From Sphingorhabdus lutea (GTDB taxonomy: Bacteria; Pseudomonadota; Alphaproteobacteria; Sphingomonadales; Sphingomonadaceae), in assembly GCF_001889025.1 (NCBI RefSeq), contig NZ_CP018154.1, positions 1,478,501 to 1,542,500 on the forward strand: 64,000 bases of DNA. The letters are read 5' to 3'. The notes beneath the pieces are model-generated. The model was given only the letters and a program-made list of their open reading frames with translations. It was not told where the DNA came from and ran no database searches. This document shows, in pieces, positions 1 through 64,000 of the stretch; the first letter of the stretch is position 1; each line of letters starts with the position of its first letter. The position numbers and the translations under genes were made by a program.

Positions 1-926
1 AATGGGAAACGGTAAAACCCAGGAGGGAAATTATAAACCTGTCCACTGGCATCGGTTACGGTTGATCCGGTAATCAGCACATTGGGGAATGTCGAAATGC
101 CATCATCGCCAAAAACATCGGCGGGTTGACCGGTTACTGCATCAACAATGCTGACCCGTGTGCCGTCAACGGCACTGCCATCGCCGCTGTCAAAACTTGT
201 GCCAAATGGATCGATTAAGATATCGACATTCACATTGCCCAAACCATTGCCGCTGCTGCTATCATCAATGGAAATGGTTAAATTGCTGCCCGGCACAACT
301 GATAAAATACAGTTATTTTTGGTTGGCGTTGGCGGAATGGCAGAGGTGATAATATGCCCCATGAAAATTCCGCTATTTACATCGGTTTCAGAAATGCGGA
401 TTTGCTCCTCATCGCCTTCTTCGGTGATGATGACGATATTAAAACTATCGATGGAATTTGGGTGTATATTTCGCGCGGCAAGTGCCAATTGAATGATTAA
501 CGGTTCGCCCGCACGTATTGATGTGGTGGGTTTAATTGATGCTGCATTATTGTCAAAACCGCTATATGCCCCTGTTAATTCAACGGGCATAGGGCCCGTG
601 CTGCTTTGACAAGTGGTTGCAGGAATATTGGCTGTTATACCGCCAGATGCATTTGTGTAGTGGAATAATGATATAACCGGCTGCGCAGAGGTGCGATCAA
701 CATTAAAGCGCACTTCATTTGATGATTTTGATAATCTTTGGCCGCCAACATTCCATTCGGCCGTGGCAGTATTTACAATCTCATCAACAGGTTGCGAGTT
801 TAATTGTGAAATAGCAGGTGTCGCCAAGCCCAATAAAATGGCGGCAGAGCAAAATATTGCGGGTTTTTTGTCCACAATATTTAGCTTTGACGCCAATTTA
901 CAAATATATTTGGTTAACGAATTCAT
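1..926 (-). CDS. Large exported surface protein, C-terminal part beyond window
   Basis: An open frame reads from ATG at 926 to the left edge without a stop (308 codons seen), so the gene is partial at its 3' end. The first ~40 residues are basic then hydrophobic and end in an Ala-rich stretch, consistent with a Sec signal peptide. The mature start (VDEIVNTATAEW) resembles the 'NTATA' opening of the two DUF11-like proteins encoded upstream. The remainder is Thr/Ser/Asn-rich, low in charge and beta-strand-like, as in large surface or adhesin proteins. It is the fourth gene of a minus-strand set and follows the previous stop by 53 bases. No catalytic motif was seen. Function is unknown; a surface or adhesive role is inference. 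Confidence 0.7.
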   Translation of the reverse strand, partial: MNSLTKYICKLASKLNIVDKKPAIFCSAAILLGLATPAISQLNSQPVDEIVNTATAEWNVGGQRLSKSSNEVRFNVDRTSAQPVISLFHYTNASGGITANIPATTCQSSTGPMPVELTGAYSGFDNNAASIKPTTSIRAGEPLIIQLALAARNIHPNSIDSFNIVIITEEGDEEQIRISETDVNSGIFMGHIITSAIPPTPTKNNCILSVVPGSNLTISIDDSSSGNGLGNVNVDILIDPFGTSFDSGDGSAVDGTRVSIVDAVTGQPADVFGDDGISTFPNVLITGSTVTDASGQVYNFPPGFYRFP

Positions 927-979
927 CGAAAAAAAGGCCGTGAGGGACGAATTACTTCGCCCCCCAACTGCCCAGGTCC

Positions 980-2020
980 TTAATTAATGGTAACACGGAA
1001 AACAAAAGTGCGCGTTTGACCCGCCGCAATATTGTTCAATGTTCCAGATACAGTGTTCGTACCACCGGTATAGGTGCCATTATCTGCACCGGGGGTGCAG
1101 GTGCTGCCTGTTACGGCGGTGCCGTTCATTTTTGGCGTAAATGTCGCATCATATGTAACATTGGGGATAAGGCTTAGATTATCCGTAATGTTTACACCGG
1201 TCGCTGTTGCTGCGCCTGCGGCGTTGCTAACCGCGATGCAATATTCAATGACCGCACCTGGAATTGCTTTAGGATTGCTTGCTGAAACCCCGTCGCTAAC
1301 TACTCGGCTAAGCTTTGACACAGAAAGCACTGCGCCTGCGACGGTATAGTCATCGCCTGCTGCTTCCACGCCATCACGTCCAGTATCGGCAAAGATTGTT
1401 TCAACCGCAGTGGTATTGGCCGTGGCATCGGTTGCCGCTGTAATAGCAGATCCGTCGCTGTTACGCGCGGTGGCGGTCAAGGTAACGCCTGCAACCTGAC
1501 CATTGGTGGCGGTTGAGGGTATGTTGCCCAAAATAAAGACACGGCGCGATGCATCTGGTGCCAAATTGTCAATCACCGTTGCGGTATCTGTTCCTGCTTC
1601 ATAGGTGCCATTATTATTGACATCGACAAAAAATTGCAGACCCGTAACATCAAAAACATCTGTGCCGCCATGCGCAGCGGTCCCACCCGCCAACTGAGTC
1701 GCAGCAAGGTTGAAATCCAAAGTGTCATTTGACGTATTACTTACCAAAAAGGTGGTAATTTGGCCTGTTGCACCTGGCGATACTGATGTTGTGCCGGTTG
1801 GTGTTGCTTCTTGCACGGTAAAGATAACCTTACGGTCAACCTTAAACGTATCAGACGCGGTTTGCGCAGTTTGCGCTACGCCGCCAACACTAAAACTCAC
1901 CGAAACGGTGTTATTAATATCAACGCCTTGCAATGTGCCGGCTGCAAATGCGGAGCCTGAACTCAACATTGCAATACCGCCCAAGGCAGAGGCAGTTAAA
2001 AATTTAAGCTTGCTGGTCAT
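980..2020 (-). CDS. Exported DUF11-like repeat protein
   Basis: The 346-residue protein starts with a clear Sec signal peptide (basic MTSKLK, hydrophobic core, SAFA cleavage region). The mature chain is nearly all small and polar residues with Val/Thr-rich strands, as in Ig-like or CARDB/DUF11 folds. Around residues 130-150 there is a D-x-N-N-N-G-x-Y-x-x-G-x-D segment that resembles a calcium-binding loop and also occurs in the paralogue at 2553-3578. The last ~110 residues match the DUF11 pattern (P-G-A-x-I-x-Y ... x-N-I-x-D-N-L-S ... N-I-A-A-G-Q). A purine-rich ribosome site precedes the ATG. It is probably a cell-surface or periplasmic structural protein; the role is inferred. Confidence 0.8.
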   Translation of the reverse strand: MTSKLKFLTASALGGIAMLSSGSAFAAGTLQGVDINNTVSVSFSVGGVAQTAQTASDTFKVDRKVIFTVQEATPTGTTSVSPGATGQITTFLVSNTSNDTLDFNLAATQLAGGTAAHGGTDVFDVTGLQFFVDVNNNGTYEAGTDTATVIDNLAPDASRRVFILGNIPSTATNGQVAGVTLTATARNSDGSAITAATDATANTTAVETIFADTGRDGVEAAGDDYTVAGAVLSVSKLSRVVSDGVSASNPKAIPGAVIEYCIAVSNAAGAATATGVNITDNLSLIPNVTYDATFTPKMNGTAVTGSTCTPGADNGTYTGGTNTVSGTLNNIAAGQTRTFVFRVTIN

Positions 2021-2082
2021 TGCTTAAATCCTTTCTCTCTTTTGAAATGTCATAAAACCGCGACATTTCGGACGGTTTGTGG

Positions 2083-2556
2083 TTATTTTACTGAACCACG
2101 GAAAATCAATTTACCACCGGCGCCTGCGCCAATGCTTTTGTTTAACTTCCATCTTAAATGCGTAACATCACCCGCAAGTGCTGGACGATAAGTGCCATCA
2201 GGCTTGCGAACAGTTAAACTGGATAATTTGCCCCACATACGCCCGCCATCAACCGAAACAATTTCGGTCCCATCATGGGTTTCAACAAAGTTGACCGCGT
2301 TGGGCAGGGGGTTAGTAATAATTATATTATTGGCGGCCTTTGCCTCAATATTCTTATAATTGACGACAAAGACAAGATTGTCGCCAGGCAAAATGGTTTT
2401 CGGCGCTTCCAATGTGGTGCGCTTTGTTCCATTGGGCAAATATGTTGTCTTTTCGACAAATATCTTGCTGTTCAATTCAACCGATGCGGCATGGGCCGAT
2501 GTCATCGCGGCGAAAACAGCTGCGGAAGCCAAAATATATTTTATTTTACTGATCAT
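2083..2556 (-). CDS. Small exported DUF11-like protein
   Basis: This 157-residue protein has a signal peptide (MISKIKYILASAAVFAAMTSAHA) followed by a single domain. It contains the DUF11 pattern I-L-P-G-D-N-L-V-F ... N-I-I-I-T-N-P-L-P-N-A-V. Its ATG overlaps the stop of the upstream gene by four bases (ATGA), which suggests translational coupling in one operon. It lacks the long N-terminal domain of its two neighbours, so it may be a minimal partner of the same system. No enzymatic motif is visible; the exact function is unknown. Confidence 0.8.
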   Translation of the reverse strand: MISKIKYILASAAVFAAMTSAHAASVELNSKIFVEKTTYLPNGTKRTTLEAPKTILPGDNLVFVVNYKNIEAKAANNIIITNPLPNAVNFVETHDGTEIVSVDGGRMWGKLSSLTVRKPDGTYRPALAGDVTHLRWKLNKSIGAGAGGKLIFRGSVK

Positions 2557-3578
2557 TGTATCACCGCCTTAAAAGTAACAGTGCGTGATTGGCCGCTTGG
2601 GATATTGCCCGCGTTCACATTTATTGCAGTGCCGGTAAATTGGCCCGCATCCGAATCGGCGGCGTCGGTTAAAGCTGCTGTTTCTAGGCTTAGGCTGCTA
2701 GCCACATAAGTGGTCCCAGCGGGGATGTTATCTGACAAAACCACATTATTAATTGTGCCAGTGCCATTGACCTGCGCAACCAATCTAAATGTTATGGTCG
2801 CACCAGGAATCGGTTTGTTGCCGCCAAATTGGTCCAAAATCGTATAGCTTTTGTTGAAAATCAGATCTGCAGTGCTGACTAACAAAAATCCGCTATCTGT
2901 TGCGCGGCCCTCAGTCGTTCCAATAATAGCATTGCCGCCACCTTGGCCCGCGCCTGCAAAGCTTGTCCCAGGGGTGCCTGTACCGGTTTTTGCGGTCGCG
3001 GTTAATTCAACCTCGGCCCGCTCGGCGTCATTTATCCCTGATGGGGAGCTTGTAATAACGAAAACAGTAATGCTTTGATCTGGTGTTAATAAAGGATCAT
3101 TGCTGCCCGCCACATAAACAGTATCGACGCCTGGATCATATACGCCATTATTATTACTATCTAAAACAATGCTGGTCAAATTGGGGTTAAAGTCATCCCC
3201 GCCTTTGCTGACATTAACAGATAGGCCATATGCCTCATTTCCGTTACCATTATTGGTAACTTCGAATTTTTGCACATTTTGCGCCGCGCCGGGCGAAGTA
3301 ATGACGTCACCCGCATCGGTATTGGATACTAAAACATCGATAAGTTCATCAACATTGATTGTAACCGTATTTGATTGAATTGTTACCGTCGCGCCGCCTG
3401 CATCTTGATATGAAGCGGTTGCGGTATTTTCAATATCAATGCCGGCCAGCGTGCCTTTTGCATGGGCAATATTACCCATAAGGCAGAATCCAATGGCGAA
3501 AACTGAACATGCAGCCGCTTTGAAAGATCCTTTTAACACTGATTGTGCGTTTGATTTATGTTTATCATTTATATTCAT
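2553..3578 (-). CDS. Exported DUF11-like protein, first gene of the surface operon
   Basis: Reading from ATG 3578 gives 341 residues with a long signal sequence ending near NIAHA. In-frame upstream starts exist (ATG 3602, TTG 3605), and none has a strong ribosome site. The mature protein begins G-T-L-A-G-I-D-I-x-N-T-A-T-A, nearly the same opening as the protein at 980-2020, and carries the same D-x-N-N-N-G-x-Y-D-x-G-x-D loop. The C-terminal ~110 residues fit DUF11 (I-P-G-A-T-I-T-F ... N-I-P-A-G-T-T-Y). The two genes are clearly paralogues. The gene leads a four-gene minus-strand set of exported proteins. Surface localisation is inferred from the signal peptide and composition. Confidence 0.78.
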   Translation of the reverse strand: MNINDKHKSNAQSVLKGSFKAAACSVFAIGFCLMGNIAHAKGTLAGIDIENTATASYQDAGGATVTIQSNTVTINVDELIDVLVSNTDAGDVITSPGAAQNVQKFEVTNNGNGNEAYGLSVNVSKGGDDFNPNLTSIVLDSNNNGVYDPGVDTVYVAGSNDPLLTPDQSITVFVITSSPSGINDAERAEVELTATAKTGTGTPGTSFAGAGQGGGNAIIGTTEGRATDSGFLLVSTADLIFNKSYTILDQFGGNKPIPGATITFRLVAQVNGTGTINNVVLSDNIPAGTTYVASSLSLETAALTDAADSDAGQFTGTAINVNAGNIPSGQSRTVTFKAVIQ

Positions 3579-3773
3579 GCAATGCTTATCGCAGTAAAAC
3601 ATCAATATTTCGTAAACATGGGGGTAAGGAAATTAACCAAGGAGTTTTTAGCAAATCACTCTAATCTTGCTGAAAAATTATTTATCCACAGATTAAAAAT
3701 TAACCCTATCACTCAATATTTTCGTAAAATCGTTTAAAATTAAATTTTTTTTCAAGAAAGTAAAATCTGTGTG

Positions 3774-3802
3774 TTGACAGATGAGCAAGGCTGGCCTAGA
3801 CG
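3774..3802 (+). promoter_or_regulatory. Promoter of tRNA-Asp
   Basis: A perfect TTGACA (3774-3779) lies 17 bases before TAGACG (3797-3802). This matches the strong housekeeping promoters of alphaproteobacterial stable RNA genes. The expected start is about ten bases before the mature tRNA 5' end. Confidence 0.75.
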
Positions 3803-3819
3803 CCTCTCACCGCAACGAA

Positions 3820-3896
<77 letters not shown>

Positions 3897-3930
3897 TTTT
3901 TTATGAATTGGTGCGTTTGTTTTGACAATG

Positions 3931-3962
3931 GGCCCGGCTAATCACCGGGCCTTTTGTGTTTT
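3931..3962 (+). terminator. Rho-independent terminator after tRNA-Asp
   Basis: A 7-bp perfect GC stem (GGCCCGG 3931-3937, CCGGGCC 3945-3951) with a 7-base loop is followed by TTTTGTGTTTT. It lies 34 bases after the tRNA CCA end. Confidence 0.88.
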
Positions 3963-4124
3963 ATGCTTTCTTTAAATTTAACAATGCTTTAATGTCACAA
4001 ATATTGTGATATTTTATTGTAATTTGGGCAAAATAAAGTGCCGATTTTTATAATATTATATAAAAATAATCGCCCCTATCGCCAATTTATAGTGATGCTA
4101 TAGATGGTAATAGGAGCGAAAAAT

Positions 4125-4493
4125 TTATTTATTATCAAAAGCTTTTTCGGGCCTTGGATAAAGCAAATTTGCATTGGCAATTTGCTGGTCAATTGATCCA
4201 GAAAGCCAGCTTAAAAACATTTTATAATCACCAATTAAGGACCAAAGAGGATAGGTAAAGGTTGCTGGTTTATTTTTCTCAATAAAGGCATGAGAAAACC
4301 ACGCAAAACTATATCCACTTAATGGCATTGCCAAAAACCAATATGGATGAAAAATCAGACCAAATATAAAGGCCATGATTGACAAAAATGTGCCGATATA
4401 ATGAAAATATCGACATGCCGGCTTGGAATGTTCTTGAAGATAATATGGATAAAATTCAGAAAAATTTGAAAATCTTTTTTGTGGATGTGTCAT
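4125..4493 (-). CDS. DUF962 / Mpo1-like membrane protein
   Basis: The 122-residue protein carries the DUF962 signature: an N-terminal F-x-x-F-Y-P-Y-Y-L-x-x-H segment, H-Y-I-G-T before the first membrane helix, then G-Y-x-F-A-W-F-S-H and F-I-E-K-N-K-P-A-T-F, ending with L-I-G-D-Y-K-M. Yeast Mpo1 of this family is a 2-hydroxy fatty acid dioxygenase; the bacterial activity is not established. The start at 4493 is preferred because GGGAGA lies just before it; an ATG four codons upstream (4505) is less well placed. It follows the aldolase gene by 26 bases on the same strand and is probably co-transcribed with it. Confidence 0.85.
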   Translation of the reverse strand: MTHPQKRFSNFSEFYPYYLQEHSKPACRYFHYIGTFLSIMAFIFGLIFHPYWFLAMPLSGYSFAWFSHAFIEKNKPATFTYPLWSLIGDYKMFLSWLSGSIDQQIANANLLYPRPEKAFDNK

Positions 4494-4519
4494 AAATTCT
4501 CCCATCTAAATTCTGTTAT

Positions 4520-5362
4520 TTATTGATCAAATCCTGCATGGGTGCGGCGTAAATCACGAATCAAGGCGGGCCATATTAAATTATCGCCCATGCCAGGATG
4601 AAAGGCCGCCGCCCCTTGAGCGGAAACAGTCGCAGCCATTTCGGGCGGATGTTCACAAAGACCGCCATCATTTGCACCATTTTGTGCCAAAATCTGGGTT
4701 TTACAGGCATTTTCAAGAAAATACATGCGCAGAAATGCAATGGCGCAATTTTGGCCAATTGTTAATGTGCCATGGTTACGCAGCATAAGTAAGTTTTTAT
4801 CACCAAGATCGGCGATAATTTGTTCACGTTCATCAAGGTTGAGCGCGATTCCTTCATAATCATGATAGGCCAAATCATCAATTATTTGCATCGCAAATTG
4901 GGTATAACGGCGCAGGCCATTATTTTGGACCGATACGGCAATGCCATAGGGCGTATGAACGTGAATGACACATGCTGCGTCATGGCGGGCCATGTGGACC
5001 GCGCTATGTATCGTAAATCCCGCTGGGTTGATGAAATATGGCGTTTCTTGACAAATATTACCCTGCAGGTCGATTTTTATTAGCGACGATGCGGTAATTT
5101 CATGAAATAAAAGCCCATAAGGGTTGATGAGAAATCTTTCCTCCATTTCACCCTTGTCATTTTCTTCATCTGGCAGCCGCACCGAAATATGGGTGAAGAC
5201 TAAATCAGTCCATCCATATTTGGCGCAAAGTCGGTAAGTGGCGGCGAGTTGACAGCGCAGCTCCCATTCCACATCGCTGACCATATCTTTAATGCAATTT
5301 AGGCTTTCAGGGGCGGGAATATCAAATCCTGCGACTATGTTATTCATTTGATTTATATTCAT
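4520..5362 (-). CDS. Class II aldolase/adducin family protein
   Basis: The 280-residue protein has the class II aldolase/adducin fold pattern. N-terminal R-x-x-L-A-A-x-Y-R-L and W-T-D-L-V-x-x-H-I-S are followed by metal-ligand histidines in H-V-H-T-P-Y-G (His134, His136) and L-R-N-H-G-T-L (His197). Family members include fuculose-phosphate aldolase (zinc enzymes) and non-catalytic adducin-like proteins; the ligands are kept, but the substrate cannot be told. GAAGGAAG lies ahead of the ATG. It diverges from a Crp/Fnr-type regulator gene across a 102-base region containing a 16-bp dyad, so control by that regulator is plausible. Confidence 0.85.
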   Translation of the reverse strand: MNINQMNNIVAGFDIPAPESLNCIKDMVSDVEWELRCQLAATYRLCAKYGWTDLVFTHISVRLPDEENDKGEMEERFLINPYGLLFHEITASSLIKIDLQGNICQETPYFINPAGFTIHSAVHMARHDAACVIHVHTPYGIAVSVQNNGLRRYTQFAMQIIDDLAYHDYEGIALNLDEREQIIADLGDKNLLMLRNHGTLTIGQNCAIAFLRMYFLENACKTQILAQNGANDGGLCEHPPEMAATVSAQGAAAFHPGMGDNLIWPALIRDLRRTHAGFDQ

Positions 5363-5419
5363 AAATTACTTCCTTCTCTGTTATTTAAGCAAATCATAGC
5401 TTATTTTGAGAAAGGTAAA

Positions 5420-5435
5420 TGTAAACATGTTGTCA
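5420..5435. promoter_or_regulatory. Candidate operator: 16-bp dyad between aldolase and Crp/Fnr gene
   Basis: The sequence has the form TGNN-AACATGTT-NNCA, a perfect 8-bp palindrome with matching TG/CA ends two bases out. It lies 29 bases upstream of the regulator ATG and 57 bases upstream of the aldolase ATG. Size and symmetry suit a Crp/Fnr-family dimer, although it is not the classic TTGAT-N4-ATCAA box. Confidence 0.4.
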
Positions 5436-5464
5436 CTTACGCCATATTGTCATATTGAAAAGAT

Positions 5465-6139
5465 ATGAACGATAGCCGGGATAATAAAGCTGATGACATA
5501 ATTTTGCCGGTGGGGTTGGAGCAAGAGGCATGTGACGATGTCAAAAAATGCATATATAAAAGCGATTTGAAAGAAGGTGCGCTTATATTTTCACAGGGCG
5601 ATGCCCCATTATATTATTATTATTTAATAAAAGGGCATGTTCGGGTTAGTAAAATCACAGTAAATGGTGCTGAAGTGCAATTGGCCAAATTAAGCGCCCC
5701 ATATTGGTTTGGCGAAATGTCATTCCTTGACGGTGCGCCCCGCACGCATAATGCCATAGCGGCAAGCGACATTAGGCTGGGTAAAATTGCTATTTCGGAT
5801 ATGCAGTATTTAATGCAAACGCATAAAGATTTTTACCACATGCTTGTCAGGCAATTATGCCATCATACAAGATTATTATATGCTGCTGCGGATGATTTTT
5901 TGCTATTAAGTCCTGAGCAGCGATTGGCCAAACAATTTTTAAAATTATTTAATGAACAAAAGGGGTTGAGTCCAAAAATCCCGCTTACCCAAGATGAAAT
6001 TGCGCGTATGATTGGTGTCTCCCGCCAAAGCGTCAGCAGGATATTGAGGAAATGGGCGAATAAAGAAATTATTCAAAGAAAATATGGATATATTATCATC
6101 ATGAATGTTGATTCTTTAAAATCAATTTTAGCCCCCTGA
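5465..6139 (+). CDS. Crp/Fnr family transcriptional regulator
   Basis: The 224-residue protein has an N-terminal cyclic-nucleotide-binding-type beta barrel (residues ~30-125, with F-G-E-M-S-F-L-D-G at 82-90 and A-P-R-T-H-N next to it), a long dimer helix, and a C-terminal winged helix (residues ~174-196, L-T-Q-D-E-I-A-R-M-I-G-V-S-R-Q-S-V-S-R). The conserved E in F-G-E is kept, but the R-S/T pair of true cAMP binders is replaced by R-T-H. The Cys cluster of oxygen-sensing Fnr is absent, so the signal is unknown. It probably controls itself and the divergent aldolase gene. Its 3' end overlaps the convergent DUF2842 gene by 12 bases. Confidence 0.9.
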   Translation: MNDSRDNKADDIILPVGLEQEACDDVKKCIYKSDLKEGALIFSQGDAPLYYYYLIKGHVRVSKITVNGAEVQLAKLSAPYWFGEMSFLDGAPRTHNAIAASDIRLGKIAISDMQYLMQTHKDFYHMLVRQLCHHTRLLYAAADDFLLLSPEQRLAKQFLKLFNEQKGLSPKIPLTQDEIARMIGVSRQSVSRILRKWANKEIIQRKYGYIIIMNVDSLKSILAP

Positions 6140-6388
6140 TTCCATCCAACGCAAAATTGGCCTTATGGGGAATATCCATCCTATGCCCACAATGATATAG
6201 ATTATTGTCTGAACCGCAATATGTAATGACCCTATATAATCGGCCTGTGTCGCGATTAAAAATGCCACGCCTAAACCAGTTAATAAAATAATCATCATGC
6301 CAAATGGTTTGCGCCAATTTGGCTGCGCCTTATGCGGAGATATTATCTGCTTTGGCGATTTTGCTGCTTTATTGCTATCCTTTATCAT
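6128..6388 (-). CDS. DUF2842 small membrane protein
   Basis: The 86-residue protein shows the DUF2842 pattern: N-W-R-K-P-F-G-M then a transmembrane helix, A-D-Y-I-G-S-L, a second helix, and G-I-G-W-I-F-P-I-R-P-I-L-R-W-M-E at the C-terminus. The family is widespread in Alphaproteobacteria with no known function. Its ATG overlaps the stop of the 5-formyl-THF cyclo-ligase gene by four bases, and its 3' end overlaps the convergent Crp/Fnr gene. Confidence 0.88.
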   Translation of the reverse strand: MIKDSNKAAKSPKQIISPHKAQPNWRKPFGMMIILLTGLGVAFLIATQADYIGSLHIAVQTIIYIIVGIGWIFPIRPILRWMESGG

Positions 6389-6999
6389 ATCTCGATATAT
6401 TCTCTTTCTGTAAGGATGTAGTCCAAGGATATATCATGAATATCAATGGGTATCTTTGATTCTTCTTGAATTGACCAGCCTATACCGATTTTCACACATT
6501 GGGGCAGCGCGGCAAAGGCGCGGTCATAAAACCCTCCCCCTTGACCCAATCGAGCTCCCAATCGGTTAAACCCGATTAAAGGGGTGAAGATGATGTCGGG
6601 GCTGCAAATTGGCGCATCTTTATGTGGCTCTGCTGCCCCAAATGGACCAATTTCTAAATTTGAAAATAGGTCATTTGGATTAAGCAAATGAAAATTCATC
6701 AGCCCTGCTTCTTTATTAAAGATACGCGGCAGGGCGATCTGAATATCTTGCTGAGATAAAAATTGGGCCAGTTTAAGCGGGTCTGCCTCGCTGCCCATGG
6801 GCGCATAAAAGGCGGCAATAGGGCTTTTCCTATCCATCTTGTCTTGGCAAATTTGCAGCAAAGGGCGAGGGACGTTGGTAAAGGCGATGTTCAAAATTGA
6901 AGGCGGGAGCGCAGAAACAAATTTATTGCGTTTTTCACGTAACTTATGGCGCAGCAATTTTTTTTGTTCGATAATGTCTTTATACACGTGGTTTCCCAT
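6385..6999 (-). CDS. fau: 5-formyltetrahydrofolate cyclo-ligase
   Basis: The enzyme converts 5-formyl-THF to 5,10-methenyl-THF using ATP. The N-terminal K-x-x-L-R-x-K-L-R-E-K-R helix, Y-A-P-M-G-S-E-A-D, and the C-terminal G-F-N-R-L-G-A-R-L-G-Q-G-G-G-F-Y-D-R nucleotide/folate signature are typical. ATG at 6999 gives 204 residues, the usual family length; an in-frame ATG at 7020 and a TTG at 7062 are possible, but neither has a good ribosome site. It lies directly downstream of the 6S RNA and zapA, the arrangement known from many proteobacteria, and is coupled to DUF2842 by ATGA. Confidence 0.92.
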   Translation of the reverse strand: MGNHVYKDIIEQKKLLRHKLREKRNKFVSALPPSILNIAFTNVPRPLLQICQDKMDRKSPIAAFYAPMGSEADPLKLAQFLSQQDIQIALPRIFNKEAGLMNFHLLNPNDLFSNLEIGPFGAAEPHKDAPICSPDIIFTPLIGFNRLGARLGQGGGFYDRAFAALPQCVKIGIGWSIQEESKIPIDIHDISLDYILTEREYIEI

Positions 7000-7069
7000 A
7001 TTTATTGGGCAATGCGCCATAATGGCGTCATTTTTTGGAATATACCCAAAAATATTGGGCAATTATAAT

Positions 7070-7229
7070 CAGCGAGACCACCATGGGTCGCCTCCCGGAA
7101 TATCCTCTGACGCCAAAGAGTCAGGTGGGCACCATATGTTCCGAACCAAGGTTCGGGCAGGGACAGTTCCCTTGGATGATTAATCGCCTCAGGGATGTTC
7201 TTATCAGTGCGTGCCGGGCAGCCTCGCCG
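7070..7229 (-). ncRNA. ssrS: 6S RNA
   Basis: The gene lies between zapA and the 5-FCL gene, the conserved genomic place of 6S RNA. Read on the minus strand, bases 7229-7217 pair with 7082-7070 in 13 consecutive pairs including G-U. The middle contains a C-C-G-A-A-C / G-U-U-C-G-G hairpin (7140-7155) and a CUGAC/GUCAG hairpin (~7107-7124), flanked by a large internal bulge, as expected of the open-promoter mimic that binds sigma-70 RNA polymerase. The ends are estimated from the stem; the true 5' end may be a few bases further in. Confidence 0.85.
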
Positions 7230-7231
7230 AT

Positions 7232-7237
7232 ATTATA
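7232..7237 (-). promoter_or_regulatory. -10 element of the 6S RNA promoter
   Basis: A perfect TATAAT on the minus strand ends three bases before the outer stem of the 6S RNA. No convincing -35 was found at 16-18 bases. Transcription would start at about 7225, or the precursor could start elsewhere and be processed. Confidence 0.55.
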
Positions 7238-7287
7238 GATAATGCCTTATATGCTTTCCCACAAGTGGCAAGAGCAGATATATTATC

Positions 7288-7632
7288 TCATAATTTGCTG
7301 GACAGCTTATCCACTCTTTCATTTAATTTTTCGATTATTTTAATCATGTCGCGTAATTCATTTTCATGGTGGATTTCATTGATTTGCGACATATTTTTTT
7401 TGGGAGTTGTTTCAGCGGGTTTTTGTGCATTTGCGCCCTTATCCAATATTTGATCAGCCAATAAAAGCGCGGCAAATAATAGCTGGCGGCTTTCGGTAAG
7501 CGCAGAGCCTCCAGCCGCTTCCTTTGCCTTTTCATCGACCAACATTGCCAATTGGCTTAACCGGGCTTCTTCGCCATCGGGGCAGGTGACAATATATTCG
7601 CGGCGCGCAACCTGTAATCGGACATCAGCCAT
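7288..7632 (-). CDS. zapA: Cell division protein ZapA
   Basis: The 114-residue protein fits ZapA. The globular N-terminal domain has V-A-R-R-E-Y-I-V-T-C-P-D-G-E-E-A-R-L-S-Q-L-A-M-L-V-D-E-K, followed by an alpha-helical region (S-R-Q-L-L-F-A-A-L-L-L-A-D-Q-I-L) and a C-terminal coiled coil. ZapA binds FtsZ and bundles protofilaments at the Z ring. The start overlaps the end of a small coiled-coil gene by eight bases, and the 6S RNA gene follows it, both consistent with the proteobacterial zapA-ssrS-ygfA block. Confidence 0.93.
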   Translation of the reverse strand: MADVRLQVARREYIVTCPDGEEARLSQLAMLVDEKAKEAAGGSALTESRQLLFAALLLADQILDKGANAQKPAETTPKKNMSQINEIHHENELRDMIKIIEKLNERVDKLSSKL

Positions 7633-7882
7633 TTTTGCCGCCTATCTGTAAAATTATTTTATCAATATCATCAATTGCATGTGTCAATGCTTGTTGAAGG
7701 GCGTGATTATTTTGTTCTTTTTCATCAATTTGTTGATGTAATATATTTAAATCAACTTGCCCGTTATGTTGAGGCAATTCCAATTCAGCTTGACCATTTT
7801 TTGATAATGACTTGGCCTCCAATGCAGCAATAGATAGCTCCAATTGGCCAATTGAAATTTTCAGCTGTTCAATTTTTTCCAT
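7625..7882 (-). CDS. Small coiled-coil protein upstream of zapA
   Basis: The 85-residue protein is predicted mostly helical with heptad-like Leu/Ile spacing (residues 1-25 and 50-80), is glutamine-rich and has no membrane segment. It overlaps zapA by eight bases, so the two are translationally coupled. The position and coiled coil suggest a division-related partner (ZapB-like by size only), but no family motif was recognised. Annotated as a hypothetical protein. Confidence 0.7.
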   Translation of the reverse strand: MEKIEQLKISIGQLELSIAALEAKSLSKNGQAELELPQHNGQVDLNILHQQIDEKEQNNHALQQALTHAIDDIDKIILQIGGKNG

Positions 7883-8023
7883 CTATAACTCCAAATCTAT
7901 GGTAAATGATAACATCAACAATGGTTTGGAGCAATAAGCTATTATTGTTTAATAAGCTGTGATTTAGTTAATTGAATATAGAAATTTTATTATTTTTACG
8001 AAAATATCTTATTTTTTGGGCTG

Positions 8024-8085
8024 GCGGGTTGACGCATGGGGATATGCTCCGCAAAGGATGTGGCAACAGGCGACTCGGTTTGTTG
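8024..8085 (+). other. Possible structured 5' leader of tkt
   Basis: The 254-base gap 7883-8136 before tkt is AT-rich apart from a GC-richer core at about 8017-8110. In the core, GCGG (8024-8027) pairs with CCGC (8049-8052) around an inner GCAT/ATGC hairpin (8034-8047), and CAACA (8064-8068) pairs with TGTTG (8081-8085). A TTGACG at 8029 has no -10 partner at a normal distance. It could be an untranslated leader; no known riboswitch was recognised. Confidence 0.25.
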
Positions 8086-8136
8086 ATGAAAGTGAACGAT
8101 CAGAGGCGAAATTACATTATCTGAATTGGGGATATT

Positions 8137-10101
8137 ATGGGTGTCGGACATCAAAATTTAGCAAATGCCATTCGGGCTTTGTCTATGGATGCAGTTCAGG
8201 CGGCGAATAGCGGCCATCCAGGAATGCCAATGGGAATGGCCGATGTAGCCACCATATTATTCCAAAAATTTTTAAAATTTGACCCATCATCACCCAAATG
8301 GCACGACCGTGACCGCTTTGTTCTTTCCGCAGGCCATGGTTCAATGTTGGCATATTCCACATTATATTTAACGGGTTATGCAAATCCGACAATAAAAGAA
8401 ATTGCCGATTTTCGCCAATTGACAAGCCCATGTGCAGGGCATCCTGAAAATTTTGAATTAGAAGGCGTTGAAACCACCACCGGTCCATTGGGGCAAGGGC
8501 TCGCCACTGCGGTTGGTATGGCATTGGCGGAGCGTCATTTAAATGCGCGATTTGGTGATGATTTGGTTGATCATCGCACATGGGTAATTGCCGGTGATGG
8601 CTGCTTGATGGAGGGCATCAACCATGAAGCAATCGGGCTTGCCGCCAGTTTGAAATTGGGCAAGTTAAACGTTCTTTGGGATGATAATGCCATTACAATT
8701 GATGGTCCTGTCTCGCTTTCCTCGGTTGAAGATGTCAAGGCGCGTTATATTGCGACCGGATGGCATGTCGTTAGCTGTGATGGTCATGATGCAGCGGATA
8801 TTGAACGCGCAATGGCTGAGGCTGTCGCCGACCCACGGCCAAGTTTAATCGCGTGCAAAACCATTATCGGCTATGGTTCGCCCAATAAACAGGGAACATC
8901 GGCAACCCATGGTTCACCATTGGGTGGAGATGAAATTAACGAAGTTAGAAAAACTCTTAACTGGCCGCATGAGCCATTTATTGTTCCCGAAGATATTTTA
9001 TCCGAATGGCGCACATTTGGTGCGCGCGGTGTGGATGCACATCAGCAATGGGCTGGGCGATTGAGCAGCCATGAAAATGGCAGTTTTTTTCAAGCAGCAA
9101 TGAACGGTGATTTACCTGATTTAACCCAATTTGATGCCTATAAGGCCAAACTGGTTGCTGATATGCCCAATGTTGCCACCCGTAAATCCTCGGAAATGGC
9201 GCTGGGTTCTTTAACATCCATCATTGATGAGATGGTTGGCGGCTCTGCAGATTTGACTGGATCAAATAATACTAAAACAGCCAATACCGGCCCATTAAAC
9301 GCTGAAAATTATGCTGGGCGTCATATCAGCTATGGCATAAGGGAATTTGGCATGGCCGCAGCCATGAATGGCATGGCATTACATGGTGGGATTATCCCCT
9401 ATGGAGGTACATTTTTGGTCTTTGCAGATTATTGCCGTGCTGCGATCCGACTTTCCGCTTTGCAAAATCAACGCGTTATTTATGTGATGACGCATGACAG
9501 CATTGGTTTGGGGGAAGATGGTCCAACACACCAACCGATTGAGCATCTACAAAGCCTGCGTGCAATGCCTAATCTTCTTGTTTTTCGTCCTGCCGATGCG
9601 GTTGAGACGGCCGAGTGCTGGGAGTTAGCGGTAAAGTCTTCAACTACTCCTTCATTGCTGGCTTTGACCCGTCAAAATCTTCCTGCATTTAGAACGGATA
9701 TATCGGAAAATTTATGTGCTAAAGGTGCTTATCCTGTTGTATCTGCAAAAAATAATCGTAAATTGGTTATCGTGGCAACGGGTTCAGAGGTTGAAATTGC
9801 TATGAATACCGCCAAGTTAATTGAAGAGCAGGGCGTTGGCGTTGACGTTGTTTCCATGCCATGCACTCAATTATTTGATATGCAGGATGCTGCTTATCAG
9901 GCAGAAATCTTGCCAGAAGACATGTTAATTGTGTCAATAGAGGCGGGAACGACATTTGGCTGGGAGCGTTATACCGGTCGTCATGGTATGCGTTTCGGTA
10001 TTGACCGTTTTGGTGCATCTGCACCAATTGATGATTTATATGATTATTTCGGTCTAACCGCAGAAAAAATCAGTGAAAAAATATTAAACCACTTGAAATA
10101 A
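8137..10101 (+). CDS. tkt: Transketolase
   Basis: The 654-residue thiamine-diphosphate enzyme moves two-carbon units between sugar phosphates in the pentose phosphate pathway. The N-terminal domain keeps G-H-G (66-68) and the ThDP motif G-D-G-C-L-M-E-G (from 153) with the later N-A-I-T-I-D-G. The middle domain has Y-G-I-R-E-F-G-M and [16 protein letters not shown], and the C-terminal domain is complete. Length is normal. It leads a plus-strand carbon-metabolism block and is followed 13 bases later by gap. GGGGAT precedes the ATG. Confidence 0.97.
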
Positions 10102-10114
10102 AACAGGAGGCATT

Positions 10115-11122
10115 ATGTCAATAAAAGTATCCATTAACGGTTTTGGCCGTATCGGCCGTTTGGTTGCCCGCGCAATTTTAGAGCGTAGCGACGATGATTT
10201 TGAGTTGGTTGCGATCAATGATTTGGCAGATGTTCAGGCAAATGCCCTATTGTTTAAATATGACAGCACGCATGGCCGTTTCCCGGGCGAAGTGATTGCC
10301 GGCGATGATCATATCATTGTGAATGGAAAGAAAATTGCCGTTACGTCAGAACGTAATCCTGCAGATTTACCGCATGCCGCAATGGGAATTGACATTGTTT
10401 TGGAATGCACCGGATTTTTCCAATCAAAAGAAGCCTCTGCACCGCATTTGGCGGCAGGTGCAAAGCGGGTTTTAATTTCCGCACCGGCATCTGGCGTTGA
10501 TAAAACCGTTGTCTATGGCGTGAACCATGATGTTTTAACCGCCGAAGATATTGTCGTTTCCAACGCAAGCTGCACCACAAATTGCCTAGCGCCCGTGGCA
10601 AAGGTTTTACATGAAGCAATTGGTATTGAGCGCGGGTTTATGACCACCATTCACAGCTATACCAATGATCAACGCATGCTTGATCAAATGCATAGCGATA
10701 TGCGCCGCGCCCGTGCAGGTGCGACCAATATGATACCAACGACAACCGGTGCTGCGCGCGCGGTTGGTCTGGTTTTGCCGGAGCTTAACGGTAAATTGGA
10801 TGGCAGCTCTGTTCGTGTTCCAACACCAAATGTCAGCTTGGTCGATTTGGTGTTCACGCCAAGCCGCGAGACGACAAAGGAAGAAGTAAATGCAGCATTG
10901 AAAGCAGCAGCAGAAGGCCCAATGAAGGGGGTCTTGGTTTATGAAGATAAGCCACTAGTTTCCAGCGATTTTAACCATCAGGCAGCAAGCTCATCAGTAG
11001 ATAGTTTGGAAACCGCCGTGATGGATGGCAAATTGGTCCGTGTGGTTAGCTGGTATGACAATGAATGGGGTTTTTCAAACCGCATGATTGATACCGCAAA
11101 AGTTATGGCCTCTTTCCTTTAA
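10115..11122 (+). CDS. gap: Glyceraldehyde-3-phosphate dehydrogenase, type I
   Basis: The 335-residue enzyme oxidises and phosphorylates glyceraldehyde-3-phosphate with NAD. The N-terminal Rossmann motif is N-G-F-G-R-I-G-R-L, and the active-site segment [12 protein letters not shown] has catalytic Cys153. The conserved [11 protein letters not shown] is at the C-terminus. A strong AGGAGG site precedes the ATG. It sits between tkt and pgk in one transcription unit (gaps of 13 and 10 bases). Cofactor preference was not determined from sequence. Confidence 0.97.
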
Positions 11123-11132
11123 GGATTATTTT

Positions 11133-12329
11133 ATGCCCTTCAAAACCATTGATGATATTGGTGATTTAACAGGTAAAACTGCCCTGGTTCGCGTTGATTT
11201 AAATGTACCTATGGCGGATGGCCGCGTTACGGATGATAGCCGGATTTTGGCGATGCTTCCGACCATAAATGATTTGGTGGCGAAGGGCGCAAAAGTTTTG
11301 CTTTTGTCACATTTTGGACGACCAAAAGGCGCAAAACATAGCGAATTGTCGCTTTCCATGGTTGTGGATGATGTTGCAAAGGCAATTGGCCAAGAGGTAA
11401 TGTTCATTCCCGAAATTGCAGGGCCGGTTGTCGCCCAATCCATTGGGATATTGTCATCAGGCGATGTTGCCATACTGGAAAATAGCCGTTTTTACCCTGG
11501 TGAAGAGGAAAATGATGCAGAATTTGCCAAATCAATTGCAGCCAATGGCGATATTTATGTGAATGACGCCTTTTCAGCGGCACATCGCGGTCATGCAACA
11601 ACCGAAGGACTGGCCCATTATTTGCCTTCTTATGCGGGGCGTTCCATGGAAAAGGAGCTAAAGGCATTAGAGGCAGCATTGGGCGAACCAGAACGTCCTG
11701 TGGCTGCGATAGTTGGCGGCGCAAAGGTATCAAGCAAATTGGATGTTTTGACCAATTTGGTGAAAAAGGTGGATCACCTTATCATTGGTGGCGGCATGGC
11801 CAATACATTTTTGGCGGCGCGCGGTGTTAATGTAGGCAAGTCATTATGTGAGCATGACTTATTGGACACCGCCAATAAGATCTTTGATGCAGCGGATAAA
11901 GCAAATTGCACAATTCACCTGCCATATGATGTGGTGGTGTCAAAAGAATTTAAGGCCAATCCGCCGCACCGAACAGTCAATGTGCATGAAATTGAGAGTG
12001 ATGAAATGGCGCTTGATGTTGGGGCATCTGCGGTTGAGGCGCTTGGCGATGTGTTAAAAAATTGCCGCACTTTGGTATGGAATGGCCCAATGGGTGCATT
12101 TGAGATGGAGCCTTTTGATGCGGCAACTGTTGCTCTTGCCAAAATTGCTGCTGCGCTGACGCAGGAGGGGTCTTTGACATCCATTGCGGGGGGCGGTGAC
12201 ACAGTGGCTGCAATGGCCCATGCAGGGGTGAAGGATCAATTAAGCTTTATTTCCACTGCAGGCGGCGCATTCTTGGAATGGATGGAAGGCAAGCCCTTGC
12301 CGGGTGTAGATGCATTGATGCAAGATTAA
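11133..12329 (+). CDS. pgk: Phosphoglycerate kinase
   Basis: The 398-residue kinase makes ATP from 1,3-bisphosphoglycerate. The N-terminal V-R-V-D-L-N-V-P signature, L-S-H-F-G-R-P-K-G, the hinge-region K-V-S-S-K-L-D-V-L and the nucleotide-binding A-G-G-G-D-T-V-A-A are all present. The start at 11133 is chosen because AAGGA lies upstream and the MPFKTIDD N-terminus fits the family; an in-frame ATG at 11088 would overlap the end of gap. It is the third gene of tkt-gap-pgk. Confidence 0.96.
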   Translation: MPFKTIDDIGDLTGKTALVRVDLNVPMADGRVTDDSRILAMLPTINDLVAKGAKVLLLSHFGRPKGAKHSELSLSMVVDDVAKAIGQEVMFIPEIAGPVVAQSIGILSSGDVAILENSRFYPGEEENDAEFAKSIAANGDIYVNDAFSAAHRGHATTEGLAHYLPSYAGRSMEKELKALEAALGEPERPVAAIVGGAKVSSKLDVLTNLVKKVDHLIIGGGMANTFLAARGVNVGKSLCEHDLLDTANKIFDAADKANCTIHLPYDVVVSKEFKANPPHRTVNVHEIESDEMALDVGASAVEALGDVLKNCRTLVWNGPMGAFEMEPFDAATVALAKIAAALTQEGSLTSIAGGGDTVAAMAHAGVKDQLSFISTAGGAFLEWMEGKPLPGVDALMQD

Positions 12330-12418
12330 ATATTTGGTCAATTATTCCGTTAGGATTGTTATCTAAAGACTATCTACATGACAACGCGAGACAGGATTTT
12401 TCCTTGTTTTTCGCGGGT

Positions 12419-12450
12419 TTGACATTGATTTTTGAAGCTATGCGTTATAA
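12419..12450 (+). promoter_or_regulatory. Possible promoter of fda
   Basis: A perfect TTGACA at 12419-12424 is followed by CGTTAT (spacing 18) or TTATAA (spacing 20). It lies in the 160-base gap between pgk and the aldolase gene, 40 bases before the aldolase ATG. The -35 is strong and the -10 uncertain. Confidence 0.4.
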
Positions 12451-12489
12451 GGCGCAGGGCATAAATTTGATACAGAACGGGCAGGGCAC

Positions 12490-13377
12490 ATGCAAAATTC
12501 ACAAATGACAGATAAAATCGCGACTGGAATCGGCTTTATTGCTGCGTTGGACCAAAGTGGTGGCTCAACTCCAAAGGCGCTGGCGGGTTATGGCATTAAA
12601 GAAGATGCCTATTCCAATGATGATGAAATGTTCGGCTTAATCCATGAAATGCGGGTTCGCATCATGACGTCTCCATCGTTTAATGGCGAGCGTGTTTTGG
12701 GGGCCATTTTATTTGAAAAAACCATGGATGGTCAGGCCGGCGGCATGGATGTTCCGGAATATTTATGGTCAAAGGCTGTTGTCCCCTTTTTGAAAGTGGA
12801 TAAGGGTTTGGAAGATGAGGTAAATGGCGTTCAAATGATGAAGCCTATGCCTGATCTTGCGGCTCTTTGTGCGCGCGGCGTGTCAAAAGGCGTTTATGGA
12901 ACAAAAATGCGTTCGGTTATAAATTTGGCAAATAAGGAAGGCATTGCGGCAATTGTGAACCAACAATTTGACGTTGCGGGTGACATTTTATCCTATGGCT
13001 TAATGCCGATGATTGAGCCAGAAATTTCAATTAAAAGCGCCGATCGCGCGCAATGTGATGCGATATTGGCCGATGAGTTGAAAAAACATTTGGACACATT
13101 GCCCAAGGGTACGCAGGTGATGTTGAAACTTTCCATCCCGCAAAATGCCAATATTTATGCCGATATTGTTAATCATCCTGCAGTTTTGCGTTTGGTTGCC
13201 TTGTCTGGCGGTTTTTCCACTGATGAGGCATGCACGGAATTGGCAAAAAATAAAGGCATGATTGCTAGCTTCTCGCGTGCTTTGTTGGAAAAATTGCAGC
13301 ATGGCTTGTCAGATGATGAATTTGATGAGGTGTTAAATAATGCTATTGCACAAATTTATGCTGCATCGGCCACATAA
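12490..13377 (+). CDS. fda: Fructose-bisphosphate aldolase, class I
   Basis: The 295-residue protein belongs to the bacterial class I (Schiff-base) aldolases. The N-terminal F-I-A-A-L-D-Q-S-G-G-S-T-P-K-A-L segment is diagnostic, followed by R-V-L-G-A-I-L-F-E-K-T-M-D and K-M-R-S-V-I. Lys213 in V-M-L-K-L-S-I-P is the expected Schiff-base lysine. The enzyme splits fructose-1,6-bisphosphate reversibly without a metal. It follows pgk after 160 bases with a likely promoter of its own, so the lower-glycolysis genes are grouped but perhaps not one transcript. Confidence 0.95.
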   Translation: MQNSQMTDKIATGIGFIAALDQSGGSTPKALAGYGIKEDAYSNDDEMFGLIHEMRVRIMTSPSFNGERVLGAILFEKTMDGQAGGMDVPEYLWSKAVVPFLKVDKGLEDEVNGVQMMKPMPDLAALCARGVSKGVYGTKMRSVINLANKEGIAAIVNQQFDVAGDILSYGLMPMIEPEISIKSADRAQCDAILADELKKHLDTLPKGTQVMLKLSIPQNANIYADIVNHPAVLRLVALSGGFSTDEACTELAKNKGMIASFSRALLEKLQHGLSDDEFDEVLNNAIAQIYAASAT

Positions 13378-13451
13378 TAATATTGGCAGGTAAATTTGAA
13401 ATATGTAAAATGCCTGCTGTATCTTGCTTAAAGATTTGGTAAGAGGCGGGC

Positions 13452-14078
13452 ATGAACGATATTCCAAAATGCCAATTATATTTAATTTCGCCTCTAAAAA
13501 TGGGCGATAATTTTCCAGATTTGTTACATGAGGTGCTGTCCACTGGTTCAGTGGCGGCATTTCAATTTCGTGTCAAAGATATGGAAAGCCATGAAATGGC
13601 GAATTTGGCGACACCGTTACAACTTATTTGCGCGCAATATGACGTCGCCTTCATCATAAATGACTATGTTAATTTGGCGAAAAGATTAAAGGCGGATGGC
13701 GTTCATTTGGGGCAGGGTGATGGCAGTGTAAAGGATGCGCGAATAGAGCTTGGCCCGGATGCGCAAATTGGGGTGACCTGTCATAATAGCAAGCATTTGG
13801 CTATGGAAGCAGGGGAGGCTGGCGCCGATTATGTTGCATTTGGTGCATTTTTTGACAGCAGCACAAAGGATGCGCAGCACAGGGCGGAAATTGAAACGTT
13901 GAAATGGTGGGCGAATATCATGGAAATCCCATCGGTGGCAATTGGCGGTATAACTGCCCAAAATGCAAAACCCATAATAGAGGCGGGCGCAGATTTCGTC
14001 GCGGTTAGCGGCGCAATATGGAATCACCCTCAAGGTCCGAAAAAAGCAATAGAGGAATTTCAAGCATTGCTTGCGTAA
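13452..14078 (+). CDS. thiE: Thiamine-phosphate synthase (ThiE-like)
   Basis: The 208-residue TIM-barrel protein joins the pyrimidine and thiazole parts of thiamine in this family. Visible motifs are Q-F-R-V-K-D (pyrophosphate side), I-I-N-D-Y-V-N-L-A, the hallmark [25 protein letters not shown] and I-G-G-I-T. The classic V-Q-L-R is here F-Q-F-R. It lies between fda and efp on the same strand. A TenI-like relative cannot be fully excluded, but the intact N-D and H-L-G-Q motifs favour ThiE. No TPP riboswitch was seen upstream. Confidence 0.85.
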
Positions 14079-14158
14079 ATGTTACGCCTCGGCTAATGGC
14101 CGCAAATATGATCTTTTCTGATCAGTCCATAAATTTTTTTATTAAAGTGAGTGCTCCC

Positions 14159-14722
14159 ATGAAAATAAGCGGCGTCGATATCCGTCCAGGTAATATATTG
14201 GAATATGAAAACGGCCTATGGAAAGTTGCGAAAATTCAGCATACACAGCCGGGTAAGGGCGGTGCATATATGCAGGTTGAGATGAAAAACTTAATCGATG
14301 GGCGCAAAACCAATGTTCGTTTCCGCAGCGCCGATACCGTTGAAAAGGTGCGTTTGGATACCAAAGATTATCAATATCTTTATGCTGAAGGTGACATGTT
14401 GGTATTCATGGATGTGGAAACATATGAACAGATAAATCTTGCTGCCGATTTATTGGGTGATGCGGCGGCATTTTTGCAAGATGGCATGATGGTGACGTTG
14501 GAAATGTATGACGAAAAGCCAATTTCAGCTCAATTGCCCGATCAGATTGAGGCTGAAGTTGTTGAGGCGGATGCCGTTGTAAAGGGGCAGACTGCATCGT
14601 CCAGTTATAAACCAGCGGTATTGGATAATGGCGTTCGCGTTATGGTTCCTCCTTTCATTAGCGCAGGGACACGGATTATTGTCGATGTCTATGCCCGTGA
14701 ATATGTGAAGAAGGCGGATTAA
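14159..14722 (+). CDS. efp: Elongation factor P
   Basis: The 187-residue protein rescues ribosomes stalled on polyproline. All three beta-barrel domains are present. The tip loop P-G-K-G-G-A places the conserved modifiable residue as Lys33. The C-terminal domain carries the family pattern [13 protein letters not shown] and V-P-P-F-I. Start 14159 ([12 protein letters not shown]) is the family start; an in-frame ATG at 14018 would add an unrelated N-terminus overlapping thiE. No EpmA/EpmB genes were seen nearby. Confidence 0.97.
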
Positions 14723-14727
14723 GCATC

Positions 14728-15555
14728 ATGCCAATTAAAGCCGGACTTATTACCGTAATGGAACGCGCCGCTCGTAAAGCGGGGCAGCGACTACGCCGAG
14801 ATTTTAGCGAAGTTGAGCATTTACAAATTTCCAAAAAGGGGCCTGCTGATTTTGTGTCAAAAGCTGACCAAAAATCAGAGCGTACCATTTATGATGAGCT
14901 GTTATATGCGCGTCCTGATTGGGGATTTTTAATGGAAGAGGGTGGCGAGATTGAAGGTGCAGAGGGAAAGTCACGCTTCATCATTGATCCGTTGGACGGC
15001 ACAAGTAATTTTTTGCACGGCATTCCGCATTTTGCCATTTCCATTGCAGTTCAGGACCGCGCACGCGATGGTAATGGGTGGGGCGATATTTACGCCTGTT
15101 TGGTGTATCAACCATTGACCGATGAAAGTTTCTGGGCAGAGCGCAACAAGGGCGCGTGGTTAGGTGAGAAGCGGATTCGTGTTTCTGCGCGCCGTGAAAT
15201 GAACGAGGCATTGATTGCAACCGGCATGCCATATAAAGGGCATGGCGATTTTGACCAATGGAGCGGAATTTTTGACCATGTTGGTCCAAAGGTGGCAGGA
15301 ATTCGCCGCTTTGGTGCTGCATCATTGGACATGGCGTGGTTGGCTGCGGGTCGTTATGATGGTTTCTGGGAAACGGATCTTTCGCCATGGGATACGGCTG
15401 CGGGCTGTTTATTGGTGCGTGAGGCCGGCGGTTTTGTAACTGATTTCAAGGGAAGATCGCCTGATATTGCGGATAAGCAAGTTTTGGCCGCGAACCAGGG
15501 GATACATAGCAAGCTGCATAAATTAATCGTCGAGGCCGAGCGTCAGGCACGATAG
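14728..15555 (+). CDS. suhB: Inositol monophosphatase family protein (SuhB-like)
   Basis: The 275-residue Mg-dependent phosphatase keeps both IMPase signatures: E-E-G-G near residues 70-73 with D-P-L-D-G-T at 87-92, and W-D-T-A-A-G-C-L-L-V-R-E-A-G-G near the C-terminus. Substrates in the family include inositol-1-phosphate and related sugar or nucleotide phosphates; SuhB of enterobacteria also acts with NusA on rRNA transcription. It starts five bases after efp, so co-expression is likely. The exact substrate is not determinable here. Confidence 0.92.
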   Translation: MPIKAGLITVMERAARKAGQRLRRDFSEVEHLQISKKGPADFVSKADQKSERTIYDELLYARPDWGFLMEEGGEIEGAEGKSRFIIDPLDGTSNFLHGIPHFAISIAVQDRARDGNGWGDIYACLVYQPLTDESFWAERNKGAWLGEKRIRVSARREMNEALIATGMPYKGHGDFDQWSGIFDHVGPKVAGIRRFGAASLDMAWLAAGRYDGFWETDLSPWDTAAGCLLVREAGGFVTDFKGRSPDIADKQVLAANQGIHSKLHKLIVEAERQAR

Positions 15556-15692
15556 GGATATTAATCCACCGAAAATATTCGGATTTCAGCATGAAAATGG
15601 CAAGAAATGGCGAATTGCCCCTTGCGGCATTGGGTGCATGTGCCTAAAAGCCAAGGACATTATTTAATTAGATTCCATGATTGAGCATTATA

Positions 15693-16067
15693 GTGACCGA
15701 TTTATCGCAATATCTACCTATCATGATTTTCCTGATTATCGCATTGGGATTGTCGAGCGCCTTTGTTTTTTTGCCTATGGGGGTTTCGCGTTTAACGGGA
15801 TCGCATAAGCCAAGTGCTGCCAAATTGGCGGAATATGAGTGCGGATTTCCTGCATTTGAAGATTCGCGCAGCCAATTTGATGTGCGTTTTTATCTTGTTG
15901 CGATTTTATTCATTATTTTTGATTTGGAGGCGGCGTTCCTGTTTCCTTGGGCGGTTAGCTTGGGTGAAATTGGTTGGGCCGGTTGGGGCACTATGATGTT
16001 GTTCCTGTTTGAGCTTATTATTGGTTTTATTTATGCATGGAAAGTAGGGGCATTGGAATGGGAGTAG
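15693..16067 (+). CDS. nuoA: NADH-quinone oxidoreductase subunit A
   Basis: A small membrane subunit of complex I with three transmembrane helices and the conserved Y-E-C-G-F loop followed by [18 protein letters not shown]. The start is uncertain: GTG at 15693 gives [10 protein letters not shown], which fits the family; an in-frame TTG at 15681 adds four residues. It opens the nuo operon after a 125-137-base gap that contains a short CCGAA/TTCGG hairpin (15569-15582). Its stop overlaps the nuoB start by ten bases. Confidence 0.95.
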
Positions 16068-16597
16068 AACTGTCAAAACCGCCATTTGCGGACACGCCGC
16101 CTGATGCAGATTTTTTTAAAGAGCTGACCGGTGAGGTTAATGACAAAGGCTTTTTGGTGACATCGGCCGAGGATCTGTTCCAATGGGCGCGCACAGGTTC
16201 GCTTTGGTGGATGACATTTGGCTTGGCATGTTGTGCAGTTGAAATGATTCATGTGAATATGCCGCGTTATGATATGGAGCGTTTTGGTGTTGCGCCGCGT
16301 GCATCTCCGCGTCAATCGGATGTTATGATTGTGGCTGGTACATTATGTAATAAAATGGCGCCTGCGCTTCGCAAGGTTTATGACCAAATGTCAGAGCCCA
16401 AATATGTGATCTCCATGGGCAGCTGTGCCAATGGTGGTGGTTATTATCATTATAGTTATAGCGTTGTTCGTGGTTGCGACCGGATTGTTCCTGTGGATAT
16501 TTATGTTCCAGGGTGTCCGCCAACCGCAGAGGCGTTATTATATGGAATTATGCAGTTGCAGCGTAAAATCCGCCGCGCAGGAACGATAGAGCGTTAA
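16058..16597 (+). CDS. nuoB: NADH-quinone oxidoreductase subunit B
   Basis: The 179-residue subunit carries the terminal [4Fe-4S] cluster N2, which hands electrons to quinone. The four ligand cysteines are visible: adjacent C58-C59 in A-C-C-A-V-E, C123 in M-G-S-C-A-N-G-G-G, and C153 in P-G-C-P-P-T. The ATG at 16058, inside the end of nuoA, is chosen for the M-G-V-E-L N-terminus; an in-frame ATG at 16037 lies deeper in nuoA. Confidence 0.97.
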
Positions 16598-16598
16598 T

Positions 16599-17426
16599 AT
16601 GGCACATAATGCACCCCATATCACCAACCCCGAAAATGTGGTCGATGTCCTTAAAAAGGCATTGGGTAATTCATGTTTGGGCGTTATTGAAGCGCATGAT
16701 GAAATAACATTTGTGGTGAAGCGTGATGATATTGTTGGCGTTTTGACCAAATTACGTGATGAGCATGAATATCAACAAATGGTTGAGATGGCCGGTGTTG
16801 ATTATCCGTCTCGTGTGGAGCGTTTTGAAATTTGTTATCATTTGTTGAGTTTGACAAAAAATCACCGTGTTCGTGTGAAATTGTCAACTGATGAAGATAT
16901 TCCTGTTCCCACTATTACATCTATTTGGCCCAATGCAGATTGGTTGGAACGTGAAATTTTTGACATGTATGGCGTGATTTTTTCGGGTCACCCCGATTTG
17001 CGCCGTATTTTAACCGATTATGGTTTTAATGGTCATCCATTCCGCAAGGATTTCCCGCTTACTGGATATAGCGAAATGCGTTATAGTGAAGAGGCTAAGC
17101 GCGTTGTATATGAGCCGGTTAAATTGGCGCAAGATTTTCGTAGTTTTGATTTTATGTCGCCATGGGAGGGTGCAGAATATGTGCTTCCTGGTGATGAAAA
17201 GGCGCCTGCTGCGCCACCTCCACCGCCGCCTGCGCCCACAGCAAAGCCTGTTCAGGAAAGGCCAGTTGCGAAAAAGGCAGCTGAAAAAAAATCAGTAGCC
17301 AAAAAGGCTGAAGGTAAAAAAACGACGGCTAAAAAAACCGTTGGGAAAAAAGCTGAACCAAAAAAAGTAGCGCCAAAAAAAGCGGCATCAAAGAAAGCAG
17401 CGCCTAAGAAAGGTGGAGCGAAGTAA
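16599..17426 (+). CDS. nuoC: NADH-quinone oxidoreductase subunit C with a Lys/Ala-rich tail
   Basis: Residues 1 to about 198 form the normal NuoC (30 kDa) domain with [10 protein letters not shown] and [24 protein letters not shown]. It is followed by a proline stretch and about 60 residues in which KK pairs recur every 4-5 residues between Ala, Pro, Val and Thr, resembling a histone H1-like or AlgP-type tail. The reading frame stays open to a TAA that shares one base with the nuoD ATG, so the tail is genuine and not a frameshift. Its function is unknown. Confidence 0.95.
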
Positions 17427-18649
17427 TGAGCGATTTAATTGATAGCCCAACCGCTGAAAAGCCGACAATTGGCGACACTGAAATTCAAAATTATACCATA
17501 AATTTCGGGCCTCAGCACCCTGCGGCACACGGTGTTTTACGTATGGTGATGGAGCTTGACGGCGAGATTGTGGAGCGAGTTGACTGTCATGTTGGTCTGC
17601 TCCATCGCGGCACGGAAAAGCTGATTGAAAATAAAACCTATTTACAGGCTTTGCCCTATTTTGACCGACTTGATTATTGCTCGCCCTTGGCCATGGAATA
17701 TAGCTATGTTTTGGCAATTGAGAAATTACTGAATATTGAAGTGCCTTTGCGCGCACAATATTTACGTGTATTTTTCGCAGAATTGACCCGCATTTCGAAC
17801 CATATGCTCAACCTTGGTGCGCATGTGATGGATGTGGGTGCAATGACGCCCAATTTATGGTTGTTTGAAATTCGTGAAGATTGCATGAATTTCTTTGAAC
17901 GTGCGTCGGGCGCACGTATGCACAGCGCATATTTTCGTCCTGGTGGTGTGCATCAGGATGTACCATTAAAATTACTTACCGATATTGGTGATTGGTTGGA
18001 TAAACGCATGCCCGAATTATTCGAAGATGCGATGAGTCTTGTCATCGACAATCGAATTTTTAAGCAGCGAAATGTCGATATTGCAACGGTCCGCCGTGAT
18101 GATGCAGTGGCATGGGGTTTTTCTGGCCCGATGATTAGGGGCAGCGGCATAGCATGGGATTTACGTAAATCTCAACCATATGATGTGTATGACCGTATGC
18201 AATTTGACGTTCCCGTTGGGACGCGCGGTGATTGTTATGATCGCTTCATGGTGCGTGTGGAGGAGGTTCGCCAATCTGCGCGAATTATGAAGCAATGTCT
18301 TGCCGAAATGCCCGAAGGTCCGATTGCCAGCGATGATCGCAAAATTGTGCCCCCAAAACGTGCGGAAATGAAGCAATCAATGGAGGCTTTAATCCACCAT
18401 TTCAAACTTTACACAGAGGGCTTTCATGTTCCGGCGGGTGAAGTTTATGTCGCAACCGAAAGCCCGAAGGGCGAATTTGGTGTTTATTTGGTCAGCGATG
18501 GCTCAAATAAGCCCTATCGTTGTAAAATACGGCCCACAGCGTTCAGCCATTTGCAAGCGATGGACATGATGTGCAAAGGGCATATGTTGCCCGATGCCAC
18601 CGCCATTTTGGGCGCAATTGACGTTGTGTTTGGGGAGTGTGACCGTTGA
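17426..18649 (+). CDS. nuoD: NADH-quinone oxidoreductase subunit D
   Basis: The 407-residue 49-kDa subunit lines the quinone-binding cavity with NuoB. It shows [13 protein letters not shown] near the N-terminus, H-R-G-T-E-K, Y-F-D-R-L-D-Y, and the C-terminal D-V-V-F-G-E-C-D-R. The start overlaps the nuoC stop by one base (TAATG). It is followed by a TTG-start gene that overlaps its stop. Confidence 0.97.
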
Positions 18650-18978
18650 GCAAGATTATGACCGCAAAGCAAATGATTGCGCATTATAACGCGCAGGATG
18701 CAGATGCATATGTGCAATTGATGAGTGACGAAGCATGCGAAGCGGGGTATCGCGGTGATGTGTTGCGTGAAGGGAAAGAAGGCGTCCGTGCTGGGTTGAA
18801 AGCGATGTTTGCTGAGTTTCCAGATAACCGTGCTGATATTTTATCTGCGGAGCAAGTTGGCGAGCATGTTGTAATGCATGAACGGGTTTTTCGTTCGCCA
18901 TCTACTGATCCATTTGATGTTATGGCAATTTATAGTTTTGAAGGCGAGAAAGTTTCTCGTGTGGAGTTTGTCCGATAA
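18646..18978 (+). CDS. NTF2-like / SnoaL-like protein inside the nuo operon
   Basis: The 110-residue protein has the pattern of a SnoaL/NTF2-like fold: an N-terminal helix ([13 protein letters not shown]), a short strand-rich body and an E-G-E-K-V-S-R-V-E end. TTG at 18646 overlaps the nuoD stop (TTGA) with GGGGAG eight bases before; ATG at 18658 is the alternative. It ends sharing one base with nuoE. It is not a known complex I subunit. Possibly an accessory or unrelated passenger; substrate unknown. Confidence 0.78.
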
Positions 18979-19646
18979 TGGCTGATGCACCTCAATTACC
19001 TGATGAAGCCGAAGTTCGCGCCAAATGGGGCGATTTCAAATTCACCGCTGATAATGCGAAAAAGGCAAAGGAAATTATTGCCCGCTATCCTGACGGACGG
19101 CAACGCAGCGCGGTTATGCCTCTGTTAGATTTGGCGCAGCGTCAGGTTGGTGCGGAAACCAATACGCAAGGATGGCTTCCTGTGCCGGTGATTGAATATG
19201 TAGCGGCCATGTTGGACATGCCATATATGCGCGCATTTGAGGTGGTGACTTTTTACACCATGTATAATCAGGCGCCTGTTGGTAAATATCATGTGCAGGT
19301 CTGCGGAACGACGCCATGTTTGTTACGCGGGTCGGATGATGTGATGTCGGCATGTAAAAATAAAGGTATGGTAAAGGGTAAAACCACGCCCGATGGCCTG
19401 TTCACCCTGACCGAAGTGGAATGTATGGGTAATTGCGCCTCTGCCCCGATGGTGCAGATTAACGACGATAATTATGAAGATTTAGACTATGATCGCACCA
19501 TGGCGATTTTGGATGCATTGGAGCAGGGCAAACCAGTGAAAACTGGCACGCAAGAACCGGGTCGTCACACGGTTGAGCCAATTGGCGAGCCGACAAATCT
19601 GGCCGAAATGATCAAAAGCAACCATGATTATAGGAAGCAATGGTAA
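18978..19646 (+). CDS. nuoE: NADH-quinone oxidoreductase subunit E
   Basis: The 222-residue thioredoxin-like subunit holds the [2Fe-2S] cluster N1a. The ligands appear in V-C-G-T-T-P-C and [16 protein letters not shown] helix and the N-terminal helical region are normal. The start shares one base with the stop of the NTF2-like gene. Confidence 0.96.
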
Positions 19647-20962
19647 TGAGTTTTGATTTTCTTCAGGATAAAGATCGGATTTTCACCAATGTCTATGGTT
19701 ATCAACCATGGAATTTAAAGGCTGCGCAAGGGCGTGGTGATTGGGACAAAACCAAAGATTTAATGAAAATCGGCCAAGACGCGATTATTGATGAGGTGAA
19801 GGCATCGGGGCTTCGTGGGCGCGGCGGTGCAGGCTTTCCCACGGGGATGAAGTGGAGCTTTATGCCCAAAAATCCAACCCCCGAACGGCCAAGTTTTTTG
19901 GTTATCAATGCCGATGAATCCGAGCCGGGTAGCTGCAAGGACCGCGAAATCATTCGCCATGACCCGCATAAATTGATTGAGGGCGCGTTAATCGCGGGAT
20001 ATGCAATGCGCGCACGGGCCGCATATATTTATATTCGCGGTGAATATATTCGTGAGGCTGAAACCCTTTTTGCCGCTGTGCAAGAGGCATATGACGCCGG
20101 ATTATTGGGTAAAAATGCCGCAAAATCCGGATATGATTTTGATGTATTTGTGCACCGCGGGGCGGGCGCATATATTTGCGGCGAAGAAACCGCGATGATA
20201 GAGAGCCTTGAGGGGAAAAAGGGCCAGCCAAGGTTAAAACCCCCATTTCCTGCGGGTGCAGGGCTTTATGGTTGCCCAACCACGGTAAATAATGTGGAAA
20301 GCATTGCCGTTGTGCCCACCATATTACGGCGCGGGGCGGCATGGTTTTCCAGCTTTGGCCGTGATAATAATAAAGGTACAAAATTATTTCAAATTTCCGG
20401 TCATGTTGAACGCCCATGTGTGGTTGAGGAAAGCATGAGCATTCCCTTTCGTGATTTGATTGAAAAACATTGCGGCGGGATACGCGGCGGATGGGATAAT
20501 TTATTGGCGGTCATCCCCGGTGGTTCATCGGTGCCGCTTGTTCCTGCTGCGCAAATTATGGATGCGCCCATGGATTTTGACGGCCTGCGCGAAGTAGGAT
20601 CGGGGCTTGGCACTGCGGCGGTCATTGTGATGGACAAAAGCACCGATATTGTTCAGGCGATTTCTAGGCTTTCCTATTTTTACAAGCATGAAAGCTGCGG
20701 CCAATGCACCCCATGTCGTGAGGGCACAGGCTGGATGTGGCGCGTGATGGAAAAAATGCGTACCGGCGATGCCGATATCGCCGATATCGATACCCTATAT
20801 GAGGTGACCAAACAGGTTGAGGGACATACCATCTGTGCGCTTGGCGATGCGGCGGCATGGCCAATTCAAGGCCTCATTCGCCATTTCCGTCCTGAAATGG
20901 AACGGCGGATTAACGAAAATAAGGGTGCAGGTGCATCCAATATAATGGAGGCAGCGGAATGA
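19646..20962 (+). CDS. nuoF: NADH-quinone oxidoreductase subunit F
   Basis: The flavoprotein subunit binds NADH, FMN and cluster N3. The FMN motif [13 protein letters not shown] is near residue 60; [12 protein letters not shown] and the C-terminal [11 protein letters not shown] cluster site are visible. ATG 19646 (MSFDF) is preferred over ATG 19640, both overlapping the end of nuoE. The stop overlaps the next gene by four bases (ATGA). Confidence 0.97.
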
Positions 20963-21519
20963 AACTTGCATTTTGTCTTATTGCGTCATTGCTTTGTTCA
21001 ACAGCGGCGATAGCTCAAGAGAAACCAGCTCAAGAGAAGCCTTCTGATAGGCCGATTCCTGAAGGCGCAGTGGTCATAAAATTTTTTGATGCAGAGAAGA
21101 TCCAGCTTTGGGCACAGTGTAGTTGGGAAAAAATGCCAGTTACTAGCCCAAATTTGTTCGATATTCATTTTAATTCAAAAAAAGTAGAAGATCTGAGAGA
21201 GATTCCGTTCGCAAGTCCAATAGAAAATCTGAACACGCGTTTGAATGCCGTTTGTGGTGAATTGCTGGACGATCGAGATAGAAACTCACCTACGCATAAT
21301 GTGCAATCCGCGAAAATATTTGCATTGAAAAAATTTCGTCCTGAACAGCCCAAGCAAAAAGATCAGAAAATTCAATCCTATATTTGTGCACACAAAATTT
21401 CTGGTCAGTACGTCATCACTGAACGAGATCTTAAAAAGCCAAAGCCGCAAGACGCGATTCCATTTGCTAAAGCATATTGTTTCAAAATCGAAGCGGATGG
21501 GAGTCTGACCGATGCCTAA
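20959..21519 (+). CDS. Exported four-cysteine protein inserted between nuoF and nuoG
   Basis: This 186-residue protein begins with a clear Sec signal peptide ([19 protein letters not shown], then Q-E-K-P). The mature chain has two E-K-P-rich repeats and four cysteines (W-A-Q-C-S-W, A-V-C-G-E, Y-I-C-A-H, A-Y-C-F), enough for two disulfides. No family motif was recognised. The codon mix looks more AT-rich than in the nuo genes. It overlaps nuoF by four bases and nuoG by eight, so it is embedded in the operon without disrupting it. A complex I role is not supported, since its product should be periplasmic. Confidence 0.8.
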
Positions 21520-23536
21520 AGTCACCGTAGATGGAATTGAAATCGAAGTGCCAGAGGGCGCAACCGTGCTTCAGGCGGCGGAGCTTGCGGGCAAGGAAAT
21601 TCCGCGCTTTTGCTATCATGAACGGCTGTCCATTGCGGGCAATTGCCGTATGTGCCTTGTCGAGGTAAAGCCAGGGCCGCCAAAGCCGCAGGCATCATGT
21701 GCCTTGCCCGCCATGGAGGGGCAGGAAATCCGCACCGATAGCCAGATGGTGAAAAAGGCACGCGAAGGTGTGATGGAATTTCTCCTTATCAATCACCCTC
21801 TTGATTGCCCGATTTGTGATCAGGGCGGTGAATGTGATTTACAGGATCAGGCCGTGGCATTTGGGCGTGGTTCATCGCGTTATGAAGAAAATAAACGCGC
21901 GGTCACCGAAAAATATATGGGCCCCATTGTTAAAACAGTGATGACCCGCTGTATTCAATGCACACGCTGTGTCCGCTTTGCCGAAGAAGTAGCCGGTATC
22001 GAAGAAATTGGCGCCATTGGCCGCGGTGAAAATATGCAAATCACCAGCTATTTGGAACATGCAGTGCAAAGCGAGCTATCGGGAAATGTGGTTGATTTAT
22101 GCCCCGTTGGCGCATTGACCAGCAAGCCCTATGCTTTTGAGGCACGGCCATGGGAATTGAAAAAGACCCTTGGCATTGATGTGATGGACGCGGTTGGAAC
22201 TAATGTGCGTTTTGACGCGCGTGGGCGCGAAGTTTTGCGTATTTTGCCGCGCATGAATGATGATGTGAATGAAGAATGGGCGAATGATAAAACCCGTCAT
22301 GTTGTCGATGGTTTGACCAAAAGGCGTTTGGATGCGCCCTATGTCCGTAAAGACGGCAAATTGGTAAAGGCAAGCTGGGCAGAGGCATTTGAGGCGATTA
22401 AGGCTGTTAATGCTGGCTCGTCGGTTGCGGCAATTGCTGGTGATTTGGTCGATTGTGAAACCATGTATGCGGCAAAGGCTTTGCTCGCCAAAATGGGCAG
22501 CAGCATGTTGGAAGGTCGCCAGACTGGCATGAAATATGATGTCTCATCGTTAAGCGCGGTGAATTTCAACACGGGCATTGCCGCGATTGAGGATGCGGAT
22601 GTCATCTTGCTTATCGGCACAAATGTCCGTTGGGAAGCCCCCTTGGTCAACACCCGTATTGGCAAGGCAGTTCGCCGTAAAGGGGCAAAGGTTTTTGTCA
22701 TTGGCGATGAAATTGACTTAACATATCGTGCGGAATTTTTGGGCAATGATGCAGCCTTAATCGGCAAATTGCCAAAGGCGGCGGCCGATGCGTTGAAAAA
22801 TGCAGCACGTCCCGCGGTGATTATTGGTGGCGGTGCATTGGCAGCCGAAGGCGTGCATGGCGCGGCGTTGAAATTGGCCGAAAAATATAATTTGGTGCGT
22901 GATTTAGAAGATGGCCGTTCTTGGAATGGCTTTAATGCGCTTCATTTTTCTGCGGCGCGGATGGGCGGCTTAATGCTTGGCTATGCACAGGTGGGCGGCA
23001 TATCAGATATTGTGGCGGCGCAACCTAAATTGACGTTCTTCCTTGGTGCGGATGAGGTTGATTTCACTAAATTTGAAAATAGTTTGAAAGTTTTTGTTGG
23101 CCATCATGGTGATAAGGGCGCTCATGCTGCGGATGTCATTTTGCCCGCCGCTGCCTATACCGAGAAAAATGGCACATATGTCAATTTAGAAGGGCGCGTT
23201 CAATTTTCAAATAAGGCGGTATTTGCCCCTGGTGATGCCCGCGAAGATTGGTCAATTTTCCGTGCTTTATCCGAAATATTGGGACATAAACTTCCTTTTG
23301 ATAATTTTGATGATTGCCGCGCCGAAATGGTTAAGCAGGTTCCTGCCTTGGGCGTTGAGGGCTTGGCCGATTATGGTTGGGCCGTTCCCAAATTATCAGA
23401 TAAAGCCGCAGGGGCAATAAATTATCCGATAAAGGATTTTTATCTGACCAATGCCATTTGCCGTGCAAGCGACACCATGAACCGTTGTTCAAAAGAATTG
23501 ATCCATGGTGAAGATATGTTGGAGGCCGCGGAATGA
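21512..23536 (+). CDS. nuoG: NADH-quinone oxidoreductase subunit G
   Basis: The 674-residue subunit carries clusters N1b, N4 and N5. The [2Fe-2S] domain has [17 protein letters not shown]; next come [14 protein letters not shown] and [12 protein letters not shown]. The C-terminal molybdopterin-oxidoreductase-like domain has lost its cofactor, as is normal for NuoG. Its ATG lies inside the end of the exported-protein gene. Confidence 0.97.
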
Positions 23537-24576
23537 CCGAATTTTTTATCTCTTTGGGCATGAACTTTGAATGGGCGTGGTTCACCGCAACAATTGCGGG
23601 CATATTGTTAATTGCCTTGCCTTTGATGCTTGCAGTGGCGATGATTATTTATGTCGATCGTAAAATTTGGGCCGCAATGGCGCTGCGCAAGGGGCCAAAT
23701 GTGGTTGGCCCATTTGGCTTATTGCAAAGCTTTGCCGATGGTCTGAAGGTATTTTTACAAGAAACAATCATTCCATCCAGCGCAAATAAGGGGTTGTTTT
23801 TAATCGCTCCGATTATCACCTTTACCGTGGCCTTATTGGCATGGGCGGTGATACCATTTAGCGAAACCGCGATATTATCGAATATCAATGTTGGGCTGCT
23901 CTATATTTTGGCGGTCAGCTCGCTTGGCGTTTATGGTGTTGTTATCTCCGGTTGGGCTTCAAATTCCAAATATCCTTTTTTCTCGGCCATGCGTGCCGCT
24001 GCTCAAATGATAAGTTATGAAGTATCAATCGGCTTTATCATCATTTCGGTCGTGTTATTTGCCGGCTCTTTCAACATGATGGAAATTGTTGAGGGACAGC
24101 GCGGATTTGGCCTAGGCTTTGTTAACGCATTTGGTTTTAATATTTTAATGTTCCCCATGGCGATTATGTTCTTAATCTCTGCATTGGCGGAAACCGCGCG
24201 TGCTCCATTTGATTTGACCGAGGCGGAAAGTGAGCTGGTCGCGGGCTATCAAACCGAATATAGTTCCATGTCGTTCGCGCTATTCTGGCTTGGTGAATAT
24301 GCCAATGTGTTGTTAATGTGCGCGTTGAACGCCATCTTATTTTGGGGTGGATATTTGCCGCCCGTGGATTGGGCGCCATTATATGCTGTGCCTGGCATTA
24401 TTTGGTTGTTCGCCAAAATATTCTTCTTCTTCTTTGTATTTAGCTGGGTAAAGGCAACGGTTCCGCGCTATCGCTATGACCAACTTATGCGCTTGGGATG
24501 GAAAATATTCCTGCCTATATCGCTTTTCTGGGTATTTCTGGTGAGCGGATATTTAATGCTGACGAGGTATTCATAA
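23533..24576 (+). CDS. nuoH: NADH-quinone oxidoreductase subunit H
   Basis: The 347-residue membrane subunit joins the peripheral and membrane arms and forms the quinone access path. It has eight or so transmembrane helices, [40 protein letters not shown], and a C-terminal [13 protein letters not shown] overlap with nuoG; one-base overlap with nuoI. Confidence 0.97.
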
Positions 24577-25064
24577 TGTCAAATATTTCCCATCTTATTA
24601 AATCATTCACCCTTTGGGAATTTGCAAAGGCGCATTGGCTTACCTTAAAATATTTTTTCAAGCCCAAGGCGACGATCAATTATCCATTTGAGAAAAACCC
24701 TATCAGTCCCCGTTTCCGTGGGGAGCACGCGCTGCGCCGTTACCCAAATGGCGAAGAACGCTGCATTGCGTGTAAATTATGCGAGGCTGTTTGCCCCGCG
24801 CAGGCCATTACGATTGAGGCTGAGCCGCGCGATGATGGTTCACGTCGCACCACGCGCTATGATATTGATATGACCAAATGCATTTTTTGCGGTTTTTGTC
24901 AGGAAGCATGTCCGGTTGATGCAGTTGTTGAAGGGCCTAATTTTGAATATGCGACCGAAACACGCGAAGAATTGCTATATGATAAAGCAAAACTTTTGGA
25001 AAATGGTGATAAGTGGGAGCAAGCAATTGCTGCAAACCTTGCCGCCGATGCGCCTTATCGTTAA
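24576..25064 (+). CDS. nuoI: NADH-quinone oxidoreductase subunit I
   Basis: The 162-residue ferredoxin-like subunit holds clusters N6a and N6b. Both 8Fe sites are clear: [12 protein letters not shown] and [12 protein letters not shown]. The N-terminal amphipathic helix precedes H-W-L-T-L-K-Y-F-F. Start 24576 shares a base with the nuoH stop; an in-frame ATG at 24498 lies well inside nuoH. Confidence 0.97.
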
Positions 25065-25097
25065 GGGCATGATAGTTAATATAGGGACGATGAAATC

Positions 25098-25709
25098 GTG
25101 ATTCAGTTACTTGCCTTTTACATATTTGCGACGTTGGTTGTGGCCAGCGGCATTATGGTGATTTTTTCGCGCAATCCGGTGCACAGTGTGCTGTGGTTGA
25201 TTGTGGCATTTTTCAACGCGGCGGGGCTGATGGTTTTGCTTGGCGCGGAGTTTATCGCCATGTTGTTGGTGATTGTTTATGTGGGGGCAGTCGCTGTATT
25301 GTTCCTATTCGTTGTCATGATGCTGGATATTGATTTTGCAGAGCTTCGCGCAGGTTTTGTGCAAAATATGCCGCTTGGCCTTTTGCTGGCGTTCATCCTG
25401 TTGGTTGAACTGATTATGGGTTTAGGAGCATATAAGGCCGGAGCGGTTCAATTGGGCGAGTCCGCCATTCAAAGCAATGATGCCGCAAATAATATTGAGG
25501 CAATTGGGCAGCTGCTTTACACAAAATATATTTTCCTGTTCGAAGCAGCTGGTTTAATATTGCTGGTCGCCATGGTGGGCGCAATCATTTTAACCAACCG
25601 TCAAAGGGTTGGCATTCGTCCGCAGGATGTTTCCAGCCAGGTTAAGCGCCGTCCATGGGACGCAATTAAAAATATTAAAGTCGAAAGCGGCAAGGGGGTC
25701 GAGCTATGA
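25098..25709 (+). CDS. nuoJ: NADH-quinone oxidoreductase subunit J
   Basis: The 203-residue membrane subunit has five helices with the family sequence [17 protein letters not shown] and [20 protein letters not shown]. It uses a GTG start at 25098; AGGGA lies 11 bases before. A nearby out-of-frame ATG at 25090 runs only three codons. Its end overlaps nuoK by four bases. Confidence 0.95.
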
Positions 25710-26011
25710 TTGGCATCGAGCATTATCTGGTGGTCAGCACAATTTTATTTGTGCTTGGTGTGCTGGGTATTTTTCTAAACCGTAAAAATGTGATTATCAT
25801 TTTAATGGCAGTTGAGCTTATCTTGCTTGCGGTTAATATAAATCTTGTCGCTTTTAGTGCGTTTTTGGGTGATTTAACGGGGCAAATTTTTGCCATGTTC
25901 GTGTTAACAGTCGCGGCGGGTGAAGCCGCCATTGGGCTTGCCATTTTGGTTATATATTTCCGTAAACGCGGAACAATCGCCGTTGACGACGTCAACCGGA
26001 TGAAGGGATAA
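25706..26011 (+). CDS. nuoK: NADH-quinone oxidoreductase subunit K
   Basis: The 101-residue three-helix subunit of the proton-pumping arm shows [26 protein letters not shown], with the conserved membrane glutamates, and [14 protein letters not shown] overlap with nuoJ and a five-base gap to nuoL. Confidence 0.97.
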
Positions 26012-26016
26012 GGCCG

Positions 26017-28032
26017 GTGTCATCAATTCAAATCATTGTTTTTGCGCCTTTAATTGCGGCAATTATTGCCGGGCTTGGCAATCGTGCATTGGGCAATAAA
26101 GCGGCCAAATTAATTACAACAGGCGGGCTTTTTCTTTCTTGTGCGTTAAGCTGGCCCATATTTATTTCTTTCTTATCGGGCACGCAAAGTGCGCATGTCG
26201 TTCCTGTGTTGGATTGGGTGCGTTCCGGCGCACTGCATTTTGCATGGGAATTAAGAGTTGATGCATTAACCGCGGTCATGCTTGTCGTTGTGACCAGCGT
26301 TTCTGCATTGGTTCATTTATATAGCTGGGGCTATATGGACGAAGATCCAGACCAGCCGCGTTTCTTTGCCTATTTATCTTTATTTACCTTTGCTATGTTG
26401 ATGCTGGTAACCGCCAATAATTTGGTTCAAATGTTCTTTGGTTGGGAAGGGGTTGGACTTGCTTCTTATCTTTTGATCGGATTTTGGTTTAAAAAGCCAA
26501 GCGCAAATGCGGCGGCAATAAAGGCATTTGTCGTAAACCGTGTTGGCGATTTGGGCTTTATGCTAGGTATTTTTGGCCTGTTCATGGTATTTGGCACGGT
26601 TTCAATTACGGATATTTTGGCCGCTGCGCCCGGTAAAGCTGGTTCTTCAATCGGCTTTTTGGGGATGCAGGTTGATTTGATGAGCTTGCTTTGTGTGTTA
26701 TTATTCATCGGCGCGATGGGTAAATCGGCACAACTTGGCCTTCACACTTGGTTGCCGGACGCGATGGAAGGGCCAACGCCTGTATCCGCGCTTATCCACG
26801 CCGCAACTATGGTTACTGCGGGTGTATTTATGGTATGCCGCATGTCGCCCTTATTTGAAACAAGCCAATTTGCGATGAATTTGGTAACGATTGTGGGGGC
26901 GACGACGGCGATTTTTGCCGCAACGGTTGGCCTCGTCCAAACCGATATTAAACGTGTTATTGCTTATTCAACATGTTCGCAATTGGGCTATATGTTCTTT
27001 GCTGCGGGCATGGGGGCATATGGTGCGGCAATGTTCCACCTTTTCACCCACGCATTTTTCAAGGCTTTATTATTCCTTGGTGCGGGTAGTGTGATCCACG
27101 CCATGCATCATGAACAAGATATGCGTTATTATGGTGGATTGCGTAAGCATATACCGCTCACATTTTGGGCGATGATGGCTGGAACATTGGCAATTACCGG
27201 TGTTGGCATACTTGGTGTGGGCGGCTTTGCAGGATTTTATTCAAAAGATGCGATTATCGAAGTTGCCTTTGCCGGTGCTGCGCCGCATAATTTTGGATAT
27301 TATGCATTTGGCATTGGTGTTTTGGCGGCATTATTGACCAGTTTTTATAGCTGGCGTTTAATGTTCTTAACCTTCTTTGGCAAAGCGCGTTGGATAGAAA
27401 GCGAACATATTCAACATAGCGTACATAAAACAGCAGAAGAAGCGGGCGAGGACACAACAGGTGGTTACCACCCGCATGAAAGCCCATTGCCGATGCTTAT
27501 TCCATTGGCGGTTCTCTCCTTTGGTGCGATCTTCGCTGGTTTAATTTTTCACAATCCCTTTGTGGAGGCAGGAATTGGCAACGAATTTTGGTCACAAAGC
27601 ACATTATATTTTAATGAGCATTTAATGCATGCCATTCATGAAGTGCCATTATGGGTAAAATTATCATCGACTTTTGCGATGCTCACAGGATTGTTCATTG
27701 CCTATATGATGTATATCCGTTCAGAGGATGCGCCGCAAAAATTGGTGTCGCATTTCAAGCCTCTTTATAATTTCTTTTATAATAAATGGTATTTTGATGA
27801 GCTTTATAACCTAATCTTTGTTCGTCCAGCCTTTTGGTTTGGCCGCAAATTTTGGCAAATTGGCGATGTTGGCTTAATTGATCGCTTTGGACCAAATGGG
27901 TCGGCTACGGCTGTATCAATGGGGTCAAAATTGGCCGCAAAGGTCCAATCAGGTTATCTTTATACTTATGCTTTTGTAATGCTAATCGGCCTTGTCGCTA
28001 TGATTAGCTGGGTAATGGTGCAAACAAAATGA
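26017..28032 (+). CDS. nuoL: NADH-quinone oxidoreductase subunit L
   Basis: The 671-residue antiporter-like proton channel has more than a dozen membrane helices. It shows [18 protein letters not shown], the pumping-core [20 protein letters not shown] and the long C-terminal lateral helix region. It starts with GTG at 26017 preceded by AAGGATAAGG. Its stop overlaps nuoM by four bases. Confidence 0.97.
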
Positions 28033-29612
28033 GCGCAGAAAATCTTCCTATTCTTTCGATCATGATGCTGGTGCCTTTACTGGCATCTATCGCATGCATG
28101 TTTTTACGCGATAATGGCGCTCGTCAGCTCGCATTGGGCGCGACATTGCTTAATTTATTATTGGGCATTTGGCTTTGGATGTCGTTTAATCCCACGGGCG
28201 ATCAATGGCAATTTACCGAAAATTTGGATTTATTTGGCCCTATCGGTTACAATATTGGTATTGATGGCATTTCTTTAATGCTTATCATGTTATCGGTATT
28301 TTTAATGCCGATATGTATCGGCGCAAGCTGGCGCGCGATCGATAAACGCGTTGGTGAATATATGGCGGCGTTTTTGATGATGGAAGTCATCATGATCGGC
28401 GTTTTTGTCGCGCAGGATTTATTATTATTTTATATCTTCTTTGAGGCTGGCTTAATCCCCATGTATTTGATTATCGGGATTTGGGGCGGCGCAAACCGCA
28501 TTTATGCAAGTTTCAAATTTTTCCTCTACACATTGCTTGGTTCGGTTCTGATGCTGCTCGCCATGCTTTGGATGATAAATGAGGCAGGCACTTCTTATAT
28601 CCCCGATCTTCATGCCTATAAATTCCCTGTTGAGGCGCAGACATGGTTGTGGCTGGCATTTTTCGCTAGTTTCGCGGTTAAAGTACCTATGTGGCCACTA
28701 CATACTTGGCTTCCTGATGCTCATGTTCAGGCGCCTACTGCTGGCTCGGTCATTTTGGCAGGTGTTTTGTTGAAACTTGGCGGATATGGATTTTTACGTT
28801 TCTCGCTTCCCATGTTTCCAGAGGCAAGCGCGGAATTTTTGTGGGTAATACTTGGCCTTTCTATGGTGGCAGTGGTTTATACTTCATTGGTGGCATTGGT
28901 GCAGGAAGATATGAAAAAGCTTATCGCTTATTCATCGGTGGCCCATATGGCGATTGTGACAATCGGCCTTTTTGCCTTTAACCAACAAGGTATTGAGGGC
29001 GCGATTATTGTGATGTTAAGCCATGGTTTGGTTTCTGGCGCTTTATTCCTTTGTGTTGGGGTTATATATGATCGCCTACATACTCGAGATATTGGCCGTT
29101 ATGGCGGGTTAAGCATTAACATGCCTAAATATGCCATTTTATTTCTTTTGTTCACAATGGCCAGCATTGGCCTTCCCGGGACAAGCGGTTTTGTGGGTGA
29201 ATTTTTAGCTTTGGCTGGGATTTATCAAATTTCCACATGGGCGACCTTAATTTGCACAACGGGCATTATTTTAGGCGCAGGCTATATGCTTTATCTTTAT
29301 CGCCGTGTGGCATTTGGCGCGCAGGTGAATGAAGATGCCGCCGCAATGCAAGATATTGATGGACGTGAAATGTGGCTGTTGGCGCCAATAGCGGCTGTTG
29401 TTTTATGGATGGGTGTCTATCCAGAATCATTCATTCAACCGATAAGACGCGATGTGGCGACAATTGTTGCCCATATTGACCGCGCGACACCGGCAACTGA
29501 TTCAATTATTAAAGAAAATGATAAAGCCATGACCAAATATCGTGTCCAAAAACATGAGGGCAAGGAAGGGCATTTGCCTGAAAAATCAGCTGAGCATGGG
29601 AGTGCGCACTAA
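28029..29612 (+). CDS. nuoM: NADH-quinone oxidoreductase subunit M
   Basis: The 527-residue antiporter-like subunit has the core motif [24 protein letters not shown] and [10 protein letters not shown]. About 25 charged residues follow the last helix at the C-terminus (K-E-N-D-K-A ... H-E-G-K-E-G-H), longer than usual. ATGA overlap with nuoL and TAATG overlap with nuoN. Confidence 0.97.
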
Positions 29613-31066
29613 TGGATTTGGCGATTTCACTATATTTTACGCGCCCTGAGCTTATTTTAAGTTTTTCTGGATTGATTTTATTATTAATTGCCGCGTGGCG
29701 AAATGATAGCGGTAAGCTGCTTTCTATCTTGGCTGTTGCAGCATTATTTGGTGCTGGCGCATATCTTATCGAATTTTTGACAAACCCGTCCTATTCCGAT
29801 GGCGGGGATGCATTTTCCGGCCTTTATCGTATGGATGCATTTGGTTCCTATGCAAAGCTTATCATTTATGCGGCGGCGGCAATTTGTTTAATTATGACGC
29901 CATCTGTTTTAACACGCGCAGGGGTGTTTAAGCCTGAATATCCAATATTGGTCCTATTTGCTGTAGTAGGCATGGGAATAATGGTGTCGGCGGTTGATTT
30001 TGTAACCTTATATATCGGGCTAGAACTAAACAGTTTGGCAGCCTATGTCTTGGCCAGTTTCGCCCGCGATGATGAACGATCAAGCGAGGCCGGGCTTAAA
30101 TATTTTGTGCTTGGCGCATTGGCCAGCGGCATTTTATTATTCGGCATGTCGTTAATTTATGGCTTTACCGGCAGCACGCAATTTCATCTTATTTCCGATG
30201 CACTTTCTGGTAATATTGGGATGGGCGCAACCTTTGGTCTTGTTTTCATCCTTGCTGGTTTGGCCTTTAAAATCAGCGCAGCACCATTTCATATGTGGAC
30301 GCCGGATGTGTATGAAGGTGCACCGACGCCGATTACAGCATTTTTTGCAAGTGCACCAAAGGTGGCGGCCAGTATATTGTTGGTCCGTGTTTCCATGGAT
30401 GCATTTGGCAGCCAAGTGGCAGCATGGCAGATGATTGTTATTTTTGTGGCGCTTTTCTCCATTATTGTCGGGGCATTGGGGGCAATTGGACAGCAAAATA
30501 TTAAACGTCTTTTGGCCTATAGCTCGATTAACAATATCGGGTTTTTGTTAATTGGTCTTGCTGCGGCAAATGCGGCGGGTATTTCCGGCATGATGACATA
30601 TTTGGCAATTTATGTCGTTATGACATTGGGGGCATTTGCCTGTGTCATGCAATTGGTGGATCGTCAGGGCGTTGTCCGTGAAGATATGGGAGCGCTTGCC
30701 GGATTGTCAGAAACACGTCCTGCCTTGGCTTATTCAATGGCGGCATATATGTTTGCTTTGGCTGGTATTCCGCCACTATTTGGTTTTTGGGGTAAATTGG
30801 TTGTGTTCCAAGCCGCAATTCAGGCAGGATTATTCCCACTGGCAATTTTGGGTATTTGTGCATCGGTAATTGGCGCCTTTTATTATTTAAAGGTGGTTAA
30901 AATCATGTTCTTTGATGAAGCTGACGCCATCATCGTGCCTGCGGATAAGGTGCTTGCATGGATTAGCGGCCTGTTTGCTATTATCCTATTAACAGTGGGT
31001 TGGATGGCGATTCCATTACTGCAACATCTTGGCGATAATGCAGCAGCCGCATTGTTAGCAAGTTGA
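29612..31066 (+). CDS. nuoN: NADH-quinone oxidoreductase subunit N
   Basis: The 484-residue antiporter-like subunit shows Y-I-G-L-E-L-N-S-L-A-A-Y-V-L and A-A-P-F-H-M-W-T-P-D-V-Y-E-G-A-P-T-P-I-T-A-F-F-A. It is the last complex I gene. Its TGA overlaps a TTG start of birA (TTGA). Confidence 0.97.
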   Translation: MDLAISLYFTRPELILSFSGLILLLIAAWRNDSGKLLSILAVAALFGAGAYLIEFLTNPSYSDGGDAFSGLYRMDAFGSYAKLIIYAAAAICLIMTPSVLTRAGVFKPEYPILVLFAVVGMGIMVSAVDFVTLYIGLELNSLAAYVLASFARDDERSSEAGLKYFVLGALASGILLFGMSLIYGFTGSTQFHLISDALSGNIGMGATFGLVFILAGLAFKISAAPFHMWTPDVYEGAPTPITAFFASAPKVAASILLVRVSMDAFGSQVAAWQMIVIFVALFSIIVGALGAIGQQNIKRLLAYSSINNIGFLLIGLAAANAAGISGMMTYLAIYVVMTLGAFACVMQLVDRQGVVREDMGALAGLSETRPALAYSMAAYMFALAGIPPLFGFWGKLVVFQAAIQAGLFPLAILGICASVIGAFYYLKVVKIMFFDEADAIIVPADKVLAWISGLFAIILLTVGWMAIPLLQHLGDNAAAALLAS

Positions 31067-31800
31067 GCATCCATATTGATAATATTGCAGAAACCCATTC
31101 GACAAATGCTGATTTGCTAAAAAAAAATCTTTCGATTTTAGGCGAAGGATATTGGTTGCAAGCAGATCAGCAAAGCGGCGGCAGGGGCAGGCAAGGGCGC
31201 GAATGGCATTCGCCAGAGGGTAATTTATATTGCTCCACATTTGTTAGAATTGGCGAAAATGACCCCGCGCCTGCTTCATTGGCAATGATGACATCTTTAA
31301 GTGTTTATGAAACGGTTGTTCATTTCATCCCTGATGCAGAGATTAGGATTAAATGGCCTAATGATATATTGGTAAAAAAAGATAGTAGTTGGCATAAAAT
31401 AAGCGGTATTTTACTGGAAAGCAAAATGCCGCATATTGTGATTGGTATTGGCATGAATGTTAATATTGCGCCTAATCTGGCCGATAGAAATACAGTTTGT
31501 CTTAAAGATTTTTTGCATCAGGAGTGTGATGTCGCGGCGGTTTTGAACATTTTGTCATTGCGCTTTGAATTTTTCTTAAAAAAATGGCGCCATTTGGGGC
31601 TTTCGAAAATATTGGATTATTGGCGCGAATATAGTTTTCCGGCTGGAACACCCATGTCCACTCATTTGGGTAATGGCGATCAGATTATAGGTGAATTTGC
31701 AGGCGTCACCGCCAATGGGTCGCTTAACCTTGTATTAAATGACGGAAGATCGCATATTATCCATGCGGGGGATGTTATGTTAGTTGATCAAGGAAATTAA
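31063..31800 (+). CDS. birA: Biotin--[acetyl-CoA-carboxylase] ligase
   Basis: The 245-residue enzyme attaches biotin to the biotin carboxyl carrier protein. Visible are H-S-T-N-A-D-L-L, the nucleotide-binding S-G-G-R-G-R-Q-G-R-E-W and I-K-W-P-N-D-I-L-V. It lacks the N-terminal helix-turn-helix of the E. coli repressor form, so it should be enzyme only. The TTG start at 31063 overlaps the nuoN stop and fits the M-S-I-H-I-D-N-I-A-E-T-H start. birA next to nuoN is a common alphaproteobacterial order. Confidence 0.93.
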   Translation: MSIHIDNIAETHSTNADLLKKNLSILGEGYWLQADQQSGGRGRQGREWHSPEGNLYCSTFVRIGENDPAPASLAMMTSLSVYETVVHFIPDAEIRIKWPNDILVKKDSSWHKISGILLESKMPHIVIGIGMNVNIAPNLADRNTVCLKDFLHQECDVAAVLNILSLRFEFFLKKWRHLGLSKILDYWREYSFPAGTPMSTHLGNGDQIIGEFAGVTANGSLNLVLNDGRSHIIHAGDVMLVDQGN

Positions 31801-32580
31801 ATGCTTTTAATTGCAGATATTGGCAACTCAAATGTTAAATTTGCATTGGCAAATGAGGAAGGCATTTTGGAAAGATGGCGTATCGCAACCGATTCACGCA
31901 GAACCGCCGATGAATATGCCACATGGTTGGCGCAAATATTTGCCTTGTCTGGATATGATATAAAGTCTGTCAAAGCGCTTATCCTATCCTCAGTTGTGCC
32001 GCGGGCGGTGCATAATTTTTCCATATTGGCCGAAAAATATCTCAAAGCTGATTTTGTTGTTGCAGGCAGAGGTGACTTTAACTGGGATATTAAATTAAAT
32101 GTCGAAGAACCCAGCAGCGTTGGCACTGATAGAATAGTTAACGCCATTGCCGCGCAATTATTATGCAAAATGGATAAAATCGTTATCAGCTTTGGTACGG
32201 CCACAACATTTGACCATATTGGCAGCGACGGCAGCTATAATGGCGGCAGTATAGCACCGGGAATTAACCTTTCATTGGATGGGCTATATTCTGCGACCGC
32301 TCAATTGCCCAATATTGCAATTACGGATCCTGAAAATGATAATATGCTGGGCAAAACGACCGAGGCGCAAATGCAAATTGGTATTTTCTGGGGTTCTTTA
32401 TCATTGATTGAGGGCATGATTTCACGAATGAAGGCCCAAATTGGCAAGCCGGTTCAAATTATCGCCACTGGTGGTATGGCATATTTATTTCAAAAACAGC
32501 ATCAGATATTTGATTTTATTGATCCCGATCTTACATTAAAGGGGCTATCCTGCCTCTATTATAACAAAATTAAAGGTTAA
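31801..32580 (+). CDS. coaX: Type III pantothenate kinase
   Basis: The 259-residue enzyme makes 4'-phosphopantothenate, the first step of coenzyme A synthesis. The ASKHA-type phosphate motif D-I-G-N-S-N-V-K-F-A-L is at the N-terminus; G-T-D-R-I-V-N-A-I-A-A and I-S-F-G-T-A-T-T-F-D are also present, the latter with the G-T-A-T-T pattern of CoaX. AAGGAAATTAAATG forms the start. It lies directly after birA and before rnj. Confidence 0.95.
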   Translation: MLLIADIGNSNVKFALANEEGILERWRIATDSRRTADEYATWLAQIFALSGYDIKSVKALILSSVVPRAVHNFSILAEKYLKADFVVAGRGDFNWDIKLNVEEPSSVGTDRIVNAIAAQLLCKMDKIVISFGTATTFDHIGSDGSYNGGSIAPGINLSLDGLYSATAQLPNIAITDPENDNMLGKTTEAQMQIGIFWGSLSLIEGMISRMKAQIGKPVQIIATGGMAYLFQKQHQIFDFIDPDLTLKGLSCLYYNKIKG

Positions 32581-32584
32581 ATAC

Positions 32585-34228
32585 ATGGTTAAACCAGCCG
32601 ACGAGCTGTTGTTTCTGGCACTTGGTGGGTCAGGCGAAATTGGCATGAATGTCAATCTATATGGGTGTCAGGGCAAATGGATTATGGTTGATTTGGGCCT
32701 TAGCTTTGCCGATCCCTATTATCCTGGCGTTGATTTGGTTTTGCCCGATTTAGAATTTATCGAACAACGCGCCGATGATTTATTAGGGATAGTTTTGACC
32801 CACGGGCATGAGGATCATATTGGAGCCATTCCATATTTGGCGGCGGATTTGGGCGTGCCTTTATATGCGACATCCTTTACCGCTGATTTAATCCGCCGTA
32901 AATTGGATGAGGCTGGGTTGGTTGATCAGGTTGAATTGCATGTGGTTGACCTTGATTCTATTGTCGATTTAGGGCCATTTTCGTGCCAATATATTCCGCT
33001 CGCGCATAGCATTGCGGAGGGCAATGCATTGTTAATCAACACGCCACATGGCCGGATTTTCCACACGGGCGATTGGAAATTGGATGATGATTCCATTATC
33101 AGCAGCCCCGCCACGCAGGAACAGTTAAGTAAAATTGGCGACGAAGGTGTTCTTGCGCTTGTTTGTGACTCTACAAATGCATTTTCAAATGCGGAATCGG
33201 GCAGTGAGGGCGTTGTTCGTGATAATTTAATCGAATTGATTAAAGGGCTTCCCAACCGGATTTTGGTAACCAGCTTTGCATCAAATATTGCCCGATTGGA
33301 CAGTTTGGGTAAGGCAGCAAAGGCGGCAAAGAGGCAATTATGTGTTGCGGGCCGCTCGCTAGATCGAATGATTGAGGTGGGGCAGGCCAATGGTTATTTA
33401 AAGGATTTCCCCGCGACAATAGAATTTGATGAGGCCATGCGCCTGCCCAGAAATCAGGTGATGATTATTGCGACGGGCGGACAGGGGGAACCGCGCGCGG
33501 CATTATCCCGCATTGCCAGCGATACGCACCCGATTAAGGTTGAAAAGGGCGACCATATCCTATTTTCCTCCAAACAAATTCCGGGCAATGAAATTGCAAT
33601 TGGGCGTATTCAAAATGCATTGGCAGAGGCCGATGTGGAAATGATTACCGAAAAACAGGCGCATATCCATGTTTCTGGACATCCTGGTCGGCCAGAGCTT
33701 GTCAAATTCTACCAATGGCTTCGCCCTGAAATATTACTGCCCGTTCATGGTGAAATGCGCCATATGAAGGAACAGGCAAAACTGGGCCGCGAGAATAATA
33801 TATCACAGACAATAGTACAGAAAAATGGCCAATTATTGCGTCTTGCGCCCGGTAAAGCGGTGCATATTTCGCATGAAAGGGCAGGGCGCTTATTATTGGA
33901 CGGTGATATGATTATCGAGGCCGATGGCGCGACAATGAATGAAAGACGTAAACTTTCATTTCATGGCCAGGCAAGTGTTGCATTTTTCATTGGTGAAAAT
34001 GGACGAGTGCAAGGCGACCCGATAATTAGCATGTTAGGCGTGCCATTAGAAATTGAAATTGACGAATTTATGGATGAAGCGGTGGAGGAGTTGAATGAAA
34101 TTCTTCGCGCGTTTAACAAGGGTGACCTTGAAAAATTAAAAGAGAAGATGAGAATAGCTTTACGTAAAATCATCAGGCAATGGACTGGCAAGAAGCCGGT
34201 GGTCACCGTATTGGCAGTCGAGGCATAA
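32585..34228 (+). CDS. rnj: Ribonuclease J
   Basis: The 547-residue metallo-beta-lactamase/beta-CASP ribonuclease has the zinc motif T-H-G-H-E-D-H-I-G with H73, H75, D77 and H78, followed by H-S-I-A-E-G and F-H-T-G-D-W-K. The beta-CASP region carries T-S-F-A-S-N-I-A-R and S-G-H-P-G-R-P-E-L. A C-terminal domain follows. It starts four bases after coaX. Confidence 0.95.
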   Translation: MVKPADELLFLALGGSGEIGMNVNLYGCQGKWIMVDLGLSFADPYYPGVDLVLPDLEFIEQRADDLLGIVLTHGHEDHIGAIPYLAADLGVPLYATSFTADLIRRKLDEAGLVDQVELHVVDLDSIVDLGPFSCQYIPLAHSIAEGNALLINTPHGRIFHTGDWKLDDDSIISSPATQEQLSKIGDEGVLALVCDSTNAFSNAESGSEGVVRDNLIELIKGLPNRILVTSFASNIARLDSLGKAAKAAKRQLCVAGRSLDRMIEVGQANGYLKDFPATIEFDEAMRLPRNQVMIIATGGQGEPRAALSRIASDTHPIKVEKGDHILFSSKQIPGNEIAIGRIQNALAEADVEMITEKQAHIHVSGHPGRPELVKFYQWLRPEILLPVHGEMRHMKEQAKLGRENNISQTIVQKNGQLLRLAPGKAVHISHERAGRLLLDGDMIIEADGATMNERRKLSFHGQASVAFFIGENGRVQGDPIISMLGVPLEIEIDEFMDEAVEELNEILRAFNKGDLEKLKEKMRIALRKIIRQWTGKKPVVTVLAVEA

Positions 34229-34498
34229 ATGAATATAGCATCAATATTGGCGATATATTTTCTTTTTTGGGTGTTATGCGCTTTTTTGGTGCTGCCCTTT
34301 GGAATTAAAAGCCATTTTGAAACGGGCGATGAAATTTTGCCAGGGCATGCGGATGGCGCGCCTGCCAATTTCAAACCGAAAAAAATAATATTCAGAACGA
34401 CAATTTTGTCCGCAATTTTATTTGGCATATATTATGCAAATTATGTTTACGGATGGGTCACGCAGGAAAGTTTCAACTTTCTGTTACTAACCAATTGA
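34229..34498 (+). CDS. DUF1467 small membrane protein
   Basis: The 89-residue protein has two transmembrane helices, L-P-F-G-I-K-S and P-G-H-A-D-G-A-P-A-N-F-K-P-K, all features of the DUF1467 family found downstream of rnj in Alphaproteobacteria. Its start codon follows the rnj stop without a gap. Its stop codon is part of the first unit of a 14-bp tandem repeat. Function unknown. Confidence 0.92.
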   Translation: MNIASILAIYFLFWVLCAFLVLPFGIKSHFETGDEILPGHADGAPANFKPKKIIFRTTILSAILFGIYYANYVYGWVTQESFNFLLLTN

Positions 34499-34540
34499 TG
34501 CATTCCAATTGATGCATTCCAATTGATGCATTCCAGTTGA
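34491..34540. repeat. 14-bp tandem repeat, three full units plus a partial one
   Basis: CCAATTGATGCATT occurs three times in perfect tandem (34491, 34505, 34519), then CCAGTTGA as a degenerate fourth unit. The first unit includes the TGA stop of the DUF1467 gene. Each unit contains ATGCAT and CAATTG palindromes. Confidence 0.95.
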
Positions 34541-34552
34541 AGTATAAGCATA

Positions 34553-34579
34553 AATGGGCCATCTTAATGGGAGGCCATT
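34553..34579. terminator. Possible terminator hairpin between convergent genes
   Basis: AATGGGCC (34553-34560) can pair with GGCCATT (34573-34579) with one bulged G. It is AT-flanked but has no clear U run in either direction. It lies between the converging DUF1467 and coiled-coil genes. Confidence 0.3.
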
Positions 34580-34591
34580 AAATAGAAGATA

Positions 34592-36913
34592 TTATTCGCG
34601 GAATCTTTCAATTGCCTGTGCCAAGGCGACATATAATTTGCCGATATCTGATGATAATAATGTAACGCTTATCGCACCTCCATCCTTGGTGCTCAACACC
34701 AATCGCATCATACTTTCAAAATCATGAATATATCGGTTTACATTATCGTGAAATTCTCCGTCTTCTTCATAATAGGATGCGATAATTTTTGCCTCACTAT
34801 TATCCAGCAAACGAACGGCCCTACGTGTAAACACGCCTCTGTCACCTTTTAAATAAGCGGCCCAGCTGGTATCGGTAACGTCATTGCTTAATATTTTGGC
34901 GACATCAATAGATGTGCTGTTCAATGCCTCGGTCAATAATGCCATGCGGCGGGTAAAATCATTTTCATCGACGCCGCTAAATAATGCTTCATTCTGTTTT
35001 AATCTGGCCTCTAAATTGTCGGTCATTTCTTGAATATAGAGTAATTTTGATTCAAGCCTTTGTGTTGATTGTTCGGTAAGTTCAAGATGCGATGCAAAAA
35101 CATGCTGTGCAGTTTGAGTTATTGTGGCCAATTGTGATTCGGTAGCTGTGGCAATTACTTGTTTATTATCATTGGAAATTTCATGAATAGCTTTGCCGAA
35201 ATCAGCGGTTATTTCGGATTTAAGCTGACCAATTTTATCACCGATATTATGCAATAATGTTGTAATTTCTTCATCGGTTTTGGTCGATAAATGATCTAAA
35301 TTTTTCTGAACATTGCGCATTTCTTTATCGATTAATTTTATATTATTTTCATATTCTTTTATAAAATTAAGATTTTTATCACTCAATTGATCCAGCGAAT
35401 GGGCCTGCGCCTTTGTATCGGCGATAAATGTCTCTGACAGGCGGATTATTTTCTGCGCATTATTAAGTCCCTCAGCCTGTTCTTCATTTAAATTATTCAA
35501 TGCAGATTTCGTTTCTGCAATTTTAATTTTCAGGCGATCATAGCTTGCCGGCAGGCTCTCATCCATTTCACGACTATTGCTGTTTAACGCTTCTAATAAA
35601 TGTTCACATTGTGCAATAAGTGACAAAGTTTGCCGCTCATTATTACTGAATTTTTCGCTAATAATATCATGCTTTTCATCCAATGCAGCCAATGCAAAGG
35701 CCAATTCACCCATTTTGACGCCTGATGATTGAGTCAAATCATTCACTTTTTCAACGGTGGCGGCAAAGGATTGTTCCACTTCGGCAATGGATTGCTCTAA
35801 AACATCCTTACCCTTAAGCGATTCCTCAATAAGATGTGCCTTCTTTTCCGTCAAAGTATTGATATTATTGTTTAATAAATCATTCGCAGCAATATTTTCT
35901 TCGGTCATTTCATCCATGACATTTCGCGTTTTGGCGTGAAGATCTGCTATCATCATGCTAATATTATTAGAAATTTGAGCGATAATATCCTTTGATTGTT
36001 TAACCTGATTAAATAAAGCTTCGCCCTGTTCTTTGCTGCTTTTCTGCCACTGCTCCATTATTTCTAGATTTTTATTACCTAGTGCAACAGATGCATCCTC
36101 CATTGTCTTTGCCTGTGTGGTTAAGGAGGCAAAACTTTCTTTTAATTGGCTTAATTGCGCCTGTGCATTACGACCCGTTGTTCCAATTTGATTGGTCAAA
36201 TCTTTGGTAATATTGGTAATGTTAGGGAGATTTTGTTGTAAAATATCCAAATTTGTTTTGGCAGAATTACTAACCTGTTCCAGTGATTTTGCATGAATAT
36301 CCGTTTGTTCAAAACTGGACGATAATAATGCACCTGATTGTTGCATTTTGGCGGCAACATCATCGGCCAAGCTGATATAGGCCTTACTATGCTCGCTCAA
36401 TAAATTTAATGATGCGGTGATATTTTGATTGATAGAGGACATTTTTTTATCAAGCGCCTCGCTTTCCACTCTTAATTTTGCGGCGACATCTCCAAATATA
36501 ATTGATTCCGCTCGGCTGTTGCGCATGATGAGTAGCCATAAAGCGATAAGCAATATTATAGGCGTGAATAGAGCAGCGGAATATTGCGATAACAAATCGG
36601 GCAGGTGGCCTTGGGCCATGCCGGCTTTCATTTCTGACCATTTATTCCAGATAAAATAGCACGCCCAAATGCTGGCAAGGGAAATAAAAATAAAGGGAAG
36701 AATGAATTTTTTGTAATTTTTTGGTGGCTGAATATATTCATCTTCATATTCGGCATATTTATCGCCCAAATCGACATTTTCAATCACGGGGTCAATTTCT
36801 GGTTCAGAATTTGAATTTATTTTAATATTTTCAGTATGATGTGTGACTTTTTTATTCGGCAAGTCCAAAATTTGGTCGTCATCATTTTGTGAAATTGTGT
36901 CTTTTTGGGCCAT
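34592..36913 (-). CDS. Two-helix membrane protein with long coiled coil, unknown
   Basis: The 773-residue protein has an acidic cytoplasmic N-terminus (residues 1-69), two transmembrane helices (about 70-89 and 112-130) and then about 550 residues of helical, Ser/Gln/Glu-rich sequence with methyl-accepting-protein-like periodicity but no chemoreceptor signalling tip. The last ~120 residues form a distinct domain (D-T-S-W-A-A-Y-L-K-G-D-R-G-V-F-T-R-R ... T-L-L-S-S-D-I-G-K-L-Y-V-A-L-A-Q-A-I-E-R), which looks conserved rather than repetitive. It diverges from an HPt-like gene with a 69-base gap. Possibly a scaffold or polarity protein; function unknown. Confidence 0.8.
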   Translation of the reverse strand: MAQKDTISQNDDDQILDLPNKKVTHHTENIKINSNSEPEIDPVIENVDLGDKYAEYEDEYIQPPKNYKKFILPFIFISLASIWACYFIWNKWSEMKAGMAQGHLPDLLSQYSAALFTPIILLIALWLLIMRNSRAESIIFGDVAAKLRVESEALDKKMSSINQNITASLNLLSEHSKAYISLADDVAAKMQQSGALLSSSFEQTDIHAKSLEQVSNSAKTNLDILQQNLPNITNITKDLTNQIGTTGRNAQAQLSQLKESFASLTTQAKTMEDASVALGNKNLEIMEQWQKSSKEQGEALFNQVKQSKDIIAQISNNISMMIADLHAKTRNVMDEMTEENIAANDLLNNNINTLTEKKAHLIEESLKGKDVLEQSIAEVEQSFAATVEKVNDLTQSSGVKMGELAFALAALDEKHDIISEKFSNNERQTLSLIAQCEHLLEALNSNSREMDESLPASYDRLKIKIAETKSALNNLNEEQAEGLNNAQKIIRLSETFIADTKAQAHSLDQLSDKNLNFIKEYENNIKLIDKEMRNVQKNLDHLSTKTDEEITTLLHNIGDKIGQLKSEITADFGKAIHEISNDNKQVIATATESQLATITQTAQHVFASHLELTEQSTQRLESKLLYIQEMTDNLEARLKQNEALFSGVDENDFTRRMALLTEALNSTSIDVAKILSNDVTDTSWAAYLKGDRGVFTRRAVRLLDNSEAKIIASYYEEDGEFHDNVNRYIHDFESMMRLVLSTKDGGAISVTLLSSDIGKLYVALAQAIERFRE

Positions 36914-36982
36914 ATTCTTTATTTACCATATTTTTTGTTCATGGAAACTGAAACTTAATAAATTTGGTATAGCTATGTCATT

Positions 36983-37282
36983 ATGTCAGTAGCATTTGGA
37001 AATTTCGAAAACTCTTTGAAGGCCGCTTCGGGTGATGACGCAAAATTATTTGCGGAACTTCGCCAGGCCTTTGTGGATAGTGCAAATCGACAGTTGGACT
37101 TGATGACAAGATCAAGATGCGACGCAAATTGGCATCACAGCGCACTTCGTTTACATGGAATAGCTGCTAGTTTTGGGGCAATTTCTGTTATGGAATTGGC
37201 CGATGAGGCAAGCCAAGGGGCGCCCGGCGACCCAGTTATTTTGCGAAAATTAAATGCGGCCATCACCGAAATTTTAAGCTAG
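36983..37282 (+). CDS. HPt-like domain protein lacking the usual phospho-histidine
   Basis: The 99-residue all-helical protein aligns with histidine phosphotransfer domains through A-L-R-L-H-G-I-A-A-S-F-G-A (54-66), which corresponds to the canonical A-H-x-L-K-G-x-A-x-x-L-G-A. In that alignment the phospho-His position is Leu55, and the conserved Lys is His58; His51 and His52 lie just before. Phosphotransfer by the normal mechanism is therefore doubtful. It is the first gene of the plus-strand group 36983-40951, diverging from the coiled-coil gene. Confidence 0.7.
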   Translation: MSVAFGNFENSLKAASGDDAKLFAELRQAFVDSANRQLDLMTRSRCDANWHHSALRLHGIAASFGAISVMELADEASQGAPGDPVILRKLNAAITEILS

Positions 37283-37344
37283 TATTTGCTAATATTATTT
37301 TTGGGGACTAGTTATATTTCCAATATTTTTATTGGAGCATTATC

Positions 37345-38517
37345 TTGTCCGTCACCACCGCGTTAATATCTGTGCATAATTTTATGCAAGATGGGCCGGA
37401 AAGCCTTTCTGCATTGAACAGCATATTTTCTAAAACAGTGGTGGAAGAACAAATTGACCAACTTATACGTTTAAAATTTAAGCGAATTTTTATTTCTGTT
37501 GGCCAAATAACATCAAAATTAACCGACATAATTGATAAATATCAAAGCGGCTCAGTTGAAATTATTTTGATCAGATCTGCCCAAGATTTAAAAGAAAAAA
37601 TCGAAAATCAATCCTTCTTATTAGTGGGCGATTCCATTATCATGGAAGATAACATAATAAACGTATATTGCCTTGCCAATAATGCGAAGAACAAGCTTTT
37701 CCTATTGGATAGTCGCGAAGAAAATGCCGATTTTGAAAGGTTGGATTTAAATAATCGCTGGGCAGGTTTTGCGTTGTTGCAAGGGGATATGCTGTCCAAT
37801 ATTTCCGATGTAGCGGATGATTGGAGTTTAGAATCCATGTTGGTGCGCATCGCAATGCAGCGGTCAATTTCGCATCAGCAATTGCCAAATAATTTAATCA
37901 CTAACGGCCATATCGTCATAGTAAAAAATAAGAATGATATTAAATCCTTAGCGGAAAAGAAATTTAGCAAATTGAAAAATACTGCCTCATCGGGCATTAT
38001 TTTTAATGCAGTCACTTTTTTCTGGTCAAAACATTTTGAGCATTTATTGATCCTACGGCCTGTTAAATTGGCATTACAGATTTTGCCGATTTTATTTTTA
38101 TTATGCGCGTTATCCTTGGCATATTTTTCTTATGCGGAAATGGCATTATTGGCCACATCGCTTGCGGGCATAATATTGGCAAATATGCGATTGATGAATA
38201 AATTGTCGAATGATAAAATTGACGAAAGATTATATAATATATCATTGATTATATTGTTGTTTTTAATATATTTCTTATTATTCAATAATGATTTGCTAAA
38301 CATATATTTTGCGATATTCCTGTCATATATGACTATAGCGGCCATATTTGTTTGTCATATTAAAAAAGAGGGATATTATCATTATATTGACCCGATTTTA
38401 TTGAATATTTGCTCTATAATATGTGCATATTTTGGTTTTCTATTACCATTTATGATGGTCATTATTGCTTTTATCTTCTCCAATTTAATTTGGGATAATG
38501 TAAAAAAACACAAATGA
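37345..38517 (+). CDS. Membrane protein with soluble N-terminal alpha/beta domain, unknown
   Basis: The 390-residue protein starts with TTG at 37345, with GGAG seven bases before it. Residues 1 to ~175 are alpha/beta (A-L-I-S-V-H-N-F ... K-R-I-F-I-S-V-G ... S-F-L-L-V-G-D-S-I-I-M ... F-E-R-L-D-L-N-N-R-W-A-G-F-A-L), loosely like a nucleotidyltransferase (GT-A) fold but without its G-x-G-T-R signature. Residues ~225-385 contain about six hydrophobic helices. No CDP-alcohol phosphotransferase motif was found. It lies 62 bases after the HPt-like gene. Function unknown. Confidence 0.75.
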   Translation: MSVTTALISVHNFMQDGPESLSALNSIFSKTVVEEQIDQLIRLKFKRIFISVGQITSKLTDIIDKYQSGSVEIILIRSAQDLKEKIENQSFLLVGDSIIMEDNIINVYCLANNAKNKLFLLDSREENADFERLDLNNRWAGFALLQGDMLSNISDVADDWSLESMLVRIAMQRSISHQQLPNNLITNGHIVIVKNKNDIKSLAEKKFSKLKNTASSGIIFNAVTFFWSKHFEHLLILRPVKLALQILPILFLLCALSLAYFSYAEMALLATSLAGIILANMRLMNKLSNDKIDERLYNISLIILLFLIYFLLFNNDLLNIYFAIFLSYMTIAAIFVCHIKKEGYYHYIDPILLNICSIICAYFGFLLPFMMVIIAFIFSNLIWDNVKKHK

Positions 38518-38528
38518 ATAAAATGATT

Positions 38529-38558
38529 ATGTCGTTAAAGGCAATTTAACGACATTTT
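38529..38558 (+). terminator. Hairpin with U run inside the signalling cluster
   Basis: An 11-bp perfect stem (38529-38539 with 38545-38555) with a GGCAA loop is followed by TTTG. It lies between the membrane-protein gene and the next gene (stop 38517, start 38586). The U run is short, so it may terminate only partly. Confidence 0.5.
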
Positions 38559-38585
38559 GATATGACATATTAGCAATAATATAGG

Positions 38586-39572
38586 ATGAGCATTTTGTCG
38601 GCAGGACCTGCAAATAATATTTTTTGGGATGAGGTTGTTCAGGACCTTGAAAATGCTGCGCTATGGAACATGCATATTGCGGATTATATTTTCCCGCCCG
38701 CTTCTCCTACTTTCACAGAACAAGACATTGCCAACATCCGGCAGATGATTCAAAAACTATGCCATCAGGCAATATTATTATTGGCCGAACAATCAAATTT
38801 ACAGCTTAGCAACCAAATGATTGCCCATATCGGGCTGAACATGATCCAATTATTTGATAATATTCCAAAGAATTTGAAAAATAAATTGGTTCATTCTGCG
38901 CATAGATTGAGCAGCTATCGCCAAATTGAGCAAAATTGCACGCCTTTATTTGATTGTTCCTCTTTATCCAAATTATTGGATCATAAGGATAATATAGTCC
39001 AAGAAAATGCAGTTAATTTGATGACGGCGATGAGCAGAATTGAGTTAAATCAATCTGTCCTATTATCGGAATTACCAATTGAAGAGGCGCAGGCCATGTT
39101 GGAAATTTCTGCCAATGCAATCATGTTGCAGGGCGAAGATTTTCAAAAAATTACCGATAATGATGTCCGGATTATTTTAACGAAAATATCAAAAATATTA
39201 CCGGTGGAGCATTGCGCAGAATTATTATTTCATCAAATGGAAATATATGATGAGGCGACAGAAATTAAAAAAATATGCCTGCCACTATATATTGTCCATC
39301 TGGCAAAAATAAATCAGTTTAGCTTTATCCAAAATCTCCAGATTTTGGTCAGCTCTGACCCCAAATTAATCTCTTTATTATTATGTTCATCCAATGTGGA
39401 TATGGGCGAGGCAATGCGATTATTGACCCATATTTTTGTTCATGGGGAGCATGACGATTTTTTATATCAATTAAGCGACCAATATGTATCCATAACAGCA
39501 CAGCAAGCGCGTAAAATTTTACTATCCTATTTTGAAAATTCGGCCGCCTATAATTTTGAGCAGGGGGCGTAA
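38586..39572 (+). CDS. All-helical cytoplasmic protein, unknown
   Basis: The 328-residue protein has no signal peptide or membrane helix and appears entirely alpha-helical, with short leucine-rich helix pairs that could be HEAT-like (compare DUF2336-type proteins of Alphaproteobacteria, not confirmed). Its stop overlaps the start of the kinase-like gene by one base (TAATG), implying a functional link. The codon content is AT-rich, like the neighbours in this cluster. Confidence 0.7.
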   Translation: MSILSAGPANNIFWDEVVQDLENAALWNMHIADYIFPPASPTFTEQDIANIRQMIQKLCHQAILLLAEQSNLQLSNQMIAHIGLNMIQLFDNIPKNLKNKLVHSAHRLSSYRQIEQNCTPLFDCSSLSKLLDHKDNIVQENAVNLMTAMSRIELNQSVLLSELPIEEAQAMLEISANAIMLQGEDFQKITDNDVRIILTKISKILPVEHCAELLFHQMEIYDEATEIKKICLPLYIVHLAKINQFSFIQNLQILVSSDPKLISLLLCSSNVDMGEAMRLLTHIFVHGEHDDFLYQLSDQYVSITAQQARKILLSYFENSAAYNFEQGA

Positions 39573-40951
39573 TGGGAAAAAAGTTGATATATTCTCCTCC
39601 ATTGGAATTATTATTGGACGCGAATAATAAAATTATTTTCGCAAGCCCCGAAATTTTGGGTTTGCAAATTGATGCGGGCGGCAAAGAACATGATATTTTT
39701 ATGTTTTATAATTTTGCGTCCCTTGCAAATTTGGTTCGCAAATTAAAAATAAATGTGAATAGGATTTTGAGCATTGCCGTCGATAATATCATTATCGAAA
39801 TGAATGTGGATGTTTCCATCGAAGAAAATTTAACGGGCGGCGATATTGTCAAATTTTTGGTGCATAGCTGGCTGGAGAGAGAAAATCTTTGGTTAGCCGA
39901 TAATGGTGAGTTTGGTCATTTAAATACCGGTTTAATGGGTGCATTATTAGTGACCGATCATCAAAATAGGATTGTCAAAATCATCAATGGAGGTGGTTTA
40001 GAGATTTCAGCAGACGACATAATGGGCAAGGATTTTGGAAATTTATTTCAGATTATTCCCGCTGTTAGGTCGAATATGCAACTGGACCAAATATTCTCCA
40101 GCCATAAAAAGAATGAGAATATCGCTTTGAAATATATGCAAGATAATCGCAATCTGACCGCTGATTTTTTGCCCAATTTTAATGAAGCAAAAATTTTCCA
40201 AGGCTTTCATATAAAATTACGCATTGCCCAAGAAGCAAAAGATATTCTTCATGTTGCGGGACAATTTATTGATGAGGAGCCAGTTCAAATTGGCGCTACA
40301 TTGGCGCCGGCATTGCGCATGCCATTGGGCCGAATTATCGCCAATGCAGAGACAATAAAATCAAAAATATATGGCCCAATTCGTGAAAATTACGCGATTT
40401 ATGCTAGTGATATATCACATGCGGCCAAGCATTTATTGGATTTGGTGGAGGATTTGGGCGATTTGGAATTTATCGAAAAGGCCGGATTTAAAACAGCAAA
40501 AGATAAAATTGACCTATATGATTTGGCTGAACGGGTAAAAGGGTTGCTTGCAGTAAAGGCGAGCGATCATAATAAACGGATAAACATTATTTCAAGTAAT
40601 AAGGCACAGCCCGCCATTGGTGAATTTAGGCGCGTTCTTCAAATTTTGGTGAATTTGGTGAATAATGCCATTCGCTACACGCCCGATGGAGGGGTGATTG
40701 AAATTTTAATCCAAGAAAATGAAAGCCATGCCAAAATCTGCATCATTGATGAAGGTGCAGGCATAGCCGCTGAAGATCAATCTAAAATTTTCAATAAATT
40801 TGAACGACTTGGCCGAACAGGAGATGGTGGCAGCGGACTTGGTCTTTATATTTCACGTAAATTGGCCCGGGCAATGGGCGGCGATTTAAGCGTGAAAAAC
40901 GCCACGGGGAAGGGGTGTGAGTTTACCCTAATTCTTCCCCGCGACATATAA
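39572..40951 (+). CDS. Histidine-kinase-like protein, phospho-His replaced by Pro
   Basis: The 459-residue cytoplasmic protein has PAS-like segments in the N-terminal 230 residues, a dimerisation helix pair and a full HATPase domain: N box Q-I-L-V-N-L-V-N-N-A-I-R-Y-T, D-E-G-A-G-I, F-N-K-F-E-R and G-G-S-G-L-G-L-Y-I-S (from 419). In the H box the canonical S-H-E-L-R-T-P-L reads A-P-A-L-R-M-P-L, so the phospho-His position is Pro246. It probably binds ATP but cannot autophosphorylate at the normal site. No response regulator is next to it. A similar loss is known in DivL, which has Tyr instead. Confidence 0.85.
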   Translation: MGKKLIYSPPLELLLDANNKIIFASPEILGLQIDAGGKEHDIFMFYNFASLANLVRKLKINVNRILSIAVDNIIIEMNVDVSIEENLTGGDIVKFLVHSWLERENLWLADNGEFGHLNTGLMGALLVTDHQNRIVKIINGGGLEISADDIMGKDFGNLFQIIPAVRSNMQLDQIFSSHKKNENIALKYMQDNRNLTADFLPNFNEAKIFQGFHIKLRIAQEAKDILHVAGQFIDEEPVQIGATLAPALRMPLGRIIANAETIKSKIYGPIRENYAIYASDISHAAKHLLDLVEDLGDLEFIEKAGFKTAKDKIDLYDLAERVKGLLAVKASDHNKRINIISSNKAQPAIGEFRRVLQILVNLVNNAIRYTPDGGVIEILIQENESHAKICIIDEGAGIAAEDQSKIFNKFERLGRTGDGGSGLGLYISRKLARAMGGDLSVKNATGKGCEFTLILPRDI

Positions 40952-40958
40952 ATTTTAA

Positions 40959-42242
40959 TTAACGTTGATCAAATCCGACATAATCACGTGTTGCCGGGCC
41001 AGTATAAAGCTGACGCGGGCGGCCGATTTTTTGTTTCGGATCGGAAATCATTTCATTCCATTGCGCAACCCAGCCAACAGTACGTGCCAAGGCAAATAAT
41101 GCTGTGAACATTTCGGTTGGGAAACCAATAGCAGACAAAATAATGCCAGAATAGAAATCCACATTCGGGTAAAGTTTCTTTTCAACAAAATATGGATCGT
41201 TAATAGCAATTTGTTCCAATTCGCGTGCAACATCAAAAATTGGGTCAGTAACGCCTAATTTCTTTAGCACTTCATCAGCGGTTTTTTGCATAACCTTTGC
41301 ACGAGGATCGTAATTTTTATAAACGCGGTGACCAAAGCCCATTAAACGGAATGGATCATTTTTATCCTTTGCACGGGCAATATATTCGGGAATCCGGTCC
41401 ACTGTTCCAATTTCACGCAACATGTTCAGTGCCGCCTCATTCGCGCCGCCATGCGCAGGACCCCATAGGCAGGCAATACCTGCAGCAACGCATGCAAAAG
41501 GATTCGCGCCAGAAGAGCCCGCAAGACGAACAGTCGATGTTGAGGCATTTTGTTCATGATCGGCATGAAGGATGAAAATACGGTCCATTGCCCGTTCAAT
41601 AACGGGGTCAACAACATATTCCTCCGCAGGGACTCCAAAGGTCATGCGCAGGAAATTTCCAGTATAGGAAAGATTATTATCAGGATATAAAAATGGCTGA
41701 CCAATTGAATATTTATATGCCATTGCCGCAATAGTTGGCATTTTGGCGATTAAACGGTGGCTAGAGATTTTGCGATGTTCTGCATCATTAATATCCAAAG
41801 AATCATGGTAAAATGCCGATAAAGCGCCAACAACACCGCACATAACCGCCATGGGGTGGGCATCGCGGCGAAAGCCGGAATAAAATGTCGCCAATTGTTG
41901 GTGCAACATGGTGTGGCGCGAAATTGTATATTCAAAATCGTCAAATTCCTTTTTCTTTGGAAGCTCGCCATTTAATAATAAATAGGCCACTTCCATGAAG
42001 GAGGAGTTTTCTGCCAATTGATCAATAGGATAGCCGCGATGTAACAACACACCTTCGCCGCCGTCAATAAAAGTTAAATTTGAATCGCAACTTGCCGTCG
42101 ATGTAAAGCCCGGATCATAGGTAAAGCAATCGGTTTGGGCATAAAGTTGGCGGATATCCAAAACATCCGGACCCATTGTGCCCTTAATAACTGGCAGGTC
42201 GATTTGCTTATCTCCAAGGTGCAATACAGGGGTGTCACTCAT
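40959..42242 (-). CDS. gltA: Citrate synthase
   Basis: The 427-residue enzyme starts the TCA cycle. N-terminal [50 protein letters not shown] and a C-terminal F-D-Q-R give the type II form. Start 42242 is chosen for GGAG seven bases before; an in-frame upstream start at 42296 would add a hydrophobic stretch. It converges with the kinase-like gene (7-base gap). Confidence 0.97.
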
Positions 42243-42340
42243 CAAAATTCTCCAAAATATATATAGCCCAAGGCATATTATGAATATCCCAATCAATATT
42301 GAGCATATCTCATCATAGCCGATTATGGCGTGTTAAGCCA

Positions 42341-42367
42341 ATATGTTTCAGAATAACTGAAACATAT
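42341..42367. promoter_or_regulatory. Perfect 11-bp dyad between gltA and comEC
   Basis: ATATGTTTCAG (42341-42351) and CTGAAACATAT (42357-42367) are perfect inverted copies around AATAA. The site is 98 bases upstream of the gltA ATG and 121 upstream of the comEC start. The two-gene divergent gap (246 bases) holds nothing else obvious. It could be an operator or an RNA hairpin. Confidence 0.55.
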
Positions 42368-42488
42368 ATTGTCCTGGGAAGGATTTCCTTTTCCATGCGG
42401 GTAATTGACTTTAACGTCAAGCAAAGAGTCAGTTTTCACAGGTAAATATCGCTTTTTTTGTTCGTTAAAACTGCTAGCCATTATTTAT

Positions 42489-44648
42489 ATGGCGAGAATG
42501 ATGAATTTCCAATCACATATTATAAATTTTTATAAACGCCGGCATGACATAACCCATGCCTGCGACATGTGGTTAGACAAGCAAAATGACTTATATTTTG
42601 CATGTCCAGTCATCTTTGCTGCATGCGGAATATATAGCTGGTTTAGCTATGGTTATGATGGAATCATTGCCATAATCATATTCGGTGCGGCCTTATTTTT
42701 ATTGAGTTATTTTTTCACGCAGGGCAGTTTGATTAGGCAGTTATTTTTTCGCTGTTCTATTGCATTTTTTATCGGTCTTTCCTCCATCATAGTGCATAAT
42801 TATTTTAACGCGCCAAAATTTATTGAGCGCCCCTTTATCGCAAAATTTTATGCGCATGTTGATGGTGTGGAGCAACTGCCATCACGTCATAAAATACGCC
42901 TTATATTGGACAGTGAGGGTAAGCATGGCTTGCCGCGTAAAATAAGAGTTAGCTATAAAACGAATGATGAAGTGAAGCAGATTGCCAAAAATGACATTAT
43001 CCTTGTAAAAGCAAGGTTAATGCCGCCCAGCCAAAGGCAAATTCCATGGGGATATGATTTTGCGCAAAAATCATGGTTTGAGGGTGTTGGAGCAACAGGC
43101 GCGGGGTTAGGTGCGCCGATCATTATCAAAAAACATCATCTCCAATGGGGAATAGAGCAAAGCAGGCAAGCGGTAGCGCAATATATTGCTGGTCGGAGCA
43201 ATGATGCCGCGCGCGGTATCGCGGTAACATTGGCAACGGGCGATAGGGGGTATATTGGAGAAGAAGACGCAGAGGCGCTTAGGAATAGCGGGCTTGCCCA
43301 TTTATTATCGATTAGTGGTTTGCATGTAACGGCGGTTACCGGTGCGGTTTTTCTTATCATCTCTAAAATATTGTCATTATTTCCTGCATTTGCCTTGCGG
43401 CGCCCAATACCAATTTATGCAGCGGGTGGAGGTGCAATTGCTGCCATTATTTATACATTGATGACAGGATCAGAAATTCCCACGATAAGATCATGCATCG
43501 CTGCCTTGTTAATTTTAACCGCAATATCAATTGGGCGACAGGCATTAACATTGCGGGTTATTGCAGCGGGCATTGTCGTGGTCATCCTCCTATGGCCACA
43601 GGCGTTGGTCGGCCCAAGTTTTCAACTAAGTTTCGCAGCTGTAACAACCATTATTTTACTGCATCAAAGCAAATGGATGAAGGATTTAACCACCCGCCGA
43701 GAGGAGAGCTATTTTCGTAAAATTGGCCGTTTTGCGATATCCTTGCTTATCACCGGTCTTGCAATTGAGATGATATTATCTCCCATTGCATTATTTCATT
43801 TTCATAAGACGGGCATTTATGGGGCAGCGGCAAATTTATTTGCGATTCCGTGGGTAACATTTTTGGTGATGCCGGTTCAGGCTTTGGCGATGTTTTTGGA
43901 TATATTATCACTAGGCGGGCCGATTTGGGCGATTTGTAATATTTTAATTGAGATATTAAATAATCTTGCCCATTTTGTGTCCTCTGCAAGCGGGTCATTG
44001 TTAAGGGTGCCAGCCATTGAGGGTTGGCAATTTGCCATATTGACGGCATCAATGCTGTTTTTCGGTTTGGTTCAATCACGTATTAAATGGGTAGGAATTT
44101 TGATATATTGCGCCATGTTGATGATGATTTTTGTTCAACCAAAGCCAGATTTGTTCATATTATCAGACGGCAAACATTTGATTTTAGACCATGAGGGGCA
44201 GGGTATATTGTTAAGAAGCAGGACAGGCGATTATACCAGCGAGATGTTAAGCGAAGCTATTGCACAGCCCAATGATGCGATTTCTATGGACGAATATGAA
44301 GGTGCAAATTGCAATATGGACAGCTGTATATTCCAAATTGCACAACAGAATAAAAGGCCACATTTAATCATTTTGGCCACTAGGTCAGATTATCTCATAC
44401 CCGCAATGGAACTTGCCGCTACCTGTCGGCGTGTTGATATTGTCATTAGCAGCAGATATTTACCACAAACTTGCCAACCAAGATGGATAAAAATTGATAA
44501 AGGCTATTTGCAAGAAAATGGTGGGGTCGCATTTTTCACAAAAGAACGCAGGATGATGACAGTTGCCGATCAAGATAGGCACAAGCCCTGGACCAGATTT
44601 ATCGAAAATAAAAAATGGCCCAGACGTAATGAGCAGCATGCGAAATGA
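42489..44648 (+). CDS. comEC: ComEC/Rec2-type DNA uptake channel protein
   Basis: From ATG 42489 the protein has about 719 residues and many transmembrane helices. The competence-domain signature appears as G-L-A-H-L-L-S-I-S-G-L-H-V, with the preceding T-G-D-R-G and E-A-L-R-N-S. A C-terminal region with beta-lactamase-like strands lacks clear zinc ligands. It would transport one strand of DNA across the inner membrane if a transformation system is present; no other com gene is in the window. The start is uncertain: ATG 42498 and an upstream TTG at 42405 are alternatives. Confidence 0.9.
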   Translation: MARMMNFQSHIINFYKRRHDITHACDMWLDKQNDLYFACPVIFAACGIYSWFSYGYDGIIAIIIFGAALFLLSYFFTQGSLIRQLFFRCSIAFFIGLSSIIVHNYFNAPKFIERPFIAKFYAHVDGVEQLPSRHKIRLILDSEGKHGLPRKIRVSYKTNDEVKQIAKNDIILVKARLMPPSQRQIPWGYDFAQKSWFEGVGATGAGLGAPIIIKKHHLQWGIEQSRQAVAQYIAGRSNDAARGIAVTLATGDRGYIGEEDAEALRNSGLAHLLSISGLHVTAVTGAVFLIISKILSLFPAFALRRPIPIYAAGGGAIAAIIYTLMTGSEIPTIRSCIAALLILTAISIGRQALTLRVIAAGIVVVILLWPQALVGPSFQLSFAAVTTIILLHQSKWMKDLTTRREESYFRKIGRFAISLLITGLAIEMILSPIALFHFHKTGIYGAAANLFAIPWVTFLVMPVQALAMFLDILSLGGPIWAICNILIEILNNLAHFVSSASGSLLRVPAIEGWQFAILTASMLFFGLVQSRIKWVGILIYCAMLMMIFVQPKPDLFILSDGKHLILDHEGQGILLRSRTGDYTSEMLSEAIAQPNDAISMDEYEGANCNMDSCIFQIAQQNKRPHLIILATRSDYLIPAMELAATCRRVDIVISSRYLPQTCQPRWIKIDKGYLQENGGVAFFTKERRMMTVADQDRHKPWTRFIENKKWPRRNEQHAK

Positions 44649-44752
44649 ATGGCGCATATCATAAATAACGTAGGTAAGAATCAAAAAAATGCAGATGAAT
44701 AAGAGGCTGATGCATAATGCCGCAGACAAATAACAAGATTGAAAGCGATAGG

Positions 44753-44770
44753 GGGATGTGTATCCCTTTT
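44753..44770 (+). terminator. Terminator after comEC
   Basis: GGGAT (44753-44757) pairs with ATCCC (44762-44766) around GTGT and is followed by TTTT. It is short, and its T run lies at the lexA stop codon. Read on plus strand it fits comEC transcripts only. Confidence 0.4.
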
Positions 44771-45458
44771 AATGATAGCGGCGTAATAATCCCGCCAATT
44801 TACCCTGAACGATAATTTCATCTGCTGAATATCGTTGCGGGCTATATGCTGCATTTGCAGGATCAAGTCTAATCATTGAACCTTCTCTATGCAGATATTT
44901 TAAAGTTGCTTCTTCACCGCGCACCAATGCAACAATTATCTCTCCATCACGTGCAGTATCAGTACGTTTAATTAAGGCAAAGTCACCATCAAAAATACCT
45001 GCCTCAACCATAGAATCGCCAGAAACCTCCAGCGCATAATGCTCGCCAGAGCCAAGCAAAGCCATAGGAACTGAGAGAGTTGACTGTCCCTCCATCGCCT
45101 CAATCGGGACGCCAGCGGCAATACGTCCATGCAAGGGGATTTCCATCACATCATTGGCCGCAACTGGCATGGTTTTAGGTGCTGGTGCAGGGGCATCAAC
45201 TTTTTTAGCCATAGAAACAATATTATTGCCAGATGAGCCCGCAATATCGGGCATTTTAACAACCTCCAAAGCACGGGCGCGGTTGGCCAAACGTTTAATG
45301 AAGCCACGCTCTTCCAATGCGCTGATTAAACGGTGGACGCCAGATTTGCTTTTCAAATTTAACGCATCCTTCATTTCTTCAAAAGAAGGGGATACGCCAT
45401 TTTTTTCCAGCCGTGATTGGATAAAACGCAAAAGTTCATTCTGCTTCGCTGTTAACAT
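44769..45458 (-). CDS. lexA: SOS repressor LexA
   Basis: The 229-residue repressor has an N-terminal winged helix ([13 protein letters not shown] and S-P-S-F-E-E-M-K ... S-K-S-G-V-H-R-L) and a C-terminal S24-type peptidase. The cleavage site A115-G116, catalytic Ser149 (S-G-D-S-M-V-E-A-G) and Lys187 fit. RecA-stimulated self-cleavage derepresses DNA-repair genes. A LexA box in its own promoter shows autoregulation. It follows trpC on the minus strand. Confidence 0.97.
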
Positions 45459-45475
45459 AAATCTGCTCCATTATT

Positions 45476-45490
45476 GAACATATATGGAAC
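45476..45490 (-). promoter_or_regulatory. LexA (SOS) box of lexA
   Basis: The minus strand reads GTTC-CATATAT-GTTC, an exact match to the alphaproteobacterial direct-repeat SOS box GTTC-N7-GTTC. It is 17 bases upstream of the lexA ATG. Confidence 0.9.
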
Positions 45491-45524
45491 AGATAGAAAA
45501 CAAAATGGCATTTGTCAAGTCATG

Positions 45525-46358
45525 CTATATGCTTTTTTCACCCGTTAACAACATAGTGGTGGCGACCTTTACATCATCTTGCCGCATCAAACTTTCCCCG
45601 ACTAAAAAGCTTTTTATCCCTGATTGGGAAAGCCGCATCAAATCTTGATGCGTATTTATCCCGCTTTCTCCGACCAAAAGATAATCTTTGGGCACCATTT
45701 TTGATATGCGCTCACATGTGGCAATATCGGTTTCAAAAGTCGCCAAATTGCGGTTGTTAACGCCCAATAGGCGGGAGTTTAAATGTGTTAAGGCCCGTTC
45801 CGCTTCTGTTTCATCATGAACCTCTATCAACGCATCCATGCCCAATTCATGCGCGGCAATTTCAATTTCCTTGGCCAAAATATCATCCAAGGCAGCCATA
45901 ATGATGAGAATGGCATCGGCGCCCAATGCGCGCGATTCCGCAATTTGCCATGGATCAACCATAAAATCCTTACGCAAACAGGGCAGCTTTACAGCATTTC
46001 GTGCGGCTACTAAATAATCATCATGTCCCTTAAAAAATTGCTCATCTGTTAAAATAGAAAGGCAGGCAGCGCCTCCCTTTTCATAATCAATAGCATGAGC
46101 AGGCGGGTTGAAATCAGCTCTAATCAATCCTTTTGAAGGGGAGGCCGCTTTAATTTCCGCAATAAGAGCAAAATGTTCAGCGGAGAATTTTTCCAATGAA
46201 GCCTTGAAACCTCTCGGCTTGCTTTGTTGATCAATTGATTCTTTAATAAAATTATTGCTTTTTATTGCTTTACGCGCGGCCACCTCGCCGCGTTTAAAAT
46301 TGCAAATCTCAATCAATTTATTGCTGCTATTTTTATTTGATGCATTTATTATATTCAT
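45525..46358 (-). CDS. trpC: Indole-3-glycerol phosphate synthase
   Basis: The 277-residue TIM-barrel enzyme makes indole-3-glycerol phosphate. It shows [13 protein letters not shown], the L-R-K-D-F motif, [15 protein letters not shown], and V-G-E-S-G-I. The start at 46358 overlaps the trpD stop (ATGA). Compared with relatives it has a slightly long N-terminus ([13 protein letters not shown]). Confidence 0.95.
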
Positions 46359-47293
46359 TGCGCAATCCAACAATTTAACAAGGCATTGGGCAGGCCCTTA
46401 TCAATGGTTTCCGATGCTTCTTCAATCCCATCTTCCCAGCTTTCAGCCATGTCAGACACCATTAAAGCGGCCGCTACATTTAACAATACGGCATAATGAT
46501 ATGCGCTGCGTTCGCCCATCAATAATTGGCGAAGTTGTGTAGCATTATAGGCTGCATCGCCCCCCTTTATCGCGCTTAATGGGGAAGGGGGAATATCAAA
46601 TTGTTCTGGGTGAATAATATCATATGTAATTTTTCCGCCATCAATTGTCGCAATACTGCTTTGTCCGGCGATTGATATTTCATCCAGTCCCTCATTCCCT
46701 GAAACAATAATCGCTTTTTCATATCCCAATTTCAACATCGCCTCTGCATAAATGGGGATTATATCAGGATGGGCAACGCCAATTAACTGGCGCTTTACAC
46801 CGCATGGATTGCATAAAGGGCCAAGCAGATTAAAAATGGTGCGGCGGCCAATTTTCTTACGAATGGGGGCGATTGCGCCAAGGGCTGGGTGATATTTTTG
46901 GGCAAAGAAAAAGCCTATTCCAATTTCATTTAGGCTTTTTTGCGCATCATGTGTTTCCAAATTTATTCCCAATGCCTCTAATGTATCAGCAGCGCCAGCC
47001 TTGCTGGATGCGGCGCGATTACCATGTTTGGCCACGGGAATATCCATGGAGGCAATGATGATTGATGCCGCGGTAGAGATGTTCAAGCTATGCTGGCCAT
47101 CGCCGCCAGTCCCGCATACATCAATAGAATTTTTTGGTGCATTTGCCTTAACCATATGGTCGCGCATTGCCGTTGCTGCGGCAACAATATCATCCGCTGT
47201 CTCGCCGCGATCTGCCAAATTTATCAAATGACGTTCAATTTCATCGTGCGGCATATTGCCGCTTAGCATATAATTAAAGTCTATATCGCTCAT
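46355..47293 (-). CDS. trpD: Anthranilate phosphoribosyltransferase
   Basis: The 312-residue enzyme joins anthranilate to PRPP. The signature [29 protein letters not shown] and N-L-L-G-P-L-C-N-P are present. It is somewhat shorter than the common ~340 residues. ATGA overlaps on both sides couple it to trpG and trpC. Confidence 0.95.
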
Positions 47294-47871
47294 ACTGGTT
47301 TGGGCTCCAGCCCGGCAATTTCCATGAAATTGGCCAATAAATCATGCCCATATTCGGTGGCAATGCTTTCGGGGTGAAATTGAACCCCAAAAATAGGCAG
47401 TTTTTCATGCGCAAAGCCCATGACCGATCCATCATCTGCCGTTGCATTAACATGCAGGCAGGACGGTATATCCTCGACAATTAAGGAATGATATCTTGTT
47501 GCCTGAAAAGGGGAGGGTATGCCCCGAAAAAGAGAGCTATTATCATGCTGAACGGGGGATGTTTTGCCATGCATTAACCCGCCGCGAACCACCGACCCAC
47601 CAAAATATTGGCCAATTGCCTGATGCCCCAAACATACGCCGAATAATGGTTTTATCGCCTTTGCACATGCGCCCACCAATTCAAGTGAAATGCCCGCTTC
47701 ATTGGGGGTGCATGGGCCGGGTGATATTAAATAAGCATCTGCATTCATTGCCATGGCTTCATCTACGCTAATTTCATCATTGCGCACGACCTTAACGTCG
47801 CTGCCCAATTCCAAAAGATAATGGACAAGGTTGAATGTAAAGCTGTCATAATTGTCGATGACAAGGATCAT
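47290..47871 (-). CDS. trpG: Anthranilate synthase glutaminase component
   Basis: The 193-residue glutamine amidotransferase supplies ammonia to TrpE. The class I triad is in F-G-V-C-L-G-H-Q-A-I (nucleophile Cys) and F-H-P-E-S-I (His, Glu), with D-N-Y-D-S-F-T at the N-terminus. It overlaps trpE and trpD by four bases. A dual role with PabB is possible. Confidence 0.95.
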   Translation of the reverse strand: MILVIDNYDSFTFNLVHYLLELGSDVKVVRNDEISVDEAMAMNADAYLISPGPCTPNEAGISLELVGACAKAIKPLFGVCLGHQAIGQYFGGSVVRGGLMHGKTSPVQHDNSSLFRGIPSPFQATRYHSLIVEDIPSCLHVNATADDGSVMGFAHEKLPIFGVQFHPESIATEYGHDLLANFMEIAGLEPKPV

Positions 47872-49418
47872 TGTCCAAATCCAATCTTATTGGCTTGGCG
47901 AATGGCCTCTTGAGCAGCAGCTAATAATGCGCCTGCCTTCGCCTCACATTCGCGTTGTTCATATTCCGGATCAGAATCCGCGACAATACCTGCGCCGGAT
48001 TGCACATGCATGACGCCATCCTTTACAATGGCTGTGCGTAGGATGATACAGCTGTCCATATTGCCATTGGGGCTGAAATATCCAACACCGCCCGCATAGG
48101 GGCCGCGGCACTCATCTTCTAATTCGGATATAATTTGACAGGCGCGCACCTTTGGCGCACCGCTGACGGTTCCTGCGGGAAACCCGGCAAATAACGCGTC
48201 CATCGCGTCTTTACCCGCGTCCAATTCGCCCACCACATTGGACACAATATGCATTACATGGCTGTAATTTTCGACCATATAGCTGTCGGTCACAGTCACA
48301 CTGCCGCCCTTTGAAACCCGGCCAACATCATTACGGCCAAGGTCGAGTAACATTAAATGCTCTGCACGTTCTTTGGGATCGGCAAGCAAATCTGCGCGAT
48401 TTTTGGCGTCCTCAATTTCATTTTTACCGCGTGGGCGCGTCCCTGCAATGGGGCGAATGGTTACCTCCCCATCACGCGCACGAACCAATATTTCGGGCGA
48501 AGAACCGATGAGTGAAAAACCAGGCAGATCCAAAAAATAAAGAAATGGCGAGGGGTTTATCCGGCGAAGTGCACGGTACAAATCAATCGGGGGCAGGGTA
48601 AAAGGAACGGTGAATCGCTGTGCAAGGACAAGCTGGAATATATCGCCAGCCTCAATATATTCCTTGGCCCGTAATACCTTTTGAGAATATGCGCCTGCGT
48701 CCAAAATGGGGCTAAGCGCCTCTGGCATTGCAATTTTTTGACCATAATATTTATTTTCAGCATCTGATTTGATGCCGGATGATAATTTGCGCTCCACCTC
48801 ATCTAATATTAGGTTTTTTTGCTCAATTGCAGCTTCGGGCAACATTTCCTTATCTGCCCAAATTGGCGCGATAACGAAAATTTCATCGCTTAACTTATCC
48901 AAAATGATGATGATTGTAGGCCGCACAAATATACCATCGGGCAGGCCTAATCCTTCATTGGCATTGCGGGGTAATTTTTCAACAAGGCCAATTGTTTCAT
49001 AACCAAAATATCCGACCAAACATGCCAAAGCATCGGGCAAAATGGAGGGAATATCGTCGATATGACATTCTTTTACCAAATTGCGAATGGCGTGGTCCAT
49101 GCCGATATTTAATGGTTCAAAGGCATTTTGATCATCGGCCCATTTGCGGTTTAAAAAGGATTGCTTGCCCTGCGCGCGCAGCATTAAATCTGGCGCTAAC
49201 CCAATAATGCTATATCGGCCTCTGGTCGTGCCACCTTCCACCGATTCCAGCAGATAATCGCCGCGATTTTCCTCCATTAAACGTAGGGACACCGATATGG
49301 CGGTGTCACAATCGGCCACCCATTTGCGCCACAATAAAGAAGATTTTCCCTGCTTTAATTTTTGCAATGCAATATTGGCGGCTTCATGTTGCTGCGATGA
49401 TTTTTCTTGATGGGGCAT
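47868..49418 (-). CDS. trpE: Anthranilate synthase component I
   Basis: The 516-residue chorismate-using enzyme has the N-terminal Trp feedback site region (Y-L-L-E-S-V-E-G-G), G-S-S-P-E-I-L-V, R-P-I-A-G-T-R-P-R-G, and the active-site D-L-G-R-N-D-V-G-R. It opens trpE-G-D-C; trpF, trpB and trpA are elsewhere. A pentanucleotide repeat lies immediately before it. Confidence 0.95.
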   Translation of the reverse strand: MPHQEKSSQQHEAANIALQKLKQGKSSLLWRKWVADCDTAISVSLRLMEENRGDYLLESVEGGTTRGRYSIIGLAPDLMLRAQGKQSFLNRKWADDQNAFEPLNIGMDHAIRNLVKECHIDDIPSILPDALACLVGYFGYETIGLVEKLPRNANEGLGLPDGIFVRPTIIIILDKLSDEIFVIAPIWADKEMLPEAAIEQKNLILDEVERKLSSGIKSDAENKYYGQKIAMPEALSPILDAGAYSQKVLRAKEYIEAGDIFQLVLAQRFTVPFTLPPIDLYRALRRINPSPFLYFLDLPGFSLIGSSPEILVRARDGEVTIRPIAGTRPRGKNEIEDAKNRADLLADPKERAEHLMLLDLGRNDVGRVSKGGSVTVTDSYMVENYSHVMHIVSNVVGELDAGKDAMDALFAGFPAGTVSGAPKVRACQIISELEDECRGPYAGGVGYFSPNGNMDSCIILRTAIVKDGVMHVQSGAGIVADSDPEYEQRECEAKAGALLAAAQEAIRQANKIGFGQ

Positions 49419-49431
49419 GGTTGATGTTGCG

Positions 49432-51412
<1,981 letters not shown>

Positions 51413-51545
51413 TTTAAACCTACTTTATTTTTTAGTAAAACTTTCTATGGGCTTTAAGCATGCAAGGCATTATGTTCAAGCAAAAGGACAGAAGAATAGA
51501 AATTTTGTTAAAAAATTTGACTGCTAAATTTATGGGAGAGGCAAT

Positions 51546-52286
51546 ATGAAAAAGCATATTATTGGAAATTGGAAAATGAACGGGATGCAGTCCCATTTGA
51601 CTGAAATCCAAAAAATCGATGAAATTGCCGCCTTATTTGATAATATTATGACGGGCCTTTGTGTGCCGGCGACATTAATTTATTCGGCCCATAAGGATAA
51701 AAAAGCTGTCATTATAGGTGCACAGGACTGCCATCAATCCAAAGAAGGGGCGCATACTGGCTGTCTATCGGCGGCGATGGTAAAGGAGGCTGGCGCAAAA
51801 ATGGTAATTTTGGGCCATTCGGAACGCCGTCAAGATCAGGGCGAGAATAGCAGACTTGTCTCACAAAAGGCCGATGCAGCAATAGATAATAATATCACCC
51901 CTATTATATGCGTTGGTGAATCATTGGCACAAAGAGAAAGCGGGCAGGCCGAAAAAATCGTTTCTGAACAATTATTGGCATCTTTGCCCAGCAATAAGCC
52001 ACAAAAGATGATAATTGCCTATGAACCAATTTGGGCAATTGGGACGGGGAAGATACCTCAAATGGAAGAGGTAAGGGAAATTCACGAAGTTATTTTTCGG
52101 CTTTTAACACAAAAATATGGCGATGCCGCCAATGATTATCCCATTTTATATGGCGGGTCGATGAATGGTGAAAATGCATCTGAGCTTTTAAAATTGGCCC
52201 ATGTTGATGGCGGGTTAGTCGGCGGGGCAAGTTTGACCGCAGATAAATTTGCGCCAATATTAAAGGCTGCATCACAAAACTCATAA
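51546..52286 (+). CDS. tpiA: Triosephosphate isomerase
   Basis: The 246-residue TIM barrel interconverts dihydroxyacetone phosphate and glyceraldehyde-3-phosphate. G-N-W-K-M-N-G, G-H-S-E-R-R and the active-site A-Y-E-P-I-W-A-I-G-T-G are visible, with phosphate loop Y-G-G-S. GGGAGAGG precedes the ATG. It diverges from ppiD. Confidence 0.96.
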   Translation: MKKHIIGNWKMNGMQSHLTEIQKIDEIAALFDNIMTGLCVPATLIYSAHKDKKAVIIGAQDCHQSKEGAHTGCLSAAMVKEAGAKMVILGHSERRQDQGENSRLVSQKADAAIDNNITPIICVGESLAQRESGQAEKIVSEQLLASLPSNKPQKMIIAYEPIWAIGTGKIPQMEEVREIHEVIFRLLTQKYGDAANDYPILYGGSMNGENASELLKLAHVDGGLVGGASLTADKFAPILKAASQNS

Positions 52287-52389
52287 ACAGAATAATGTTT
52301 GAAATTGCAGCAAAGTAAGGCTAGTGGGGCTTTAAACATGGTGATGAAACACCATATGGATATAAATATTATATGAATTGGGCTAAATA

Positions 52390-52779
52390 ATGGGATTATT
52401 CCACTTTTTAATCGTTGTGCAGGGCATTGTTGCTGCTTCATTGGTTGCTATTATTTTGATGCAACGTTCTGAGGGCGGCGGTCTTGGTATGGGGGGGAGT
52501 CCATCTGGTTTAATTTCAGCGCGCGGTGCTGCTGATTTTATGACCCGTACGACAACGATATTGGCCACAACCTTTATTTTATTGTCAATCACTCTGGCCT
52601 TTGTTGCCGCCCGTCAAGGTGGAACAAGAGCGCTTGAAACTGGGTTTGAGCGTAATGTTCCTGCTACTGGTCAGGCTGCACCTGCGGCAGAAGCGCAGCC
52701 TGCTCCACAGGAAGATAAAGATAAGGTTGGAAGTGAGGCATTGGATGCGGCATCTGATGCGGCGGCGGGCAAAAATTAA
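52390..52779 (+). CDS. secG: Protein translocase subunit SecG
   Basis: The 129-residue protein has two membrane helices with the SecG loop S-E-G-G-G-L-G-M-G-G and F-M-T-R-T-T-T-I-L-A-T. The C-terminus is Ala/Gln/Pro-rich with charged residues, longer than in E. coli. It lies between tpiA and pyrG, as in many Alphaproteobacteria. Confidence 0.92.
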   Translation: MGLFHFLIVVQGIVAASLVAIILMQRSEGGGLGMGGSPSGLISARGAADFMTRTTTILATTFILLSITLAFVAARQGGTRALETGFERNVPATGQAAPAAEAQPAPQEDKDKVGSEALDAASDAAAGKN

Positions 52780-52915
52780 TAATATTTGCCCCTCGGCTTT
52801 TTTCCACAACTATTTGCAAAAACATAATTTAATCAATTTGACATAAATTTATTTGATTAGATTTAGATTCGAGCACTTGTCAAACATGCCAATGACTGTT
52901 TAACGCTCTCCTCCC

Positions 52916-54547
52916 ATGGCGCGTTATATATTTATTACCGGCGGTGTGGTCTCCTCACTTGGCAAAGGTCTCATGGCAGCAAGCTTGGCTGCTCTCTTGC
53001 AATCTCGTGGATATCGGGTGCGGATAAGGAAATTTGACCCTTATCTAAACGTTGATCCTGGCACAATGTCCCCATATCAACATGGTGAAGTTTATGTGAC
53101 CAATGATGGTGCAGAAACCGATCTTGATCTGGGCCATTATGAAAGATTTACCGGCGTTTCGGCACGGCAATCTGATAATGTCACATCAGGGCGAATTTAC
53201 CGCGATATTATTGCAAGTGAACGGCGCGGTGATTATTTGGGCGCAACGGTTCAGGTCATCCCCCATGTCACCGATGCGATTAAATTATTTGCCCAATCCG
53301 ATGTGGAGGGGCTTGATTTTATCCTATGTGAAATTGGCGGCACGGTGGGCGATATTGAATCGCTTCCTTTTATCGAAGCGATTAGACAGCTTCGTAACGA
53401 AATTGGTCATGAAAACCTTATTTCTGTTCATGTGACCTTGGTTCCTTATATTGCGGCGGCGGGTGAATTAAAAACGAAGCCAACACAACATAGTGTGCGC
53501 GAGCTGACCTCTTTAGGAATACAGCCTGATATTTTATTATGCCGTTGTGAACAGCCTTTGCCGGATGCAGAGCGCGCAAAAATCGCCGCATTTTGTAATG
53601 TTCGTAAGGAAGCGGTTATTCCTGCATTGGATGCTTCGTCTATTTATGATGTGCCAATGCAATATCATGCAGAGGGTCTGGATAGTCAGGTATTGCGCGC
53701 ATTTGGTATAAATGATGCCAAAGAACCCGACCTTAGCCGTTGGGTTGATGTGGCAGATAGATATAGCAATCCCGAGGGCGAGGTTACCATAGGCGTAGTT
53801 GGCAAATATGTGGAATTGCAAGATGCCTATAAATCATTGCGCGAGGCATTGGTTCATGGAGGTATGGCGAACCGTGTTCGAGTGAATATAAAATGGCTTG
53901 ATGCAGAAATGTTCGAAGGCGAAGAACCACCCGTTTGCGAGCTGGAGGCATTGCACGCCATTTTGGTGCCAGGCGGATTTGGAGAGCGCGGCACAGAAGG
54001 TAAAATTGCGGCGGTTAAATTTGCGCGCGAACATAATATACCATTTTTTGGCATATGTCTGGGTATGCAAATGGCTTGTTTGGAGGCTGCGCGTTATACT
54101 TCGGGCATTGCCAAGGCATCTAGCTCCGAATTTGGTGATGCAGAAGAGCCTGTTATTGGCTTAATTACCGAATGGATGACTGCCGAGGGGCTTCAAAAAC
54201 GCGGGCAGGGGGATGATTTGGGCGGCACAATGCGATTGGGTGCATATCCAGCAAGCCTTTCAGCGAACAGCCATGCGGCGCAAATTTACGGTGGAAATTC
54301 AATTGAGGAGCGCCACCGCCACCGTTATGAGGTGAATATTGCCTATAAAGACCGTTTGGAACAGGGGGGATTGATATTCTCTGGCATGTCGCCAGATGGA
54401 TTATTGCCCGAAATAGTGGAGCGACCAGACCATCCATGGTTTGTTGGCGTACAATTTCATCCTGAATTAAAATCGCGGCCATTTGACCCGCATCCATTAT
54501 TCACCAGCTTTATTGCTGCGGCGATCACCAAAAGCAGGCTGGTATAA
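52916..54547 (+). CDS. pyrG: CTP synthase
   Basis: The 543-residue enzyme turns UTP and glutamine into CTP. The N-terminal synthase domain shows [13 protein letters not shown] and [15 protein letters not shown]; the C-terminal glutaminase has [10 protein letters not shown] with the nucleophilic Cys. Full length. A bidirectional terminator follows. Confidence 0.97.
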
Positions 54548-54562
54548 ATGGATGAAAATCTG

Positions 54563-54600
54563 AAATAAAAAAGGGGGCGATTTTGCCCCCTAATTTATTA
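54563..54600. terminator. Bidirectional terminator between pyrG and hsp20
   Basis: GGGGGC (54573-54578) pairs with GCCCCC (54585-54590) around GATTTT. It is preceded by an A run and followed by TAATTTATT, so it could work in both directions for the convergent genes. Confidence 0.8.
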
Positions 54601-54615
54601 AATTTATAAAAATTG

Positions 54616-55128
54616 TTAAGCAGCTTTGTCGGCTTTTTTCGCTTTATTAACTTCAATAGAGGGCGCTGTTTCAATAGAAACATTGGCATCACTTGGTGCT
54701 TCAAGAGTTGCGCCGATGGAAATTTTACGAGGTTTTAATTCCTCAGGAATTTTGCGCTCCAACAAAATGGTTAATAAGCCATCTTCCATATCTGCACCCT
54801 TTACAAAAACATGATCGGCCAATTGAAAGCGGCGCTCAAAATTTCTGTTTGCGATGCCAAGATGCAGATAGTCGCGATTATCATTACCATCAATTTGTTT
54901 TTGACCCTGCACAATGACACTATTTTGTTGGGCGGTAATGTCAATTTCATGACGCTTAAAACCAGCAACGGCAATGGTAATTTGATATTCATTTTCGGTA
55001 AGCCGTTCGATGTTAAACGGCGGGTAATTTTCATTATTATTCGCGCGGCCTGCATTTTCAAGCAAGTCAAACAAATGGTCAAAACCAACTGTGGTGCGGC
55101 GATATGGTGTAAAATCAAAACGTTGCAT
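54616..55128 (-). CDS. Small heat-shock protein (Hsp20/IbpA family)
   Basis: The 170-residue ATP-independent chaperone has the alpha-crystallin domain: Y-P-P-F-N-I-E, I-T-I-A-V-A-G-F, H-L-G-I-A-N-R-N-F-E-R-R-F-Q-L-A-D, and the G-L-L-T-I-L-L-E-R segment. An Ala/Lys-rich C-terminal tail is present. AGGAGAA precedes the ATG. Upstream is a CTTGAAAC, like a sigma-32 -35 element. Confidence 0.94.
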   Translation of the reverse strand: MQRFDFTPYRRTTVGFDHLFDLLENAGRANNNENYPPFNIERLTENEYQITIAVAGFKRHEIDITAQQNSVIVQGQKQIDGNDNRDYLHLGIANRNFERRFQLADHVFVKGADMEDGLLTILLERKIPEELKPRKISIGATLEAPSDANVSIETAPSIEVNKAKKADKAA

Positions 55129-55560
55129 TATAAATTCTCCTATTTGAGCAATTTATCTGCCACAGCCCAAAAGGCACTATGATCAGATATTAAATTTGAA
55201 ACCCTATGATTAGCGGCTTCAAAATAGAAGATAATGATGATTTTTTTCGTTTCAAGAATATTTTTGACGATTTTTATAAGAGCATAAATTGAAAGGGCGC
55301 CATGATGCTATACATCAAAGCGCCCATTTCCCTGAACCTTACTTTTCCATCTATCGTAGAAAATTGGTATGAACATTCATCCATTTTATTGGTCAATATT
55401 TCAAGCAGTAAACATAAATTACTTAAATTTTGGCTGTAGACCGTTGCATCATAGCCACAATATGGCAGCAATGATATTTTGATTATCAATGCTTGCGCCA
55501 AAACTTGCTGCGCCCTATGTGGTTAATATTCGACCTTCTATATAGGCATATATTAAAATC
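55129..55560. other. 432-base gap between hsp20 and lolC with a hairpin
   Basis: This stretch holds no convincing gene. It contains hsp20 5' sequence, the heat-shock-like -35, and a strong hairpin (GGGCGC 55295-55300 with GCGCCC 55320-55325 and an inner TGATG/CATCA). A 45-codon plus-strand frame (from ATG 55302) and a 75-codon minus frame (55274-55501, TTG start) overlap it; neither looks like a known protein. Confidence 0.4.
55249..55256 (-). promoter_or_regulatory. Sigma-32-like -35 element upstream of hsp20
   Basis: On the minus strand CTTGAAAC matches the heat-shock sigma -35 consensus. No good CCCCAT-type -10 lies at 13-17 bases. It is about 120 bases upstream of the hsp20 start. Confidence 0.3.
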
Positions 55561-56802
55561 ATGTTTTTATCTTCATTCGAAAAAATGGTCGCGAAGCGTT
55601 ATTTAATGCCGGGCAAAGGGGAGGGGTTTATTTTCCTTGTCGCCGGGATTAGCTTAACCGCCGTCATGTTGGGCGTGGCCGCGCTTATCATTGTGATGAG
55701 TGTGATGAACGGATTTCGCGCCGAATTATTTGACCGTATTGTCGGCTTAAACGGCCATGCCATTATTCAAGGATATGATGGCCGACTTGATGATTGGGAA
55801 AATATATTAAAAGAGACCAAGGCCACGCCGGGCGTGGTAAAGGCATCCCCCTTAATCGAACAGCCATTATTGGGCAGTTTTAACGGCAGGGTAGAGGGAT
55901 TATTGGTTCGCGGTATGGACCGGCCCAATATGCTGGAGTTGAAGGATAAAATTGTTGCAGGACGGATTGAAACCGTGATGCAAAATGAAAATATGATTGT
56001 GATAGGGTCTCAGCTTGCCCAAAATTTGGGCCTTCAACTGGGGCAAAATTTGACCATCATTAACCCCGCCGGTCGCGCCACACCATTTGGCACAGTGCCG
56101 AGAGAAATTTCATATCAAGTGGGGGCGATTGTGGAGATTGGCATTTTCCAATTTGATAAGGCATTTGTTGCCATGCCGATTGCGGATGCCCAAACATTAT
56201 TATTATTGGGTGATAAGGTTGGTATGATAGAGGTAACGTCCAATGACCCACAAAATATCAATGCCATTATGGAACCCTTGCAAAAAAAGGTGGAGGGCAA
56301 GGCGTTAATTGTTGATTGGCAGACATTGAACGCAAGCCTGTTTGAAACATTGGCGGTGGAACGTGTGGCGATGTTTGTTGTTTTGTCAATTATCATCATT
56401 GTCGCGGTTTTTAATATTTTATCCTCACTCATCATGTTGGTTAGGGCGAAAACCCGCGATATCGCGATTTTGCGAACAATGGGGGCCAGTCGAAAATCGT
56501 TGCTTCGTATTTTTATGACTGTAGGCACGACCGTTGGGGCTTTGGGGACAATTGCTGGATTGATTTTAGGATTTATTTTCCTGATTTTCCGTCAATCAAT
56601 TGTGAACGCCATCCAATTTATCACAGGTCAAAACCTTTGGGATCCATCCATCCGGTTTTTAAATGAATTGCCCTCGCGCACAGATCCGGTTGAGGTTATT
56701 GTCATTTGCTCAATGGCACTTTTATTCAGTTTCTTGGCGACTTTATATCCCGCAATAAAGGCGGCAAATACTGATCCTGTACAGGTGTTACGTTATGAAT
56801 AA
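55561..56802 (+). CDS. lolC: Lipoprotein-releasing ABC transporter permease (LolC/E family)
   Basis: The 413-residue protein has an N-terminal membrane helix, a large periplasmic domain (residues ~45-270) and three C-terminal helices, the usual LolCE layout. Family motifs include [21 protein letters not shown], and [11 protein letters not shown] at the end. It releases lipoproteins from the inner membrane to LolA. It overlaps lolD by eight bases. Since only one permease gene is present here, it may act as a homodimer (LolF-like). Confidence 0.94.
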
Positions 56803-57469
56803 TATTGCAACATTAACCGATGTTCGTCGTTCCTTTGTTCAGGCTGATATTGAAATATCCGTCCTGCGCGGGGTGAATTTAAATATTAAGGCAGGTGAAG
56901 TTGTTGCCTTGGTTGGGCCTTCGGGTTCAGGTAAATCCACTTTGTTACAGGCATTGGGGCTTTTGGAGGGCGGTTTTACCGGATCAATCCAAATTGATGG
57001 CGAAGAAATGGCCAAGGCGGATAGCACGCAGCGCACATTGGTGCGGCGGGATAAGCTTGGCTTTATATATCAATTTCATCATTTACTTCCCGATTTTTCG
57101 GCAACCGAAAATGTGATTTTGCCGCAAATGATTATTGGCACGAATAGACAAGATGCGGAGCTTCGCGCCCAAAAATTATTAACCTCGCTTGGCATTGGTC
57201 ACCGATTGTCGCACCGCCCATCACAGCTTTCGGGTGGTGAGCAACAACGTGTCGCTGTCGCCCGTGCTTTGGCAAATCGTCCCAAATTGATTTTGGCTGA
57301 TGAGCCAACGGGTAATTTGGATGAAAAAACCGCCGATATTGTGTTAAACCAATTTTTGGATTTGGTAAGAAACGAAGGTAGCGCAGCCTTAGTCGCCACG
57401 CATAATGAGCGTTTAGCCCAAAAAATGGACCGCCAAGTATATCTGCACAATGGCGTGTTAGAATTTTAA
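56795..57469 (+). CDS. lolD: Lipoprotein-releasing ABC transporter ATP-binding protein
   Basis: The 224-residue ATPase has Walker [10 protein letters not shown], the signature [13 protein letters not shown] and Walker [13 protein letters not shown]. It powers LolC. Eight-base overlap with lolC confirms the pair. Confidence 0.95.
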
Positions 57470-57494
57470 GCTATTTTTTTAAGAAGGACAAAAA

Positions 57495-57977
57495 ATGTCG
57501 TCAATTTATGAACATAAAATTCAAATGGCCGATGGATCAAATTTGGATATGTCTGCATTTGAAGGCAAGCTTTTGTTGTTCGTAAATACAGCATCAAAAT
57601 GTGGCTTTACCCCGCAATATGAGGAATTGGAGCAGTTGCACCGGGAATATGGTGACAAAGGATTGGTCATTATTGGCTTTCCATGTAATCAATTTGGCGC
57701 ACAGGAACCTGGGGATGAAGCAGAGATATTGAATTTTTGCTCCTTAACATATGATGTCAGCTTTCCATTGGCGAAAAAAATTGATGTTAATGGTGAAAAT
57801 GCCTCTGCGCTATGGAAATATTTAAAATCCCAACAGGCCGGTTTATTGGGCTCGCGCGCGATTAAGTGGAATTTTACCAAATTTTTGGTGGATAAAAAGG
57901 GAGATGTGGTGGCGCGTTATGGCCCACAGGTAAAGCCAAAGAGCCTTGCCCCGCAAATTGAAAAATTATTGGCTTAA
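57495..57977 (+). CDS. Glutathione peroxidase family protein
   Basis: The 160-residue thioredoxin-fold peroxidase has Cys36 in A-S-K-C-G-F-T (Cys rather than selenocysteine), the catalytic Gln in F-P-C-N-Q-F-G and W-N-F in K-W-N-F-T-K-F. Such enzymes often use thioredoxin. It is between lolD and dnaE, with its own AAGGA site. No signal peptide. Confidence 0.93.
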   Translation: MSSIYEHKIQMADGSNLDMSAFEGKLLLFVNTASKCGFTPQYEELEQLHREYGDKGLVIIGFPCNQFGAQEPGDEAEILNFCSLTYDVSFPLAKKIDVNGENASALWKYLKSQQAGLLGSRAIKWNFTKFLVDKKGDVVARYGPQVKPKSLAPQIEKLLA

Positions 57978-58048
57978 TCACAATATTATCCACAAATAAG
58001 CATTGGCAAAGCATTGCATTCGCGGCCATGATCTGCAAATAATTATAT

Positions 58049-61000
58049 ATGACAATGCCCTATATTCCTCTTCGTGTTTTTTCTGCTTATACGATGCTGG
58101 ATGGTGCGATTGAGCCAAAGAAAATTGGTGAACATGCAGCAAAATTGGGCTTTCCGGCAGCGGCGATAACTGATCGTAACGGTTTATATGCCGTAATGCC
58201 ATTTCAAGATGGTTGCACCAAATCCGGGGTTCAGCCCATTATTGGCAGTTTTGTTGGAATTACCCGTCCTTCGCGGGGCGGTGAAGAACAAAATGATCGC
58301 GGCGCGGCAATATCAGATTGGATTGGTTTATATGCGCAAAATGATATGGGATATGAAAATTTATGCCGTATCGTGTCAAGAGCGCATTTAGGATCAGAAG
58401 GTTTGTCAAATCCGCAAATTGATTTTGAATTTTTGCGTGCGCATCATCATGGTTTAATCGCTCTGACAGCAGGGCATGAGGGTGGATTGACCCGCCTATG
58501 CGCACAGGGGCAATTGGATGATGCGGCAAAATATCTTGATAATTTACAGGAAATTTTTGGCGACCGTTTATATATTGAATTATGCCGCCGGAACCATGAA
58601 ACCGAAATCGCTGCAGAGCCGCATTTAATTAAATTTGCTCTGGACCGAAATATTGCTTTGGTTGCGACAAATCCTGCCTGCTATGCTGAACCTTCATTTC
58701 ATGAGGCGCATGACGCGATGCTTTGCATTGCCGAGGGCACATATGTCAGCAGTGACGATAGGAAGAAAAGCTGTCCTCAGGCATGGTTGAAAACCGATCG
58801 TCAGATGATGGAAATTTTCGCCGATATTCCAGAGGCAATAAAAAATACCGCTATAGTGGCCAAAAGATGCACCGCAGCAGCGCCATATCGCAAGCCGATA
58901 TTACCCTCTATTGCGGGTGACAGAGATGCTGAGGATGCGCAGCTTCGTAAAGATGCTTTAGAAGGGTTGGAAGCCCGCTTTGTTGAAAGAAATATTACGG
59001 ATGAGGCCGTCAAAAAAGCATATTATGATCGGTTGGAATTTGAATTAAATGTTATTTGTAACATGGGCTTTCCTGGCTATTTCTTAATCGTAGCCGATTT
59101 TATTAAATGGGCAAAAAATGAGGATATTCCCGTGGGGCCGGGCCGTGGTTCAGGTGCGGGTTCATTGGTTGCATGGGTGCTTACCATTACTGGTTTGGAT
59201 CCGTTGGAATTGGGATTGCTGTTCGAACGCTTTTTAAACCCGGACCGTGTGTCCATGCCCGATTTCGACATTGATTTTTGCGAGACACATCGAACAAAGG
59301 TTATTTTATATGTTCAGCAAAAATATGGCGTTGATCAAGTCGCGCAGATTATTACCTTTGGTAAATTAAAGGCGCGTGCGGTTCTTCGTGATACGGGGCG
59401 CGTATTGCAAATGAGCTATGGTCATGTTGACCGGCTTTGTAAATTGGTACCCAATCATCCCACTGACCCATGGGATTTGCAAAAGGCATTGTCGGGCGTC
59501 GCTGAACTGCGCGAAGAATATAGGCGTGATCAAGATGTTGCCCGATTATTTGATTTGGCATTGAAATTAGAAGGCCTACCAAGGCATAGCTCCACCCATG
59601 CTGCTGGTGTGGTCATTGGTGATAGGCCGTTGGCGCAGCTTGTACCCCTATATCGCGACCCGCGTTCTGATATTCCCGTCACGCAATTTGACATGAAATT
59701 TGTTGAAATTGCGGGGCTTGTTAAATTCGACTTTTTGGGACTTAAAACGCTGTCTGTTTTGAAAAAGGCGGTTGATTTGTTAAAGGTTCGCGGCATCAAT
59801 GTTGATTTAGAGACATTGGTTCTGGACGATGAAAAAGTATATGAGCTGTTACAGCGCGGTGATACTGTGGGGGTGTTTCAGCTGGAATCTGAAGGAATGC
59901 GCCGCACTCTTTCCGCCGTTAAGCCGACAAATTTTGGTGATATTATCGCACTTGTCTCCCTTTATCGGCCCGGCCCAATGGATAATATCCCCATGTTTGG
60001 ACGGCGTAAAAATGGTGAAGAAGATATTGCCTATCCGCACCCATTATTAGAGGGGATATTGAAAGAAACCTATGGTATTTTTGTTTATCAAGAACAGGTA
60101 ATGCAGGCGGCGCAAATCCTTGCTGGATATAGCCTTGGTGAGGCAGATTTGCTTCGCCGCGCCATGGGTAAGAAAATTCAGGCGGAAATGGATGTGCAGC
60201 GTAAAAGATTTGTCGATGGCTGCGCCGAAAAAGCCATTAATGCCAGCCAAGCCAATAGTTTATTTGACTTAATTGACAAATTTGCCGGATATGGTTTTAA
60301 CAAAAGCCATGCTGCTGCCTATGCTCTTTTGGCATATCAGACAGGCTGGCTTAAAACGCATTATCCTTATGAATTTTATGCAGCGTCAATGTGTTTTGAT
60401 ATGCATCAAACCGATAAGCTAGCGATTTTTGCCGATGATATGCGGCGTAACAAAATCACTTGTCTTGGCCCATGTGTCAATCACAGCTCGGCAAGTTATA
60501 TTGTGGAGCAAAATGATGATGGGCTTGCCGTGCGCTATGCCTTGGCCGGTCTTAAAAATGTTGGGCAAAAGGCGATGGAGCAAATTGTCGTTGAGAGAAA
60601 AAATAATGGCCCATTTACCGATATTAATGATTTTGCAAATCGGGTGGATAGCAGCCAGTTAAACAAAAGACAGGTGGAAAATTTGGCCTGTGCCGGTGCA
60701 TTTGACAGCATATATGCCGATAGAGCGGCGATATTTTCCAGCGCGGAAATGATTATTTCGGTTGCCCAAACCGCACAGCAGGAACGTATTTCAGGGCAGG
60801 GCGGCCTGTTCGCCGGAGAAGAAGAAAATTCTGGATTTGCAGGCAATATTATCCAACAATGCACCCCATGGGATATTTCCGAAAAAATGCAAAATGAGAA
60901 ACATGCATTTGGTTTTTATTTTGCAGCGCACCCAATGGAACAATATCGCGCCGTTGCTGAGGCAAAGGGCGCAAGTTCATATGCCCTGCTTTGTAATAGC

Positions 61001-61546
61001 GGGCCTATAGCCGAAGGTGTGAAGAAAAATGCCAAAATGGCAGCGATGGTGGAGGCTGTTCGTTGGCGCGAATCCAAACGCGGAAATCGTTTTGTTGTTG
61101 TGGAAATGTCCGACCAAAGCGGGCAATTTTCGGCAAGCTGTTTTGAAGAGGAAATGGGCAAAAAATTGGCAGAACAGGCCGAAAAATCTGCCTGTCTCCT
61201 ATTCTCTTTAGAATTGGATATGAAGGCAGGGGAGGAAACGCCGCGATTTACCATTAAATCATTTCAGTCATTGGAAATTTTGGCGAAAACAGTTTCCACG
61301 ACATTGGAGCTTTATTTATCGAGCGATAATAATTTATCCATGCTGAGCACATTATTGACCCGTTCAGGCGAAGGGCGCGGTGTGGTTTTGGCCAAAATGC
61401 CCGCAGGACAGAATAAAATTGCCACCATGTTATTGGGAAGAAATTTCAAATTTGATGCCGATATTTTAGAGGAAATAAAGGCATTGGAGGGTGTGGATAC
61501 AGCCGAAATTACGGCAAATAACAAACATCTTCAAATTGTGAGTTAA
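58049..61546 (+). CDS. dnaE: DNA polymerase III alpha subunit
   Basis: The 1165-residue replicative polymerase has the N-terminal PHP domain (F-I/V-P-L-R-V-F-S-A-Y-T-M-L), the C-family palm with catalytic D405 and D407 (P-D-F-D-I-D-F) and D561 (K-F-D-F-L-G-L), G-P-G-R-G-S-G-A-G-S-L-V and a C-terminal OB/tau-binding region. Full length. No ribosome site is obvious before the ATG. Next to lolCD is a usual alphaproteobacterial place. Confidence 0.97.
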   Translation: MTMPYIPLRVFSAYTMLDGAIEPKKIGEHAAKLGFPAAAITDRNGLYAVMPFQDGCTKSGVQPIIGSFVGITRPSRGGEEQNDRGAAISDWIGLYAQNDMGYENLCRIVSRAHLGSEGLSNPQIDFEFLRAHHHGLIALTAGHEGGLTRLCAQGQLDDAAKYLDNLQEIFGDRLYIELCRRNHETEIAAEPHLIKFALDRNIALVATNPACYAEPSFHEAHDAMLCIAEGTYVSSDDRKKSCPQAWLKTDRQMMEIFADIPEAIKNTAIVAKRCTAAAPYRKPILPSIAGDRDAEDAQLRKDALEGLEARFVERNITDEAVKKAYYDRLEFELNVICNMGFPGYFLIVADFIKWAKNEDIPVGPGRGSGAGSLVAWVLTITGLDPLELGLLFERFLNPDRVSMPDFDIDFCETHRTKVILYVQQKYGVDQVAQIITFGKLKARAVLRDTGRVLQMSYGHVDRLCKLVPNHPTDPWDLQKALSGVAELREEYRRDQDVARLFDLALKLEGLPRHSSTHAAGVVIGDRPLAQLVPLYRDPRSDIPVTQFDMKFVEIAGLVKFDFLGLKTLSVLKKAVDLLKVRGINVDLETLVLDDEKVYELLQRGDTVGVFQLESEGMRRTLSAVKPTNFGDIIALVSLYRPGPMDNIPMFGRRKNGEEDIAYPHPLLEGILKETYGIFVYQEQVMQAAQILAGYSLGEADLLRRAMGKKIQAEMDVQRKRFVDGCAEKAINASQANSLFDLIDKFAGYGFNKSHAAAYALLAYQTGWLKTHYPYEFYAASMCFDMHQTDKLAIFADDMRRNKITCLGPCVNHSSASYIVEQNDDGLAVRYALAGLKNVGQKAMEQIVVERKNNGPFTDINDFANRVDSSQLNKRQVENLACAGAFDSIYADRAAIFSSAEMIISVAQTAQQERISGQGGLFAGEEENSGFAGNIIQQCTPWDISEKMQNEKHAFGFYFAAHPMEQYRAVAEAKGASSYALLCNSGPIAEGVKKNAKMAAMVEAVRWRESKRGNRFVVVEMSDQSGQFSASCFEEEMGKKLAEQAEKSACLLFSLELDMKAGEETPRFTIKSFQSLEILAKTVSTTLELYLSSDNNLSMLSTLLTRSGEGRGVVLAKMPAGQNKIATMLLGRNFKFDADILEEIKALEGVDTAEITANNKHLQIVS

Positions 61547-61569
61547 AATAATAGTCGTGGGAGAGAGAG

Positions 61570-63165
61570 ATGATAGGCGGAATGCAAAATTATGAATTGG
61601 TGGTTTCCAATTTAATCGATCATGCCGATAGGGAATTTGGTGGCCGTGAAATCGTGACCCATTGGGCCGATGGAAGCCGAACCCGAACCGATTGGAGCGG
61701 CATTCGCCAAGATGCTTTAAAAATGACGCAGGCATTGCAAGCTGCCAATATTCAAAAAGGTGATCGTATAGCCACATTGGCCATGAACCATAGCCGCCAC
61801 TTGGTAAGCTGGTATGGGGCGGTGGGCGCAGGCGGTGTTTTGCACACCATTAACCCGCGATTATTTGACGAGCAATTAATTTATATCATCAACCATGCCG
61901 AAGATAAGGTGATGTTATATGATGCCGCATTCCAACCCATAATTGATCGATTGCGGGATAAATTACCAACGATTGAGAAATATATTTGTTTTGACCCACC
62001 ATCTGGACAAAATGGTTTTGAAGAATGGATTGGTCAATTTAATGGCGATGTGACATGGGCAAAAATGGATGAACGCGACCCCTGCATGCTTTGTTATACA
62101 AGCGGGACAACAGGAAATCCCAAAGGTGTTTTATATGAACATCGTTCAACCACATTACATGCAATGGCGGGGTTACAGCCTGCGGCATTTGATTTTGATG
62201 CCCAATCGGTCATGTTGCCTGTTGTGCCCATGTTCCATGCGGCAAGTTGGGGTTTGCCATGGGCGGGCGCCATGGCAGGCGTTAAATTTGTATATAGCGC
62301 GGTAAATGATCCTGCAATTTTGCATGATTTGACGATATCAGAAGGCGTCACGCATAGCGCAGGCGTGCCAACTGTCTGGCTTGCCATGTTTCAACATTTG
62401 GACGCAACGGGCAGCGATTTGGGAAAACTTCGTATGGCGATTATCGGCGGTTCTGCTGCGCCGCGATCTATGGTGGAGCGTTTGATGAAAGCGGGGATAA
62501 GAGTTGGTCATGCATGGGGGATGACCGAAACATCACCCATTGGCACGGTTGGTTCACCGACGACCAATTGGCATGAGCTTAGCTTTGATGAGCAAGTGGA
62601 TATTGTGTGCAAACAGGGGCGGCCCATTTTTGGGGTCGAATTATGCACGGTTGACGATGATGATAATATTTTGCCCCGTGATGGCGAAACCTCGGGCCGA
62701 TTGTTGATAAGAGGGCCTTGGGTGCTGCAACGATATTTTAAGGCGGATGAAGATGCGGTTGATGAAAATGGATGGTTTGACACGGGCGATGTTGCGACTT
62801 TACATCCCGATGGCACGCTGCAAATAACCGATCGGTCAAAAGATGTTATTAAATCGGGCGGCGAGTGGATTAGTTCGGTCGAGCTGGAAAATGCGGCGGT
62901 CGGCTGCCCAGGTGTCGCAGAAGCAGCGGCGATTGGGATATATCATCCTAAATGGGATGAGCGGCCATTATTAATCATTGTCCGCAAAAGCGGCAACGAT
63001 GTATCAGCAGAGGATATTTTATCCTATCTTTCCGATAAAGTTGCCAAATGGTGGATGCCAGATGATATTGTTTTTGTAGATGAAATTCCGCACACTGCGA
63101 CAGGCAAAATTTTAAAAACCGAACTTCGAAATCGGTTTAAAGAATATCGTTTTGAGGAGGTATAA
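61570..63165 (+). CDS. Long-chain fatty-acid--CoA ligase (AMP-binding)
   Basis: The 531-residue enzyme has the adenylation motif [28 protein letters not shown] and the C-terminal lysine in [12 protein letters not shown]. It activates a carboxylic acid to acyl-AMP and then acyl-CoA. Medium- or long-chain fatty acids are likely but the acyl chain length is not known. GGGAGAGAGAG precedes the ATG. The DUF1330 gene follows after two bases. Confidence 0.9.
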
Positions 63166-63167
63166 TC

Positions 63168-63581
63168 ATGGAAGGTAAAAACTATCTTGATCCTGAGCGT
63201 GAAGCATTTGAAATCTTCAAATCATTGCCAAGAGATACGTCAATCCACATGCTGAATTTGGTGAAGTTTAAGGATAATGCGACCTATCCGGCGGATCATG
63301 AATGTGCGGATTTATCATGGAGCGGAAAACGCGCATATGAAGAATATGGCAAAAGCAGCGGACCTATTTTTGCCTCGGTTGGCGGGACGATTATTTGGCG
63401 CGGGCAAATGGACGTGATGTTAATTGGGCCGCCCAATCAACATTGGGATACATGTTTTATCGCGCAATATCCAAATTCAGCCGCATTTTTGGAAATGGTA
63501 ACAAATGAAGAATATCGAAAAGTGGTTGTGCATCGCCAATCAGCTGTGTTGACTAGTCGATTGATAAGATTTTCGCCATAA
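63168..63581 (+). CDS. DUF1330 family protein
   Basis: The 137-residue protein has the ferredoxin-like DUF1330 pattern: H-M-L-N-L-V-K-F near the start, A-Y-E-E-Y-G, and [19 protein letters not shown] at the end. Its ATG is preceded by GAGGAGG in the end of the ligase gene, indicating co-translation. Function unknown; perhaps a small ligand-binding or lipid-related accessory. Confidence 0.88.
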
Positions 63582-63694
63582 CAATGGATGGTAGCTTTGG
63601 ATGAATATTTTTGATTAAATAAATTGCTGATATTGTAACCTTTTCACATGCTATGCCGTATCTATTATGAATGCATAAGATAAAGGTTGTTTTT

Positions 63695-64000
63695 ATGAAT
63701 GAGACTAGTTTGAGTTTTTCGTTGGCCCTTGCGGTTATTTCGGCGGCGGCGACAAGTTTTTCATCCTATAGCTCCAACCATCTGGCTGAAAATAAAGCTA
63801 AAATTGTAGAAGCCAAGGAAAATAACGTGACTGCCATTTTTGCAATGGGATGTTTTTGGTGTGCAGAGGCGGATTTTGAAAAGGTCAAAGGCGTTATAAA
63901 AGTAGAATCTGGATATATTGGCGGGAATGTTAATAATCCAAGTTATGAGCAAGTAAGTGCGGGCGGCAGCGGCCATTATGAAGCTGTCTTGGTTACTTAT
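63695..64000 (+). CDS. msrA: Peptide methionine sulfoxide reductase MsrA, exported, 3' end beyond window
   Basis: The first 102 residues are visible before the right edge. An N-terminal hydrophobic segment ([16 protein letters not shown]) looks like a signal peptide or membrane anchor, followed by the MsrA active site [13 protein letters not shown] and S-G-H-Y-E-A. It would repair oxidised methionine in the envelope. AAAGG lies before the ATG. Confidence 0.9.

Follow-up and report, generated by a model that had tools for sequence, protein, structure and literature searches.

A conserved sphingomonad gene cluster in which a kinase-like and an Hpt-like protein both lack the phospho-acceptor histidine

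What is a phosphorelay kept for once two of its consecutive stations have lost the histidines that carry phosphate? The question is raised by five adjacent genes in the window, i.e., the whole stretch of DNA that we analysed (64,000 nucleotides of Sphingorhabdus lutea contig NZ_CP018154.1). They encode a coiled-coil membrane protein (CC), an Hpt-like protein (HPT), a second membrane protein (MEM), an all-helical protein (HEL), and a kinase-like protein (KIN). A preliminary description had listed these five open reading frames, all of which are present, and had remarked on the missing histidines. The start codon of KIN overlaps the stop codon of HEL, and the cluster is flanked by conserved neighbours (Table 1).

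Table 1. Features of the cluster and of its neighbours, with positions in the window.
Feature	Position	Strand	Description or basis
rnj (RNase J-type), conserved left neighbour	32585..34228	+	tblastn/synteny
Small membrane protein, presumably DUF1467-type, conserved left neighbour	34229..34498	+	tblastn synteny
CC	34592..36913	-	ORF; 773-aa membrane coiled-coil protein, probable TipN/GPR-type scaffold
CC conserved C-terminal domain, about residues 620-773	34595..35056	-	Densest invariant columns in the CC alignment; hhalign
CC transmembrane segment 2, residues 112-130	36524..36580	-	Hydropathy scan
CC transmembrane segment 1, residues 70-88	36650..36706	-	Hydropathy scan
CC-HPT divergent intergenic region, 69 bp	36914..36982		Sequence
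HPT	36983..37282	+	99-aa Hpt-like protein without phospho-acceptor His
HPT Leu55 codon, His site	37145..37147	+	Two alignments
MEM	37345..38517	+	390 aa; nucleotidyltransferase-like N-terminal domain and membrane helices; fold of IPCT-DIPPS without its catalytic motif
Terminator-like perfect hairpin, MEM/HEL gap	38529..38555	+	Pattern scan
HEL	38586..39572	+	328-aa all-helical protein, probably divergent DUF2336 (SpbR-like)
KIN	39572..40951	+	459-aa pseudo-histidine kinase, HisKA-like and intact HATPase
KIN Pro246 codon, H-box His site	40307..40309	+	Ortholog alignment and PDB alignment
KIN HATPase domain, residues 353-458	40628..40945	+	N, G1, and G2 boxes invariant
Citrate synthase (gltA-type), conserved right neighbour	40959..42296	-	Synteny

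Comparison with the protein families and with solved structures confirmed the loss of both histidines and showed it to be a family trait. The window KIN matches the Pfam profiles PF02518 (9.9e-27) and PF00512 (0.0016). Its H-box, SHELRTPL in the kinase family, reads A-P246-A-L-R-M-P-L at a site where the HK853-type structures 2c2a and 5uht have ISHELRTPL. This His is missing from 40 of the 42 KIN orthologs in which the site is covered, and P, S, N, R, T, or K stands there instead. The adjacent Glu is replaced by V, A, or I and the Thr/Asn site by Q, R, M, K, or D (23/23 rows), so the residues of the kinase and phosphatase activities are gone too. HPT scores under the cut-off of PF01627 (E 0.0046; 17.6 bits, cut-off 24.6), and its family aligns with His-bearing Hpts (hhalign 92%, E 6.6e-7). 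At the AHxLKG site it reads A-L55-R-L-H-G. The acceptor His is missing in 36 of 38 orthologs with the site covered (W, Y, Q, L, F, or M instead) and present in all 16 Hpts fetched from outside the family. A normal response-regulator partner, which the preliminary description had named as a finding that would speak against its reading, is not encoded next to these genes: the stretch from rnj to gltA contains no receiver-domain gene.

Another residue might have taken over, so that KIN phosphorylates elsewhere and the relay continues to work. His287 of the second HisKA helix is invariant in the 23 aligned rows, and the ATP site is fully kept, but a His at the matching helix position is also found in the living, His-bearing relatives L166 and L168. 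It did not, therefore, arise as a replacement, and we rejected this reading of His287. Since the H-box Glu and Thr/Asn are lost as well, and the ortholog alignment of HPT has no conserved His elsewhere that could take the phosphate, we consider a displaced relay very unlikely.

The ATP site, judged by its motifs, is retained: the N, G1, and G2 boxes of KIN are invariant in 23/23 aligned rows. The dN/dS values range from 0.011 to 0.283 (36 computable values out of 40), which indicates purifying selection; they come from eight pairs, and in most of these dS is close to 1 or higher. HPT (0.011-0.155) is conserved as strongly as CC. The order CC< HPT> MEM> HEL> KIN> is kept in 32 of the 36 fetched loci—in 28 of them together with rnj and gltA—and the neighbourhood thus extends far beyond this strain, as a synteny check proposed in the preliminary description required. 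This shared order and the shared loss of both histidines are more than chance would give. When a single KIN protein was used as query, the contig search returned unrelated kinases only, at 5 loci.

The cluster is not immutable. Of the 45 genomes of the genus, 16 have lost HPT, HEL, and KIN, and in three others these genes are decaying; this trio is thus dispensable, a point against the module that we propose below. The 16 KIN-less genomes all have full-length CC and MEM, whereas HPT is intact in one and HEL in none. One subclade of small genomes has lost the trio and still carries gene remnants, as one would expect of a phosphorelay slowly dying after the loss of its catalytic residues. However, the low dN/dS values, the retention across the family, and the invariant ATP boxes make such a decay extremely unlikely. 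Elsewhere, MEM is absent from the locus of one genome (L051 of G050).

These losses also bear on whether the arrangement is passive, i.e., whether the stretch nuo-birA-coaX-rnj ... gltA is frozen and each gene has its own job. The flanking genes are equally conserved, and a hairpin separates MEM from HEL, even if it counts as weak evidence because such hairpins occur at 9 sites in the region against 6.2 expected. However, the trio is lost jointly while CC and MEM persist, and breakage of the block moves partners together: HEL travels with KIN in G055, and MEM with HEL and KIN in G108, where CC stays with HPT. Moreover, the pairing of CC with an Hpt and that of DUF2336 with a kinase are both seen again beyond the family. 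We thus regard passive synteny as distinctly unlikely.

The preliminary description is supported in part: the His-less pair, the kept ATP site, the synteny, and the theme of a scaffold agree with it, but its statement that three partners have no recognised family does not hold, since profile, synteny, or fold assigns a place to each of CC, HEL, and MEM. PF10098 (DUF2336) is matched by 7 of 24 HEL orthologs (best 3e-9), and the HEL family profile aligns with DUF2336 proteins (hhalign 99.4%); the window HEL has no match in Pfam or NCBIfam. HEL thus appears to belong with DUF2336, a family with an NCBIfam model for SpbR, which the title of Wang and Bowman 2019, a work cited in PMC12700997, names as a cell-pole development protein of Caulobacter. 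The DUF2336 protein of locus L176 scores 173.7 bits, against a cut-off of 400 for the SpbR model. DUF2336-kinase pairs lie near flagellar-looking genes, as judged by eye, in L176-L179, and we considered a flagellar link. FlhA (PF00771) is found in 5/16 KIN-less and 15/29 KIN-bearing genomes of the genus and is absent from the window's own genome; its distribution does not track KIN, and we therefore rejected a flagellar role for the cluster. Weak Pfam matches of the window proteins (ATG17, DHHC, TOG domain) were taken as noise.

The C-terminal domain of CC aligns with 12 proteins outside the family (hhalign probability 100%) and is found, within long coiled-coil ORFs, in 109 of the 289 genomes of the class. 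One such ORF outside the family has 2115 codons (L103), which matches the length of GPR given in excerpts of PMC8262873; another has 878 aa (L102). A simple scan finds two N-terminal membrane segments in the window CC and in 30 other of the 35 family proteins; among distant homologs it finds two in 12 of 17 and just one in 5. PF01442 (apolipoprotein-like) is matched in 12 of 22 orthologs, the window CC not being one of them. Full-length CC gave coiled-coil noise matches against PDB profiles, and the AlphaFold2 model of its C-terminal piece is poor (pLDDT 61.8). We class CC as a probable TipN/GPR-type scaffold on the grounds of its architecture, its C-terminal domain, and the length of its distant relatives. 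The class-wide family with GPR-size ORFs, together with HEL, makes a polarity or envelope scaffold the best-fitting of the functions first proposed.

MEM has the IPCT-DIPPS/CDP-alcohol phosphatidyltransferase fold. Its homologs include at least four proteins found with the MEM alignment and 95 found by a search started with L041. The catalytic D..DG..AR motif occurs in 0/23 and 0/45 MEM rows, against 7/9 relatives. The nucleotidyltransferase signature GxGxR is also absent from both sets of rows (0/23 and 0/45) and from the relatives (0/9), so it was lost earlier.

The two His-less proteins have traceable neighbours. Of the 15 genomes that have a small Hpt, 11 carry it divergently beside a CC-type scaffold gene, and His-bearing HPT relatives beside the scaffold gene match the histidine phosphotransferase 2ooc (E 1.7e-10), which we take to be ShpA. 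For the closest kinase, the gene immediately upstream is a DUF2336 gene in 32 of 35 cases. The latter bears on the reading that KIN acts alone, as a pseudo-kinase which detects the phosphorylated form of a response regulator from elsewhere and reports to another kinase, with HPT as a docking remnant and CC as a mere neighbour. Its precedent is DivL, described in excerpts of PMC4211667 as a polar pseudo-histidine kinase of Caulobacter that binds DivK~P and has neither kinase nor phosphatase activity. The structure of DivL (4q20) is one among 60 PDB matches of the KIN profile, and the N-terminal region of KIN is conserved and of sensor type. However, judged by synteny, the KIN lineage derives from DUF2336-linked PAS kinases and not from DivL. 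The conservation of HPT and its joint loss with KIN and HEL are also not explained if it is a mere remnant. We consider this reading rather unlikely.

We favour, as moderately probable, a reading in which the locus encodes a TipN/GPR-like scaffold module in the membrane with a former phosphorelay attached, working most likely through phosphorylation-independent contacts between proteins. CC and the adjacent dead MEM would form the scaffold, KIN and its ancient operon partner HEL would be one half of the former phosphorelay, and HPT would be a pseudo-Hpt that has long been the divergent neighbour of the scaffold gene. Both phosphate-carrying histidines would have been lost in an ancestor of most of the family, while selection kept the folds and the ATP binding of KIN. 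ATP, or the N-terminal sensor part, may gate KIN and change its HisKA/ATPase surface, which would then bind or release HEL, HPT, or a response regulator encoded elsewhere. CC and MEM would anchor this module in the membrane, either at the pole or at the division site, with a putative effect on division, polarity, or the envelope. We put forward more tentatively, as a serious possibility, that both stations of a complete phosphorelay were switched off during one and the same period of the family's evolution, and that the relay was retained as a polarity module gated by nucleotide and working without phosphate. Two ancient pairs—a polar scaffold with Hpt, and SpbR-like protein with PAS kinase—would have been joined with a dead lipid-synthase fold as membrane platform, three dead enzymes thus serving as structural switch parts round a TipN/GPR-type scaffold, beside citrate synthase.

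Judged from the open literature, the cluster appears to be undescribed: there we found no published work on DUF2336, no description of a combination of histidine kinase, Hpt, polarity, and citrate synthase in Sphingomonas, and, among the matches listed, no TipN in sphingomonads. Pseudo-kinases such as DivL are known singly; in this case two successive stations of a relay, the kinase and the Hpt, have died in the same lineage, and both are under purifying selection and lie beside a probable polarity scaffold. Their retention suggests that the relay became a switch that works without phosphate. Relatives that have the same gene pairs and still bear the His provide a natural before-and-after series for the roles of phosphorelays beyond moving phosphate, and the cluster could be a first entry point for work on sphingomonad polarity.

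Each part thus resembles a known system and departs from it. Like DivL-type pseudo-kinases, KIN is an alphaproteobacterial HisKA-HATPase protein without acceptor His, and DivL is linked to cell polarity. DivL has Tyr in place of His; KIN differs in the Pro, Ser, Asn, Arg, Thr, or Lys at this site, in its DUF2336-linked lineage, and in the His-less Hpt alongside. HPT probably shares its fold, and through its His-bearing relatives its neighbourhood, with stand-alone Hpts of the ShpA type, but lacks the acceptor His and has new invariant motifs of its own (RxRCDxNW and APGDP). HEL resembles SpbR/DUF2336 at the level of the family profile, whereas the window protein itself lies beneath all Pfam thresholds. 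MEM differs from IPCT-DIPPS and other CDP-alcohol phosphatidyltransferases (4mnd, AF2299) by the lost D..DG..AR motif. Finally, TipN of Caulobacter and GPR of Agrobacterium, as described in excerpts of PMC8262873 and PMC8546619, have like the CC family two N-terminal membrane segments, and a long apolipoprotein-like or coiled-coil helix that the CC family may share. The conserved C-terminal domain of a class-wide family is a further TipN/GPR-like trait of CC, for which a polar site is putative and which stands apart from both by its syntenic tie to a phosphorelay and a lipid-synthase fold that are both dead.

Five open reading frames occupy the locus in the source genome of the window, a single contig of 2.53 Mb, and are flanked by rnj and a DUF1467 gene on one side and by the citrate synthase gene on the other. 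Of 60 family genomes, 39, the window's among them, carry an ortholog of the pseudo-kinase KIN at E ≤ 1e-50. The family is probably Sphingomonadaceae as GTDB defines it, since Sphingorhabdus and Alteripontixanthobacter are named among the homologs. A long stretch was taken from 36 of these 39 (two lie on short contigs), and the order CC< HPT> MEM> HEL> KIN> was found in 32/36 loci, a count that includes L044, L045, and L064, in which HPT or KIN or HEL is broken. In 28/36, rnj and gltA are also in place. The exceptions to the five-gene order among the 36 loci are L046 and L063, where HPT was not found, L051, which lacks MEM, and L059, which has only HEL and KIN. Given the hairpin between MEM and HEL, the block may be transcribed as two units. 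Citrate synthase borders KIN and is convergent to it in most family loci; the Caulobacter citrate synthase CitA emerged from a screen in tipN-deleted cells (PMC7083601), a side parallel.

Features of the five-gene locus, in window coordinates
Feature	Position	Strand	Description
CC	34592-36913	-	Membrane coiled-coil protein, probable TipN/GPR-type scaffold
HPT	36983-37282	+	Hpt-like protein without His (Leu55)
MEM	37345-38517	+	Membrane protein, IPCT-DIPPS fold
Hairpin	38529-38555		Perfect 11-bp hairpin, then T-rich DNA
HEL	38586-39572	+	All-helical, divergent DUF2336/SpbR-like
KIN	39572-40951	+	Pseudo-histidine kinase (Pro246 at H-box His site)
Citrate synthase	40959-42296		

Both phospho-acceptor histidines are replaced in nearly all family loci. 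When rows gapped at the site are excluded, the KIN position is P, S, N, R, T, or K in 40/42 loci and the HPT position is W, Y, Q, L, F, or M in 36/38. The adjacent Glu and the Thr/Asn of the KIN H box are likewise lost; the N, G1, and G2 boxes show no variation (23/23 rows). For the five genes in eight ortholog pairs, dN/dS could be computed in 36 of 40 cases and ranged from 0.011 to 0.283, single values being rough because dS often exceeds 1; all five are kept proteins. Close to its lost His, HPT has new family-invariant motifs, R-x-R-C-D-x-N-W and A-P-G-D-P, which perhaps form a new binding face.

Some members of the family keep a histidine: G051 in HPT and KIN, G049 in HPT, and G056 in KIN (HPT was not found in G056, and in G051 it matches weakly, at 1e-4). 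In a tree built from the C-terminal domain of CC, the first branch is G051, followed by G047, G049, and G056, and G055 and G108, which have neither His, group with the rest at support 88/64. Because of this branching order, the two losses fit a single stretch of the tree, with moderate support and some long branches.

HEL seems to have relatives outside the family in DUF2336 proteins. The window's HEL alone had no Pfam match in a whole-genome search, even at E 1; 7/24 of its orthologs match DUF2336 (best 3e-9), and the HEL profile matches DUF2336 proteins at 99.4%. One DUF2336 protein hits the NCBIfam SpbR model with E 5.8e-51, short of the model's cut-off (for SpbR, PMC12700997 cites Wang and Bowman 2019). 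Among 39 genomes searched in other families of the order, 35 had a HEL-profile match, and in 32 of these the DUF2336 gene lies directly upstream of the best KIN match; in the other three, the assembly is fragmented and the genes fall on separate contigs. The H-box His is kept in all 27 linked kinases read from the 32 pairs. Genes that look flagellar by eye (flgK, flgL type) lie near the pair in L176-L179; within the genus of the window, the distribution of FlhA does not follow that of KIN.

Of 289 genomes in the class, 109 carry the C-terminal domain of CC, as the last part of ORFs ~380-2750 codons long. We ran the Hpt profile on 72 genomes with this domain, one per genus: 34 had a match, and 15 of them a small stand-alone Hpt ORF, which in 11/15 is divergent to the CC homolog and at most 1.3 kb away. 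Since L102, L116, and L117, three of the 11, helped build the profile, the independent count is 8/12. Each of the 16 Hpts taken from outside the family carries the His, and the closest solved structure is 2ooc. Both pairings, DUF2336 gene with kinase and CC homolog with Hpt, are probably older than the five-gene locus. Genes resembling by eye the lipid-transport genes mlaE, mlaF, and mlaD adjoin the TipN/GPR-like gene in L102, L106, L116, and L117, outside the family.

KIN is absent from 16/45 genomes of the genus. All 16 have full-length CC and MEM, adjacent beside gltA in the 11 loci read; one (G042) has an intact HPT, two have a piece of HPT, one has a piece of HEL, and KIN scraps remain in L159 and L161. 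Elsewhere, HEL and KIN stand together, apart from CC, HPT, and MEM (G055), or MEM, HEL, and KIN stay with gltA and CC and HPT with rnj (G108). In these losses and splits, HEL-KIN and CC-HPT thus behave as pairs and CC-MEM as the lasting core. Loci L158-L161 and L169-L175 belong to small genomes of the genus, with HPT, HEL, and KIN gone (scraps in some) and CC and MEM intact by gltA. In L203-L211, living MEM relatives are neighboured by genes for a nucleotidyltransferase and a second CDP-alcohol phosphatidyltransferase, a set resembling a pathway for inositol-type phospholipids.

Three more Hpt domains in the genome of the window score above the cut-off, one in a 146-codon ORF, so the cell has living relays elsewhere. 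From its motifs, KIN would retain ATP binding. By analogy with TipN and DivL, it could toggle between conformations that hold HEL, HPT, or a receiver protein and others that let it go, with CC/MEM as the putative platform. The pseudo-kinase DivL is an example of a dead kinase that reads its partner rather than phosphorylating it (PMC4211667), and Caulobacter TipN is a new-pole marker that binds Tol-Pal and supports the envelope (PMC7403779). Agrobacterium GPR, described as TipN-like (PMC8546619), has an essential C terminus and two N-terminal membrane segments (PMC8262873). Among CC-like proteins outside the family, 12/17 have two such segments and 5/17 have one, and one ORF with the CC C-terminal domain (L103), at 2115 codons, has the size given for GPR in PMC8262873.
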